The position numbers were made by a program, and so were the translations under genes. Under the pieces are notes generated by a model. The model worked only from the letters and a program-made list of their open reading frames with translations. It searched no databases and was not told where the DNA came from. Below, piece by piece: positions 1-64,000 of a stretch of 64,000 bases of DNA. The stretch covers positions 2,232,001-2,296,000 of the forward strand of contig NZ_CP141614.1 in the NCBI RefSeq assembly GCF_035593265.1. The letters are read 5' to 3'. How positions within the stretch are numbered: the stretch's first letter is position 1; every line of letters begins with the position of its first letter. This stretch comes from Limnochorda sp. LNt (GTDB lineage Bacteria > Bacillota > Limnochordia > Limnochordales > Geochordaceae).

Positions 1-1
1 C

Positions 2-1549
2 ATCACGGGCCCGGCCATCGCCATCGTCTGGGGGTGGCTGCCGGCCCTGCTGTGGGTCTGGTTCGGCAACATCTTCATCGGCGCCGTGCACGACTACCTG
101 TCGGTGATGGCCTCGGTGCGCAGCGAGGGCAAGTCGGTGCAGTGGATCGCGGGCAAGGTGATGAAGCCGCGCACGTCGCGGATCATGATGATCTTCGTCT
201 ACCTGACCCTGGTGCTGGTGGTCGCGGCCTTCATGAGCGTGGCCAGCACCAACTTCGTCGGCAACCCCGGGGTGCCGACGTCCACGTTCCTGTTCATCGC
301 AGGAGCCGTCATCTTCGGCCTGCTCTACTACCGTCTCAAGCTCAACTTCGCGCTGGCCACCATCATCGGCCTGGGTCTGGTCATCCTGGCCATGTGGCTG
401 GGGTACGTCTGGCCGTGGCACGCCAGCTTCCACACCTGGGTCACCATCTCGGCGGTGTACGCCATCGTCGCCTCGAGCCTGCCGGTCTGGCTGCTGCTGC
501 AGCCCCGTGACTATCTCAACTCCTACATCCTCTTCGTCGGCCTGGGGCTCGGGGTCGTCGCGCTGCTGGTCTCCTTCAAGGGCGTCGCCATCCCCGCCTA
601 CACCGTCTGGAGCGCCCCGGCGGTGGGCAACGTGCCGTCGCCCTTCTGGCCGGCCATCCCGCTGGTCATCGCCTGCGGATCGCTGTCGGGCTTCCACGCG
701 CTGGTGGCCTCCGGCACCACCTCCAAGCAGCTCGACAAGGAGAGCCACGGCCTGCCGGTGGGCTACGGCGGCATGCTGACGGAGGGCCTGTTGTCGACGC
801 TGGTCGTGGTCTCGATGGGCGCCTTCGCCTTCCCCGTGCTGCAGCAGGTGGCCGACCGGGTGGCCGGCCTGGGTGTGTCGCTGACGCAGCTGGCGGGTGA
901 CCGGGTCTACTTCGCCTTCAACGTCCTCAAGGCGGCCGGACCCATCGGAGGGGCCCTGGGCCTCTTCACCCGCAGCTACGGCGAGCTGCTGGGCAGCGTC
1001 TTCGGCGTGGGCGCATCCATCGGCGCGCTCTTCGCAGGGCTGTGGGTGACGGCCTTCGTCATGACCACCCTCGACACGGCCACGCGGCTGGGGCGCTTCA
1101 CCTGGCAGGAGCTGATGGAGCCGCTGCGCCAGTCCAACCCCGGCCTGTACCGGGTGCTGGCGGACCGCTGGGTGGCCGGTGCCATCGTCGCTGCCCTCGC
1201 GGCCTGGCTGGCGTGGGACGGGGCCTACACCACCCTGTGGCCCGCCTTCGCGGGGGCCAACCAGATGGTGGCGGCCGTCGCCATGCTGACCATGGCCATG
1301 TGGGTCGTCCGGGTGCAGCGCGCCTCCGGTGGCTACCGGTCGGCCGTCGTGGTCCCCGGGCTCTTCTTGTGGGTGACGGTCTTCGCGGGCGTGGTCTGGT
1401 ACCTGTGGGCGGTGCCGGCTTCGATGGTCATCAAGGTCATCTTCGCCGTCATGGCGGTGCTGTCGCTGTTGCTGCTGGTCGACTTCACCGCCTCGTACCG
1501 CGAGGCACGCATCGAGGCGGCCCCCGGCGTCGCGGCGGGAGGCCGCTAG
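2..1549 (+). CDS. cstA: CstA-family carbon starvation transporter, 5' end outside the window
   Basis: Integral membrane transporter of the carbon starvation A family. Studied members take up peptides or pyruvate when carbon is short; the substrate here cannot be read. The window opens inside the gene: the first full codon is at base 2 and 515 residues are visible, so an N-terminal portion is missing. The edge reads GPAIAIVWGWLPALLW followed by the HDYLSVMAS segment that is typical of the family, and about a dozen hydrophobic segments follow up to the charged C-terminus. TAG is at 1547-1549. The next reading frame starts 2 nt later, which suggests one transcript with the ArsA-like gene downstream. 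Confidence 0.9.
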   Translation: MTGPAIAIVWGWLPALLWVWFGNIFIGAVHDYLSVMASVRSEGKSVQWIAGKVMKPRTSRIMMIFVYLTLVLVVAAFMSVASTNFVGNPGVPTSTFLFIAGAVIFGLLYYRLKLNFALATIIGLGLVILAMWLGYVWPWHASFHTWVTISAVYAIVASSLPVWLLLQPRDYLNSYILFVGLGLGVVALLVSFKGVAIPAYTVWSAPAVGNVPSPFWPAIPLVIACGSLSGFHALVASGTTSKQLDKESHGLPVGYGGMLTEGLLSTLVVVSMGAFAFPVLQQVADRVAGLGVSLTQLAGDRVYFAFNVLKAAGPIGGALGLFTRSYGELLGSVFGVGASIGALFAGLWVTAFVMTTLDTATRLGRFTWQELMEPLRQSNPGLYRVLADRWVAGAIVAALAAWLAWDGAYTTLWPAFAGANQMVAAVAMLTMAMWVVRVQRASGGYRSAVVVPGLFLWVTVFAGVVWYLWAVPASMVIKVIFAVMAVLSLLLLVDFTASYREARIEAAPGVAAGGR

Positions 1550-1551
1550 CC

Positions 1552-1818
1552 GTGCGCCACCCGGTGCGCGCGACCGTCACCTGGCTGACGGAGTGGTGGC
1601 GCCAGCGCGCCATCGGGTACATCCAGGCGGAGCGACGGGAGCTGGAGAACGTCTTCGCCCTGCTGGTGTTGGGGTCGTTCGTGGGGCTCCCGTAGCCCCC
1701 CACGCCGCTCGCGCTGCGGCTGCTGCCCCAGATGGGCCGTGAGCTGGCCGTCATGCGGGCCAGGGCCCAGGAGATGGACGACGTGTATGCGGAGATCGCA
1801 TCGCTCTTCGACCTCTAG
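1552..1818 (+). pseudogene. Small conserved-looking protein split by an in-frame amber codon
   Basis: I do not recognise the family. From GTG 1552 the frame runs 47 codons to TAG at 1693-1695. The same frame then continues as clean coding-like sequence for 40 more codons to a second TAG at 1816-1818. The first half ends in a hydrophobic stretch (NVFALLVLGSFVGLP). The second half is an amphipathic helix-like segment ending AEIASLFDL. A single base change (TCG to TAG) would explain the interruption. The gene sits between cstA and an ArsA-like ATPase with short spacing on both sides. It could be a true pseudogene, a sequencing error, two small proteins or a readthrough gene; a sequence error or recent nonsense mutation seems simplest. 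Confidence 0.5.
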
Positions 1819-1870
1819 GAGGAGTTGGGAGCAGACGGCGGCGCCGGCCCGCTACCCCCCGCCGTCGACC

Positions 1871-2896
1871 GTGCTCGAGACGCTGGCGCGGGGGGGCCGG
1901 GGTGGTGAGGGCGCCGACGCGGCCGGCGAGCCGCCGCTGCTGCTGACGGTCGGCAAGGGCGGCACCGGCAAGACCACGGTCGCGGCGGCGATGGCCGTCG
2001 CGCTGGCCGAGCGGGGCCTGCAGGTGTTGATCGCCTCCATCGACCCCGCCCACAACCTCGGCGATGTGCTGGAGACACCCCTGCACGGCGAGCCGACGGC
2101 GGTGGGCCCGTCGGGGCGGCTGTGGGCCGTCGAGGTCGACATGGAGCGGGCGCTGGATCGCTACCTCGAGCGCCAATCCGCCGAGCTCAAGGCGGCCTAC
2201 CGCTACCTGCAGGCCTTCAACCTGGATGGCTACCTCGACACCCTGCGCCACTCGCCCGGCGTCGAGGAGCAGGCGGCCATCGAGGAGGTGGCCCGTCTCC
2301 TCGAGACGGCCCGGGTGCACCACGCGGACCTCCTGGTCATCGACACGCCCCCGACGGGCCTGACGCTGCGGGTGCTGGCGCTCCCATCGGTCTCGGTGCG
2401 GTGGGCCCAGCACCTGGGTCTGGTGCGGCGGGCCCTGCTGGAGCGCCGGGATGCCCTGGAGCGCGTCCTGGGTCCCCAGCGGGCCGTCGTCGGTGGCGAG
2501 GAGGTGGAGCTGCCCTCGCGGGAGGACCGCGATCCCATCGGCCGGATCCTGCGCGACTTCCGAGCCGAGATGGAGGCGCTCGAGCGCCGGCTCCGGGATC
2601 GGGCCCGCTGCGGCGTGGTAGTGGTGCGCAACGAGGACCGCCTCTCCCTCTTCGAGACCGCCCGGGCACTGGAGGGCTTGGCCGCCTTCGAGATCCCGGT
2701 GGCCATGACGGTGGTCAACAAGGCCGGCGCCGGCCCGCCCTCGCAGGGACATGGTGACGGCGCCCTGCCGGCAGGAGGCCGGGCGAGCGAGCCGTATCCC
2801 GTGCGTCACGTGCCAGTGCAGTCGCCGGAGCCCATCGGCCTCGAGGCGCTGCGACGGGTGGCCGCGCACCTGCTGCCCGGCGCCGAGCCCTCCTGA
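1871..2896 (+). CDS. ArsA/GET3-family ATPase
   Basis: P-loop ATPase of the ArsA (anion pump)/GET3 family. It carries the deviant Walker A GKGGTGKTT at residues 29-36 (lysine in the second position), the switch I segment SIDPAHNLGD, and a DTPPTG switch II segment near residue 160. About 341 residues, close to single-domain family members. GTG 1871 is the only start in frame after the upstream stop and it lacks a ribosome site. The strong AGGAGGAG at 1817-1824 instead precedes TTG 1825 in another frame, so a one-base error in the G-run near 1890 could have hidden the real start. No arsenic genes are nearby, so I do not call it an arsenite pump. It may act with the small upstream and anchored downstream proteins. 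Confidence 0.8.
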   Translation: MLETLARGGRGGEGADAAGEPPLLLTVGKGGTGKTTVAAAMAVALAERGLQVLIASIDPAHNLGDVLETPLHGEPTAVGPSGRLWAVEVDMERALDRYLERQSAELKAAYRYLQAFNLDGYLDTLRHSPGVEEQAAIEEVARLLETARVHHADLLVIDTPPTGLTLRVLALPSVSVRWAQHLGLVRRALLERRDALERVLGPQRAVVGGEEVELPSREDRDPIGRILRDFRAEMEALERRLRDRARCGVVVVRNEDRLSLFETARALEGLAAFEIPVAMTVVNKAGAGPPSQGHGDGALPAGGRASEPYPVRHVPVQSPEPIGLEALRRVAAHLLPGAEPS

Positions 2897-2941
2897 GCCC
2901 CGAGACCCAGGGAAATCCGTGAGGGAAGGCAGGTCGAGTCC

Positions 2942-3574
2942 TTGTCAGCATCGACCGGCGCCTGGCTGCCGTACCTCTTCCTGCTGGCCGGCGCCACCTT
3001 CTTGCAGTACCTGTGGGGTCGGCGCGCCAACTGGCGCATCATCCGCGAGACGGCTCAGGCCTGCGAGCGGGCCCTGAGGCCGCAGGATCAGACCTACACG
3101 TGGATCGGGGGCCTCATCGGCTACAAGGCCGACTACGTGGTGCGCCGCGGCCATCTCAACCGGGTGGAGGCCACCCTGACCGCCCTGCCGCGCCACAGCC
3201 TCCTCTACCTGCCCATCTCGTGGGCCTGGCGGCGCCACGATACCCTCTACCTGCTCTGGCGTCCCAACCAGCCCTTGCGCATGCGCGGCCACGTCTACCT
3301 GGTGGGGCCAGGGCTATGGCGGCCCCGCATCCCGGCCCCCGAGGAGCTGCGCGAGGAGTGGCTGCAGGTCGACGGCCACCGCTACCGCCTGCTCTACAGC
3401 ACGTCCACCAGCCGCGAGCTGCTCCGCCAGCTCGTGCAGGCGGCCCGTAGCCCTCTGGTGCGCCACGTCAGCATCAACCCCGACGAGGGGGCCCTCTACT
3501 GTCGGATGGCCGCCCGTCCGGACCTGATCGAGCCCGTGGTGGCCCGCCTGGCCAGGCTCGTCGAGCAGCTCTGA
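2942..3574 (+). CDS. Membrane-anchored protein of unknown function
   Basis: Not recognised. 210 residues from TTG 2942. The N-terminus has one hydrophobic anchor (roughly residues 8-25, LPYLFLLAGATFLQYLW). The rest is a soluble basic domain rich in Arg, Trp and Tyr, with a segment of paired aromatic residues (SWAWRRHDTLYLLW). It lies 45 nt after the ArsA-like gene and 22 nt before the Gate-domain gene, on the same strand, so the three are probably co-transcribed. The position next to an ArsA/GET3-type ATPase would suit a membrane partner, but that is inference only. The start is supported mainly by the lack of other starts. Confidence 0.6.
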   Translation: MSASTGAWLPYLFLLAGATFLQYLWGRRANWRIIRETAQACERALRPQDQTYTWIGGLIGYKADYVVRRGHLNRVEATLTALPRHSLLYLPISWAWRRHDTLYLLWRPNQPLRMRGHVYLVGPGLWRPRIPAPEELREEWLQVDGHRYRLLYSTSTSRELLRQLVQAARSPLVRHVSINPDEGALYCRMAARPDLIEPVVARLARLVEQL

Positions 3575-3596
3575 GGCGGCGGAGCAGGCGACCCTC

Positions 3597-4724
3597 ATGG
3601 CGGACACCTCCGTCCGGGGGCAGGTCGTGACGGTGCGTGCCGTCTCGTTCGACCGGGGGCGGCCGGGTCCTGCGCGTGCCCCCGCACGCGCAGCAGGGAG
3701 AGCCCCGGCGCCGGCGAAGCGCCCGCTGGGAGGGCTCGTCGCGCGCATGCTTCACGAGTGGTGGCACCGGTTCGCCAAGACGCTGGGACTGCTGCTGCGC
3801 ATCGTCGTGCCGGTCTACATGCTGGTCGTGCTCCTGGAGGCCACCGGGTGGATCGGCGCCGTCACGGGCTGGGTCGAGCGGCCCCTGGGTTGGTTGGGCA
3901 TCGCCGAGCCGGCGGTGCTGCCGCTGCTGGTGGGGCTCTTCTCGGCCCTGTACGCCGCCATCGGCACCATGGCCTCGCTGGGCCTGACGCCCGAGCAGGC
4001 CCTGCCCGTGGTGCTCTTCCTCAACTTCGCCCACGCCTTGCCCATGGAGGTGGCCGTCGCCTCGCGCTGCCGGGTCGATCCGTGGCGCATCACGGCGGTG
4101 CGCCTGGCCATGGCCGCGGCTGCCGCCTTGCTGGCGCCGCTGTTGGTGCCGCTGCTTCCCCAGGCGGCCCCCGGGATGGGCGGGGCCGCCGTTGCGCCGT
4201 CGTCGCCCCCCCTGGCCCCCGCCGAGGCGGCCACCGTGCCACCGCTCGCGGGGGCGCTGGTCGAGGGCCTGCGGGGGCTGATGCGGCTCCTGGCCTTGCT
4301 GGTGGCGGTGCTGGCGCCTGCCACCCTGGCGATGGCGTGGCTCGAGCACCGGGGGCTGCTGGATCGCTGGTCGGCCGGGGTCGGCCCCTGGATGCGCCGG
4401 CTGGGGCTGTCGGGCGATGCCGCCTTCCCGGTGCTGGCGGGGCTCTTCTTGGGGCTCGTCTACGGGGCGGGGGTGCTCATCGACCGGATGGGCAGCGGAC
4501 GTCTCTCGGAGCAGGAGGCGTGGAGGGTCTTCGTCCTGCTGGCAGCCTGCCACTCGGTGCTGGAGGATCCCTTCATCTTCACCGCCGTCGGGGTCGGCCC
4601 CCACATCCTGCTGCCCGTGCGCGTCGCGGCCGCCGTCGTGGTGCTGGCGGGCTTCGCCCTGGCCGGCTCCCGGCGAAGGGCGCCCCAGTTGCGCGAGGCG
4701 CCGGTCCTGCGGAGACCTCGATGA
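3597..4724 (+). CDS. Nucleoside-recognition (Gate) domain membrane protein
   Basis: Polytopic membrane protein with two Gate (nucleoside recognition) halves, the fold shared by SpmA/SpmB, FeoB gates and concentrative nucleoside transporters. About eight hydrophobic segments alternate with polar loops; the conserved small-residue helix LFSALYAAIGTMASLG (near residue 115) and a matching LFLGLVYGAGVLID in the second half fit the duplicated fold. Transported substrate unknown. ATG 3597 gives an unusual 50-residue Ala/Pro/Arg-rich head. ATG 3747, preceded by GGGAGGG, would remove it and start just before the first helix; I find both possible. Last gene of the plus-strand group before the tRNAs. 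Confidence 0.75.
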   Translation: MADTSVRGQVVTVRAVSFDRGRPGPARAPARAAGRAPAPAKRPLGGLVARMLHEWWHRFAKTLGLLLRIVVPVYMLVVLLEATGWIGAVTGWVERPLGWLGIAEPAVLPLLVGLFSALYAAIGTMASLGLTPEQALPVVLFLNFAHALPMEVAVASRCRVDPWRITAVRLAMAAAAALLAPLLVPLLPQAAPGMGGAAVAPSSPPLAPAEAATVPPLAGALVEGLRGLMRLLALLVAVLAPATLAMAWLEHRGLLDRWSAGVGPWMRRLGLSGDAAFPVLAGLFLGLVYGAGVLIDRMGSGRLSEQEAWRVFVLLAACHSVLEDPFIFTAVGVGPHILLPVRVAAAVVVLAGFALAGSRRRAPQLREAPVLRRPR

Positions 4725-4764
4725 GGAAGGAACGCGCGGGGGGCGCCATAAGCTTCGGGGTAAG

Positions 4765-4841
4765 TGGTGCGCCCGGTAGGATTCGAACCCACGACCTGGT
4801 GGTCCGAAGCCACCCGCTCTGATCCCCTGAGCTACGGGCGC
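4765..4841 (-). tRNA. tRNA-Arg (UCG)
   Basis: Complete cloverleaf on the minus strand, 77 nt including an encoded CCA. Acceptor GCGCCCG pairs with CGGGCGC, the D stem is GCTC/GAGC, the anticodon stem GGTGG/CCACC encloses CTTCGGA (anticodon UCG), and the T arm is GTGGG-TTCGAAT-CCTAC with one G-T pair. It lies 30 nt downstream of tRNA-His on the same strand and is probably processed from the same transcript. Confidence 0.95.
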
Positions 4842-4871
4842 ACCGGCTGAAGCGAAGCGGGATGTGGGAAG

Positions 4872-4949
4872 TGGGGTGGACGGTGGGACTCGAACCCACG
4901 ACCCCCAGGTCCACAGCCTGGTGCTCTAACCGACTGAGCTACGCCCACC
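4872..4949 (-). tRNA. tRNA-His (GUG)
   Basis: Complete cloverleaf on the minus strand. It has the extra G at position -1 (base 4949) opposite C73, as expected for tRNA-His. The acceptor GTGGGCG pairs with CGTCCAC, the anticodon stem CCAGG/CCTGG encloses CTGTGGA (anticodon GUG), and CCA is encoded at 4872-4874. A promoter-like sequence lies directly upstream at 4976-5005. Confidence 0.95.
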
Positions 4950-4975
4950 ACCGCTGCCAGGCGGCTGCCCACGCC

Positions 4976-5005
4976 ATTCTACGGCTGGCGCCGCGGCCCC
5001 GTCAA
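4976..5005 (-). promoter_or_regulatory. Sigma-A-type promoter for tRNA-His/tRNA-Arg
   Basis: On the minus strand TTGACG (5000-5005) is followed after 18 nt by TAGAAT (4976-4981). The predicted start is about 20 nt upstream of the tRNA-His 5' end. The tRNA-Pro and ssrA genes in this window have the same arrangement with the same 18-nt spacer. Confidence 0.65.
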
Positions 5006-5043
5006 GCACGCCGGCCCGCTCGCCGACCGGCGCTCGCCGGCCG

Positions 5044-5934
5044 CTACACCGTCGGCGGCGGGGCCTTGGGCCGGGGTCTGGCCGGATCCTCGGGCACCAC
5101 CGGCCGCGGCCCGATGACCGGAGCCGGCTCGGCGTGCGGCGGCCCCGTCAGCAGGCTGCGTTTGAGCAGCTGGATGCCCAGCGCCGGGTCGACGCCCTTG
5201 GGGCAGGCCTCGCTGCACGCCCCCGCCAGATGGCAGCTGAAGACGCCGTGCACGCCGTCCACCGCGTCGGCCCGCACCTCCCAGCCGGCGTCACGGCTGT
5301 CGGCGATGTAGCGGTAGGCCTGCGCCAGCGCCTGCGGCCCCAGGAAGAGCGGGTCGGTGGCCGCCGTCGGGCAGGCCGCCACGCAGAGGCTGCACTTGAG
5401 GCAGTAGGCAAACTGCAGGTAGCGCTCCATCTCCTCGGGCGTCTGGGCGAACTCCCGGGTCGGCGCGCGCATCTCCGCCTCGTCGGCCGCGGGCCGGATG
5501 ATGTAAGGATGTACCTTGCGGTGTCGCTCGAAGGTGCCGCTCAGATCGGGCACCAGATCCTTGATGACGTCGTGGTTGGGCAACGGAGCCACCTCGAGGT
5601 GGGTCCCGAGCTCGCTGACCTGGGTCTGGCAGGTGAGACGGGGCTTGCCGTTGACCAGCATCCCGCACGAGCCGCAGACGCCCATCCGGCACGAGCTGCG
5701 GAAGGCCAGCGAGCCGTCCTGCCGCTCCTTGACCGCGATGAGGGCGTCCAGCACCGTCATGCCGGGGGTGTAGGGCACCTGGTAGGTCTGCCAGCGCATG
5801 GCGACGTCCCGCTCAGGGTCGAAGCGCGCCACCCGCAGCGTGACGACGGCGCCCGCCTCGATGGGGCCGCCCGCGCCGGCGGGCGCCCCGGTCGCCCGCT
5901 CCCCCGTCGCTCGGCGCTCCAGCACCCTGGCCAT
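5044..5934 (-). CDS. sdhB: Succinate dehydrogenase/fumarate reductase iron-sulfur subunit
   Basis: Electron-transfer subunit of complex II, 296 residues. It passes electrons from the FAD of SdhA to quinone through three clusters. The 2Fe-2S ligands are in SCRMGVCGSCGMLVNGK, the 4Fe-4S ligands in CLKCSLCVAACP, and the 3Fe-4S/4Fe-4S ligands in CHLAGACSEACPKG. ATG 5934 is chosen because GGGAGGGG lies just upstream; a longer frame upstream is only an open shadow of sdhD and sdhC. The C-terminus has a Pro/Arg-rich tail of about 35 residues beyond the usual end. It is the last gene of the sdhA-C-D-B series and starts 2 nt after sdhD. Confidence 0.95.
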   Translation of the reverse strand: MARVLERRATGERATGAPAGAGGPIEAGAVVTLRVARFDPERDVAMRWQTYQVPYTPGMTVLDALIAVKERQDGSLAFRSSCRMGVCGSCGMLVNGKPRLTCQTQVSELGTHLEVAPLPNHDVIKDLVPDLSGTFERHRKVHPYIIRPAADEAEMRAPTREFAQTPEEMERYLQFAYCLKCSLCVAACPTAATDPLFLGPQALAQAYRYIADSRDAGWEVRADAVDGVHGVFSCHLAGACSEACPKGVDPALGIQLLKRSLLTGPPHAEPAPVIGPRPVVPEDPARPRPKAPPPTV

Positions 5935-5936
5935 GC

Positions 5937-6311
5937 TCACGACGCCCCTCCCAGCGGGATGGCCTGGAAGACGGCCACTAGCCCGTAGACGAAGACCACC
6001 AGGCCGACGACCACCACCGCCGCGTCCACCGCCCGGGTGGCCGCGGGCGAGTACCAGATCTCGTGCAGGATCCGCCGCAGCCCGTACAGCCCGTGGTAGA
6101 GCGCGAAGCCCAGCAGCAGCACGTAGATTACCGACCAGCCGGCGCTGGCGCCCCGGGCGGCCACCGAGGCGAAGCCCCTCACGTCGTCCTCCACCCAGCC
6201 CAGCCAGCTCAGGATGGTGGGGTAGTGCTGCACGACCATGTGCACCCCCAGCAGCACCACCAGCGCGGCGCCCGAGAAGAGGTGCAACGCCCAGAGTTTG
6301 GATTCGCGCAC
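5937..6311 (-). CDS. sdhD: Succinate dehydrogenase membrane anchor, SdhD-like
   Basis: Small cytochrome b-type anchor, 124 residues, three hydrophobic helices. Conserved histidines that could ligate heme occur in LHLFSG, VHMVVQHY and LYHGLYGLR. The HGLYGLR motif resembles the HALNGLR motif of the other anchor, so the two anchors look like relatives, as in two-anchor complex II. GTG 6311 is the only reasonable start. Placed between sdhC and sdhB with 18-nt and 2-nt gaps. Confidence 0.85.
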   Translation of the reverse strand: MRESKLWALHLFSGAALVVLLGVHMVVQHYPTILSWLGWVEDDVRGFASVAARGASAGWSVIYVLLLGFALYHGLYGLRRILHEIWYSPAATRAVDAAVVVVGLVVFVYGLVAVFQAIPLGGAS

Positions 6312-6329
6312 GATGACGCCCCCCTCGCG

Positions 6330-6803
6330 CTACCCGACCAGGATCTCCCAGATCCCCACGGCGATGAAGGCGGCCGCCAGGATCATCATGGCCACGGTCA
6401 GTGGCCGCTGCCGCCTCAGCGCCACGGGGTAGGGATAGACGGGCTCGGCGGGCTTGCCCAGGGTGTAGCCCAGGTGGCCCAGGATGAGCCGCAGGCCGTT
6501 GAGCGCGTGATAGACGAAGGCGGCCAGGATCAACAGCTCCCCCACCACGAAGATGGGGTGCGAGAGGGTCGCCATGGTCCGCTCCCACACTTCGGGCCCC
6601 TGCAGGCGCCGGCTGGTCACCCAGACGTGCAGCGGCAGGTAGAGCACCAGCCCGATGCCCGACAGGCGGTGCAGCGTAAAGAGGTAGCGCTCGATGGGGT
6701 AGCGGCCCGCATGGACCCACCCCCGGACGCCCAGGCGGTTGGGCAGCCGCCGGGGCCGGAGGCCCTGCGGCGCTCGCGGCTCGATCGACGACGGCCGGGC
6801 CAT
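6330..6803 (-). CDS. sdhC: Succinate dehydrogenase cytochrome b subunit, SdhC-like
   Basis: Membrane anchor of complex II, 157 residues with three helices after a basic N-terminal region of about 40 residues. The family signature HRLSGIGLVLYLPLHVWV provides candidate heme-b and quinone-site residues, and YHALNGLRLIL marks the second helix pair. ATG 6803 has GGGAGAGGGG upstream. It follows sdhA by 22 nt. Confidence 0.9.
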   Translation of the reverse strand: MARPSSIEPRAPQGLRPRRLPNRLGVRGWVHAGRYPIERYLFTLHRLSGIGLVLYLPLHVWVTSRRLQGPEVWERTMATLSHPIFVVGELLILAAFVYHALNGLRLILGHLGYTLGKPAEPVYPYPVALRRQRPLTVAMMILAAAFIAVGIWEILVG

Positions 6804-6825
6804 CGCCTCGTCCCCTCTCCCGGAC

Positions 6826-8538
6826 TCAGTACTTGCGCTCGACCGGCTTCCACCGGGTGATCCGCACGGGCAGGTACTCCAGCCTCGGCCCTTGCGGCGT
6901 GTGGTAAGCCAGCGTGTGGGCCAGGAAGCGCTCGTCGTCGCGGCTCGGGTAGTCGCGCCGGGCGTGCGCCCCGCGCGACTCCCGCCGCTCCAGGGCGCCC
7001 AGCACCGTCACCTCGGCCAGGTCCAGCATGTTTTGCAGCTCCAGGGCCGAGACCAGGTCGGTGTTGTAGACCCAGCCCCTGTCCGACAGCCCGACATCGG
7101 CCATGCGCGCCTTGAGGGTGCGCACCTCCTCCAGGGCCTCGCGCAGGCCGGCCTCCTCCCGGAAGACCCCCACCTTCTCGTCCATCACCTGGCGGAGCCG
7201 GCTGCGGATCTCGTAGAGGCTCTCGGTGCCCCGACGATCCAGCAGGCCCTGCAGGCGAGCCTGCTCCTCACGGGCTGCCTCCAGCGGCGGCTCGGGGGGC
7301 GCCTTGCGTGCCAGGGCGTACCGGGCCGCCTCGCGCCCGGTGATGGCTCCCCAGACCAGGCACTCGCCGGTGGAGTTGCTGCCCAGGCGGTTGGCGCCGT
7401 GGATGGAGACGCAGGCCGCCTCCCCCGCGGCCCAGATGCCCTCCACGGGCGTCTTGCCGTCGATGTCGGTGTGGATGCCGCCCATCGAGTAGTGGGCGGC
7501 CGGCCGCACCGGCAGCCGGTGCTCGATGGGATCGAGCCCGTTGAACTTGATGGCCACCTCCCGGATCAGGGGCAGGCGCTGCTTGATCCGGTCCCCGCCC
7601 AGGTGGGTCAGGTCCAGCTCGACGTAGCCCAGTCCGCTGGGGTGGGTGAAGCCCCGCCCCGCCTCCATCTCCAGCGTCTCGGCCCGCGCCACGATGTCGC
7701 GGGGGGCGAGCTCCATCAGCTTGGGGGCGTGATCCTCCATGAAGCGCCGCCCGTCGCGGTTGCGCAGGTACCCTCCCTCGCCTCGCGCCGCCTCGGTGAT
7801 GAGGATGCCGGAGGGCACCAGCCCCGTCGGGTGAAACTGCACGAACTCCATGTCCTTGAGCGGCAGCCCCGCCCGGTAGGCCATGGCCATGCCGTCGCCC
7901 GTCACCGTGTAGGAGTAGGTGGTGAAGCCGAAGAGCCGCATGAAGCCCCCCGTCGCGACGATGAGGGCCTTGGCCCGCAGCAACGCGAACTCGCCCGTGG
8001 TCAGATCCCATGCGGTGACGCCGGCCAACTCGCCCTGCTCGACGATGATGCGGGTGGCCATCCACTCGTCGTACCGGGTGAACCGCCCGAAGCGCTGCAG
8101 CGTGTCGTAGAGGGTCTGCATCTCGAAGAAGCCGGTCTTGTCGGCGGCGAAGGTGGCGCGGGGGAAGCTGTGGCCGCCGAAGGGGCGCTGGTTGATGTGG
8201 CCGTCGGGCCGCCGGGACCAGGGGATGCCCCAGTGCTCCAGCCGCAGGATCTCCCGGGGCATGGCCTCCACGAAGCGCATGACGGCATCCTGGTCGGCCA
8301 GGAAGTCGCTGCCCTTGACCGTGTCCCAGGCGTGGAGCTCGGGGCTGTCGCCCTCCTCGGGGTTGAGCACGGCGGCGGTGCCGCCCTCGGCGGCCACCGA
8401 GTGGGCCCGCATCAGCTGGGTCTTGGACAGGATGGCCAGATCGAGGCGGCCGTCGGCCGCCCAGAGCACCTCGAGGGCCGCCCGCAACCCGGCCAGACCG
8501 CTGCCCAGGATCAGGACGTCATGCGTCAGGACGCGCAC
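6826..8538 (-). CDS. sdhA: Succinate dehydrogenase/fumarate reductase flavoprotein subunit
   Basis: Catalytic flavoprotein of complex II, 570 residues. It interconverts succinate and fumarate. The FAD-binding GSGLAGLRAAL is at residues 12-22. RAHSVAAEGG contains the histidine expected to hold FAD covalently. RGEGG contains the catalytic arginine, and the C-terminal FAD region reads GANRLGSNSTGE. It is the first gene of an A-C-D-B order, less common than C-D-A-B. GTG 8538 is used. The 112 nt upstream are a little richer in A/T, but I see no convincing promoter there. With no other respiratory genes in view, direction of the reaction is not decided. Confidence 0.95.
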   Translation of the reverse strand: MRVLTHDVLILGSGLAGLRAALEVLWAADGRLDLAILSKTQLMRAHSVAAEGGTAAVLNPEEGDSPELHAWDTVKGSDFLADQDAVMRFVEAMPREILRLEHWGIPWSRRPDGHINQRPFGGHSFPRATFAADKTGFFEMQTLYDTLQRFGRFTRYDEWMATRIIVEQGELAGVTAWDLTTGEFALLRAKALIVATGGFMRLFGFTTYSYTVTGDGMAMAYRAGLPLKDMEFVQFHPTGLVPSGILITEAARGEGGYLRNRDGRRFMEDHAPKLMELAPRDIVARAETLEMEAGRGFTHPSGLGYVELDLTHLGGDRIKQRLPLIREVAIKFNGLDPIEHRLPVRPAAHYSMGGIHTDIDGKTPVEGIWAAGEAACVSIHGANRLGSNSTGECLVWGAITGREAARYALARKAPPEPPLEAAREEQARLQGLLDRRGTESLYEIRSRLRQVMDEKVGVFREEAGLREALEEVRTLKARMADVGLSDRGWVYNTDLVSALELQNMLDLAEVTVLGALERRESRGAHARRDYPSRDDERFLAHTLAYHTPQGPRLEYLPVRITRWKPVERKY

Positions 8539-8650
8539 CAGCGTCAGCCCCCTCGCTACCGGTGGCCGCGCGCCACCGACTCCACGGTAATACCGACAAC
8601 CCTTATGGCAAAGGTGCAGACGTCCTAACGTGGGTACGGTACCAACAGGT

Positions 8651-9634
8651 CTACCGCGGGCGCCCCACCGGCCGAGGGGCGGCCGCCGGTCCCGGCCCGC
8701 TCGCGGGGCGAGTCGTCAGCCAGACCCCGCCCATCACGCCCGCAGCGCCCAACAGGTGAGCGAGATGCAGGCGCTCGCCGAGGGTGGCCACCGCGAGCAG
8801 GGCCGTGAAGACCGGCAGCAGGTTGCCGAAGACCGAGCCGACCGAGGCGCCGACCCGGCGCACCCCTTCGCCCCAGAAGACGTAGGCCGCGGCCGAGGCG
8901 AACAGACCGATGTAGAGGAGCGCGCCGGCCACCGCCAGGAGCCGCGGGGAGAGCCCCTCGGCCAGCAGGGCCGGCAAGCCGCCGGCGCCCCGCCACCACT
9001 CGACGAGCTGCCACGGCAAGAGGCCCACGCCCGCCACGGCCATGGCCCACGCGGTCCATGCCAGCGACGACAGCCGCCTCGCCGCCACCCGCGCCAGCAC
9101 CGTGTAGGCCGCCCAGGTCCAGCTGGCTGCCACCATCAGGGCGTCGCCCGGCTGCACGCGCAGCCCCGCCGCCGTCATGCCCGATCCGCCGAGCAGGATG
9201 ACCCCCACCCCGGCCAGCGCCAGGGCTATCCCGGCCACCTGCGACAGCCCCCACCGCTCCCCGAGGATGGTGGCGGCCAGCACCAGCGTGAAGGCGGGCG
9301 AGGCGGAGAAGATGAGGGTGCCGTTGATGGCCTGGGTGTGACGCAGCGCCTCGTACTGCAGCAGGGTGTAGGCGACCATGCCCAGGGCGGCGCCCGCCAC
9401 CACCGACAGCCACTGCCGGCCGTCGAGCCGGGGCAGCCCACCTTCGCGGCGCGCCACCAGCCCCAGCAGCACGGCCGCGCCCACGAGCCACCGCGCCACC
9501 GTGATCTCCAGCGACGTCACGACCCCCGCCACCAGCACCCGCCCGATGACCCAGTTGCCGGCCCAGAGGAGCGGGGCGGCGGTCAGCATCAGGTAGGCCC
9601 CGAGGGCGCGTCGCCCGGTGCGCGGGTCGCTCAT
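8651..9634 (-). CDS. EamA-family (DMT superfamily) transporter
   Basis: Inner-membrane transporter of the drug/metabolite superfamily, 327 residues with ten predicted helices in two EamA repeats. The repeats show the typical LWAGNWVIGR and INGTLIFSASPAFTLVLA segments in the first half and LLPVFTALLAVATLGERL in the second. Substrate unknown; relatives export amino acids or metabolites. The C-terminal tail is Pro/Arg-rich. It is a single gene between sdhA and a tiny membrane protein and is not obviously linked to either. Confidence 0.85.
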   Translation of the reverse strand: MSDPRTGRRALGAYLMLTAAPLLWAGNWVIGRVLVAGVVTSLEITVARWLVGAAVLLGLVARREGGLPRLDGRQWLSVVAGAALGMVAYTLLQYEALRHTQAINGTLIFSASPAFTLVLAATILGERWGLSQVAGIALALAGVGVILLGGSGMTAAGLRVQPGDALMVAASWTWAAYTVLARVAARRLSSLAWTAWAMAVAGVGLLPWQLVEWWRGAGGLPALLAEGLSPRLLAVAGALLYIGLFASAAAYVFWGEGVRRVGASVGSVFGNLLPVFTALLAVATLGERLHLAHLLGAAGVMGGVWLTTRPASGPGPAAAPRPVGRPR

Positions 9635-9700
9635 GGGCTCCAGGGTTCGGCGAGCGCGGCCGATCCCCTGGCCCGCCGGCCCGCCTGCGGCGGAGCCCGC

Positions 9701-9865
9701 TCAGGCGCCCGGCAGCAGCGGCACCACGAAACGCGCGAGGAAGTAGAGGATGGCCAGCACGATGATGACGATGGCCGACCACTTGATGGCCGTCTGTCCC
9801 ACGGCGGCCCCGTCGCCGCCGTGACGCTCCCCGGAGGAGGGTTCGTCGACCGGCACCGCGATCAC
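9701..9865 (-). CDS. Single-helix membrane protein, about 54 residues
   Basis: Not recognised. A hydrophilic head of about 30 residues is followed by one hydrophobic helix (IVIIVLAILYFLARFVVPLL) and a stop. The open frame extends upstream to 10015 but that part reads as low-complexity Pro/Arg sequence, so I start at GTG 9865; GTG 9856 is equally possible. No strong ribosome site is visible. Tiny proteins of this shape are common in Gram-positive genomes and easily missed. Confidence 0.45.
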   Translation of the reverse strand: MIAVPVDEPSSGERHGGDGAAVGQTAIKWSAIVIIVLAILYFLARFVVPLLPGA

Positions 9866-9993
9866 CCCCGTGACGAGCCGTTGGCCCCTTCGGGGGTTAG
9901 TCTTGCCCGCTGGAGACGTGAGACCCACGGGCAGCGTGGGAGCAGGCGGGCGTGCCCGGCGGGCGGGGCTTTCGGCGAGCCCCGGCGACCGCG

Positions 9994-10023
9994 TTGACCA
10001 TGGCCCACCGGCCACGGTAGGAT
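9994..10023 (+). promoter_or_regulatory. Sigma-A-type promoter for tRNA-Pro
   Basis: TTGACC (9994-9999), an 18-nt spacer, then TAGGAT (10018-10023). The predicted start is a few bases before the tRNA-Pro 5' end at 10036. Same layout as the promoters of tRNA-His and ssrA. Confidence 0.6.
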
Positions 10024-10035
10024 GGGGACGGTCAA

Positions 10036-10112
10036 CGGGGCGTGGCGCAGCTTGGCAGCGCGACTGCTTTGGGAGCAGTAGGTCCCGGGTTCAAGTCCCG
10101 GCGCCCCGACCA
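10036..10112 (+). tRNA. tRNA-Pro (UGG)
   Basis: Complete cloverleaf, 77 nt with encoded CCA. The acceptor CGGGGCG pairs with CGCCCCG, the anticodon stem ACTGC/GCAGT encloses TTTGGGA (anticodon UGG), and the T arm is CCGGG-TTCAAGT-CCCGG. Its 3' end overlaps the 3' end of the rdgB frame on the other strand by 22 nt. Confidence 0.95.
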
Positions 10113-10758
10113 CCGCCCAGCAGCAGGCCTACCAGAAGCGGCTCGGCCTTCCGCCAGGCCCGGGCCCGGTGCGAGAGCCGGTTCTTCTCCTCCAGCGACA
10201 GCTCGGCGAGGCTCTTGCCCGCCTCGGGCACCCAGAAGACGGGGTCGTACCCGAACCCTCCGCCGCCAGCCGGGGCCTGCAGGATGCGGCCCTGGAGGAC
10301 GCCCTCGAAGGTCCAGACCCGTACCTGCCCGCCGCCCGCAACGCCCGGGGGATCGGCCACCGCCACGGCACAGCGGAAGCGGGCCGTCCGCCGCTCGGGC
10401 GGCAACTCCCGCAGCGCCTCCAGCAGCCTGGCGACCCGCTGCGCGTCGGTCGCCCCCGGCCCGGCCCGCCTCGCCGCCCGGGGCCCGGAGCCCCGCCGAG
10501 GGCGTCGACCTCCAGGCCGGTGTCGTCGGACACGGCCAGGCAGCCGAAGGTGGCCGCGGCCACCCGCGCCTTGACGGCCGCATTGGCGGCCAGGTCCAGG
10601 CTCTTTTCTGGCACCTCGGGCATGGCCCGCCCGCCCAGGGCGGGGTCACCCGGTGCCAGCACCTCGACGAGCCCGTCGAGCGGCCCCCCGGCCGCCAGGG
10701 CCCGGAACTCCCTCAGCTTGCCGGCGTTGGTGGACGCCACGACGAGACGCGGCCGCAC
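10091..10758 (-). pseudogene. rdgB: RdgB/HAM1 dITP/XTP pyrophosphatase, frameshifted as given
   Basis: House-cleaning enzyme that hydrolyses dITP, ITP and XTP to monophosphates. The N-terminal part carries the signature STNAGKLREF and SDDTGLEVDALGG. The remainder (ATDAQRVARLLEALRE, then GFGYDPVFWVPEAGKSLAEL) is in another frame. The break is at the G-run 10480-10483: one extra base there would restore an intact protein reading APGPRAARRAG. Start GTG 10758 has GGAGGAG 8 nt upstream, inside the end of rph. The last codons overlap tRNA-Pro. Because both halves are well preserved I suspect a consensus error rather than decay. Confidence 0.8.
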
Positions 10759-10763
10759 GGCCC

Positions 10764-11585
10764 TCACTCCTCCACCGCCGGCGGCACCGGCCGCGGCAGG
10801 TCCCGTCGCGCCTCGATGGCGGCCACCACCTCGGGGGCCAGCACCTGGCGCTGCACCGCCATGAGCCGCTCGATGCCGGCCCGCGCCACCGCCAGGAGCT
10901 GCCCCGCCTGCTGCACGTCGAAGGGCGCGTGCTCGGCGGTGCCCTGCACCTCCACCAGCGCCCCCCTGCCGGTCATGACCACGTTCATGTCGACGTCGGC
11001 GACGGCGTCCTCGGCGTACTCCAGGTCCAGCCTCACCTCGCCCCCCACGATGCCGACGCTGACCGCCGCCAGCCAGTCGACCAGCGGCAGGTGCGCCCAT
11101 CCCTGCTCGGCCCTGAGCCGCCACAGGGCGTCGGCCAGCGCGACGAAGGCGCCGGTGATGGCGGCCGTGCGCGTGCCGCCGTCGGCCTGCAGGACGTCGC
11201 AGTCGAGCCAGATGGTGCGCTCTCCCAGGGCGGCCAGGTCCACCACTGCCCGCAGGCTGCGCCCGATGAGCCGCTGGATCTCCACCGAGCGGCCCGCCTG
11301 TCGCCCCCGGCTGATGTCACGGGGCGTGCGTTCCCGGGTGGAGCGCGGCAGCATGGCGTACTCGGCCGTCACCCACCCGGAGCCTGTCCCCCGCAGGAAG
11401 GGGGGGGCCTTCTCCTCCACCGACGCCGTGCACAGCACCCGGGTGTCGCCCAGCTCGATGAGGGCCGAGCCCTCGGCCCACTTGTTGACGGCGCGCTCGA
11501 TCCGCACCGCCCTCAGCTCGGTCGGCCCCCTGCCCTGTCGGACCGGCGGTGGCGGCGGGGTCGGCGAGGCCGTCTCCTGGGTCAT
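10764..11585 (-). CDS. rph: Ribonuclease PH
   Basis: Phosphorolytic 3'-5' exoribonuclease that trims tRNA 3' ends, 273 residues. Family segments include [18 protein letters not shown], the [20 protein letters not shown] arginine-rich region, and [20 protein letters not shown] 11585 has AGGAGG with good spacing and overlaps the stop of murD (ATGA). The rdgB start follows its stop closely; the rph-rdgB pairing is common in bacteria. Confidence 0.95.
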
Positions 11586-13015
11586 GGGGTCGCCTCCTGC
11601 AGGGCGCGCACGATCTGGCGGAAGCGTGCGCCCCGTTCTTCGAAGTTGCGAAACATGTCGTAGCTCGCGCAGGCCGGCGAGAGCAGCACCACGTCGCCGG
11701 GCCGGGCCACCTGCCGGGCGGCCGCCACCGCCTGCTCCAGGCTGGCCACCCGCTCGTGGGAGACGGCTCGCCCCGTCTCCTCCCGCACCTGCTCCAGGGC
11801 CCGCTCGATGGCGCCGGCCGTCTGCCCCAGCAAGACCACGTGGCGGCAGCGCTCCACCGCCACCCGCGCCAGCTCGTCGAAGGGCAGGTGCTTGTCGTAG
11901 CCGCCGGCGATGAGCACGATGGGCTCCTGGAAGGATTGCAGCCCCGCGATGGCCCGGGCGGGCGTGGTGGCGATGGAGTCGTTGACGTAGAGCACGCCGT
12001 CGATGCTCGCCACCGCCTCGAGCCGGTGCGGGACGCCCTCGAAGGTGCGCGCCACGTCCCGGATGGCCTCGACGGGGGTGCCGCAGCAGAGCGCCGCGGT
12101 GGCGGCGGCCAGGACGTTTTGGACGTTGTGCTGGCCCCGCAGGCGGATGTCGTCCCGGCGGCAGAGCTCCTGCACCTCCCCGCCGTCCCCCGGACCGGCC
12201 GCCGTCATGGCGGCCACGAGCCGGTCGCCCTCGAGCCAGGCTCCAGGGCGACGGGGCCGCCGGCCGAACCAGTGCACCCGCCCGGCGGTACGCCCGGCCA
12301 TCTCGACGGTGATGGGGTCGTCCCCGTTGAGCACGGCCACGTCGTCGGGCCCCTGAAACGCCACGATGCGGGTCTTGGCCGCCACGTACGCCTCCATGCT
12401 GGGGTGGACGTCCAGGTGGTTGGGCGTCACGTTGGTCACCACCGCGACGTGCGGGCTGATGCCCGTCGTCTCCAGCTGGAAGCTGGAGAGCTCCAGCACC
12501 ACCCAGGCGTCGGGCCCGATCTCGGCCAGCCGCTCGATGAGGGGCTCGCCGATGTTGCCGCCGACGAAGACCGGCCGGCCGGTGCCCCGGAGCATCCGCC
12601 CCACCAGGGTCGTCGTGGTGGTCTTGCCGCTGGAGCCGGTGATGCCCACGATGGGCGCCGGACAGAGCCGCATGAAGAGGTCCGTCTGCCCGGTGATGAC
12701 CACACCGGCCCGCCGCGCCGCCTCGATGGCGGGCAGGTGCTTGGGCAGGCCCGGCGTCACGAAGGCCACCTCGGCCTCCTGGAGCGCGTCCAGATAGGAG
12801 TCGCCCAGGACCAGGCGCACCCCCAGCCTCTCGAGCGCCTCGGCCCGAGGCCCCATCTCCTCGGCGGACTTGCGGTCGGCCGCCACCACCCGGGCGCCGT
12901 GCGCCACCAGGTAGCGCACCAGGGGCAGGTTCTCCACCCCCAGCCCGATGACGGCCACGCGCACCCCCTGCCAGCTGGCGGGCAGCTCGCTTGCAAGACG
13001 CGTGGGAATGGCCAT
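11582..13015 (-). CDS. murD: UDP-N-acetylmuramoyl-L-alanine--D-glutamate ligase
   Basis: Cytoplasmic Mur ligase that adds D-glutamate to UDP-MurNAc-L-Ala, about 477 residues. The N-terminal Rossmann-like segment is [17 protein letters not shown], the ATP loop [16 protein letters not shown], the central [17 protein letters not shown] and the C-terminal [18 protein letters not shown] 13015 is preceded by GGAAGGGA, so it can start on its own, yet there is no stop codon between murI and this gene: the two form one 774-codon frame. It supplies the step right after MurI. Overlaps rph by 4 nt. Confidence 0.95.
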
Positions 13016-13906
13016 GGGCGATCCCTTCCATCTTACCGGACCGACACCGGCCCATGCTCGCCCGGCCGCACGGTGCGCCGGCCCCACGAGCCGCTCCAAC
13101 GCCTCGCGAAAGGCATCCGGATCGCCGCTGGTGACGAACCGGTCGGAGCCGGGGCCCTCGTCCTCCCCCTCGCGGATCGCCACCCCCGCCTGGCTCAGGC
13201 GCCGCACCGCCTCGGCGGCGACGGCCTCCGCGGGGTCCAGCACCGCCGCCTCGGGCGCGGCCGCCGTCGCGCCTCCCTCCTCGGCCAGCACCCGCTCGAT
13301 GACCGGCCGCAGGAAGGGGTAATGGGTGCAGCCCAGCAGCACGCCCTGGACCCCCGCCTCCACCAGCGGGCCGACGTGCCGCCGCACGGCCTCGTGCACC
13401 GCCTCGCCGTCGAACCGGCCCGCCTCCACCAGGGGCGCCCACTCCGGGCAGGCCTCCTCGACCACCTCCAGGTGTGGCGCCGCCGCGGCCAGCGCCCGCC
13501 GGTAGGCCCCGCTGGCCACGGTCGTGGGGGTGGCCAGCACGCCCACCCTCCCGCCGGGCGCCTGCCACCGGTGCGCCGCCGCCCGAGCGGCCGGCTCCAG
13601 CATGCCCACCACCGGCCCGCCAAACGCCTCCTGCACCTCGGGCAGGGCCACGGCCGACGAGGTGTTGCAGGCCACCACCAGCAGGCGGGTCCCCTGCCGG
13701 CGCAGGTAGGCCGCGATCTGGATCCCAAAGGCCCGGATCTGCTCCGGCGGGCGGTTGCCGTACGGCGCCCGGCCGCTGTCGGCCACGTAGAGGACGGGGA
13801 CTCCCGGCGCGAGCCGCCACAGGTGCCGCAGCACGCTGAGGCCACCCACGCCCGAGTCGAAGACGCCGATCAAGGGCTCGCGTCGACCTCTCCGGCAGTG
13901 CCCCAC
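13016..13906 (-). CDS. murI: Glutamate racemase, continuous in frame with murD
   Basis: Interconverts L- and D-glutamate for cell wall synthesis. The two catalytic cysteines lie in VACNTSS and LGCTHYPF, and the N-terminus shows [13 protein letters not shown] and [13 protein letters not shown] 13906 or TTG 13873 could start it. No in-frame stop follows: the frame passes through a short linker (GPVRWKGSP) into MurD. A TAA at 13033-13035 in another frame, just before a ribosome site for murD, may be the natural stop lost to a one-base error. Either a real MurI-MurD fusion or a hidden frameshift; I cannot decide. Confidence 0.9.
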
Positions 13907-13930
13907 ACTATGCCCCGCCGGACCGTGGGG

Positions 13931-14494
13931 TCACGGCGCCGGCCGTGGACTCGAGTCCGAGGGGGCCGCCGCCACCAGCGAGGGATCGGCCGGCAGGGGC
14001 TGGGTCAGGTCCACGTGGCCGGCCAGCGTCTCGACCGGCCGCCCCTCCACGCGGATCTGCACCCGCTCGATGCCGGGCACCGCCGTCAGGGTGTTGACGA
14101 TGCCGTAGACGGTCAGCAGCTCGGCGGTGGACCCGCCCCAATGACGTTCGATGATTTCCCGGGAAAAGTCGACGGTCGCGACGCCCTCGTCGACGTGCAC
14201 GCCCAACGGACGGGTCCCGGGGGGCAGGACCGGCACGAGGCCGCTCTCGGGCCTGGGCCCCTCCGCCAGCATCCGCAGGCGCTGCATCGGCCCGTCTCGG
14301 CCCGGGAGGGTGTAGCGCACCTCGGCCGCCAGCGCCGTGCCGTCGGGGCGGGCGAAGTAGAGCACGACGGAGCGCCCCAGGCCCAACGCCGGCAGGAGGC
14401 GGTCCTCGTAGCGGGCGACGAGGCCCACGCCGACCGCAGCCGCCGCGAGCAGGGCCAGGAGGGCCACGACCCACGCCCTGGCCTTGCGGCGCAC
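13931..14494 (-). CDS. GerM-domain lipoprotein-like/secreted protein
   Basis: 187 residues: an N-terminal membrane anchor or signal (VVALLALLAAAAVGVGLVA) and one GerM domain (sporulation and germination family, also found in LpqB). Core segments are VLYFARPDGTALAAEVRYTL, VATVDFSREI and GIVNTLTAVPGIERVQI. There is no lipobox cysteine, so it is probably anchored by the helix. It starts 14 nt after the secreted amidase ends, so the two are likely co-transcribed and both act outside the cytoplasm on or near peptidoglycan. The tail after residue 165 is Pro/Ser-rich. Confidence 0.85.
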   Translation of the reverse strand: MRRKARAWVVALLALLAAAAVGVGLVARYEDRLLPALGLGRSVVLYFARPDGTALAAEVRYTLPGRDGPMQRLRMLAEGPRPESGLVPVLPPGTRPLGVHVDEGVATVDFSREIIERHWGGSTAELLTVYGIVNTLTAVPGIERVQIRVEGRPVETLAGHVDLTQPLPADPSLVAAAPSDSSPRPAP

Positions 14495-14508
14495 CTTCTC
14501 GCCCCCCT

Positions 14509-17210
14509 TCAGCGCACCACCGGTATGCGGGCTGTCCCTACCGTATCATTGCCCACCTGGCTCAGGAAACTGACGATGGCAGCGAACATGGCCTCGGCCG
14601 CCTGCTGGCGGAACGACGGGTCGCGCAATCGCCCCTCGTCCTCCGGGTTGTCGACGAAGGCCACCTCCACCAGCGCGGCGGGCATGGGAGCCAGGCGCGG
14701 CACCCGCAGATCCCGGCGCATGCGCACCCCTCGGGCCGGTCGGTCCAGCTTGTCCAGGAGCGAGTCGTACAGGAGCTCGGCCAGGCGCTGGCTGGCCGGG
14801 TCGTTGGGCGAGTAGAAGACCTCGGTGCCCACCGCCCGCCGCGACGTCGAGGCGTTGTTGTGGACGCTGACGAAGACGTCCGCTCCGGCCTTGACCGCCA
14901 CCGCCACCCGGTCGTCGAGGCCGACGTAGACGTCCGTGCGGCGGCTCATGGAGACCTCCACCCCCACCGACTCCAGCAGCGTCGCCAGGCGCTGGGCGAT
15001 GTCGAGGTTGTAGACCTTCTCAGGCGTGCCGCTGGCGCCGATGGCGCCCGGGTCGTGCCCGCCGTGCCCGGCGTCGATGGCCACGGTGCGGCCGGTCAGC
15101 GGCCGGTCGCCCAGCGCCAGCACCAGCGTCTCGCGGGCGTCGGCGCTGAAGAGATGGTAGCCCACGGGCTGGCGCAGCTCGACGACGACCCGGGCACTGC
15201 GCGGCAAGAACTGCCCGACGCGGACGCTCACCGCCGGCCCCACCCCGGCGTACTGCTCCTGCTGCTCGCGGTCGAGGCCGGGGTCGACCACGGCCCCCGG
15301 CAGGTCCAGCACCAGCCGCCCGGGGTTGCGCAAGTAGAAGGTGCGGGGCTCGATGGGAGCCGTCGCCTGCACCACCACCGCCGCCCCCTGTGGCCCGATG
15401 GGCTGGACGGTCACCGCCGTGATGCGGCTGTAGACGTCCAGCACCAGGTCCATGTCGCCCGTCGGGGCCGGCGGCGCCTTGCCCGGATCCGCCTCCAGCA
15501 GGCCACGGGTCAGGTCGAGGGAGGTGACGATCCGCGGCTGGATGGGCTGGGCCACCTCCAGCACGATGCGCACGACGTCGGGCTGGAACTGGCTCACCCG
15601 AAACCGCCGCACGGGGCCCGAGCTGACCTCCCACTCGCCCGGGCTCGTCACCAGCGTGGCCTGCTGGATGTCGACCACCAGGCGCAGCGGATCCGACAGC
15701 GTGGCCGTGCGGACGGCCGCCATGCCCGACATCTCGACCCAAAGCTGCCCACGGCCTCCGGCGCCCCAGATCCAGTAGACGGCCGAGACGGCGTGACGCA
15801 GCACGACGGCGAGCTGGCCCGTCTCGGCATCCTGCCGGAGTTCGTAGCCGACGGGCGAGGTGAGGTCGATGGCGATACGCACCACGTCGGCGGTATGCTG
15901 CGCCATCCGGACCGACTTGACCAGCGCGCCGTCGGCGGGGTAGTCGACGGTGGCCGCCCCGAGCCGGGCCCCCTCCAGATCCAGCACCAGCCGCGGCGGG
16001 TCCGCCAGCACCACGGGCTCGCCGCGCAGGCGCACCGGCCCCTCGCTCATGATCTCGATGCGGCTGCGCCCCGCCTCCCGCCGCACCGAGACGCCCGTCA
16101 CCTCGACGATCGCCGAGCTGGCCCGGGGCGGCTGGTTGCCCGCCTGCTCGCGCGGCGCCTCGATCGGGGCAGGGCGCGACGACCCCGTGGATGATGGCGG
16201 CCGCTCGGGCGCCTGAGGCGTCGGCTCGACGTCGGGCTGCCGTGCCGGGCGCTCGGCCGGGCAGGCTCGGCTGCCGAAGCGGCGGGCACGGCCGGGAGGT
16301 CGGCGTCCCCTCAGCGGTCCTGCCCGAAAAGGCCACCGTCGGCGACGGCGTGGCGGCCGGGGCAGCGCGGACCGGCCGCGTTGCGGCGCCAGCCGCGAGC
16401 TCCGCGCCGGCGACCGCCGGGCGTGGCGCGCCCCGTGGAGGCCGCCAGGCGTCCCTCGTCCGCCGCGCGCGGTACCGGCAGCACCGACAGCAGCATCGCC
16501 ATCCGGTCCTCCAGCGATGGGCGCATCGGGGGCGGCGAGGGGAGGGGTGACGGCACGTAGGGCGTGGCCTGGGGAGCCGCCGACGGCGCCGCAGCCGCCG
16601 CCCGGTGGACACGGGGCTCCCGCCCGTGGTGCGGCCCCCCTTGGGCAGCGTGGCCGGCGGCAGCGCGACGGGCTGACTCGGCGGCCCGGCCGGAGCCGGC
16701 CTGGCGGCGCCTCGGCGGCGGTGACGGGATCGGCTGCTCCGGCACCGGCGCGGGCGCCACCAGCTCGGCCCGGCCGAGCCGGGCGTCCCACCGGACCTCG
16801 AGGCCGAGGCCCTCCGCCGCCGCCCGCAGCGGCACCATGAGACGCCCTTCCACCAGGAGAGGGGGCTCGGGCAAAGAGACCCGCCGCTCGTCCACCCACG
16901 CGTGGAGGCTGCCCACCGTCAGCCGTACGCTGGCCTCCCCCCGCTGCAGGACGGCCGTCTTGGTGGCCCCGTCCCAGGTCACCCGGGCGCCCACGACCTC
17001 GAAGAGCCGCACCGGCACCATCAGCGTGCCGTTGAGCATCTGGGCCGGCTCCTCCATGGCCACCGGGAGGCCGTCCCACCAGACCGTGCTGCGGGTCGGC
17101 GCGGCTGCCTGGCGGGCATGGGCGACGAGCGCGAGCAGGCCCGTCGCCAGCAGCACCGTGGCGACGGCGCCCCAACGAAGCCATCGGATTGGGGCCCGGT
17201 GAGCCTCCAC
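14509..17210 (-). CDS. Secreted N-acetylmuramoyl-L-alanine amidase with stalk and AMIN domains; frame broken in the linker
   Basis: Peptidoglycan hydrolase that cuts the MurNAc-L-Ala bond. From GTG 17210 the order is signal/anchor (ATVLLATGLLALVAHA), a copper-amine-oxidase-like stalk domain (LNGTLMVPVRLFEVVGARVT and a partner repeat), a long Pro/Arg/Ala-rich linker, two or more AMIN-type beta repeats, and an Amidase_3 catalytic domain (AIDAGHGGHDPGAIGASG, the zinc residue in FVSVHNN, and ALVEVAFVDNPED with the catalytic glutamate). The stalk lies in a different frame from the rest: frame changes fall in the linker near 16430 and 16250-16300. Catalytic and AMIN parts are intact. AMIN domains target the enzyme to the wall or septum. 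The break may be a consensus error. Confidence 0.85.
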
Positions 17211-17410
17211 GCCCGACGGGGCTCCTTCCCTGGCCTGCCAGGTATTGCCAGGCCCTCGGGACAAAAAACCCGGCGTGACCGACCCGCGACCTGCGTGCCG
17301 GTGCGGCCGGGAATGGCCCCGCAGGGGCGTGCGGCGCACCCCTGCGAGGCCCGAGCAGCCTACACTATTCGAGACGAACGGAGGATTTCCTCCAGGCTAC
17401 CGTCCCGGCC

Positions 17411-18778
17411 TCAGACCTCGGGCGGCCGGCGCGGGCGCAGCCGCCGCCGCCAGCCCGCCACCACCAGCCCCGCCACCAGCGGCACCGCCGGCCAGGCGTA
17501 GAGGGGCCAGACGGGGTCGCCGCGCACAGCCCGCACCTGCCGGACGCTGGAGGCCACCACCTGCCCCTCCTCGTCCACCAGGCGCAGCTCGTAGGTGGCG
17601 CCGGGATCCAGCTGCAGCGCCACCTTGTAGGCGACGAACGAGGGCCGCCGTCCCGCGAACTCGGGCTTGGAGGGGTCGAAGTCGACGATGTTGTAGCCCA
17701 GCGCGTACCCCGGCGTCTGCTGGACGTAGTAGGGCTTGGGCTGGGCCGAGGCCACCACCTGGCCGTCCTCGAGCACCTGCAGGGTCATGGCAGGCAGCTC
17801 CTGGCCCAGCACCCACTGCCACGCGCTGCGCTGCCCCGAGCCCGCCAGGGGCCGGGCCGACTCCACCATCCGGCTGTAGGCGTAGCGGTTGACCTCCCGG
17901 GCGTCGAAGGCCTTGAGGTAGAAGGTGGCCTCGTCGGAGACGTAGAGGGTGTCGCCCGGGTCGCCCGACTCGACGGGCATGGTCCACTTGCTCTCCGGGA
18001 TGATCTGGTAGCCCACCCCCTGACGCCGGGGAGCGAAGACCACTAGCCGCTTGCGGGTGCCCGCCACCTCCTGGCCGGCCTCGTCGACCAGCCGCACGGT
18101 GTACTCCCCCGCCGGCAGCTCCACCAGGAAGGCCCGGGCCGGCTGCATGGCCAGCATGGCGGGCGGCTGGGGCTGCTGCGGCGGCTCGGGCAGGCTCTCG
18201 GGGTCGGCGGGCTGGCCGGTGCGCCGGACCTCCTCGAGTATCTCGGTCATGCGCTGCTGCCAGGCATCCTGGGCCTCCCGGTAGGCCTGCACCTGGTCGT
18301 AGTACTGGTCGATGAGCCGCCGGTAGGTGTCGTAGGCCTCCTGCGCCTCGTCGCCCACCGCGAGCTCCACCTGCCCGCCGAAGTAGCCCTCGGGATAGAC
18401 GAAGGTGTAGGGCGTGCGCTCAAGCGTCGCCACCACCCGCTCGCCCTGGCGCACCTCCAGCCGGCCCGCGACGGGGTCACGGTAGCCCATCCAGTCGGCC
18501 ATGTACTCCTGCGTGATGGGCCAGTAGTAGACGTCCGTCTCCAGCACGTCCACGATGTGGCGCTCCGACGCCGTCAGGTACAGCGTCTCGACCTGGGCCG
18601 GCGCGAAGGTCCCCCCGTACTCCTTGCCCGTCCACGGGGTGATGCCGTACACCACCTGCCGCTCCTTGACGGGCTCCGCGGCCCGCACCCCGGGGCTCAC
18701 CCCCACGCCCGCCACCAGGACCAGCGCCGCCGTCACCGCCAGCGCCAGCGCCCGGGCCGTGGCCCCCCGCCGTGCCAT
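17411..18778 (-). CDS. Extracytoplasmic, C-terminally anchored partner of an ABC-2 exporter; function unknown
   Basis: 455 residues, not recognised. An N-terminal signal peptide (ALALAVTAALVLVAG, cut near VRA-AEP) is followed by beta-rich sequence, a predicted coiled coil around residues 150-190 (DTYRRLIDQYYDQVQ and following), and a Pro-rich hinge. Two related beta segments follow, YTVRLVDEAGQEVAG and YELRLVDEEGQVVAS, which look like an internal repeat. The C-terminus has one helix and a basic stop-transfer tail. Its ATG shares one base with the stop of the permease, so it belongs to the ABC operon. It may receive, fold or gate the exported substrate; this is inference from position. Confidence 0.65.
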   Translation of the reverse strand: MARRGATARALALAVTAALVLVAGVGVSPGVRAAEPVKERQVVYGITPWTGKEYGGTFAPAQVETLYLTASERHIVDVLETDVYYWPITQEYMADWMGYRDPVAGRLEVRQGERVVATLERTPYTFVYPEGYFGGQVELAVGDEAQEAYDTYRRLIDQYYDQVQAYREAQDAWQQRMTEILEEVRRTGQPADPESLPEPPQQPQPPAMLAMQPARAFLVELPAGEYTVRLVDEAGQEVAGTRKRLVVFAPRRQGVGYQIIPESKWTMPVESGDPGDTLYVSDEATFYLKAFDAREVNRYAYSRMVESARPLAGSGQRSAWQWVLGQELPAMTLQVLEDGQVVASAQPKPYYVQQTPGYALGYNIVDFDPSKPEFAGRRPSFVAYKVALQLDPGATYELRLVDEEGQVVASSVRQVRAVRGDPVWPLYAWPAVPLVAGLVVAGWRRRLRPRRPPEV

Positions 18779-19614
18779 CACCGACGCACCCCCTTGCGAG
18801 CGAAGGCCCAGGCGGCCAGGCTCAGCATCACCGCCGCGTACAGCAGCGACGAGCCCAGCGCGGCCAGGTACTGCCCGGCGTCGCCCACCTGGAGCGCCGC
18901 GCTGCCGCGGCTGTAATAGCCGATGGGCGACACCCAGGTGAGCACCTGCTGCACGTTGTCGACCACCGTGCGGGCGAAGGCCAGCAGGTCCGTCAGCCGC
19001 TGGCCCGGGATGGCCAGCAGCACGGCATGGGCCACGCTGAACAGGGTGAACAGCAGCATCAGGCCCAGGAAGACCAGCACCGCCAGGAAGACCCGGCGGC
19101 TCAGCGCCGAGATCAACAGCCCCAGTGCGACCACGCAGGCCGTCAGCGCCAGCGCCAGCACCACGAGCTGGGGCGTCTCCCGGGGGAAGCCCAGGTTGGT
19201 GAACCAGGCGGCGGCCCCGAAGGTGACCAGGTACAACGCCGTCACCACCAGGGCCGAGGCCATGGGCTGCAGGAACTTGCCCGCCAGATACGACAGGCTG
19301 TCGACAGGCCCGTAGAAGAGCACCTCCAGCGTGCCGTTGTCGCGCTCGCGGGCGATGGCCACCGCCGCCATCAGCCCGAAGTAGATGGCCGACAGCCACA
19401 TGGCCAGGAAGAACGGGTAGGCGACGGGGCTGCCCAGCACCATCAGCCCGTTTTGCTCCACCTGCCAGAGGGCGTTGCGCAGGGCGAAGTGCGAGACGCC
19501 CCACAGCACCAGGGCGACGGCCAGGTAGAGCGACAGGCCGAAGAGCTGGGATCGCAGGTCCCGCCCGGCGATGGTGCGCGCCACGTGCCAGCGGCTCACC
19601 CCAGGGGCACTCAT
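18778..19614 (-). CDS. ABC-2 type transporter permease
   Basis: 278 residues with six predicted helices in the ABC-2 layout. The segment AIARERDNGTLEVLFYGPV after the second helix is the usual coupling region of this family. It overlaps the ATPase stop by 4 nt (ATGA) and abuts the extracytoplasmic partner. Probable export function; substrate unknown. It resembles NosY- and GldF-type permeases in shape, but no nos or gliding genes are near. Confidence 0.85.
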   Translation of the reverse strand: MSAPGVSRWHVARTIAGRDLRSQLFGLSLYLAVALVLWGVSHFALRNALWQVEQNGLMVLGSPVAYPFFLAMWLSAIYFGLMAAVAIARERDNGTLEVLFYGPVDSLSYLAGKFLQPMASALVVTALYLVTFGAAAWFTNLGFPRETPQLVVLALALTACVVALGLLISALSRRVFLAVLVFLGLMLLFTLFSVAHAVLLAIPGQRLTDLLAFARTVVDNVQQVLTWVSPIGYYSRGSAALQVGDAGQYLAALGSSLLYAAVMLSLAAWAFARKGVRR

Positions 19615-20564
19615 GAGGCCATCCCCTCCCGTGCCAGGAGCGAGATGTTGTTTTCGGTGATGGTGACGAAGGCCTCCTCCAGCGACATCTGCCGCGTCTG
19701 CATGGAGAGTACGACGCCGCCCGAGCCGGCGATGGCCCGCGAGATGGCCGGGCGCAGGTCGACCCCGGTGCGGGTGCGGATGAGGAGCTTGCCGTCGCGA
19801 CGGTCGACGCCGCTGACGCCCTCCACCGCCTGCACCGCCGCCACGATGGGCTCGTCCACCCGCTCCAGCTCCACCTCCAGCTCCTGCTCCGTGGCCAGCC
19901 GCGTGCGCAGGCCATCCATGGTGTCCTCGGCCAGCAGACGCCCCCTGTGGATGATGCCGACGCGGTGGCAGATGCGCTCGACCTCGGAGAGGATGTGGGA
20001 GGAGATGACCAGGGTCTTGCCCCGGCGGTTCTCCTCCAGCAGCAGATCCCGCACCTGACGGATGCCGTAGGGGTCCAGCGAGGAGACCGGCTCGTCCAGG
20101 ATCAGCAGCTCGGGGTCGTGCAGCAGCGTGCGCGCCAGGCTCAGCTTCTGCTTCATGCCCTTGGAGTAGCCGCCCAGGAGCTCCCGCCGGCGATCCGCCA
20201 GCTCCAGCCGCTCCAGCAGCTCGTCGATGCGCCGCCGTGCCCCCGACACCCCGTACAGCCGTGCGAAGAACTCCAGGTACTCCTGCGCCGTCATCTCCTC
20301 GTAGAGGTAGTGAAACTCGGAGAGCACCCCGATCCGGCGCCGCAGGGCCGGCGACCTCCCCGCGCCGAGCGGCTGGCCGAAGAGCCAGATGCGCCCCTCG
20401 GTGGGGGGCACCAGACCCAGCACCATCATGATGGTGGTGGTCTTGCCCGCCCCGTTGGGACCCAGGAAGCCGTAGATCTCCCCCTCGGCCACGTGGAGGT
20501 CCAGGTGATCCACGGCCACCACGCTGCCGAATCGCCTGGTCAGGCCCTCGGTCCGCAGTACCAT
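19611..20564 (-). CDS. ABC transporter ATP-binding protein
   Basis: 317 residues. Walker A is GPNGAGKTTT, the signature GGYSKGMKQKL is a variant of LSGGQ, and Walker B is LLILDEPVSSLD followed by an SSHILSEVERI H-loop. The C-terminal 90 residues form the extra domain typical of ABC-2 exporters. ATG 20564 is preceded by GGGGAGGG at a long spacing, and an extended -10 promoter lies at 20646-20655. First gene of a three-gene operon with permease and extracytoplasmic partner. Confidence 0.9.
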   Translation of the reverse strand: MVLRTEGLTRRFGSVVAVDHLDLHVAEGEIYGFLGPNGAGKTTTIMMVLGLVPPTEGRIWLFGQPLGAGRSPALRRRIGVLSEFHYLYEEMTAQEYLEFFARLYGVSGARRRIDELLERLELADRRRELLGGYSKGMKQKLSLARTLLHDPELLILDEPVSSLDPYGIRQVRDLLLEENRRGKTLVISSHILSEVERICHRVGIIHRGRLLAEDTMDGLRTRLATEQELEVELERVDEPIVAAVQAVEGVSGVDRRDGKLLIRTRTGVDLRPAISRAIAGSGGVVLSMQTRQMSLEEAFVTITENNISLLAREGMAS

Positions 20565-20645
20565 GGGAGCTGCTCGCCCTCCCCAAACCCGCTTGGTGCC
20601 GGCATCCGCCGGCCTCGACCTCCTCCAGCCTGCCTCGCCCCGCCC

Positions 20646-20655
20646 AGTATACCAG
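20646..20655 (-). promoter_or_regulatory. Extended -10 promoter of the ABC operon
   Basis: The minus strand reads CTGGTATACT, i.e. TG-N-TATACT, about 80 nt upstream of the ATPase start. No convincing -35 box is present at the right distance, as expected for extended -10 promoters. The divergent smpB promoter lies 50-90 nt away. Confidence 0.45.
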
Positions 20656-20706
20656 AGACTTCGACACGGCCCGGCCCGACTCTTGGCGCGCCCCGCCCGG
20701 CGCCCC

Positions 20707-20735
20707 CTGGCACCGTCTGGCGCCTGTGCTATGAT
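20707..20735 (+). promoter_or_regulatory. Probable smpB promoter giving a very short leader
   Basis: CTGGCA (20707-20712), 17-nt spacer, TATGAT (20730-20735) preceded by TG-N. The start would fall near 20742, only a few bases before ATG 20745, so the transcript would be almost leaderless. The ribosome-site-like TGAGGA (20735-20740) would then be outside the mRNA, which argues that a second promoter exists or that this one is not used. Confidence 0.4.
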
Positions 20736-20744
20736 GAGGACGCC

Positions 20745-21215
20745 ATGACCCAGGCGCGCACGGTCTGCGAAAATCGCAAGGCCCGCCACGACTACGAGAT
20801 CCTGGAGACCCTGGAGGCCGGGCTCGTGCTGACCGGCAGCGAGGTCAAGTCGCTGCGGCTCGGCCGGGCCCAGCTCCGCGACAGCTACGCGCGCGTCCGG
20901 GACGGGGAGGTCTACCTGATCGGGGCCCACATCTCCTCGTACCAGGCCGGCAACGTCTGGGACCACGACCCGGGTCGGCCCCGCAAGCTCCTGCTGCACC
21001 GCCGGGAGATCGCCCGCCTGGCCGGGCGCGTCGCCGAGAAGGGCCTGACGCTGGTGCCGCTGCGCATCTACTTCAACGAGCGGGGCCTGGCCAAGGTGGA
21101 GCTGGCCGTGGCGCGGGGCCGCAAGAGCTACGACAAGCGCGAGGCCATCGCGCGGCGCGACGAGCAGCGCCGCATCGAGCAGGCGCTGGCCGAGCGGGAG
21201 CGGCGAGCGCGTTGA
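20745..21215 (+). CDS. smpB: SsrA-binding protein SmpB
   Basis: Partner of tmRNA in trans-translation, 156 residues. It delivers tmRNA to stalled ribosomes. Family segments are ENRKARHDYEILETLEAGL, LTGSEVKSLR and the basic C-terminal tail GRKSYDKREAIARRD that enters the mRNA channel. The tmRNA gene itself begins 69 nt downstream on the same strand, so the pair is contiguous. Confidence 0.97.
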   Translation: MTQARTVCENRKARHDYEILETLEAGLVLTGSEVKSLRLGRAQLRDSYARVRDGEVYLIGAHISSYQAGNVWDHDPGRPRKLLLHRREIARLAGRVAEKGLTLVPLRIYFNERGLAKVELAVARGRKSYDKREAIARRDEQRRIEQALAERERRAR

Positions 21216-21241
21216 CACGACGGCTGCCGACCGCGTATGCT
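21212..21241 (+). promoter_or_regulatory. Sigma-A-type promoter for ssrA
   Basis: TTGACA (21212-21217, perfect -35, overlapping the smpB stop codon), 18-nt spacer, TATGCT (21236-21241). The predicted start lies about 35 nt before the mature tmRNA 5' end at 21284, leaving a leader to be removed by RNase P. Confidence 0.6.
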
Positions 21242-21283
21242 GAGGTCGGACGATGGGCGCCTCACCCGGTCGACAGCTTTCGT

Positions 21284-21642
21284 GGGGGTGAGTCAGGTTC
21301 GACATGGGTGCGGGTGGCCATGGCTGCGAGCCGAGCTCCTGCGACTCGTAAAACCGCAGGGCAGTCAACAACTGCCGAACCCGAGCTTGCTCTGGCTGCT
21401 TAATTAACGCGGCCACGCCCGCCTGACGGTCTTCCCGTCGCCGCAGGGCCGGGCGTCATCGAGGCGGGATACCGCGGGGGCCTCGCCTCCGGGCCGCCGG
21501 GGGAAACCTGAGGAGGCTGGCGGCCGTCATATCCGGCTCCCGGGATCGGACGGCGGCGAGCACCACCAAACGGGAGACACGCTCGTAGAGGCTGTGGCGG
21601 CCTCGCTCATGGACGGCGGTGCAACTCCGCCCACCTCCACCA
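21284..21642 (+). ncRNA. ssrA: tmRNA (transfer-messenger RNA)
   Basis: 359 nt. The tRNA-like ends pair: GGGGGTG at the 5' end with CACCTCC at 21632-21638 (one G-U pair), followed by A73 and encoded CCA. The 5' part shows the conserved GGTTCGAC near 21294 and ACTCGTAAAA before the tag. The T arm is GGCGG-TGCAACT-CCGCC. The tag reading frame from GGG (21358) to TAA encodes GQSTTAEPELALAA, giving AGQSTTAEPELALAA with the charged alanine; the ending ALAA and the AG start resemble the B. subtilis tag. The resume codon is inferred from frame, not proven. Confidence 0.93.
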
Positions 21643-21660
21643 TCTTTTCGAGCGCCGGTC

Positions 21661-21706
21661 GCGAAGGGGGCTTGCGGCACACGCCCGCAAGCCCCCTCGC
21701 CATTTT
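21661..21706. terminator. Bidirectional Rho-independent terminator between ssrA and hppA
   Basis: A perfect 12-bp stem (21666-21677 with 21685-21696, loop 21678-21684) with outer GCGA/TCGC pairing, followed on the plus strand by CATTTT. It sits between two convergent transcripts and can serve both. Confidence 0.85.
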
Positions 21707-21747
21707 CGTCGCCGGGCCCGATGGCCCGTACCGTCCGGCCTCCGCCG

Positions 21748-23799
<2,052 letters not shown>

Positions 23800-23818
23800 C
23801 CGCTGCTCGTCCCCCTCC

Positions 23819-24043
23819 TCAGCGCACCACCAGCACGAGCGCCACCGACATCACCATGAAGACGACGGCCAGGATGACGGTCGCCCGCTCCAGCAAGAGC
23901 TCCCAGCCCTTGGCCTTGCGGAAGAACATGCGAGCGCCGCCACCGATGGAGCCCAGCCCCTCGCCCTTGCTGGGCTGCAGCATGATGACGACCGTCAGCG
24001 CGACGGCGATGAGCAGCTGCAGCACGAACAGGAACGTGACCAA
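23819..24043 (-). CDS. secG: Preprotein translocase subunit SecG
   Basis: 74 residues with two helices and the conserved [20 protein letters not shown] loop. Accessory subunit of the SecYEG channel. Start TTG 24043 is supported by GGGAGGGGG upstream. The eno-secG adjacency is common in Firmicutes. Confidence 0.93.
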
Positions 24044-24162
24044 CCCTGCGCCCCCTCCCTCGCCCCGGGGCGGCCAGCCTGCCCCGCCCCGATGCGGTCG
24101 CCCGTTGTCAACAGGGGCATTGTATCACCGCCGGGGCGAGCTCACCAACGCCGGCGGGCCGC

Positions 24163-26246
<2,084 letters not shown>

Positions 26247-26274
26247 AGGGCTCGCCGCCTCTCCGTCGCCCCGG

Positions 26275-27468
26275 TCAGCGGTCCTGGAGCACGGCCACGC
26301 CCGGCAGCTCCCGGCCCTCCAGGAACTCCAGCGACGCCCCGCCCCCGGTGGAGACGTGGCTCATGCGGTCGGCCAGACCGAACTGCTCCACCGCGGCCGC
26401 CGTGTCGCCGCCCCCGATGATGGTGGTGCCGTCGCTCTGCGCCAGCGCCAGGGCCACGTGCCGGGTGCCCTCCGCGAAGGGCGCCATCTCGAAGACGCCG
26501 AGGGGGCCGTTCCAGATGACGGTGCGGGCCTGGCGGATCTCCGCCTCGAAGCGCTCCCGGGTCCTGGGCCCGATGTCGAGCCCCTGCCACCCGGCCGGGA
26601 TGGCCGTCGCGGCCACCACCTGGCGCGGCGCCTGCGCGCTGAAGGCCTGGGCCACCACCACGTCCTCCGGCAGCAGCAGCCGCACCTTGCGTCGCTCGGC
26701 CTCGGCCATCAGCTCGCGCGCCAGATCCACGTGCTCGGCATCCAGCAGCGAGTCGCCGATCTCGTAGCCCCTGGCCTTGAGGAAGGTGTAGGCCATGCCC
26801 CCGCCGATGAGCAGGGCGTCGACGCGGGTCAGGAGGTTTCGGATGACGCCGATCTTGTCGGAGACCTTGGCCCCTCCCAGGATGGCCACGAAGGGGCGCT
26901 CGGGCTCGGCCAGGGCCTTGCCCATGGTCTCGATCTCCTTGAGCAGCAAGAAGCCCGCCACGGCCGGCAGGTGATGGGCCACGCCCTCGGTGGAGGCGTG
27001 GGCCCGGTGCGCCGAGCCGAAGGCATCGTTGACGTAGACGTCGCCCAGCCGCGCCAGGCGCCGGGCGAAATTGGGGTCGTTCTTCTCCTCCTCGGGGTGG
27101 AAGCGCAGGTTCTCCAGGAGCGCCACGTCTCCGGGGGCCAGATCCTGGACGGCCCGCTCCACCTCGTCGCCCACGCAGTCGGGCAGCATCCGCACCGGCA
27201 TGCCGAGCAGCTCCCCAAGGCGGTGGGCCACGGGCCGGAGGCTGTAGCGGGGATCGGGCCTGCCTTTGGGCCGCCCCAGGTGCGACATGAGCACGACCCG
27301 CGCCCCGTGGCCCAGCAGGTACTGGATGGTGGGCAGGCTGGCGCGGATCCGCTTGTCGTCGGTGATCCGCCCCTGCTCGTCCATCGGCACGTTGAAGTCG
27401 ACCCGCACCAGGACCCGCTTGCCCTGGACGTCGACGGCCTCCACGCTCTTCTTCTGGTACGAGGTCAT
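26275..27468 (-). CDS. pgk: Phosphoglycerate kinase
   Basis: Makes ATP from 1,3-bisphosphoglycerate, 397 residues. The signature [15 protein letters not shown] opens the N-terminal domain, [10 protein letters not shown] follows, and the C-terminal nucleotide site shows [13 protein letters not shown] and [16 protein letters not shown] 27468 follows a purine-rich site. It is separated from gapA by 101 nt containing a hairpin, whereas the following genes are tightly coupled. Confidence 0.97.
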
Positions 27469-27558
27469 GAGGGCGCTCGCCCCTTTCGTGGGTCCTCCGG
27501 CGGCGGCACCGGACGCCCGCCGGCGATGGTAGTGGCTATGGCTACGCCCTTACGCGGC

Positions 27559-28622
<1,064 letters not shown>

Positions 28623-29693
28623 CTAGCGGGACGCGCTGGTGGCCGCCGCCATCTCCTCCGATCGGGGGCCCTCCGTCAGCTCCAGCACCCGCCAGGCCAG
28701 GCCCTCGTCGGTGATGAGCACGTCCTGGTACCCCGTCGAGATGACGGCCAGGGCCGCCTCGGCCTTGCTCCGGCCGCCACCGACCACCACCACCTGGCCG
28801 CAGTGGGCCAGGTCCTCCACCCTCAAGCCGAAGCTGGCGGTCTGGTAGACCGGCTGGCCCTGCCGGTTGAAGTAGTAGCCGAAGGCCTCGCCCACCGCCC
28901 CCCGCTCCCGCAACCGGGCCGTCTCGGCCGGCCCCAGCCGGCGCCGCCGGGCCATCTCCTCGGCCGTGCCGACGCCGTGCAGGACGATGTCGGCCCGCCG
29001 GATGAGATCCAGGATCTCCCGCACCTGCGGCTGGGAGGCGACCGTCTCCACCGCCTCCTCGGGCAGATCGTCGGGGACGTGCAGCAGCCGGTAGTTTGCC
29101 CGCAGGCGCCGGGCGATCTCGGCGGCGATGGTGTTGGCCTGCAGCTCCACGTCCTCGCCCAATCCGCCCCGCCCCGGCACCACCGTGATGCCCAGCGGCA
29201 CGCTCTCCTCGGGAAGGCTCAGCGCCACCTCGGCCAGGGTGCTGCCGCCCGTCACCGCCAGCACCTGCCCCTCCCGCAGCACCTCCTTGAGGAAACGGGC
29301 CGTGGCCCGGGCGATCTCCTTCTTGGAGGTATCATCGACGTCAGCGTCACCCGGCACCACGATGACCCGCTGCAGCCCCAGCCGGCGGGCCAGGCGCTGC
29401 TCGACGTCGGCCAGGCCTCGGAGCTCTCGCACCAGATCCTTGAGATCGTTGAGCAAGCGCTGCCCGGCCTCGCTCACCCGCATCCCGTCGGCGGCCAGAT
29501 CCAGGAAGCCCTGATGGCGCAGGAAGTCGACCTCGTTGCGTACCATGCGCTCGGGCCAGTGGAGCCGGGCCGCGAGCCCCCGCCGACCGACCGGCTGCAA
29601 AAACGCCACGTTGCGCAAGACGATGTAACGGCGCTCGATGACCTCCGACAGCTCCGGCGCGACCTTGAGGATGACCGAAAGTGGTTGTCCCAT
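28623..29693 (-). CDS. cggR: Central glycolytic genes regulator CggR (SorC family)
   Basis: Repressor of the glycolytic operon, 356 residues. The N-terminal third is a winged-helix region (RRGLAARLHWPERMVRNEVDF and following). The rest is a SorC sugar-phosphate-binding domain with VAVTGGSTLAEVA, VVPGRGGLGEDVELQAN and the end VLITDEGLAWRVLEL. In B. subtilis it senses fructose-1,6-bisphosphate and is co-transcribed with gapA, and the same arrangement is seen here. ATG 29693 is used; the frame stays open further upstream without coding character. A candidate operator lies 50-90 nt upstream. Confidence 0.93.
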   Translation of the reverse strand: MGQPLSVILKVAPELSEVIERRYIVLRNVAFLQPVGRRGLAARLHWPERMVRNEVDFLRHQGFLDLAADGMRVSEAGQRLLNDLKDLVRELRGLADVEQRLARRLGLQRVIVVPGDADVDDTSKKEIARATARFLKEVLREGQVLAVTGGSTLAEVALSLPEESVPLGITVVPGRGGLGEDVELQANTIAAEIARRLRANYRLLHVPDDLPEEAVETVASQPQVREILDLIRRADIVLHGVGTAEEMARRRRLGPAETARLRERGAVGEAFGYYFNRQGQPVYQTASFGLRVEDLAHCGQVVVVGGGRSKAEAALAVISTGYQDVLITDEGLAWRVLELTEGPRSEEMAAATSASR

Positions 29694-29743
29694 CCCCTCC
29701 GAGCCTTCCCCGTATAGCGTACGCCGGCCCTCGCGGCCGCGGC

Positions 29744-29781
29744 AGGGACGTTTGCCGCCAAGAGGGACTGGAAATGTCCCG
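29744..29781 (-). promoter_or_regulatory. Candidate CggR operator upstream of cggR
   Basis: The minus strand reads CGGGAC-N6-AGTC-N4-TTGGCG-N6-GTCC, which keeps the spacing of the B. subtilis CggR operator (CGGGAC-N6-TGTC-N4, twice). The first half fits well and the second is degenerate. A TATACG box at about 29711-29716 could be a -10 between the operator and the gene. Binding would be upstream of the promoter core rather than downstream as in B. subtilis. Confidence 0.4.
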
Positions 29782-29924
29782 AAATCGGCACGCGAAACGG
29801 CCGCCGCCGGCCGGACCCGCCCCGCGCGCACGGCCGTCTCCCCCCGGCGCCATCCTGCCTGGGCTGTACGCCGCATACCCGCCCAATTCCTGCCTGCGGG
29901 CCCCAGGGGGGCATGGACGGCGGC

Positions 29925-31336
29925 TCAGAGCGCCACGGCGACGCGCCGCCGGCTGGCGGGACGGCGGGGGTGCTGGGCCCTGGCCAGCACCTCGTCGACG
30001 GTCAGGTGACTGCCCGGCGGCGCCAGATCCCGCCCCAAGGCCGCCAGGGCGGCCACGGCCTCGGCCAGCCGCACCGAGTCGTGACGCACCACGTGGGTGT
30101 GGGAGACCAGGGGCCCGCTCACCACCACCAGCCCCATGCCGGTGAGGCGCTCCACGTCGGCCTCGACGGGGCGCGCGCCCTCGGCCATGTAGCGGCGCAG
30201 CAGCCCCTCGGGCACCTGTGCCGTGTTGACCAGCACGCAGTCGACGAGGCCCGGGCCACCGCCGTGGTCCAGCAGGGCCCGCACGTGATCGGAGGCCCGG
30301 TAGTCGTCGGTCTCCCCCGGCTGGGTCATGACGTTGCAGACGTAGACCCGCAGGGCCGGCGTGGCGCGCACGGTGGCCGCCAGGTCGCGCACCAGCAGGT
30401 TGGGGATGACGCTGGTGTAGAGGCTGCCGGGGCCCAGCACCACGATGTCGGCCTCCAGGATGGCCTGCAGCGCCTCGGGCACCGCCGGCACGTCGGGCGG
30501 CACCAGCGCGATGCGCCGGATGGGCTTGCGCTGGCGGGGGATGGCGCTCTCCCCCGTCACCGTGCTGCCGTCGGCCAACTCCGCCCGGAGCTGCACCGAC
30601 GCCAGCGTCGAGGGCAGCACCTGCCCCCGCACGGCCAGCACCCGGCTGAACTGGCGGATGGCCTCCTGGAAGTCGCCGGTGATCTCCGACATGGCGGCGA
30701 TGAAGAGGTTGCCGAAGGTGTGCCCCGACAGCCCCTCGCCCCGGGTGAAGCGGTACTGGAAGAGGCGTTCCAAGAGCGGCTCCGTGTCGGCCATGGCCAC
30801 CAGCGTGTTGCGGACGTCGCCCGGCGGCAGGATGCCCATCTCCTCGCGCAGCCGCCCCGAGCTGCCGCCGTCGTCGGCTACGGTCACCACGGCGGTCAGG
30901 TGGTCGCTGTGGAACTTCATGCCCCGCAGCAGCGTCGACAGGCCCGTGCCGCCGCCCACCGCCACGGTGCGGGGTCCTCGCTCGCGGATGCGCCGCTCCC
31001 GCAGGACGTCGAGCAGCGGCCGGGTCGGATGCGGCGCCAGGGTGCCCGCCACCGTGACCACCGTGCGGCGCACGGCGACCGCCGCCATCCCCGCGCCGAC
31101 CGCCACCGCCGCCAGGGCCCAGTCGGCGCGTCCTGCGGCCCAGGCGCGTCCCGAGCGCGCCCACCAGCACGGCACCCACGGCCAGCAGCCCCCACCGCTC
31201 GAGGCCGGTGCCCGGCAAGAGGTCGCGCAGCGCCTCGGTCAGGCGCCGCCCGGCGCTGGCCACCGCCGTCCGCCGCCCGGGCCGCACCGACGGCCCCGGG
31301 CCCCGGTGGCGGGGACGCCGCGGGCGGGGCGTTCAC
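29925..31336 (-). CDS. glmR: GlmR/YvcK-family regulator, long form with N-terminal helices; 5' part frameshifted
   Basis: CofD-like fold protein that binds UDP-GlcNAc and controls carbon flow into the cell wall through GlmS. The intact core (VAVGGGTGLSTLLRGMKFHS, VADDGGSSGRLREEMGILPP, GHTFGNLFIAAMSEITGDF, VLGPGSLYTSVIPNLL) is in one frame to 29925. The long form also has two N-terminal helices. Here one (WGLLAVGAVLVGALG) is in a different frame from the next (ADWALAAVAVGAGMAAVAV), with the switch near 31145. GTG 31336, with GGGAGGAG 5 nt upstream and GTGA overlap with rapZ, is the best start but needs another frame change near 31293. Follows rapZ as in most Firmicutes; whiA, usually next, is missing. 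Confidence 0.85.
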
Positions 31337-32307
31337 GACGTCTCCTCCCGACCGGACGGGGCGTCCGGGCCCGACGCAGGCGGCTCGTCCGGCTCGGGCG
31401 TGGGGCGACGCCCCACGTCGCGGTGCTCGGCCACCGCATCGTACCCCAGCCGCCGCAGGTGGGCAGCCAGTTCGTTGGCCACTGCCACGCTGCGGTGCTG
31501 CCCGCCCGTGCAACCGATGCCTATCAGCAAGTGCTGCTTGCCCTCGTCGACGAAGTGCGGCAGCAGGAAGTCCACCAGCCCGTAGAGGCGCTCCATGAAG
31601 GCCTGTGCCAGCGGCCACTGGAAGACGTACTCCGCCACGGCCGGATCGTTGCCTGTCAGCGGCTGGAGGGCCGGCACGTAGTGGGGGTTGGGCAGGAAGC
31701 GCACGTCGAAGATCAGGTCCGCGTCGATGGGGATGCCCCGGGCGTACCCGAAGGAGACCACCGTCACCGACAGCCCTCGCGTGGGGCTCAGCTGGCGAGC
31801 CTGGCGCGCCACCTGCTCGCGCAGCTGCCGCGGGGAGAGGGTGGTCGTGTCGACGATGAAGTGCGCCCGCCCCCGCAACGGCTCCAGCAGCTGGCGCTCG
31901 GCCCGGATCCCCTCGAGCACGCTCCCCTCGGGCGCCAGCGGGTGGCGCCGCCGCGTCTCCTTGAAGCGGCGCACCAGGGCCTCGTCGGAGGCCTCCAGGA
32001 AGAGGATGCGGTAGCGCACCCCCTGCTCCTCCAGCTCGTGGAGGGCCCGGAAGAGATCGTGGAAGAACTGCCCGCCCCGGGCATCGCTGACCAGGGCGGC
32101 CTTGTCGATGCGGCCCGACTGCTGGCAGAGGCTGGCGAACGTGGGAATGAGGGCCGGCGGCAAGTTGTCCACGCAGAAGAAGCCCAGGTCCTCCAGGGCG
32201 CGCATCGCCTCGGTCTTGCCCGCCCCCGACAGGCCCGTCACGATGACGAAGATGGGCCGCGGGCCCTCGGGCCGCTCGGAGCTCCGCTCCGGCGTCGTCG
32301 AACCCAT
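31333..32307 (-). CDS. rapZ: RNase adapter protein RapZ (YvcJ)
   Basis: Nucleotide-binding protein, 324 residues. In E. coli RapZ directs decay of a small RNA controlling glmS; the Firmicute role is less clear. Walker A is VTGLSGAGKTEAMRALED, then CVDNLPPALIP, Walker B-like RYRILFLEASDEALVRRFKE, and the C-terminal domain with DVRFLPNPHYVPAL and IGIGCTGGQHRSV. ATG 32307 follows GGGAGGGG. The C-terminal 35 residues are a disordered Pro/Asp-rich tail. It pairs with glmR and follows nagA, all three touching amino-sugar supply. Confidence 0.95.
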   Translation of the reverse strand: MGSTTPERSSERPEGPRPIFVIVTGLSGAGKTEAMRALEDLGFFCVDNLPPALIPTFASLCQQSGRIDKAALVSDARGGQFFHDLFRALHELEEQGVRYRILFLEASDEALVRRFKETRRRHPLAPEGSVLEGIRAERQLLEPLRGRAHFIVDTTTLSPRQLREQVARQARQLSPTRGLSVTVVSFGYARGIPIDADLIFDVRFLPNPHYVPALQPLTGNDPAVAEYVFQWPLAQAFMERLYGLVDFLLPHFVDEGKQHLLIGIGCTGGQHRSVAVANELAAHLRRLGYDAVAEHRDVGRRPTPEPDEPPASGPDAPSGREETS

Positions 32308-32396
32308 GCGCCCCTCCCCCCGCCGCCGGCCCGACCGGCCCGGCAGCGGCTCTATCTTACCACCGCCGCACCCGTCGCGGCTGACGGCTCGCCCGC

Positions 32397-33642
32397 TCAG
32401 CGGCGGTAGACCACCCGCCCCGCCACCACCGTGGCCCGCACCTCCAGGCCGCCGGCGTCGAGCACCACCGCGTCGCCCCAGGCGCCTGGCCGCAGGGTGC
32501 CGGCCCGACCGGCCAGCCCCACCGAGTCGGCGGGACCCGGCTGGCCATCGCCACCGCGTCGGCCAGGGGGGCCCCCACCTCCTGGACCATGCGCCGCACC
32601 AGCTCGCCCAGCCCCTGGATGCTGCCGGCCAGCGTGCCGTCCAGCATGCGGCAGGCCCCGCCGCGCACCTCGACGTCGTACTCGCCCAGCCGAAAGCGCC
32701 CCTCGCCCAGGCCCATCGGGGCCAGGGCGTCGGTCACCAGGGCGATGCCGCGGGCGCCCCGGGCCCGGTAGGCCACCCGCAGCGCCGCCGGGTGGATGTG
32801 CACCCCGTCGGCGATGAGCTGGGCCACGAGCCGCTCGTCGGAGAGGGCAGCGCCGGCCAGCCCCGGCGTGCGGTGGTGGAAGGGCGGCATGCCGTTGAAG
32901 AGGTGGGTCACCTGGGAAGCTCCCGCTCGAATGGCCGCCTCCAGCCGCTCGCCGTCCACGGCCGAGTGGCCCACCGCGACCGCCACGCCGTGCGAGACGA
33001 GCCACCCGATGGCCTCCAGGGCCCCCTCCCGCTCGGGGGCGATGGTCATCAACCGCAGCAGGACCTCGCCGTCGAGCCGGGAGGCCTCCAGCAGCGCCTG
33101 CAGCTCCCGGACGTCGGGATCCCGCATGTAGTCGGGGTTTTGGGCGCCTTTGCGCTCGGGGTTGAGGTACGGCCCCTCCAGGTGGATGCCCGCGATGCGG
33201 GCGCCCCAGCCGCCGTCGTCCGGGCCGGGGCCTGGCCCCGCCACCAGGCGCGCTGCCGGCGCGCCGCCTCGACCACGGCCCGCTCCGCCTCCAGCAGCGG
33301 CTCCAGGGCCGCCGTCACCGTGGTGCACAGGAGCGACGTGGTGCCCGCTCGGGCGTGGGCCCTCGACATGGCGCGCAGGCCGTCGGGCGAGGCGTCCATG
33401 GTGTCGACCCCGCCGCCCCCGTGGACGTGGACGTCGACCAAGCCCGGCACGATGTACCCGCCGCCCGCGTCCAGCCGGGGCAGCTGCGCGGCGCGCCCGG
33501 GGAGCCGGCGGCGAGGGCCGCTGTACGTGACGGTCCCTCCCTCGATGAGGACGGCCCCGTCCTCCACCGGCGGCTCGAAGGGCTCCACCAGCGTGCCGCC
33601 CTCGATCACCATCGCGTCGCCCGACAATGGCCTCGCCTCCAT
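32397..33642 (-). pseudogene. nagA: N-acetylglucosamine-6-phosphate deacetylase, frameshifted as given
   Basis: Deacetylates GlcNAc-6-P to feed glycolysis or wall synthesis. All family landmarks are present but in three frames: VPGLVDVHVHGGGGVDTMD (metal HxH), GIHLEGPYLNPERKGAQNP, THLFNGMPPFHHRTPGLAG, and VTDALAPMGLGEG with the catalytic Asp, then a C-terminal GDAVVLDAGGLEVRATVV. Frame changes are needed near 33235 and 32540. From ATG 33642 with GGGAGG upstream the rebuilt protein would be of normal length (about 400). Because catalytic motifs are perfect, errors in the consensus are more likely than decay. Confidence 0.8.
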
Positions 33643-33666
33643 ACCGCCGTCGCCTCCCGCTCGCCC

Positions 33667-34728
33667 TCAGGGTCGCCAGCGCAGCACGTGCAGGATGTTG
33701 GGGTACTCCGCCACGACGGCCTCGGTGCGGCCGTCGCCGTCCAGATCGCCCACGGCCGAGGCCACCAGCCCCCAGCTCAGCGTCAGGACGTCGCCCACCC
33801 GGGAGAAGGCGCGCCCGTCCCACCGGTACAGCGCCACCCGCCCCCGGTCGTCGGCCGTCATGATCAGGTCGAAGTCGGGGCTCACCTCGACGACCCGCCC
33901 CGCCCCCAGCCCGAAGACGGGGGCATCCCGCAGGCGGGCCGAGCCCGCGGCGATGAAGGCGTCGCGCTCCCAGCGCCAGATCTCGATCTGCCCCGGGTCG
34001 TTGCCCTGGCCCACCTCCAGCACCAGCTCGCTTTGCCCGTCGCCCAGCACGTCGCCCGCGGTCATGGCCCGCACCGACCCGATGGCGAAGGGCCCGGCCA
34101 CGGGCTCCAGGGAGCGGCCGTCCCAGTGCCAGATGTGGAGGAGGTAGTGCCAGCGGGGCTCGGTGCGGACGTGGGCGATGGCGACAGCGGCGGGCTCACC
34201 GGGCAGGTGCACGGCCGCCACCTGCTCCACCCGTTCGGAGTACTGCCCCTCCCAGGCGCGCGACAGCCGGTCGCGCTCCCAGCGCCAGACCACCAGCCGG
34301 CTGTTGGTGGCGACCAGGATCTCGGGCCCGTCCTGGCGGGTGAAGGGACCCACCGCCAGCGCCACGTGGCTCATCGGCTCGACGAAGGGAGGGCTTTGGC
34401 TCAGGGTGCGAAGCGGCGAGCCCGAGGAGCCGGACCAGCCCATGACGTAGAGCCGGTCCTGCTGGCGCTCGTAGTCACGGCCGACCAGGATCAGTTCCGC
34501 CCGACCGTCGCCGTCCAGATCCGCGATGGCCATCTCCAGCACCGACGGAGCCGGGGCGGGCTGCGTCGCGACCCTGACCCAGCCCTGGGCCAGGGCCGGC
34601 GGTGCGCCGGAGACCAGGGCCGCCACCGCGGCCACCCACAGCATCGCCTCCAGCGCCAACGCGCCGAGTCGCCGAGGTCTGGCTGCGCGGCGCCGACGCT
34701 CGCCTCGAATCGTGTCGCATCGCCTCAT
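33667..34728 (-). CDS. Secreted FG-GAP/VCBS-repeat protein
   Basis: 353 residues: a basic N-terminus, a signal sequence (LEAMLWVAAVAALVSGAPPALA), then beta-propeller-like repeats with calcium-binding loops. Clear loops are ADLDGDGRAELILVG, AGDVLGDGQSELVLEVG and VGDLDGDGRTEAVVAEY, interspersed with W-W-R blade motifs. Such proteins are outside the cytoplasm and bind ligands or act as scaffolds; the function here is unknown. ATG 34728 overlaps the upstream stop (ATGA), so it is translated with the sugar-nucleotide enzyme gene. Confidence 0.75.
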   Translation of the reverse strand: MRRCDTIRGERRRRAARPRRLGALALEAMLWVAAVAALVSGAPPALAQGWVRVATQPAPAPSVLEMAIADLDGDGRAELILVGRDYERQQDRLYVMGWSGSSGSPLRTLSQSPPFVEPMSHVALAVGPFTRQDGPEILVATNSRLVVWRWERDRLSRAWEGQYSERVEQVAAVHLPGEPAAVAIAHVRTEPRWHYLLHIWHWDGRSLEPVAGPFAIGSVRAMTAGDVLGDGQSELVLEVGQGNDPGQIEIWRWERDAFIAAGSARLRDAPVFGLGAGRVVEVSPDFDLIMTADDRGRVALYRWDGRAFSRVGDVLTLSWGLVASAVGDLDGDGRTEAVVAEYPNILHVLRWRP

Positions 34729-37188
34729 GCCCCGCCATTTCGCCCGGGGTCGGGGCCGTCCCTGCTGTCCGGGGCGCGCACCGCCTGGCGCAGGTAGGTG
34801 GCGTAGCGGGCCAGCAGGTCCCGGGCGTCGTCGAGGGTCGCGGCCTCGACCTGCAGGCGCAGCAGGGGCCGGTCCGGATCGGGCCGCACCAGGGCCCACC
34901 CGGTCTCGTGGCGCACCTTGACCCCGTCGCCGGGCGACTCGGCCAGGCCCCCGGCCCGCTGGGCCAGCTCGCGCATGGCCTGGCCCACCCGTTCCCAGGC
35001 CACCGGCACCGTCAGCTGCAGGCGCGCCGGGACCTCCCACGCTCGCTCCAGCGCCTCGAGGCCTCCGGGCGCGGCAGCCGCCGCGGCCGCCAGGCAGGCC
35101 AGCTCCACCCCGTCGACGGCCGGCCCCGTGCCATCCCCCCACTCGATGCTGTGCCCCTCCCGGCGCGCCAGCCGCTCGGCCAGGTCGCTGGCGTCGACGC
35201 CCAGCCTGACCGCTCCGTCCTCGCCCGCGCCCACGGCCGCCAGGCCGTGCAGCACCGCCTCAGGGACCGGGCGTCCCGTGGCGTCCCAGGCCCGGACCTG
35301 CTCGCCGGTCCGGTCGAGGCGCACCCACACGACGGGAGCGGGCCCCAGCTCCGGCGGCTGCGCCGAGCGCGCCCGCACCACCTCGAAGCCGCACCGCGCC
35401 AGCGCCTCTTCGAGCAGGCGGGAGGCCGGCGAGGCCTCCTCGGCCACCACCCCGACCCGGCAGGCCGTCGCCCTCACCCCGCCCGCGGACGCCCGCTGTG
35501 GCCTCGCCGCCAGCCGCCGGGCCATCCGGAGCACCCGGGCCGCCAGGGCCTCGAGATCGCCTCGCGGGCGCCTCGCCGCAGCTCCTCATCAGGGCGATGG
35601 CGCCGAACGCCTCTCGCCCACCCGCCGCCACTCGTCGCGGCGAACGGCCCCGTCGATGCCCCGGGCCGTCGCGGCCCTCGCGTCCACGCCCCGCTCGTCC
35701 AGAGCCGCAGGCGCACGCCGCCGTCGGGCTCGTCGGCGTGCACGTAGACGGCCCCGGCGATGCGGGGGTGCCGCCTGCGTGGCGGCAGGCCGCCGCACCT
35801 CCGCCGCCGCAGCCTCGTCGAGCCAGCGCACCGGCGTCCCGCCGACGCCGCGCCGCTGGCCGCGGCCAGCGCCAGGCCCGCGCCGCCGCGCCTCCGGCGT
35901 GGCCCACCACCAGCCACTCTCCGGGCGGCAGCGACGAGGCGTAGGCGCCTGCCACGGCGGCCGCCAGCTCGGGGGAGAGCTCCGTGCCGGCCTCGCCCCG
36001 CACCCCTCTCGGCCCCACCACCGCCCGCGACAGGGTGCCGGCCCAGACCAGGGGGCGGCGCAGGTACTGGTGGGCGTCGACCACCTTGTCGGGCCAGATG
36101 CGCACGTCGGGCGCCACCACCGCCGCCTCGCCCACCCGGGCCCGTCGCCCCACCACGGCCCCCTCGTAGAGCCGGGCGCCCCGGCCCACGGTCACCGACT
36201 CGGCCAGCACGACCCCCCGCAGCTCCGCCGCCGGCCCGACCCGGCAGGCGCTCCACAGCACGCTGTGGCGGATGGTGGCGCCCCGCCCCACCCAGCAGCC
36301 GGGCCCCAGCACGGCGAAGGGCCCCACCTCGGCGCCGTCGTCGATCTCGCATCCGGGCCCCACGTGGCAGGGCGGCTCCAGTCGGGCCGTCGGGGCCACC
36401 CGGGCCCCCTCGCCCACCCAGACCCCGGGGCGGCGCCAGCGCCCCGGCCCCCGCTCCGCCTCGGGCAGGCGCACCCGGCCCGCCAGGGCGTCGAGGTGGG
36501 CGTGGCGGTACTGCTCCGGCGTGCCGATGTCGGACCAGTAGGCGTCGACCACGCAGCCGAAGAGCGGCTGCCCCTCCCGCAGGAGCAGGGGGAAGAGATC
36601 CTTGCTGAAGTCGAAGGGCCGCCCCTCGGGCACCCGTTCCAGAGCCTCGGGCTCCAGGACGTAGATGCCCGTGTTGGCCTGGTCCGAGAAGACCTGCCCC
36701 CGTCCCGGCTTCTCCAGGAAACGTCTGACGCGCCCGTCCTCGCCGGTGATGACGATGCCGTACTCCGACGGATCCTCCACCCGGCGCAGCACCAGCGTGC
36801 AGGCGGCCCCCCGCTGGCGGTGGAAGTCCAGCACCGCCGCCAGGTCGACGTCGGTCAGGGCATCGCCGCTGATGACCACGACGGGGCCCTCCGTCAGCGC
36901 CCGGGCCCGTGCCACGCTGCCCGCCGTGCCCAAGGGCTCGTCCTCCACCAGGTGCTGCAGGCGCACCCCCCACGCCGACCCGTCGCCGAAGTGCTCCATC
37001 ACCTGCTCGGGCATCAGGTGAAGGGTCGTGATGGCCTCGCGGATGCCGGCGTCGGCCAGCAGCCGCACGATGTGGCCCATGATGGGGACGCCCAGCACCG
37101 GCACCATGGGCTTGGGCCGGTCGCACGTGAGAGGACGCAGGCGGCTGCCCTGGCCGCCCGCCATGACGATGGCCTTGACCGTCTGCAC
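34725..37188 (-). pseudogene. Mannose-1-P guanylyltransferase fused to phosphomannomutase-like domains; second half frameshifted
   Basis: Two-part sugar-nucleotide enzyme of the Firmicute/actinobacterial fusion type. From GTG 37188 (GGAGGG 6 nt upstream) come a nucleotidyltransferase domain (MAGGQGSRLRPLTCDRPKP, GTAGSVARAR, SGDALTDVDL) and a left-handed helix domain of hexapeptide repeats near residues 255-370. Then a phosphohexomutase-like region begins (GEAGTELSPELAAAVAGAY) and falls apart between about 35900 and 35530: five or more frame changes are needed to link VRWLDEAAAAEVRRP, YVHADEPDGGVRLRLW, GIDGAVRRDEWRRVGER and FGAIALMRSCGEA. A clean frame resumes to the stop at 34725. The first half could work alone. 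Substrate (GDP-Man or other) not certain. Confidence 0.75.
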
Positions 37189-37230
37189 GCTTCGCCCTCC
37201 GCAGACCCTGCCGGGTGGTGGGAGCCGCCC

Positions 37231-37269
37231 AAAAAGCCGGCCGCTCTGCTCGTGGCCCGGCAGAGCGGC
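37231..37269 (-). terminator. Rho-independent terminator after the fsa gene
   Basis: On the minus strand GCCGCTCTGC and GCAGAGCGGC form a perfect 10-bp stem (37260-37269 with 37240-37249), followed by CGGCTTTTT. It separates the tsa/fsa transcript from the sugar-nucleotide gene that starts at 37188. Confidence 0.8.
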
Positions 37270-37364
37270 TCGTCGTGGCGGCCAGGCCTTAGTCTACGGA
37301 GGCGGAGTGGGGGAACATGCGCCGGCGCCGCCCGGCCCGGCGAGGCGACGCCGGCGGGGTGCTC

Positions 37365-38030
37365 TCAGGCGTTGCCCGGCATGGCCGATGGCGGCACCTT
37401 GGCCCAGTCGGCCAGGAAGCGCTCCAGCCCCCGGTCGGTGAGGGGATGCAGCACCATGGCCTTGAGCACCGCGAACGGCACCGTCGCGACGTGGGCGCCG
37501 GCCCGGGCGGCCTCCAGGACGTGCACCGGGTGCCGGATGCTGGCGGCGATGACCTGGGTCTCGATGCCGTGCTGGTCGAAGATCTCGACGGTGTCCTGGA
37601 CCACCTCGAGCCCCGTGTGGCCGATGTCATCCAGCCGCCCCACGAAGGGGCTGACGTAGCTGGCGCCGGCCCGGGCGGCCAGCAGGGCCTGCAGCGGCGT
37701 GAAGATGAGGGTGACGTTGGTGCGGATCCCCTCCCGGGAGACCCGGCTGACGGCCTTGAGCCCCTCGACGGTGATGGGGATCTTGACCACGATGTTGGGC
37801 GCCACCCGGGAGAGCTCCCGGGCCTCCTTGACCATGGTCTCGGCGTCCTGGCCCACCACCTCGGCGCTGACCGGGCCCTTGACGATCTCGCAGATCTCCT
37901 CCAGGATCCGCACGAAGGGCCGGCCCTCCTTGGCCACCAGCGTCGGGTTGGTGGTCACCCCGGCCAGGATGCCCCAGCTCGCGGCCTCCTTGATCTCGGC
38001 CACGCTGGCGGTGTCGAGGTACAACTGCAC
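37365..38030 (-). CDS. fsa: Fructose-6-phosphate aldolase/transaldolase-like protein (TalC/FSA family)
   Basis: Class I aldolase of about 221 residues, the short FSA/TalC type. Opens with [27 protein letters not shown]; the Schiff-base lysine is in [16 protein letters not shown]; later [14 protein letters not shown]. Many Firmicute members act as true transaldolases in the pentose phosphate path, so the activity is not settled. GTG 38030 with GGGAGG upstream. It follows tsaD by 6 nt and ends at a terminator. Confidence 0.92.
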
Positions 38031-38036
38031 GGCGCA

Positions 38037-39062
38037 TCAACCTCCCCGACCGATCTGGGCCGACGGGTCCACGGCCATCTCCAGCGGCGACGGGCCCTGC
38101 TCCAGGAGTCGCCAGTGCCCGGCGGCCGCGATCATCGCCCCGTTGTCGGTGCAGAGCGCCGGCTCCGGCAGCACGGCCTCGAGCCCGTGCCGGCGGGCCC
38201 GCTCGGCGACGGCCTCCCGCAACCCCTGGTTGGCCGCCACCCCCCCCGTCACGGCCACGGCCCGCGCACCCGTGCGCTCCGCCGCCTCGAAGAGCCTTTC
38301 GACCAGGACCTCCACGATCGCCTGCTGGAGTTCGGCGGCGGCGTCCTCCACCGGCAGCCCCGCCCGCACGGCGGGCAGCAGGTGCTGCAGGGCCGCCGTC
38401 TTGAGCCCGCTGAAGCTGAAGTCGAGCGTGTCGCTGCCCCGCAACGCCCGCGGCAGCGTCACCCTGCCGGGCCGCCCCCGGCGGGCGAGCCGGTCGACCG
38501 CCGGCCCGGCCGGGTAGCCCAGGTCCAGGAGCCGCCCCACCTTGTCGAAGGCCTCGCCGGCCGCGTCGTCGCGGGTGCCTCCCAGGTGCCGCAGCCGCCC
38601 GGGCCGCTCGGCGCGGAAGAGCTCGGTGTGGCCCCCCGACGCCACCAGCACCACGACGGGCCCCTGCAGGTCGGGTCGGGCCAGCCACGCCGAGGCGACG
38701 TGCCCCTCCAGGTGATCGACGCCGACGAAGGGCAGCTCCAGGGCCAGCGCCAGGGCCTTGCCCGCCATGAAGCCCACCAGCAGGCTTCCCACCAGGCCGG
38801 GCCCGTAGGTGGCGGCGACGCCCTCCAGCTGCTCCCGCCTCACCCCCGCCTCGTCGAGGGCCTGCTGGATGACGGGCAGGATGGCCAGCAGGTGCTGGCG
38901 CGAGGCGATCTCGGGCACCACCCCGCCGAAGCGCCGGTGCAGCGCCACCTGCGAGGCGACCACGCTCGACAGGATCTCCCGGCCGCCCCGCACCACCGCG
39001 GCGGCCGTGTCGTCACAGCTGGTGTCGATGCCCAGCAGCGGCCCGCCCCGGTAGGCCCTCAC
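38037..39062 (-). CDS. tsaD: tRNA N6-threonylcarbamoyladenosine transferase TsaD
   Basis: Catalytic subunit for t6A37 in ANN-decoding tRNAs, 341 residues. GIDTSCDDTAAAVV opens the ASKHA fold, HLEGHVASAWL has the metal-binding histidines, SGGHTELF and TDNGAMIAAAG line the nucleotide site. GTG 39062 overlaps the rimI stop (GTGA) and has GGGAGG upstream; the longer open frame to 39101 would only overlap rimI. It acts with TsaB and TsaE encoded just upstream and TsaC/Sua5, which is not in the window. Confidence 0.96.
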   Translation of the reverse strand: MRAYRGGPLLGIDTSCDDTAAAVVRGGREILSSVVASQVALHRRFGGVVPEIASRQHLLAILPVIQQALDEAGVRREQLEGVAATYGPGLVGSLLVGFMAGKALALALELPFVGVDHLEGHVASAWLARPDLQGPVVVLVASGGHTELFRAERPGRLRHLGGTRDDAAGEAFDKVGRLLDLGYPAGPAVDRLARRGRPGRVTLPRALRGSDTLDFSFSGLKTAALQHLLPAVRAGLPVEDAAAELQQAIVEVLVERLFEAAERTGARAVAVTGGVAANQGLREAVAERARRHGLEAVLPEPALCTDNGAMIAAAGHWRLLEQGPSPLEMAVDPSAQIGRGG

Positions 39063-39553
39063 CGCTGGCCGGCCTCCCGCTCCTGCTCCAGGTCCCGCCA
39101 CATGATGATGGCGTCCTCGTTGTTGTCGCGGTAGTAGCCGCGCCGGATGCCGGCGCTGCGGAAGCCCAGCGATTCGTAGAGGCGCTGGGCCCGGACGTTG
39201 GACTTGCGCACCTCGAGCGTGAGCCGGCGCATGCCCTTGCGGCGCGCCAGCTCGGTGATGGCCTCCATCAGGCGCCGGCCCACGCCGCGGCTGCGGTAGT
39301 CGGGGTGCACCGCGACGTTGGTGATGTGCCCCTCGTCGGCCACCAGCCAGATGCCCACGTACCCCACGGCCCGACCGTCGGCCCGGGCGACCAGGTAGTG
39401 GGCGCGGTCGTTGTCGAGCAGCTCCGACAGGAAAGCCGCCCTGGACCAGGGCGTGCTGAACGAGAGCCGCTCGATCACCATGATGTCGTTGAGGTCCCGG
39501 ACCCGCATGGGGTCGATGACGACGGTCAGGGGCTCCTCGGCGGCTGCTGCCAT
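39059..39553 (-). CDS. rimI: Ribosomal protein S18-alanine N-acetyltransferase RimI
   Basis: GNAT acetyltransferase, 164 residues. The acetyl-CoA loop is VHPDYRSRGVGRRLM, preceded by HITNVAV, and the C-terminal strand pair is NVRAQRLYESLGF. ATG 39553 with GGAGG upstream gives the usual length plus about ten residues. Lies between tsaB and tsaD as in many Firmicutes, overlapping both. Confidence 0.92.
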   Translation of the reverse strand: MAAAAEEPLTVVIDPMRVRDLNDIMVIERLSFSTPWSRAAFLSELLDNDRAHYLVARADGRAVGYVGIWLVADEGHITNVAVHPDYRSRGVGRRLMEAITELARRKGMRRLTLEVRKSNVRAQRLYESLGFRSAGIRRGYYRDNNEDAIIMWRDLEQEREAGQR

Positions 39554-40257
39554 CGGCGTTCGGCCTCCGTCGCCTTCAAGTACCGGGCGCCCAGCGTCAG
39601 CGGGTCGTCCCGGCGTCCCTCCGAGAGCGACCACCCCCCCAGCCGGCCCACGGCCACCGGCCGCGCCAGCTGGCACGCCTCGGGGACCCAAATGTACTCC
39701 AACTCGGACAGCCTCGCCAGGGTCTGGGCGTACCGATGGCAGCCGTCACCCACCGCCGCCGCCACCGTCACGCCCCGGTCGCGGGCGTGGCGCCGGGCCG
39801 CTTCGGCCAGCTCCTCCACGGGCATGGCGCGGGCCGGCTCCAGCGCCGCCACGGGCGGTTCGGCCGCCCGGCGTAGACGCCGCCGAAGACCTCGCCCGCC
39901 GGGCGTCGATGGCCGCCACCACCAGGGCGCCGCCCAGCCGGCGGCCAGCGCCATGGCCATCAGCGTGTCGACCCCCACCAGGGGGAGCTCCCACGCCCAC
40001 GCCAGCGCCTTGGCCACCGCCAGGCCGATGCGCAGCCCCGTGTAGGAGCCGGGCCCGGCCGCCACCGCCACGCCGTCCAGGTCGGCGCCCCGCCATCCCG
40101 CCTCGGCCAGCCCCCGCCGGATCACCTCGACGATGGCCTCGCCCCGCCCGCCCCCGCCCGGGTGGGCCGAGCTCAGCCACCAGCCGGCCTCGCCGCCCAG
40201 GGCGACGCCCAGCGTGCGGGTGGCCGTGTCGATGGCCAGGATCCGACCGCCGCTCAC
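39526..40257 (-). pseudogene. tsaB: TsaB (t6A synthesis partner), internally frameshifted as given
   Basis: Inactive TsaD-like partner that forms the TsaB-TsaD dimer. The start (ILAIDTATRTLGVALGGEAG, then AAGPGSYTGLRIGLAVAKAL) and the end are in the same frame. The middle is not: GGALVVAAIDARR and GEVFGGVYAGR appear in two other frames between about 39950 and 39865, so three small indels that cancel out are needed. GTG 40257 overlaps the tsaE stop (GTGA). Read as given, the frame stays open but about 30 residues of the core would be wrong. I suspect consensus errors. Confidence 0.82.
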
Positions 40258-40778
40258 GCGCCCTCCACCGGCCTCCAGCCGTGCCGCCCGGCCAGCTCCT
40301 CGAGCAGCCGGGCCGGCCGCTCGCCCAGCCCCTGCAGGGTCAGGATGCGCCCCTCGGGCCAGCCGGCGAAGTCGAGCCTCGCCACCAGCCGCTCCGGCGG
40401 CAGCGACGCCTCGATGGGCTCCGGCCACTCCACCGCCACGACGCCCCCGGCCTCCAGGTACCAGTCGAGCCCCAGCTGCTCCATCAGCATCCGCGCCTGC
40501 TCGTCGTCGAGACGCCCCACCAGGCGGTAGGCATCGACGTGATAGAGGGCCAGCCGTCCCCCCCGCACCTCCCGCACGTAGACGAAGGTGGGGCTCACCA
40601 CCGCCCCCTCGGGGGCGCCCAGGCCCCTGGCCAGCCCCCGCACCAGGGTGGTCTTGCCGGCGCCCAGCGGTCCGTAGAGGGCCACCACGTCGCCGGCGGC
40701 CAGCCGCTCGGCCAGGGCCTCGCCCACCCGCATGGTCGCCTCGGGACCGTCAGCGACGAGCCGCCACGCCGCACCCAT
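40254..40778 (-). CDS. tsaE: tRNA t6A synthesis ATPase TsaE
   Basis: P-loop ATPase that recycles the TsaBD complex, 174 residues. Walker A is GPLGAGKTTLVRGLARGLG, followed by VSPTFVYVREV, LYHVDAYRL and VAVEWPE, all family hallmarks. ATG 40778 is 4 nt after the upstream stop. The C-terminus extends about 25 residues beyond the shortest members. Confidence 0.95.
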   Translation of the reverse strand: MGAAWRLVADGPEATMRVGEALAERLAAGDVVALYGPLGAGKTTLVRGLARGLGAPEGAVVSPTFVYVREVRGGRLALYHVDAYRLVGRLDDEQARMLMEQLGLDWYLEAGGVVAVEWPEPIEASLPPERLVARLDFAGWPEGRILTLQGLGERPARLLEELAGRHGWRPVEGA

Positions 40779-40782
40779 GCCC

Positions 40783-41580
40783 TCACCCGCGTGCTGCCGG
40801 GGCCGTCGCGGCCCGGACCGTCTCGGCCGGCGCCGCGCGGCGGACCCTCGCCCCTCGGGCGGCCTTGACGAAGGCCGTGAAGAGCAGGCGCTGGACGGGG
40901 TAGCGCTCCACCATGCACTCGGGGTGCCACTGGACCCCCACGGCGAAGGCGTGGGCCCGGCTCTCCACCGCCTCCACCACGGCGTCCTTGGACTTGGCCG
41001 CCACCCGAAACGGCGGGGCCACCGTCCGCACCGCCTGGTGGTGGAAGCTGTTGACCCGCACGCTCTCGACCTGCAGGATGCGCCCCACCAGGCTCTCGGG
41101 CTCGAGGCGCACCTCGTGGATGGGATACCACCGCGGCGCCGACTGGCGGTGCTGGAGGGGGTGGGGCACCTGCGCCCCGATGTCCTGGTAGAGGCTGCCC
41201 CCCGCGGCCACGTTGAGCACCTGCATGCCCCGGCAGATGCCGAGGATCGGCAGGTCCAGCTCCAGGGCCCGGCGGGCCAGCGCGAGCTCCAGCGCGTCCC
41301 GCTCCGGGTCGACGGAGCCCAGGTGCGGCGAGGGATCCTCGCCGAAGCGGGCGGGGTCCACGTCGCCCCCGCCGGCCAGCAGCAGGCCGTCGAGGGCCTC
41401 CAGGTAGCTCTCCGCCAGGCGGGTGTCCTCCACCAGGGGGATGAGGACCGGCGCGCCGCCAGCCATCTCCACCGCGCTGGCGTAGGCCCGGGGCAGCACC
41501 AGCCGCGCCGCCCCCTCCCGGTCCCTCTCCTGCCCCGATACGATGCCGATGAGCGGCCGTTGGCCCTCGGCCGGCTCCAT
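40783..41580 (-). CDS. Gamma-glutamyl-gamma-aminobutyrate hydrolase-like class I GATase
   Basis: 265 residues of the peptidase C26 family, which cuts gamma-glutamyl bonds. The nucleophile is in LGICRGMQVLNVAAGGSLYQD-type sequence, the oxyanion region GLLLAGGGDVDPARFGED, and the His-Glu pair in GVQWHPE. Related to PuuD, but no putrescine genes are nearby, so the substrate is open. ATG 41580 follows GGGAGG. The neighbouring pxpB-pxpC genes also concern glutamyl-derived compounds (5-oxoproline), which makes a link to glutathione-like or gamma-glutamyl metabolism possible. Confidence 0.85.
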   Translation of the reverse strand: MEPAEGQRPLIGIVSGQERDREGAARLVLPRAYASAVEMAGGAPVLIPLVEDTRLAESYLEALDGLLLAGGGDVDPARFGEDPSPHLGSVDPERDALELALARRALELDLPILGICRGMQVLNVAAGGSLYQDIGAQVPHPLQHRQSAPRWYPIHEVRLEPESLVGRILQVESVRVNSFHHQAVRTVAPPFRVAAKSKDAVVEAVESRAHAFAVGVQWHPECMVERYPVQRLLFTAFVKAARGARVRRAAPAETVRAATAPAARG

Positions 41581-41659
41581 GGCCCTGATCGCCTCCCTCA
41601 GTCGACACGGGCCCTGATGCCCGTGGCCCCCGCCTCCTCGCATCGGCAGCCGCCCGACC

Positions 41660-42670
41660 TCACTCCACCCGGTAGACCCCCGCGGCCGTCACCACCACCC
41701 ACGGCCGGCCGGGGGGCCGCGCCTCCAGGTGGGCGCGCACCGCCTCCAGGCGCCGCTGGCGCTCGGCCAGCGCCCGCCGGGCCTCGGCCTCGCCCACCTC
41801 CAGAAACCTGACCCACTGCCCCGGGCGCAGCTGGCCCATCACGTCCAGGTCGGCCGTGATGACGGTGGCGATCTTAGGGTAGCCGCCGGTGGTCGGCCGC
41901 TCGGCCAGCAGCACCAGGGGCTGCCCGTCGCCTGTCACCTGCACGCTGCCGGGAGCCGTGGCCTCGGAGACGATGTCGTAGCCGCCCCGGGCGCGGATGG
42001 GCGGCCCCTCGAGCCGCACCCCCATCCGGTCGGCCCGGGCGCTGACCCGGAAGCGTCCGAAGAAGAAGTCCCGCAAACCTCGCCGGGAGAAGGCGTCCGC
42101 CTGGGGACCGGCCATGACGCGGATGGGGCCCGAGCGGCGGTGGGGCCGCAGGCGCTCGGGCACGGACCGCCCGGCCCAGCGCGCGACGTCTCCTCGGTGC
42201 GGCCCACCGGAGCCGGTCGCCCCGGCCAGCGGGCGCCCGTCCAGCCCGCCGACGCCCGCCCGCACGTGGGTGCTGCGGCTGCCCAGCACGGGCGGCACGT
42301 CGATGCCCCCCGCCACCGCCAGGTAGGCCCGCACCCCGCGACGCACCGCTCCCACGCTGACGACGGCGCCGTCCCGCGCCAGCACCGCCTCCCACGTCGG
42401 CAGCGGCCAGCCCGTCTCGCCGGCGTACCAGTCGGCCTCCACCGCGGCCAGGGCCATCACCGTGTCGCCCACCACCCGCAGCACGGGGCCGTCCAGGGTG
42501 ATCTCCAGCGCCGCCGCCTCGGGCGGGTTGCCCACCAGCATGTTGGCGCAGGCCAGCATGAAGCCGTCCACGGCACCCGCCGGGGCCAGCCCCTGGGCCA
42601 GGTAGCCGGGGCGGCCCGCGTCCTGGACGGTGGTCGACAGCCCTCCGTGCAGCACCTCGAGCCAGGGCAT
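41660..42670 (-). CDS. pxpC: 5-oxoprolinase subunit C / biotin-dependent carboxyltransferase family
   Basis: 336 residues of the KipA/PxpC (allophanate hydrolase subunit 2-like) family. With PxpA and PxpB it hydrolyses 5-oxoproline using ATP. Landmarks are TVQDAGRPGYLAQGLAPAGA near the start, LACANMLVGNPPEAAALEIT, and RADRMGVRLEGPPI with a final TTGGYPKIATVITADLD. ATG 42670 is 11 nt after pxpB ends. PxpA (LamB/YcsF) is not in the window. Confidence 0.9.
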   Translation of the reverse strand: MPWLEVLHGGLSTTVQDAGRPGYLAQGLAPAGAVDGFMLACANMLVGNPPEAAALEITLDGPVLRVVGDTVMALAAVEADWYAGETGWPLPTWEAVLARDGAVVSVGAVRRGVRAYLAVAGGIDVPPVLGSRSTHVRAGVGGLDGRPLAGATGSGGPHRGDVARWAGRSVPERLRPHRRSGPIRVMAGPQADAFSRRGLRDFFFGRFRVSARADRMGVRLEGPPIRARGGYDIVSEATAPGSVQVTGDGQPLVLLAERPTTGGYPKIATVITADLDVMGQLRPGQWVRFLEVGEAEARRALAERQRRLEAVRAHLEARPPGRPWVVVTAAGVYRVE

Positions 42671-42681
42671 CCCGACTCTCC

Positions 42682-43437
42682 TCACGCCGCCGGCATCGTC
42701 GCTCGCGGCTCGCCGGCCGCCTCCTGCCAGCCGGGCGGCGCCTGCTCGGGCGAGGCGGCCACGAAGCGTACCCGGTCTCCCGGCCTCAGCGTGGCCGGGC
42801 GCCTGCGCCCCGCATCCCACAGTGTCACCCAGGTGCGCCCGATGACGTGCCAGCCGCCCGGCGCGCCGCCGAGGCCGTAGATCCCCGTCTGGCTGCCGCC
42901 GATGGCCACGGAGCCGGCCGGCACCTCCAGCCGGGGGGAGGCCCGCCGTGGCACCGCCAGGGCGGGGTCGAGCCCGCCCAGGTAGACGAAGCCGGGCAGG
43001 AAGCCCAGCATGTAGACCACGTAGCGCCCGGCCGCGTGGCGGCGCACCACCTCGTCGGGCGAAAGGCCCACCCGCTCCGCCACGGCCTCCAGGTCGGGCC
43101 CGTAGGACCCGCCGTAGATGACCGGGATGGTCACCTGCCGACCCCGCCGCCGGGGCCCCCGGCCGTCGACGGCCTCACGCAGGCGCCGCTCGAGGGCGGC
43201 CCGGATGCGAGCCCCGTCGGTGACCCGGGGATCCCACGTCACCAGCACCGACCGGTAGGCGGGCACCGCCTCGATCATCCCCGGCAGCGGCCGCTCCACC
43301 AGCGTCCGCCACAGTGCCATCACGCGCCGGTGGACGGCCGGGTCGACGCCGTCGCCCAGCTCCACCAGCACCGCCGCGTCGCCCGCCGGCCGGATCCGCA
43401 CCGGGCCCCCCGCCAGGTCGAGCTCCTGGACCAGCAC
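42682..43437 (-). CDS. pxpB: 5-oxoprolinase subunit B (KipI family)
   Basis: 251 residues. The C-terminal cyclophilin-like half shows the family signature GFLPGFVYLGGLDPALAVPR and GSVAIGGSQTGIYGLG. In B. subtilis the related KipI also inhibits the sporulation kinase KinA and is opposed by KipA; whether this pair does so is unknown. GTG 43437 is the first start after the upstream gene. Paired with pxpC. Confidence 0.9.
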   Translation of the reverse strand: MLVQELDLAGGPVRIRPAGDAAVLVELGDGVDPAVHRRVMALWRTLVERPLPGMIEAVPAYRSVLVTWDPRVTDGARIRAALERRLREAVDGRGPRRRGRQVTIPVIYGGSYGPDLEAVAERVGLSPDEVVRRHAAGRYVVYMLGFLPGFVYLGGLDPALAVPRRASPRLEVPAGSVAIGGSQTGIYGLGGAPGGWHVIGRTWVTLWDAGRRRPATLRPGDRVRFVAASPEQAPPGWQEAAGEPRATMPAA

Positions 43438-43481
43438 CGGCGTCGCGTCCCGCCCCCTGCCCGGCGTCTCGCCCGCGGGCC

Positions 43482-44518
43482 TCAGCCCGAAAGGGCGGCC
43501 GCCTGGCGCAGGCGCCCCGCCTTCTCCAGGGCCACCGCGGCGGCCCCCACGATGCCCACGTCGGAGCCGAGCCGCGACAGCTCCAGGCGCGTCCCCTCGG
43601 CCGGGCCCGAGACCGCCCGCTGGCGCACGTAGCGGCGCAGCGGCTCCATCATCATGTCGCCCAGCCGGGAGACCCCGCCCCCGATGACGATAACGTCGGG
43701 GTCGAAGAGGTTCATCAGGTTGACCATGCCGGCGCCCAGGTAGAGCCAGGTGCGATCCAGCACCTCCCGTGCCAGCTCGTCGCCCGCCCGGGCGGCCTCG
43801 CCCACCAGGCGGGCGTCCACCTCGCCCAGCCGGCCCTGCGCCCGCCGCATCAGCGGCGCCCCGGCCGGGCGTCGGACTCCCCGGGCACGTCGCCCTCGCG
43901 CCAGCCGGCTGCCTGCAGCGCCTCCACCGCTCGCCTGGCGATGGCCGTGCCCGAGGCCATGGCCTCCAGGCAGCCCCGTCGCCCGCACCCGCACAGCGGC
44001 CCGTCCTCCACCACGGCCACCGTGTGGCCGATCTCCCCGGCGGCCCAGTGGGCGCCGCCGTAGATGCGGCCGTCGATGACGATGCCGCCCCCGATGCCGG
44101 TGCTGACGGTGACGTAGATGAGATGGCGCGTGCCCTGGCCCGCCCCTGCCCACCACTCGCCCAGGGCGGCGGCGTTGGCGTCGTTCTCCAGGTAGACGGG
44201 CACGCCCGTCGCCTCCCGGATGGGCTCGACCACGTCCACCTCCCGCCAGCGCAGGTTGGGCGCCTCCACCACGACCCCCCGCAGGGGATCTAGCGGCCCC
44301 GGGCAGGCCACCGCCACCGCCTCCAGCGCGGCCAGGTCGAGCCCCCTGCGCCCGCAGACCTCCTCCAGCGATCCGATCATGCGGGCGATGACGGCCGCCG
44401 GCCCCTCCTCCGGCCGGGTGGGGTGGACCGCCCGCTCCAGCACCCGGCCCGTCTCGTCCACCAGGCCCGTGGCGATCTTGGTGCCCCCCAGGTCGATGCC
44501 TGCCACGAGTCGTGCCAC
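43482..44518 (-). pseudogene. ROK-family sugar kinase (glucokinase-like), frameshifted as given
   Basis: Phosphorylates glucose or a related sugar with ATP. The N-terminal ATP site is GIDLGGTKIATGLVDETG, sugar-binding residues occur in LENDANAAALGEWW and GEIGHTVAVV, and the zinc motif is CGCGRRGCLEAMASG. The C-terminal part (NLFDPDVIVIGGGVSRLGD) is in another frame; the break is near 43865. Start GTG 44518 with GGAGG upstream. Restoring one indel gives the usual 315-345 residues. It lies between pxpB and the Pgi/Pmi gene; the kinase and isomerase would act in sequence. Confidence 0.82.
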
Positions 44519-44540
44519 GTCGTCGCCTCCAACGCTCGTG

Positions 44541-45671
44541 CTAGCGCATGGTGGCCAGCTCGGCCTTGAGCCGGTCGATGAACCGCACCGGCGTCGGATC
44601 CACGCCCTTGGCGATGGCCAGGTAGTAGCTGACGTAGTCGCCGATGTGGAGCAGCGCCATGGCACGGGCCAGCTGTCCCTCGCCCGTGCCCTCGTATTCG
44701 GCCAGGCCGGCGACGGCCCCCTCCACGATGCGGCGGGTCGCCTCTAGACGTCGCTGCATGCGGGGCGACTCGTCGCCCGTGCGCAACAGGATCAGGCGGA
44801 TCTGGCGCGCCACCGCCGGCGGGGGCGCCTCCCAGCCCACCACCTCGTTGTGGTCGAGCTCCGGCAGGCTGGTCCAGTAGGCGGGATGCTTGCTGTTCTC
44901 GTTGATCTGGCACTTCCACCGGTAGGCGATGGCGGCCCCGATACCCGCGCTGCCGTAGACGACCGGCAGCCGGTCCACCAGCTCCACGGCCTCCTGCTTG
45001 GCCGGGTTGTCGCGCAGGGGGCGGCGCATGCCCATGCGCTCCCGCACCTCGCCCAGGGCCCGCACGGTCTGCTCCACCAGGGCCGGCACGTCGTCGGCCA
45101 GGCCGGCGGCCTCCAAGATCCCCAGCGCCGCGAAGAGCGAGTAGCCGAGTGCCGCCCTGGGCGGCAGCCCCGAGGGGATCTTGGCCACGGGCCAGCCCCG
45201 CTGGGCGGCCAAATCGCCCAGCTGCCCGCCGCTGGTCAGGGCCACGACCCGGGCGCCTGCCCGGGCGGCCTCCTCCTGGGCGGCCAGGGTCTCCTCCGTG
45301 TTGCCGGAGTAGCTGGACGCGATGAAGAGGGTCCGCTCGTCGACGTAGGCCGGCACGCGGTAGTCCCGCACCACCTCGACGGGCACCGTCAGCCGCTCGG
45401 CGGTGGCTCCCTTGAGCAGGTCGCCTCCGATGGCCGACCCGCCCATGCCGGCGACCACCACCGCCCGAAAGCCCCCGGCCGGCCGCTCCGGGACGGCCCG
45501 CCGCCCCGCCTCGTAGCCCGCCGGGGCCTGGTCGGCCAGCCCCTCGATGAGCCGCAGCATGCCGTAGGGGTCGAGTCGAGCGACCGCCGCCGGGTCGTCC
45601 AGCCGCTGCCGGGCGGCCTCCAGCCCTGCCGCGCTGGCGCCCGGCTCGCCTGCGCCTCTGCCCAAAGACAC
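44541..45671 (-). CDS. Bifunctional phosphoglucose/phosphomannose isomerase
   Basis: 376 residues of the PGI/PMI type first described in archaea. MGGSAIGGDLLKG, SSYSGNTEETL and NENSKHPAYWTSLPELDHNE are the SIS-domain landmarks; the glutamate and histidine near the end fit the catalytic pair. It would link glucose-6-P, fructose-6-P and mannose-6-P, which suits the sugar-nucleotide gene at 37188. GTG 45671 is preferred to GTG 45680 because GGGAGG is then 8 nt upstream. An extended -10 promoter lies at 45698-45706. Confidence 0.88.
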   Translation of the reverse strand: MSLGRGAGEPGASAAGLEAARQRLDDPAAVARLDPYGMLRLIEGLADQAPAGYEAGRRAVPERPAGGFRAVVVAGMGGSAIGGDLLKGATAERLTVPVEVVRDYRVPAYVDERTLFIASSYSGNTEETLAAQEEAARAGARVVALTSGGQLGDLAAQRGWPVAKIPSGLPPRAALGYSLFAALGILEAAGLADDVPALVEQTVRALGEVRERMGMRRPLRDNPAKQEAVELVDRLPVVYGSAGIGAAIAYRWKCQINENSKHPAYWTSLPELDHNEVVGWEAPPPAVARQIRLILLRTGDESPRMQRRLEATRRIVEGAVAGLAEYEGTGEGQLARAMALLHIGDYVSYYLAIAKGVDPTPVRFIDRLKAELATMR

Positions 45672-45697
45672 CTGGCGCACCTCCCTGCACGACGGCG

Positions 45698-45706
45698 ATC
45701 ATATCA
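45698..45706 (-). promoter_or_regulatory. Extended -10 promoter of the Pgi/Pmi operon
   Basis: The minus strand reads TGATATGAT, i.e. TG-N-TATGAT, about 27 nt before the GTG start. No -35 consensus is seen. It would head the long transcript running to the terminator at 37231. Confidence 0.5.
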
Positions 45707-45757
45707 CGCCGGGCGGCGCCCCGGCCAGGCGCGGGGCGCCCGGGGGCTTCAGAGCGA

Positions 45758-45784
45758 GGTGGCCGCCCTGGCCGGGCGGCCACC
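45758..45784 (-). terminator. GC-rich hairpin after the sugar-ABC ATPase gene
   Basis: A perfect 11-bp stem (45758-45768 with 45774-45784, loop of 5). No T-run follows on the minus strand, so it is a weak or Rho-assisted terminator at best. Confidence 0.45.
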
Positions 45785-45838
45785 CTGCGTGCGACGTTGG
45801 ACGGCCCCTTCCGCCTACCCGCGGCGCGGCGGGCCTCC

Positions 45839-46948
<1,110 letters not shown>

Positions 46949-47042
46949 GGGCCCCGATGCCTCCTCGTGCTTGCCTACGCGGCGCGATGCTCGTAGGGGG
47001 ACGGTTCGCTCGCCTGTCGCGGCTCTCCTGCCTGGGCAGGTG

Positions 47043-47070
47043 TGTATACATGATCCACACTTGCTGGCAC
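47043..47070 (-). promoter_or_regulatory. Promoter and inverted repeat of the sugar-ABC ATPase gene
   Basis: Minus strand GTGCCA (47065-47070), 16-nt spacer, TATACA (47043-47048). The spacer and -10 box overlap an inverted repeat, GTGTG...CACAC (47040-47060), placed where a repressor would block the promoter. The start would be about 85 nt before ATG 46948. Confidence 0.5.
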
Positions 47071-47094
47071 CGAGTCTCCCGCCTGAAGAGACAA

Positions 47095-47121
47095 AGGAGC
47101 CGGGAAAGGCTCCCGGCTCCT
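47095..47121 (-). terminator. Rho-independent terminator of the first porin-like gene
   Basis: Perfect 11-bp stem AGGAGCCGGGA/TCCCGGCTCCT (47095-47105 with 47111-47121, loop of 5), followed on the minus strand by TTTGTCTCTTC. It is 29 nt after the stop of the porin-like gene. Confidence 0.85.
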
Positions 47122-47149
47122 CGTCGCTCAGTTCGCCCCGACTCCGAAC

Positions 47150-48763
47150 TCAGAAGGAGATCTTCGTCGCCAGCGAGATGGTCGTGGACTCCGCCGAGGT
47201 CGGATTGCTTCCGAACACCGGCAACGAGTACGCGGTCCGACCGACCTTCGCCGTGACGCTCGCGCTGTCGCTCACCTTGTAGCTCGCCGCGAGGCTCAGC
47301 TCCAGGGAGGTCACGTTGCCGTCAACGCCGTCGCCGTACTTGTCGTCGGTGTTCTTGAAGTAGTCGTTGGCTTCGTCGTACTGCTGCAGTACGACCGAGA
47401 TGTCACCGTACGAGTGGTACGCGAAGGCGGGCGTGACGGTCAGCCGGTCGCTGAGCTTGTACTCGACGCCGCCGCCGATCTTGAAGTGGGACTTCGCCCA
47501 GTAGCGGTAGCGGTCGATGTCATCCTTGTAGACGCCAGCTGTCGCCGTCTCTTCGAACTTGCTCGTATTGCCGCCCCACGTGACGCTCCCGGGATCGAAG
47601 TAGTACGGAACGTCCCCGATTGTGATCTCGGTGAGTTCGACGATGGACGCGCCCTCAGCGAAGGCCCCGATGTCGCCGTCCTTGTCGGACTCGGTCACGA
47701 AGTCCAGGTTCAAAGTAGCCACGTCGGGCAGGAGCGCGAACTTCACCGAGCCAGTGATGGACGTCAGGGGATTCGGCGTGGCCGTTCCTGCGCCAACTTC
47801 GATGTTGCGGTTTTGGCGGGTGGTGACGCCCAGGCTGGCCTCAATGGGATCGCCCGCGTACTTGACCGTCGCACCCATCGACCCCTGCCGCACAACGCCG
47901 CTGGAGGTCAGAGTCTCCCGGCTAAAGCTACCGGTAATGGTGAACGGAGCGAGGGAGTAAGTCGCGCTGGCGCTCAGGAGGGTCCGATCCTTGCTGCCAT
48001 ACGCGAATCCTGCCGGGAAGTTAGCCTGGGCCGTCGCGTAGCTCACGCTGCTCTTCAGGCCCTCGATGGGCGTCAGCTCGGCCTTGGCGCCGAAGGCCAA
48101 GCGATCATCCTCAGCCTCGGTGGTCGCGCCGACAGCACCGGAGACCTTGGCCAACCCAAGGTCGACCGTTGCATAGCCGGCCAGGCGGAAGTTAGTCTTG
48201 CCCGCGGTGGAGCTCGGGATCACCGGCCGCACGTACGCGCCCACGGTGACCGGGGCCAGGTCGACACTCGCTCCGGCCGTCACGCCGTTCACGCTGTCAG
48301 CTTGCACCAACAGATTCGTGCCTGCCACGGCAGACTCGAGTCGGACCTGGCTAGCATCCGCCCCGTCGAAGACCACCGGATCGTTGATCACGATCAGGCT
48401 CAACGGATCGGACACGCGGCTGAGCTGGAACGTGTTGCCAACGTCCTTGGCGACGCTGACCTTCAGGCTTGAGGTGGCGAGCGACGCCTTCCCATACGGT
48501 GTCAGCTCGTTCTCAACCACCAGCGTCGCGTCCAGGGACCAAGCGTCGCCCTGGGAAGCCTCCGCCTTGAGTCCGAATTTCGGGCTGAAGTCGAGCCCGG
48601 GCCCATTGTCGGGTTTGTCGAAGTTGGTGGTATCGACGGTCGAGCTGGTCGACAGCTCAAACGACCCGCCGATGCTTGCGGTTACCTCCGCGGCCTCCTC
48701 TGCGGCGACAGGCACCGCCGCCGCCAGCAACGCTACCAGCACCAGCGTGAGAGTGCGTCGCAT
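47150..48763 (-). CDS. Secreted beta-barrel, outer-membrane porin-like protein
   Basis: 537 residues. A signal peptide (RRTLTLVLVALLAAAVPVAA, cut before EEA) is followed by alternating polar/hydrophobic strands rich in Ser, Thr, Ala, Gly and Val, with no transmembrane helix, and the last residue is Phe (ATKISF), the usual signal for insertion by BamA. No clear family is recognised; it could be a porin or a surface fibre protein. Codon use is more varied and A/T-richer by eye than in the neighbours, which could mean transfer or different selection. ATG 48763 has GGGGAGGAG upstream. A long leader precedes it and a terminator follows. Confidence 0.7.
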   Translation of the reverse strand: MRRTLTLVLVALLAAAVPVAAEEAAEVTASIGGSFELSTSSTVDTTNFDKPDNGPGLDFSPKFGLKAEASQGDAWSLDATLVVENELTPYGKASLATSSLKVSVAKDVGNTFQLSRVSDPLSLIVINDPVVFDGADASQVRLESAVAGTNLLVQADSVNGVTAGASVDLAPVTVGAYVRPVIPSSTAGKTNFRLAGYATVDLGLAKVSGAVGATTEAEDDRLAFGAKAELTPIEGLKSSVSYATAQANFPAGFAYGSKDRTLLSASATYSLAPFTITGSFSRETLTSSGVVRQGSMGATVKYAGDPIEASLGVTTRQNRNIEVGAGTATPNPLTSITGSVKFALLPDVATLNLDFVTESDKDGDIGAFAEGASIVELTEITIGDVPYYFDPGSVTWGGNTSKFEETATAGVYKDDIDRYRYWAKSHFKIGGGVEYKLSDRLTVTPAFAYHSYGDISVVLQQYDEANDYFKNTDDKYGDGVDGNVTSLELSLAASYKVSDSASVTAKVGRTAYSLPVFGSNPTSAESTTISLATKISF

Positions 48764-49106
48764 TCTGCTCCTCCCCTGTATCGGAATATGGGAACACACA
48801 CCAGCTAGACGCTTCGCGACAAGACCTAGCGGCGAATCCGCGGATGCCTGCGAAGCCGAGCCCGGAGAAGTCTCCCTGTTTCCTTCCCCGCAGAACCCCG
48901 CCTCATGGGCATCGGGGTCCGCCGCGTCGTTACGATCCTTTTCCCTTTCCGCCACCTCCCCTGCGGCCTGGTTTGTCCCCTCGAAATCGTGGGCCCACGG
49001 CGTCGTGCCGTTTACGCCCCCGGATTTCGATGGCTGATGGGAAATTCCTTCTCCTGGGTGCGTGCTCAGGGGTGGGAAGAGGAGGAGCCGGGCGCCATCG
49101 CGCGAA
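48764..49106 (-). other. Gene-free leader of the first porin-like gene
   Basis: Upstream of the porin-like ATG there are about 340 nt with no supported gene. The frame stays open here only by chance; its translation is low-complexity. The region holds GGGGACAAACC and GGTGGCGGAAAGGG blocks on the minus strand, and at 48869-48884 the 16-mer AGGAAACAGGGAGACT, which recurs in the leader of the second porin-like gene. I could not assign a riboswitch class or a promoter. Confidence 0.4.
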
Positions 49107-49135
49107 CGAGCCCCGGGACCACCTCCCGGGGCTCG
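49107..49135 (-). repeat. Perfect 12-bp GC-rich hairpin
   Basis: CGAGCCCCGGGA (49107-49118) pairs with TCCCGGGGCTCG (49124-49135) around a 5-nt loop. It has no T-run. It may end the second porin-like transcript or bound the leader of the first. Confidence 0.55.
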
Positions 49136-49207
49136 CCACCTGCCCGCCGGGGGCGGGCGCCGGCCCGCGTCACGACCCCCCTGGGTGGGAGCGGGCAGGT
49201 GAGAGCG

Positions 49208-49235
49208 GGTGGGGGCCGCCTGGGCGGCACCCACC
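49208..49235 (-). terminator. Hairpin just after the second porin-like gene
   Basis: A 13-position stem with one mismatch (49208-49220 with 49223-49235) begins about 20 nt after the stop codon at 49255-49257. There is no T-run, so if it terminates it is not a classical Rho-independent site; with the hairpin at 49107 it makes a double barrier. Confidence 0.45.
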
Positions 49236-49254
49236 TCGCAACGGACCGGGCCCG

Positions 49255-50568
49255 TCAGAAGGAGGCCTTGAGGCCCGCCTCCACCTTGGCCCCGTCCACC
49301 GAGTCGTGCTCGACCGACACCGAGAGCCCGCTGGGGGCCGTGTAGCGCACGCCGGCGCCCCAGGTCAGCTGGCCGTCGGTCTCGCGGGTCAGCCGACCGC
49401 TCAGCCCGATGCCGGGCAGCTGCGGCACGACGTCGACGGTGGCCTCGGCGCTCAGCTCGTGCTCAACGGCGTCGGTGCCGTAGAGGGTGGCCTTGTAGGT
49501 CGGGACCACCATCAGCCCGGGCCGGGCCACGGGGTAGGCCACCGAGAGGCTGCTCTCGATGGGCGCCCGCTGCAGCAGATCCCACTGGGTCGAGCCGCTC
49601 AGCTGCGCGCCGCGCAGGTGGGTGGCAGCCGCCAGGGCGATCTCACGGTGCTGGGTCGGGGCGGCGATGGGCCGGCCGTCCTCGTCGACCCACTTGTCGT
49701 AGAGGTCGACGCCGGCGGCCAGGTTGACGCCGCGCTGGACGGTGTTGACGGCCACGGTCACGCCGTGCTCGCCGCGGTTGTCGGCCAGCCAGCCGTACTC
49801 GTTGCCGTCCTCGTCAAACGCCCGGTAGACCGGCATGAAGGTGTTCCACACCTTGCGGTAGCCGGCGGCCACCGTCAGGTCCGGCTGCAGCTGGACCTGG
49901 GCGTCGATGCGGCTCAGCTGGGGCACGTCGGAGCCGCTGGTCTCGGAGCGGGCGTAGATGCCGCTCACCGTGACGCCGGGCACGGGCATGGCCGCGGCCG
50001 CCAGCTCCAGGTCGTAGCGCCCGTTGACGTTGAGGGCCGTGGCGGCCAGGCCCGCCTGCGGCAGGGCCGCGCGCAGCTGGGCGCCCACGACGGTGTTGTC
50101 GCGGCTCACGGCCACGTCACGGCCGGCGAAGGCCGACAGCCCCACCGGGCCGTAGCCGATCCCGGAGATGGAGAGGCCCTCCTCGGCGAACTGGCCGATG
50201 TAGGGCGAGTAGGCCACGTCGAGGCTCCCGATGCGGGCCGTGGCGGGCGCGCCGCCGCGCCAGAGCTGCCCCGTCGCCTCGATGAAGGCCCGGGTGATGT
50301 TGACGGAGGCCACCGAGTCGGTCAGGCCCGGGTACCAGACGGGCGAGGCCGTCACCTCGGCCCGCAGGCGCCGCTCAGCGGTGCCCGTCTGGGCGCCGAT
50401 GGTGAGCTCGGTGGAGGTCGAGAGCCCCCGCGGGCCCTCGTCGGTGGCCTGCTGCCGCCAGGTGAAGCCCCCCTCCAGCGAGCCCGACAGCTCGAAGCCA
50501 GCCGCCAGCGCCGGCCCCGACAGGGCCGCCACCAGCAGCGCTGACAAGACGACTGCCAGCTTCTTCAT
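49255..50568 (-). CDS. Second secreted beta-barrel, outer-membrane-like protein
   Basis: 437 residues. Signal peptide KKLAVVLSALLVAALSGPALA, then long amphipathic strands with Arg/Glu/Gln facing outward patterns, no helices, and a terminal Phe (GLKASF). It shares no obvious sequence with the first porin-like protein but the same design. Codon use is GC-rich like the rest of the window, unlike its neighbour. ATG 50568 is preceded by a purine-rich site at long spacing. Function not recognised: a general porin or structural barrel is plausible. Confidence 0.68.
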   Translation of the reverse strand: MKKLAVVLSALLVAALSGPALAAGFELSGSLEGGFTWRQQATDEGPRGLSTSTELTIGAQTGTAERRLRAEVTASPVWYPGLTDSVASVNITRAFIEATGQLWRGGAPATARIGSLDVAYSPYIGQFAEEGLSISGIGYGPVGLSAFAGRDVAVSRDNTVVGAQLRAALPQAGLAATALNVNGRYDLELAAAAMPVPGVTVSGIYARSETSGSDVPQLSRIDAQVQLQPDLTVAAGYRKVWNTFMPVYRAFDEDGNEYGWLADNRGEHGVTVAVNTVQRGVNLAAGVDLYDKWVDEDGRPIAAPTQHREIALAAATHLRGAQLSGSTQWDLLQRAPIESSLSVAYPVARPGLMVVPTYKATLYGTDAVEHELSAEATVDVVPQLPGIGLSGRLTRETDGQLTWGAGVRYTAPSGLSVSVEHDSVDGAKVEAGLKASF

Positions 50569-51083
50569 CTCGTCACGTATCCCCCTCGACGGAGTGCGTC
50601 CGTTGTCCTCTCACGACGCCACGTTGACTACCCGACAGGGCGACGATGCTTGCTGCGTCGGCGATGCGTCGCCGGCCCTCCGGGAGGGGGAGGCCCTCGG
50701 TGAGTCTCCTCGTTTCCTCGCCGTCGCCTCGCCCGTCCCCACCGGCTGCATCACGGCTGCGTCTGCTGCTCCCACACGCCCGGGGCCCTGCGGCCCCCCT
50801 GCCGCTGCCGGCTCGGCCGGCAGGCCCCACCGACCACGCGCTCCCCTCCTCTCGGGGCCCGGCGGCGGGCGTGAAGCGATGGAGGGCCGTCCGTGGTCGC
50901 TCCAAAGGTCGTCCGCGTCTGGATGGGGGATGTGAAGGTCGGGCCGTCCGGTGGCCTGGGGTCGTCCTTGCCGCCGGAGAGGTTAGGGAGGGGAGGTTAG
51001 TCCTCCTGCCGGAGCGGTCCCGCTAACTGCTGGGCACCCCGCCAGGGGGCGGAAGAGGTGGCCGATGTGCCCATGAATGAGAA
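50569..51083 (-). other. Gene-free region upstream of the second porin-like gene
   Basis: About 515 nt with no supported gene on either strand. The minus strand carries AGGAAACGAGGAGACT (50703-50718), matching 14 of 16 bases of the element in the other porin leader, and short stems near it. On the plus strand GAGGTTAG occurs twice at 50979-51000 within a G-rich run. No promoter could be assigned. Confidence 0.4.
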
Positions 51084-51107
51084 AGGGCCCGCCTCGAGGC
51101 AGGCCCT
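51084..51107 (-). terminator. Rho-independent terminator of the DUF2089 operon
   Basis: On the minus strand AGGGCCTGCC pairs with GGCGGGCCCT around TCGA (10 bp, one G-U), followed by TTCTCATT. It lies 46 nt after the stop of the holin-like gene. Confidence 0.8.
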
Positions 51108-51152
51108 GGAAGCGCTAGCGCGTCTAACCATGACGGACGGGGCCGCCCCGCC

Positions 51153-51503
51153 TCAAGCCCCCGCGTCCTGCACCAGCCACCCGATGGCGCCGCTGACCAG
51201 GCTGAGCAGGATGCTGCCCCACAGGGCCGCCCAGAAGCCGTGCACCTCGAAGCCCGGCACCAGCCCCGCCGTCAGCCACAGCATCAGGGCGTTGACCACC
51301 AGGGTGAAGAGTCCCAGCGTCAGCACGTTGAGCGGCAACGTCAGCAGCAGGAAGACCGGCCGCACGAAGGCGTTGACCAGACCGAACATGGCGGCGGCCA
51401 GCAGCGCCGCGAAGACGCCACCCAGCCGGATGCCCCCCAGCAGTCCGCCCACCACCAGCAGCGCCACCGCATTGATGAGCCAGCGACCCGCCCAACCCCG
51501 CAT
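51153..51503 (-). CDS. Phage-holin-family small membrane protein (YvlD-like)
   Basis: 116 residues with four helices and the family features INAVALLVVGGLLGGIRLGG and LVNAFVRPVFLLLTLPLNVLT. These proteins (the DUF360/YvlD group) are not phage genes; in B. subtilis yvlD belongs to an envelope-stress operon with yvlB. Here it is the last gene of a DUF2089/DUF4097/SHOCT-like operon that resembles the yvl operon. ATG 51503 has GGAGG upstream. Confidence 0.88.
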   Translation of the reverse strand: MRGWAGRWLINAVALLVVGGLLGGIRLGGVFAALLAAAMFGLVNAFVRPVFLLLTLPLNVLTLGLFTLVVNALMLWLTAGLVPGFEVHGFWAALWGSILLSLVSGAIGWLVQDAGA

Positions 51504-51542
51504 CGGATCCGTTGCCTCCCTGCCATCCGCTCCGCGAGCGCG

Positions 51543-51980
51543 CTACTCCACCGTCACCTCGACGCCGTTGTCCTCGTCGTCCCGCACCACCAGGATCCGG
51601 CCGCTGGCCCCGTGCTCCACCTGCTCCAGCAGCGCCTCCAGGTCGACCCCGGCCAGGTAGCGCTGGGCCCGCGCCGGCACCAGCCGCAGGGCGGAGCGCG
51701 CCAGGCTCAGGGGGATGTTGAGGTGGACCCGCTCCTCGTCGTCCTCCACGATGCGGATGCGCAGGATGCGGCCCCGGCCCCCGGCCGGAGCGCGGGCGGG
51801 CTCCGGCGCCCGCCCGGCGCCCCTCCGCCGGTGGCGCCCCAGCGCATCCAGCAGGGCCAGGGCCTGCTCGGGCGTCACCTTGCCCTGCTGCACGAGCCGC
51901 AGGATCCGCAGCCGCTCGTCCTCCGCCCCGCTCTCGCCGCGGGCCTGCGGCGAGGGCGGCACCGCCGGTGGCACCGTCAC
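51543..51980 (-). CDS. SHOCT-like domain protein
   Basis: 145 residues, GTG start. The N-terminal third carries ERLRILRLVQQGKVTPEQAL, the SHOCT-like module found at the N-terminus of YvlB/LiaX proteins. The rest has two beta-strand patches (ILRIRIVEDDEERVHLNIPL and ILVVRDDEDNGVEVTVE) and a hydrophobic middle, with no membrane helix. The same module occurs in the two neighbouring genes. It is probably a cytoplasmic partner in the same response. Confidence 0.75.
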   Translation of the reverse strand: MTVPPAVPPSPQARGESGAEDERLRILRLVQQGKVTPEQALALLDALGRHRRRGAGRAPEPARAPAGGRGRILRIRIVEDDEERVHLNIPLSLARSALRLVPARAQRYLAGVDLEALLEQVEHGASGRILVVRDDEDNGVEVTVE

Positions 51981-51995
51981 GGGAGGTCGCCCCTC

Positions 51996-53313
51996 TCAGT
52001 CCGCCTCGATGACGGCCGAACCCTGCCGGGTCGAGGCCCGCACCCAGACGGTCCGGGCCGCCTGCTCCAGGTGCGGGCTCTGGTAGACGGCTCGCTGGTG
52101 GCCCACCGCCCGGGTCGTCTGCGAGATGGCCACGCCGTCGGGCAGCTCGATGCGGGCCGACCCCCACGCCGTCGTGGCCTCCAGGGAGAGCCCCACCTCG
52201 CCCCGGGCCGCCGCCCGGGCCGTCTCCGTCGGCAGCGCCACCGGACGCTGCCGTCGACGGTGCGGGCCTCGACCCGCTGCCGGGATCCGCCTCGCCCGGC
52301 GCCGCCAGCGGCCGCACCGTCACGGCCCCGTTGACGCTCGACGCCTCGAGCTCGTCGGCGGCCACCGCCCCGGTGACGCTGCCGTTGGTGGAGCGGGCCT
52401 CCACCCGCTGGGCCTGCACCCGCTCGAGCAGCACGGCGCCGTTGGTGCTGGTGGCGCTCACGCGGCGGGCGCTCACGTCGGCCAGGTCGAGCCGGCCGTT
52501 GGTGGAGCGCACCTCCACCGCGTCGCCGGCCACGCCCCGCGCCGAGACGCTGCCGTTGGCCGTGGAAGCCCGCAGCGAGACGGCCATCTCCGACGAGAGG
52601 ACGAGCTCGATGCCCACCGCGTGCCCCGGACCCCAGCGCCAGTCGCCGTCGGTGGCGCGAACCGCCAGGTGCCCGGGCCCCCGGTCGATCTCCACCAGAT
52701 TGGCGGCCTCCTGCTCGGCCTCCTCGCGGCTGCGAGCCCTTATCCGCCGCTCCACCCGCAGCCGCCAGCCCCGCGGGCCGCCCACCTCCGCCCCCGGCAC
52801 GCCCACCACCCGGATGCTACCGTTGCCGGTGGCCAGCTCCACGACGGGCACCGCGCCCTCGGCGAAGTCGCCCGCCAGCTCCTGGGGCATCACGTGCTCG
52901 GGGTAGGCGCTCCGCCCCAGCTGGCCGAAGGCCCGCGCCATGCGCTCCGCCACCGTGCGCCCGATCTCCTCGAGCCGCTCGCCCACGTCGGTCAGCCGCT
53001 CCTGCACCGCCGGGTTGGAGAGAGCCCGGGAGACCCGCTCGCCCAGCTCGTCGGCCAGCTCGCCCATCCGGGAGGCCGTCGACTCGACCCAGCCCATGAA
53101 GTCGCTGCCCCGCTCGCCGCTCTCTGGCGCCCTGGCACCCTCCCCGGCGGGGGCCCCCGCCTGCAGCGCCTTGAGCAGTTCGAGGGCCTGCTCGGGCGTG
53201 ATCCGCCCGCTCTCCAGCATCCGCAGGATCATGCGGCGCTCCTCGGCCAGCTCGCCGCCGCCCGTCTCGCCGCCCTCACCGGGCGGCCTGCCGCCGTGCT
53301 CCCGCTCGTCCAT
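51996..53313 (-). pseudogene. DUF4097 (adhesin-like, YvlB/LiaX-type) protein, frameshifted as given
   Basis: From ATG 53313 (GGAGGGGG upstream) the order is a SHOCT-like module (ERRMILRMLESGRITPEQAL), a linker with a coiled-coil region, and a DUF4097 beta-helix with repeating VEVRSTNGRLDLADV-type rungs (TNGAV, TNGSV, VNGAV). Reading as given breaks down after about residue 345; the last rungs (VEARTVDGSV, then ALPTETARAAARGEVGLSLE to the stop at 51996) are in two other frames, with changes near 52285 and 52243. In enterococci LiaX senses cationic peptides at the surface; whether this protein is exported is unclear because no signal peptide is visible. Confidence 0.78.
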
Positions 53314-53355
53314 GACCGCTCCCCCTCCGCCTCCGTGGTCAGAGCTCGCCCGCGC

Positions 53356-53790
53356 TCACGACGCCCCGCCCGAGCCGCCGCCCCGCAAGCGCCGCAGGGC
53401 CTCCTCCGCGTCGATCTCGCCTCGCTCCAGCGCCTCCAGCACGGCCCGCCGCTCCGACGCCGTCGCCCGGGGCGGCGCCGGCGCCTCCTGCGGGCTCTCC
53501 TGCTCCGCCGGCCGCGCCGGCCCGTGGCCCAGCGCCTCGATGACCGACTCCAGGCGTGCCCGCACGGCCGGATACGACATCCCCAGCATGCGCTCCATCT
53601 CCCGCAGGTTGCCCCGCGCCACGATGAAGAGCTCGGCGAACTGCCGCTGCTCCGCGGTCAGCGAGCAGAACGAGCAGAGCGCGAAGTCGCCCTCGATGGC
53701 CGTGCCGCAGTCGGGGCAGCGCAGCCGCTGCACGGCGAGACGCGTCCCGCAGATGGGGCATCGACCCGGCACCACCGGTCGCTCGGCCAT
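53356..53790 (-). CDS. DUF2089 regulator with zinc ribbon and SHOCT-like tail
   Basis: 144 residues. A zinc ribbon (CPICG...CPDCG) and a second CSFC pair open the protein. A helix-turn-helix-like part follows (EQRQFAELFIVARGNLREME, then RMLGMSYPAVRARLE), which resembles sigma-region-4/HTH folds. The C-terminal segment ERRAVLEALERGEIDAEEAL is the SHOCT-like module again. ATG 53790 with GGAGGTGG upstream. First gene of the operon behind the promoter at 54027; probably a regulator of the operon. Confidence 0.85.
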   Translation of the reverse strand: MAERPVVPGRCPICGTRLAVQRLRCPDCGTAIEGDFALCSFCSLTAEQRQFAELFIVARGNLREMERMLGMSYPAVRARLESVIEALGHGPARPAEQESPQEAPAPPRATASERRAVLEALERGEIDAEEALRRLRGGGSGGAS

Positions 53791-53959
53791 GGGCCCACCT
53801 CCGCCACCAAGCATCCGCCTCCGGTACGTCCCCCATCCCTCGGCCCGTCGAGGCCCGCCCATCCGGTCGGCTGGCGGCCACCAGCCGGTCCACGGCGGCC
53901 TCCCGGATGAGCCGCTCCAGCCGCGCACGGGCCAGTTCGTAGACGAGCCACGGGTGCAT
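53791..53959 (-). other. Possible small ORF before the DUF2089 gene
   Basis: From ATG 53959 the frame reads MHPWLVYELARARLERL and a basic helix (IREAAVDRLVAASR), which looks like short actinobacterial MHP-type helical proteins. No stop occurs before it runs into DUF2089, and its ribosome site is weak. Either a real small protein whose stop has been lost or a chance frame; support is thin. Confidence 0.25.
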
Positions 53960-54026
53960 GAGATCCAAGGCGCCCACCCCTCTTCCGGGCCGGGCGCCGC
54001 CGGCGGCATCCCGTCTGCCGAACACA

Positions 54027-54055
54027 ACATTAAACTCGTATGTGAAGGATGTCAA
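54027..54055 (-). promoter_or_regulatory. Strong sigma-A-type promoter of the DUF2089 operon
   Basis: Minus strand TTGACA (54050-54055, perfect), 17-nt spacer, TAATGT (54027-54032). It lies in the most A/T-rich stretch of this part of the window, about 240 nt before ATG 53790, so the mRNA would have a long leader or encode the small ORF at 53959. Confidence 0.7.
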
Positions 54056-54127
54056 TATGGCAGATTAACATCGATGAGGGTGGCGTGACAGTGCGGGCGG
54101 GATCGGAGCCAGTCTTCGAGTGCCAGG

Positions 54128-56243
54128 TCACTCCGGCCGGGCCGCCGAGCGCACGCCCTGGTAGACCCGCTCGGCCACCGCCCGGGGCAGCCCCGGCACG
54201 GCCAGCAGCTCCTCCAGCGTCGCCTCCCGCACGCGCTTGACCGAGCCGAAGTGCTCGATGAGCTGCTTCTTGCGCTTGGGCCCCACGCCGGGGATCTCGT
54301 CGAGGGTCGAGCGCACCGCCCGCCGCTCCCGGAGCTGGCGGTGGTAGCCCAGCGCGAAGCGGTGGGCCTCGTCACGGATCCGCTGCAGCAGGTGCAGCGC
54401 GTACGAGTCCCGGGGCAGCTCGATGGGGTCCGGCTCGTCTTCCACGAAGATCTGCTCCAGGCGCTTGGCCAGCCCGATGGCGGGGATCTCCTCGTCGAGC
54501 CCCAGCTCCCGCAGCGCCTCCCGGGCGGCGCCCAGCTGCCCCTTGCCCCCGTCGATGAGGAGCAGGTCGGGCAGCCGCGCGAACTTGGCCTCCGCCTCGG
54601 CCTTGCGCAGGCGCGCCTCCAGCTCCGGGTCGGCCCCGTCCCGGGCCTCGATGCGGCGGCGCAGGGCCTCCAGCGCCTCCCGCTCCTCGAGGCCCCGGGC
54701 GAAGCGCCGCCGCACGGCCTCCTTCATCATGGCGAAGTCGTTGGGCCCGCCCGTCAGCCGGATCTTGAAGCGGCGGTAGTCGGCCTTGTTGGGCTCGCCG
54801 TCCTCCATCACCACCATGGAGGCCACGGCGTCGGTGCCCTGGATGTTGGAGATGTCGAAGGCCTCGATGCGCCGGGGCACCCGGTCGAGTCCCAGCACGT
54901 CCTGCAGCGTGGCCAGCGCCCGCTCCTTCTCCGCGGCGCGCCGGTCGGCCTGGCTGCGCAGCTCCTGCAGCACCAGGGCGGCGTTTTCGGCCGCCATCTC
55001 CACCAGGCGGCGCCGGTCGCCCCGCTTGGGCACCACCAGCCGCACCCGGGAGCCGCGCCGCTCGCTGAGCCAGCGCTCGATGAGCTCCGGCTCGTCGACC
55101 GGGTGCTGCAGCGTCACCGACGGTGGCACCGACGGCGTCTTGTCGTAGAACTGCTGGACGAAGGAGCTCATCACCTCGGTGTCGGAGGTGGACTCGGTCG
55201 TCTCCAAGATGAAGTGGTCGCGCCCGATGAGCTTGCCGCCCCTCACGTAGAAGACCTGGGCGCAGACGGTGTCGCCGAAGCGGGCGAAGGCCGTGACGTC
55301 CTGGTCGTCCTCGCCGGCGGTCACCACCTTCTGGTGCTCGACCACCTTCTCCAGGGCCCGGATCTGGTCCCGCAGCCGGGCCGCCTGCTCGAACTCGAGC
55401 CGCTCCGCCGCCTGGCGCATCCGCGCCTCGAGAGCGGGGATGATGCGGTCCTGGCGCCCCTCCAGGAAGAGGCAGACCTGGTCGATCATCTGCCGGTACG
55501 CCTCGATGGTGGTGCGCATCGCGCACGGCCCCAGGCACCGACCGATGTAGTACTGCAGGCAAAGGCGATACTGCCGCTTGCCGTCGAGGGGCAGGTCGCA
55601 GGTGCGGATGGGGAAGAGCTTGCGCAGGAAGCGCAGCGTCTCCCGCAGGGCCGTCGAGTTGGTGTAGGGGCCGAAGTAGCGGGCGCCGTCGTCCTTGATG
55701 CGCCGCACCACCAGCACCCGGGGAAACGGCTCGTCGAGGGTCACCTTGAGGTAGGGGTAGGCCTTGTCGTCGCGCAGCTTGACGTTGTACCACGGCCGGT
55801 AGCGCTTGATGAGGTTGGACTCCAGCACCAGCGCCTCGATCTCGGAGGCGGTGACGATGTACTCCAGGTCGGCGATGTCGGCCACCAGCGCCTCCAGGCG
55901 GGGGCTCGACGCCCGGCCCGCCTGGAAGTAGGAGCGCACCCGGCTGCGCAGCGACGAGGCCTTGCCGACGTAGATGACCTCGCCGGCGGCGTTCTTCATC
56001 AGGTAGACGCCCGGGCGCGCCGGCAGGCGCGCCAGCTCTCCTCGAGGCCGAGGCCGGCGGTGGCGGTCGGCTCGGCGCGGCCCGTCGGCCGCCTCCCGTC
56101 AGGCGACGGGCGGGCGACGACATGGCCTCGGAGGCGCGCCCGGGAGCGACCGGCTGCGGCGGCGGATCGGGCAGGGCCTCCGTCTCCTCGCGGCTGTGGC
56201 GGGTCAGCTTGGTCAGGCGCACCATCACGTCTCGACCCGCCAT
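54128..56243 (-). CDS. uvrC: Excinuclease ABC subunit C; 5' end frameshifted as given
   Basis: Makes the two incisions in nucleotide excision repair. N-terminal GIY-YIG nuclease (PARPGVYLMKN, VIYVGKASSLRSRVRSYF), UVR/UvrB-binding helix region (RLEFEQAARLRDQIRALE), RNase H-like nuclease domain (AFDISNIQGTDAVASMVV, LLIDGGKGQLGAARE) and C-terminal helix-hairpin-helix (LDEIPGVGPKRKKQLIEHFG). The first in-frame ATG (55999) lies after the GIY half-motif, which cannot be the true start. Upstream coding is in another frame from ATG 56243, so a frame change near 56045 is needed. Separated from uvrA by two coat-like genes. Confidence 0.93.
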
Positions 56244-56328
56244 CAGGATAGCACAACGGGAGGCCCCGGCCCGGCGCCGGCGCCTCCCGCCCTGCTGCCA
56301 GCCGCCCGCCCCTGCGGGACGGCCGGGG

Positions 56329-56748
56329 TTAGCGAGACTCCCGCAGATTCTGCTGGAGGCTCTGGAGGGTCGAGGGGGCCTGCCAGCTCCCGCCCGCCGG
56401 CTGGCCCGCCTGCCACGAGGGGCCGGTGGGGGGCGTGCCGGACTGGGCCTGCCAGGCGCCCGTGGGGGTGGGCTGCCAGGCGGTGCCGGCCTGCGGCGCC
56501 TGCCACGCCCCGGTCCCCTGCAGCGTGTAGGGCTCGTTGAAGGCCCAGTCGCCCGGCACCCGCGGATACCACCCCCGCTGCTCCATGAGGCGCAGGAGCT
56601 GGGTGTGGAGATCCTCGTGATCCCGCAGCTGCCCCAAGAAGAGCGGCTTGAGGTCCGGCGAGGCCTCCGCCGCGAAGACCGTCTCCATGAAGCTGATGTA
56701 CTTGAGATCCTTGACGACGTCCAGGCAGACGTCTCGATCCGACAGCAT
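56329..56748 (-). CDS. CotF-like spore coat protein with tryptophan-repeat tail
   Basis: 139 residues. The first 70 are the coat-F helical domain (LSDRDVCLDVVKDLKYISFM, PLFLGQLRDHEDLHTQLLRL). After GWYPRVPGDWAFNEPYTLQG the tail repeats a W-Q-A/P unit at least six times (GAWQAPQAG, GTAWQPTPTG, AWQAQSG, PSWQAGQ, GSWQAPS), which I do not know from other CotF proteins. ATG 56748 is chosen; GTG 56775 overlaps the previous stop region. Acts in the spore coat or on the cell surface during sporulation. Placed between uvrA and uvrC. Confidence 0.72.
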   Translation of the reverse strand: MLSDRDVCLDVVKDLKYISFMETVFAAEASPDLKPLFLGQLRDHEDLHTQLLRLMEQRGWYPRVPGDWAFNEPYTLQGTGAWQAPQAGTAWQPTPTGAWQAQSGTPPTGPSWQAGQPAGGSWQAPSTLQSLQQNLRESR

Positions 56749-56775
56749 GGGCGAGCGAGCGCCTCCTTCCCTCAC

Positions 56776-57039
56776 TCACGGGGTCCAGCGCGCGCCGATC
56801 GGGCCGCCGCCCGGCCCCGACAGCTGCTGCAGCGACGGCTGGGCGCCGCCCAGCTGCTGCTGGAGCTGCCCGCGGGTCGTCGACAGCGTCGCCAGGTGGC
56901 GCTGGTGCATGCGCGCCGCGTCCTGCAGCAGGTGCCGGATGACGGGGTCCTGCACCTGCTGGGCGAAGAAGTTGGCCTTGCTCATCAGGAGCTGGATCTC
57001 GTGGGCCGTGTGGTTGACCAGGTCCAGGTCTCGCAGCAT
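56776..57039 (-). CDS. Small helical coat-like protein
   Basis: 87 residues, mostly helical: [20 protein letters not shown] and [20 protein letters not shown], then a Gln/Gly/Pro-rich tail. The pattern fits one half of the ferritin-like coat-F fold, and it sits directly before the CotF-like gene. Probably a paired spore coat component. ATG 57039 has GAGGGGAGAG upstream. Its first 55 nt overlap an unlikely C-terminal extension of uvrA. Confidence 0.65.
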
Positions 57040-60000
57040 GCCGACTCTCCCCTCGCCGAAGCGGTGGCACGCCTGCCGCGCCGCGCCGCCGCGGGCGCTG
57101 CCAGCGGCATGGCCGATGCCCCAAGGGGAGCATGCGCGAGGAGGGATCGCCCCATGCGGGCCACCGGGTCAGCTGCGGCCGGGTCGACGCCGGGAGGCGG
57201 CCGCCCGGCGGGCAGGGGCCGTCGGCCGCGGCCGGCAGAGCCGCCACCGTCGACGTCCCCGGCGATGCCCAGCACGGGCCGCAGGTAGAGCCCCGTCCAG
57301 GAGCCGGGCGTGCGGGCCACCGCCTCAGGGGGCCCCTCGGCCACCACCCGGCCGCCGCCCTCGCCGCCCTCGGGGCCCAGGTCGATGATCCAGTCGGCGC
57401 ACTTGATGACGTCGAGGTTGTGCTCGATGACGACGACGGTGTTGCCGGCGTCCACCAGCCGCTGCAGGACGTCGAGGAGCTTGCGCACGTCGTCCATGTG
57501 GAGCCCCGTGGTGGGCTCGTCGAGGATGTAGATGGTGCGGCCCGTCTCCCGGCGGCTCAGCTCCGTGGCCAGCTTGACCCGCTGGGCCTCGCCGCCCGAG
57601 AGCTGGGTGGCCGGCTGGCCCAGGCGGATGTAGCCGAGCCCCACGTCCTGCAGCGTCTGCAGCTTGCGGTAGACGGCCGGGATGTGGCGGAAGAACTCCA
57701 CCGCCTCGTCGACCGTCATATCCAGCACGTCGGCGATGGTCTTCTCCTTGTAGCGGATCTCCAGGGTCTCCCGGTTGTAGCGCTTGCCCTTGCAGACCTC
57801 GCAGGGCACGTAGACGTCGGGCAGGAAGTGCATCTCGATCTTGATGATGCCGTCGCCCTGGCACGCCTCGCAGCGCCCGCCCTTGACGTTGAAGCTGAAA
57901 CGCCCCGGCTTGTAGCCCCGGGCCCGGGCCTCGGGCGTCAGGGCGAAGACCTCCCGGATGCCGGTGAAGGCTCCCGTGTAGGTGGCCGGGTTGGAGCGGG
58001 GCGTGCGCCCGATGGGCGACTGGTCGATGGCGATGACCTTGTCGAGGTGCTGCAGGCCCAGGATGGCGTCGTGCTCGCCGGGGCGCACCGTGGTCACGCC
58101 GTTGAGCTCCCGGGCCAGCCGGGCGTAGAGGATGTCGCCCACCAGCGTGCTCTTGCCGGAGCCCGACACCCCCGTCACGCAGACGAAGAGGCCCAGGGGG
58201 ATGCGCACGTCGATGCCCTTGAGGTTGTGGTGGCGGGCGCCCCGGATCTCGAGCCACCGGTCGCCGGGCGGGCGCCGCAGAGCCGGCACCTCGATGCGGC
58301 GCTTGCCGCTCAGGTACTGCCCCGTCACCGACCGGGGCTCGGCCATCACCTGCTCCAGCGTGCCGGCCACCACCACCTCGCCGCCGTGCACCCCGGCGCC
58401 GGGCCCGATGTCGATGATGAAGTCGGCCTCGCGGATGGTCTCCTCGTCGTGCTCCACGACGATGACGGTGTTGCCCAGATCCCGCAGGTGCTTGAGGGTG
58501 TTGAGCAGGCGGCGGTTGTCGCGCTGGTGCAGCCCGATGCTGGGCTCGTCGAGGATGTAGAGGACGCCCACCAGCTGGGAGCCGATCTGGGTGGCCAGCC
58601 GGATCCGCTGCGCCTCGCCGCCCGCCAGCGTGCCCGCCGCCCGGTCCAGCGTCAGGTAGTCGAGCCCCACGTCCACCATGAAGGAGAGGCGCGCCCGGAT
58701 CTCCTTGAGCACCTGAGCGGCGATGGCCCGCTCCCGCTCGGTCAGGCGCGCCTCCAGGGTCTCGAACCACGCCAGCGCCTGCCGCACCGACATGGCCGTC
58801 ACCTGCATGATGTTGAGCCCGCCCACCGTCACGGCCAGGCTCTCCCGCCGCAGGCGGGCGCCCCCGCAGTCGGGGCAGGGGCGGGAGCTCATGTAGGCCT
58901 CGATCTCGCTGCGGGCCCACTCCGACTGGGCGTCGCGGTAGCGCTCCTCCAGGTTGGGGATGACCCCGGGGAAGGGGTGGGCGTACGTCTTCTCCTGGCC
59001 CGAGAGGGTCCGGTACCGGAACGTGATGGGCCGCCCCCGGGTGCCGTAGAGCAGCACGTCGACCTGCTCGGGGCTCAGCTTGCCGATGGGCTTGCGCGGG
59101 TCGATGCCGTACTCCCGGCAGGTGGCCTCCAGCAGCGTGTGCAGCCAGCGGCTGCCGTTGTCGGCCCAGGGGCGGATGCCGCCGTCGACGACGCTGCGGG
59201 AGCGGTCCAGCACCAGCTCGGGGTCCACCTCCATGCGCACCCCCAGCCCGCTGCAGGTGCGGCAGGCCCCGTAGGGGCTGTTGAAGGAGAACATCCGGGG
59301 CGAGATCTCCTCGAAGCTGAAGCCGCACGTCGGGCAGGCGAAGCGCTCGCTGAAGGTGAGCACCGATCCGTCGCCGCCCACCACCTGCGCCATGGCGATG
59401 CCCTCGCCCCGGCGCAGGGCCGTCTCCATCGAGTCGGCCAGCCGGCCCGCCACGTCGGGGCGCACCACCACCCGATCCACCACGACCTCGATGGTGTGCT
59501 TCTTGTGCTTGTCGAGCTCGGGCACCTGGGCGACGTCGTAGACCTCGCCGTCGACCCGCACCCGCACGAAGCCGTCCTTGCGGATCTCCTCGAAGAGCTT
59601 GCGGTACTCCCCCTTGCGCCCCCGCACCACCGGCGCCAGGATGACCAGGCGGGTCCCCTCGCCCAGGGCCAGCAGCTGATCCACCATCTGCTGCACCGTC
59701 TGCTGGGCGATGGGCTGGCCGCAGTTGGGGCAGTGGGGCCTGCCGATGCGGGCGAAGAGCAGCCGCAGGTAGTCGTAGATCTCGGTGACGGTGCCCACGG
59801 TGGAGCGGGGGTTTTGGCTCGTCGTCTTCTGATCGATGGAGATGGCCGGCGAGAGCCCCTCGATGAAGTCCACGTCGGGCTTGTCCATCTGGCCCAAAAA
59901 CTGGCGCGCGTACGCCGACAGCGACTCGACGTAGCGGCGCTGCCCCTCGGCGTAGAGGGTATCGAAGGCCAGCGACGACTTGCCCGAGCCCGAGACCCCC

Positions 60001-60095
60001 GTGATGACCACCAGGCGATCCCGGGGGATGGTCAGGTCGATGTTTTTGAGGTTGTGCTGGCGAGCCCCTTTGATGACGATGGCCTTGCTGCTCAT
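56985..60095 (-). CDS. uvrA: Excinuclease ABC subunit A; C-terminus extended as given
   Basis: Damage-recognition ATPase of nucleotide excision repair with two ABC modules. First Walker [21 protein letters not shown], zinc modules CPTCGF...CRTCSG and CEACQGDG...CEVCKG, signatures [14 protein letters not shown] and [14 protein letters not shown], second Walker [15 protein letters not shown] 60095 overlaps the uvrB stop (ATGA). Normal UvrA ends soon after GLYLRPVLG; here about 85 low-complexity residues follow and run into the next gene, so a stop was probably lost to a frameshift near 57230. Confidence 0.95.
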
Positions 60096-62128
60096 GCCGG
60101 CACGAACCCGTGGAGCTCCTGGCGCAGGGCCTTGATCTGGTCGCGCAGCTCGGCTGCCCGCTCGAAGGCCAGCTCCCGGGCTGCCTGGTACATCTCCTCC
60201 TCCAGGCTCCGGATCAGCGCGGCCAGCTCGTCGGGCGCCATCTCCTTGGCCTTGCGCTGCAGGCTCCGCAGGCTCCGATCCTTCTCCTGCTCCTGCTCGG
60301 CGCGCCACGCCTGCACGATGTCGGTGACGGCCTTCTGGATGGTGCGCGGGACGATCCCGTGCTTCTCATTGTACTCCAGCTGCAGGCGCCGGCGCCGGTT
60401 GGTCTCCTCGATGGCCCGCCGCATGGACTCGGTGACCGTCTCGGCGTACATGATCACCTTGCCCCGCACGTTGCGGGCCGCCCGCCCGATCATCTGGATG
60501 AGCGAGGTCTCGGAGCGCAAGTAGCCCTCCTTGTCGGCGTCGAGGATGGCCACCAGCGACACCTCGGGCAGGTCGAGGCCCTCTCGCAGCAGGTTGATGC
60601 CCACCAGCACGTCGAACTCGCCCAGCCGAAGCCCCCTCAGGATCTCGACCCGGTCCAGCGTCTCCACCTCCGAGTGCAGGTAGCGCACCCGGAAGCCCAT
60701 GTCGGCCAGGTAGTCGGTCAGGTCCTCGGCCATCTTCTTGGTCAGGGTGGTGACCAGCACCCTTTCGCCCCGGCCCACCACCTCCCGGATCTCGTGGATC
60801 AGGTCGTCGATCTGCCCCTGGATGGGCCGCACCGACACCTCCGGATCCACCAGGCCCGTCGGGCGGATGATCTGCTCGACGATCTGCTGGCTGCGCTCCC
60901 GCTCGTAGGGACCGGGCGTGGCCGAGACGAAGATGACCTGGTTGATGTGCCGCTCCCACTCCTCGAAGCGCAGCGGTCGGTTGTCGAGGGCCGAGGGCAG
61001 GCGGAAGCCGTACTCCACCAGCGTCCGCTTGCGGGAGTAGTCGCCGTTGTACATCCCGTGCAGCTGCGGGATGGTCTGGTGCGACTCGTCGATGAACATG
61101 AGGAAGTCGCGGGGGAAGTAGTCGAGCAGCGTGGTGGGGGTGGAGCCCGGCGGACGCCCGCTGAGGTGGCGCGAGTAATTCTCGATGCCGTTGCAGTAGC
61201 CCACGGTGGCCAGCATCTCCAGGTCGAAGCGGGTGCGCTGCTCGAGGCGCTGGGCCTCCAGCAGCTTGCCCTGGGCCTTGAAGTAGGCGAGGCGCTCCTC
61301 GAGCTCCTCCTCGATGGTGACCAGCGCCCGCTTGAGCTTCTCCTCGGTGGTGACGTAGTGGGTGGCCGGGTAGATGGTGACGGTCTCGGGCTCGCCCAGC
61401 ACCTCGCCCGTCACCGGGTCCAGCTCCAGGATCCGGTCCACCTCGTCGCCGAAGAACTCGACCCGCAGCACGCTCTCCGAGTAGGCGGGGTAGATCTCGA
61501 TGGTGTCTCCCCGCACCCGGAAGGTGCCCCGCTTGAAGCCGATGTCGTTGCGCTCGTAGTGGATGCCCACCAGCCGGCGCAGGATGTTGTCACGATCGCG
61601 AAAGTCGCCGTGGCGCAGGCTCAGGGTCATGCCCACGTAGTCGTCGGGCGAGCCCAGGCCGAAGATGCACGAGACGCTGGCCACGATGACGACGTCGCGC
61701 CGCTCGAAGAGCGCGCTGGTGGCCGCGTGGCGCATCCGGTCGATCTCGTCGTTGATGTTGGCGTCCTTCTCGATGTAGGTGTCGGTCTCGGGCACGTACG
61801 CCTCGGGCTGGTAGTAGTCGTAGTAGCTGACGAAGTAGTGCACCGCGTTGCGGGGGAAGAACTGGCGGAACTCGTTGGCCAGCTGCGCCGCCAGGGTCTT
61901 GTTATGGGCGATGACCAGGGTCGGCCTCTGGACGCGCTCGATCACCTTGGCCATGGTGAAGGTCTTGCCGCTGCCGGTGACCCCCAGGAGCGTCTGGTAG
62001 CGCAGCCCCTCCAGCACGCCCCGGCTCAGCGCCTCGATGGCCTTGGGCTGATCGCCGGCCGGCTCGAAGTCCGAGACGACCTCGAATCGGCCCGGCAACT
62101 GCTCGGTGTCCCGGGCCGCTACGCCCAT
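60092..62128 (-). CDS. uvrB: Excinuclease ABC subunit B
   Basis: Helicase-like damage-verification subunit, 678 residues. Walker [15 protein letters not shown], the beta-hairpin region [19 protein letters not shown], motif [14 protein letters not shown], motif [22 protein letters not shown], and the C-terminal UVR helix [20 protein letters not shown] that binds UvrC. ATG 62128 with GGGGAGG 9 nt upstream; earlier in-frame starts would place the promoter inside the gene. First gene of the uvrB-uvrA transcript, with a LexA-like site overlapping the start of transcription. Confidence 0.96.
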
Positions 62129-62189
62129 GCCTGCGCACCTCCCCGCACCGTCCCTTGCGGTCTGGAGGGCCGCCGCGCAAGCGGCCATC

Positions 62190-62203
62190 CGCACACAGGT
62201 TCG
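62190..62203 (-). promoter_or_regulatory. Candidate LexA (SOS) box before uvrB
   Basis: The minus strand reads CGAACCTGTGTGCG, which fits the Firmicute SOS box CGAAC-N4-GTTCG with one mismatch (GTGCG). It lies 11 nt downstream of the -10 box, where a repressor would block transcription, and uvrBA is a standard SOS operon. Confidence 0.6.
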
Positions 62204-62214
62204 GCGCGCAGGCG

Positions 62215-62223
62215 ATTATACCA
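62215..62223 (-). promoter_or_regulatory. Extended -10 promoter of uvrBA
   Basis: Minus strand TGGTATAAT: a perfect TATAAT preceded by TG-N. No -35 match is visible at 17-18 nt. The start would be near 62208, inside or beside the LexA-like box. Confidence 0.6.
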
Positions 62224-62322
62224 TGCGCGCCCCGGGGGCGGTACCGAACAGGTCCCTCCCCGACGACGACCTGGGGGACGCGATGCCACGAGAAGGGCAA
62301 GGGTTGCCGGACGCCGCGCGCC

Positions 62323-63433
62323 TCACTCCGTCACCACGTAGGCCCCCGCCACGAAGAGCGCCCCGTCTCGCACGCTGGTGCGCTCGGCCGCGGTCAGGGG
62401 CTCGTGGACCTGCCAGTCCTGCTTGCGGATGAACCCGGCCAGCCGCTGCACCAGATCGGCCGCCCAGCGGGCCGTCGCCTCCACCACGGCGGCGGGAGGC
62501 CGGGGCAGCTGCATCAGGTGGGGGAAGCAGAGGGGTCCCTGCGCCCCGGCCAGGCGCTCCCGCTGCAGCACCGCCTCCTGCTCGCAGCGTACGCAGCGCA
62601 GGGTGTAGACCTTGCCGCTGGCCCTCGCCCGCCGGGCGGCCTCGACCCATGGCGTCGGGTCGGGCTCGGCGCTCACGTGCGCCGTGCAGAGCGTCGCACC
62701 CCGCCCCGCCGGCACCCGCCCGCCGGGGAGAGGCGTCGCCTGCGCCCGGAGGCGTCCGCCACAGCCGGTGCCAGCGCCGAGCAGACCACGCAGGCGACGC
62801 CGCCGCGTCGCCGTCCGCCCCGGACAGGTCCTGTCCGAGCGGCCGCGATGCGCGCGGGCGGGCAGGAGCAGCGCCGGTTCGGCACCGGCGACCACCGCCA
62901 CGGGCCACCCGGCCAGTGGCCGCCCAGGCTGCCGAGACGGGCCAGAGCCGCTCCCGCGTGGGCCGCGCGCAGGTCCCGGCCTGCCGAGCCGCGGCGTCCG
63001 GGTCGCCGGCGTCGCCCAGCGCCTGGTAGCGCTCCACCAGCCGCTGCACGTAGGCGGCCTCGGCGGAGGCGGCCCGCCGGCAGGCCGGGCAGGGGTGGAG
63101 GCGGCGCACCGCGGGCCCCGAGCCGCCTCTGCCCCACCGCTCCAGGGCCTGCCCCATGGCCTGGATGACGTCGTGCAGCAGGATGGCCAGGCCCAGGACG
63201 TTGTGCGTGCGGGTGCGCTCGACGTGCACCAGCTCCCATCCGTGACGCGGGCAAAGCCCCAGGCTGTCGCGCAGCTCCTGGCGCGCGCCCGGGTCATTGA
63301 CCAGCTCCCACAGCAGGCTGTCGAAGAACCGGGCCGTACCCTGCTCCACCAGGCGGCAGACGGGACACCCCGGCTGCGACAGGGCCTCGTCCAGTGCCGC
63401 ATCCACGACGTTGGCCGAGCGCCGACGCCTCAC
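62323..63433 (-). pseudogene. DUF6062-like cysteine-rich protein, frameshifted as given
   Basis: Soluble protein built from repeated Cys/His modules: CPVCRL, LCPRHGW, CPACRR in the first half and LCTAHV, CVRCEQ, LCFPHL in the second, each near a helical stretch. The first half (from GTG 63433 with GGAGG upstream) and the second half (to the stop at 62323) are in different frames; about 300 nt between 63000 and 62700 need one or more frame changes. The modules could bind metal. Function unknown. It is upstream of uvrB on the same strand but beyond the uvrB promoter. Confidence 0.6.
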
Positions 63434-63654
63434 GGGTCGCTCGCCTCCATGATCGCCTCCCTGTCGGAAGCCGCCCGACGTCCCCACCTCCCGCGTCCCT
63501 CATAGACTCTCCCGACGGCACGCCGACCATCGGCAGGCCGGAGGGGACGGCACGGCGAATCCCGACGGGACCTCCGGTCGGCAGGCCCGGCCGGGTCCCT
63601 CCTCGTCGCCGCCTCACGGGCGGCCGGCGTGTCATGAGGAGAGGGAGAGCCACC

Positions 63655-64000
63655 GTGGACGCCGAGAGCCCGGGGATGCTCCTGCGGATCTTCATCGGGG
63701 ACTCGGACCGCTTCGAGGGGCGGCCGCTCTACGAGGCCTTGCTGGTCAAAGCACGGGAGATGGGGCTGGCCGGGGGCACCGTCATTCGCGGCGTCGCCGG
63801 CTTCGGGGCCCACAGCCGCATCCACACCGCCAAGGTGCTGCGGCTGTCGGAGGACCTGCCCGTGGTGGTGGAGATGGCCGACACGGAGGAGAAGATCCAG
63901 GCCTTCCTGCCCGTGGTGCACCGGATGGTGCGCGAGGGGCTGGTCACCCTGGAGCGGGTGCACGTGGTGCTCTACCGCTCGCGGCAGGCCGGCGGCCAGG
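63655..64000 (+). CDS. DUF190 family protein, 3' end outside the window
   Basis: 115 residues visible. LLRIFIGDSDRFEGRPLYEA, AGGTVIRGVAGFGAHSRIH and DLPVVVEMADTEEKIQAFLP match the DUF190 family, a ferredoxin-like PII-related fold often encoded beside the fluoride exporter crcB. If crcB lies just beyond the window the pair would concern fluoride. GTG 63655 has GGGAG 8 nt upstream; ATG 63634 is in frame but contains that site. The 220 nt before it show only short repeats (TCGGCAGGCC twice). Confidence 0.88.
   Translation, partial: MDAESPGMLLRIFIGDSDRFEGRPLYEALLVKAREMGLAGGTVIRGVAGFGAHSRIHTAKVLRLSEDLPVVVEMADTEEKIQAFLPVVHRMVREGLVTLERVHVVLYRSRQAGGQ

Follow-up and report, generated by a model that had tools for sequence, protein, structure and literature searches.

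A Toastrack operon headed by DUF2089 in Limnochorda: a SHOCT-like module in three proteins and a conserved direct-repeat array at the DUF2089 promoter

Analysis of a 64,000-nucleotide stretch of the Limnochorda sp. LNt genome (contig NZ_CP141614.1, positions 2,232,001 to 2,296,000; hereafter the window) reveals a four-gene operon headed by a DUF2089 regulator, in which three of the encoded proteins carry a SHOCT-like module; both the gene neighbourhood and an array of tandem direct repeats at the DUF2089 promoter are conserved in other genomes. The operon is probably a one-component envelope-stress system, Psp/Lia-like and of the DUF2089-Toastrack kind already described (Ravi et al., 2024), in which DUF2089 would regulate its own transcription through the array and the module would link the Toastrack protein, the small SHOCT protein and the membrane. 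The features are as follows (window coordinates):

51084–51107, minus strand: terminator-like hairpin at the operon end (hairpin scan, one found against 0.3 expected)
51153–51503, minus strand: YvlD/LiaZ-like membrane protein (PF04020, Pfam E 1.8e-35; several TM-like stretches)
51543–51980, minus strand: small SHOCT protein, helical hairpin (17–54) plus C-terminal α/β domain (72–144) (Pfam, AlphaFold2)
51996–53313, minus strand: DUF4097/Toastrack protein with an N-terminal SHOCT-like module (Pfam; alignment with the relative L037)
53356–53790, minus strand: DUF2089 regulator with a zinc ribbon, a sigma4-like HTH and a C-terminal SHOCT-like module (Pfam, AlphaFold2, Foldseek)
53948–53968, minus strand: site where a small leader ORF may begin (LDLMHPWLVYELARARLERLIREAA...), a weak candidate resembling an ORF 5′ of DUF2089 in L037, in two genomes only
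54027–54055, minus strand: sigma70-type promoter TTGACA-17-TAATGT (read by eye)
54040–54072, minus strand: candidate DUF2089 operator with half-sites GATGTTAAT / ATTGACAT / CTTCACAT, overlapping the −35 box (sequence, motif model)

The four genes (51153–53790), which are separated by short gaps and have purine-rich stretches 5′ of their starts, were found by Pfam where the original prediction had placed them, all on the minus strand and including the YvlD-like protein. The DUF2089 protein matches the zinc ribbon PF22747 and the HTH PF09862 over cut-off, as well as the SHOCT-like family PF22746. None of the operon proteins matched PspC in the Pfam scan, and no LiaI-LiaF-TM gene was found in the operon. 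PspA is likewise absent from it, the single PspA gene of the genome lying ~137 kb away at 2422898–2423551; the genome also has a single DUF4097 gene. Adjoining the operon, at 47150–50568, the translations suggest two secreted proteins, β-barrel-like or S-layer-like, a possible sign of an unusual envelope. On the other side, uvrC and uvrA occupy 54128–60308; at 13 related loci as well as in the window, uvrC sits 5′ of DUF2089 on the same strand, 125 bp to 2.9 kb away and often preceded by uvrA, and this pairing of the stress operon with excision repair genes is a conserved synteny. Between the promoter and DUF2089, the leader-ORF candidate (53948–53968; L037:3569–3817) encodes an LARARxExxxREAA stretch in the window and in the same-family relative, and the two also have GATGCCGCCGGCGGCGCCC (53992–54011) in common in the DUF2089 leader region.

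The module family PF22746 (“SHOCT-like_DUF2089-C”), whose Pfam name ties it to DUF2089, matches the Toastrack protein (E 3.5e-11), the small protein (5e-10) and DUF2089 (6.6e-6; 26 bits in the protein scan, 1 below the cut-off of 27, and 28 bits, above it, in the genome scan). Copies over the Pfam cut-off number three in the 3.02-Mb genome, all in this operon and one per protein. The expectation that the three proteins share one sequence pattern is borne out insofar as PF22746 occurs in all of them, beyond chance, but its wording does not extend to DUF2089, whose copy (ER..VL..LE.GEIDAEEAL.RL) has EIDAEEAL and lacks TPEQAL. Modules of the same gene across genomes have a mean identity of 51%, compared with 43% for different genes within one genome, indicating that the modules are old and gene-specific; recent duplication or gene conversion is ruled out, since the modules group by gene rather than by genome. 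No protein with two modules, which would allow single-chain modelling of module-module contacts, was found. TM-like or signal-like hydrophobic stretches are absent from all three module proteins, and the sequences therefore lend no support to the “surface-type” location that had been suggested for the Toastrack protein.

Structure models were made for single chains only. The AlphaFold2 model of DUF2089 (mean pLDDT 84) has a zinc ribbon, an HTH and a C-terminal hairpin; its predicted HTH appears to resemble region 4 of ECF sigma factors (Foldseek probability 0.99, rmsd 2.0 over 49 residues, but E 0.2). The model of the small SHOCT protein (mean pLDDT 81) combines the helical hairpin with the C-terminal α/β domain, which is not in Pfam, and a fold search with this protein gave no convincing match among solved structures. 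Sequence searches found no solved relative of either protein.

DUF2089 exceeds its cut-off in 81 of the 249 sampled genomes of the phylum, and the set recurs at the majority of the phylum's DUF2089 loci. Forty-five loci were sampled with their flanks, 41 with the module in DUF2089 and four without. A same-strand neighbour bearing the module accompanies DUF2089 in 39 of the former and in none of the latter (39/41 versus 0/4); the neighbours of module-bearing DUF2089 include the small SHOCT protein (34/41), Toastrack-class proteins (22/41) and YvlD (18/41). Like neighbourhoods also occur outside the phylum, on contigs of Cloacimonadota, Deinococcales and Acidobacteriaceae, in a DUF2089 search of genome contigs that returned only five distant loci; the Deinococcales and Acidobacteriaceae DUF2089 proteins lack some or all zinc-ribbon cysteines. 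The neighbourhood is conserved across genomes, including the three outside groups. Together with the protein families and published work, this gives good support to the original prediction's view that the genes form an envelope-stress operon with a helical module in common.

The covariation of module and neighbours fits modules that may work together. A credible alternative, to which we give somewhat less than even weight, is that the module anchors each protein separately to the membrane or to a complex, with no mutual hook, as proposed by Ravi et al. (2024). That study (PMC11237479) places SHOCT-like domains at the Toastrack N terminus, proposes that they are anchored at the inner leaflet of the membrane and proposes membrane-stress signalling. 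The presence of exactly one module per protein also speaks for this alternative, and the gene-specific module signatures are as expected with separate contacts. A general anchor, however, needs no module-bearing neighbours, whereas the presence of the module in DUF2089 goes with theirs.

The DUF4097 gene is not a single open frame: the frame running from 53313 shifts twice, at ~52.33 to ~52.24 kb, before resuming to the stop at 51996; an intact 407-residue relative (L037, from the same-family genome G190) aligns on both sides of the frame changes with ~50% identity. That the system in the window is partly dead, with the Toastrack gene a pseudogene and the operator decayed, is conceivable but in our judgement unlikely: the two frame changes and the degenerate window copy of the promoter array (5 of 21 positions mismatched against the template) would agree with it, whereas the remaining three genes are intact and similarity to the relative runs through both flanks with no wider decay. 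Given the similarity of the flanks, assembly errors or a very recent lesion are just as likely as such decay.

The region 5′ of DUF2089 at ~60 loci carries tandem TTRAYAT half-sites in direct repeat, with spacings of alternately 9 and 12 bp and hence a 21-bp period. An inverted-repeat operator was sought with a simple palindrome search, which turned up no site common to the loci. The direct repeats emerged instead when the 330 nt upstream of DUF2089 at 34 loci were put through a motif search, which returned ATTrACATTATTAA with a score of 136, against 40–48 in six shuffles. Under leave-one-out motif models, each trained with the locus under test excluded, the top-scoring site anywhere in the locus lay upstream of DUF2089 in 22 of 38 loci (the window among them), and a site in this position was among the top four in 33 of 38. 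Exact half-sites in the array analysis numbered 86 (16 expected), half-site pairs with one mismatch allowed were ~10–20 times more frequent than expected at 9, 12, 21, 30 and 42 bp, and a three-site template with up to three mismatches matched 16/34 promoters, compared with 0.07 in shuffles.

The initial suspicion of this half-site came from visual inspection of a few loci, the window among them, so the tests that carry weight are a held-out set and a genome scan. The 28 held-out DUF2089 promoters, unused in motif discovery, contain 44 exact half-sites against 7.7 expected, and one-mismatch pairs at 9, 12 and 21 bp number 24, 15 and 32, against ~1 expected for each (1.1 at 21 bp). Allowing no more than one mismatch, a scan of the 249 genomes placed the array upstream of DUF2089 in 11 of them; most other matches lie inside ORFs, and once the DUF2089 matches are subtracted the count is near that of a reversed-pattern control. 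Intergenic control DNA from the same loci (22 kb) has 1.2 half-sites per kb and zero phased exact pairs. In some loci the AT-rich intergenic background works in favour of an AT-rich motif, though the GC-rich loci L061 and L064 score equally strongly. The array is absent or weak at L060, L077, L080 and L038, its copy in the nearest relative, L037, is vague, and L055, where DUF2089 lacks the module, has it with three mismatches, so that array and module are not strictly tied. A promoter array over DUF2089 is apparently unreported; the passages of Ravi et al. (2024; PMC11237479) used for comparison do not mention one.

The −35 box TTGACA coincides with the middle half-site of the array, and TTGACA occurs in the middle site only. 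In the window the array reads GATGTTAAT-ctgccat-ATTGACATC-CTTCACAT (54040–54072), directly after the uvrC stop codon, and ranks first of 13,000 positions under a motif model trained without the window; the TTGACA-17-TAATGT promoter was not listed by a stricter consensus scan. The sole other exact genome match to the promoter motif TTRACATNNTTNAYAT is upstream of an ABC-2-type transporter operon at ~1.14 Mb (L095:4190–4225; G000:C1, about 1141697–1141712), where most bases over ~30 nt are common with the DUF2089 promoter. The same pattern in relatives gave mostly coding-sequence matches, none at a homologous transporter, and a regulon that might reach beyond the operon to this transporter is a lead only.

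Position and family suggest DUF2089 as the protein that would bind the array. We regard it as improbable that another factor reads it, or that it amounts to no more than a strong sigma70 promoter whose upstream elements are AT-rich and phased: the overlap of the central half-site with the −35 box, the AT-richness of the motif and the partial array of the module-less L055 would be compatible with this, but the half-site and its 9/12-bp phasing are specific, phased exact pairs are lacking from the remaining intergenic DNA of these loci, and the genome-wide matches outside DUF2089 promoters are mostly within ORFs.

In the autoregulatory reading that we prefer, DUF2089 would be a one-component transcription factor that acts on the phased TTRAYAT repeats at its promoter and so controls the operon; because the −35 box doubles as the central half-site, it probably acts as a repressor. 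Through the hairpin present in all three, the Toastrack and small SHOCT proteins would probably contact either DUF2089 or a membrane site that they have in common. With YvlD supplying the membrane component, damage to the membrane would change the amount of free DUF2089 on the array. The exchange of module partners between DUF2089, Toastrack and the small SHOCT protein that this would entail is the least certain step. A more elaborate version, which we put forward as speculative and rather doubtful, has DUF2089 molecules side by side on the 21-bp-period array, neighbours touching through the SHOCT-like module, with the Toastrack and small SHOCT proteins competing for that contact and stripping DUF2089 from the array under membrane stress.

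The original prediction regarded the set headed by DUF2089 as undescribed, which is incorrect: Ravi et al. (2024; PMC11237479) report a four-gene Toastrack context with a ZnR-HTH-SHOCT DUF2089 across bacterial lineages. The window operon resembles that context, as given there, in the ZnR, HTH and SHOCT-like domains of DUF2089, in a Toastrack gene within the same operon (frame-changed here, intact in L037) with an N-terminal SHOCT-like module, and in the recurrence of the neighbourhood in other lineages; it differs in being closed by a YvlD/PF04020 gene, with no PspC or LiaI-LiaF-TM gene.

Similar to yvlABCD of Bacillus subtilis, the window operon encodes a DUF4097 protein with an N-terminal SHOCT-like module (SHOCT-like domains are reported for YvlB) and a YvlD-type PF04020 membrane protein, but yvl includes a PspC protein (YvlC) and the window operon does not. 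To our knowledge, the yvl operon has no DUF2089. YvlB interacts in two-hybrid assays with Yvl proteins, PspA and LiaH (PMC9239133), and the yvl operon is at least partly under sigmaW (PMC12791056). In liaXYZ of Enterococcus faecalis, controlled by LiaFSR, the PspC protein LiaY and the holin-like LiaZ stand beside LiaX (PMC11601895). The LiaX model matches the Toastrack part in the window and, weakly, the small SHOCT module; the whole-protein LiaX cut-off, however, is not reached and, because there is no PspC match, we do not file the operon as yvl or lia. Control by PspF-PspA or LiaFSR offers a further parallel, as membrane-stress operons whose regulator, here too, may be held by a partner, but DUF2089 is a small zinc-ribbon HTH protein, neither an enhancer-binding protein nor a two-component system. 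Our literature search found no tested function or target for DUF2089. Short DUF2089-family proteins are listed alongside membrane and transporter genes in gene clusters for leaderless bacteriocins (PMC10707071, PMC7332713), another link between DUF2089 and membrane damage.

To an operon of a kind already described, the present work adds the frame changes in the DUF4097 gene and a conserved promoter array that suggests self-control by DUF2089. DUF2089 regulators are widespread, and with a conserved candidate operator at hand a simple binding assay can test their role directly; the operator would also turn the proposed link from envelope stress to transcription in Toastrack systems into a defined circuit.
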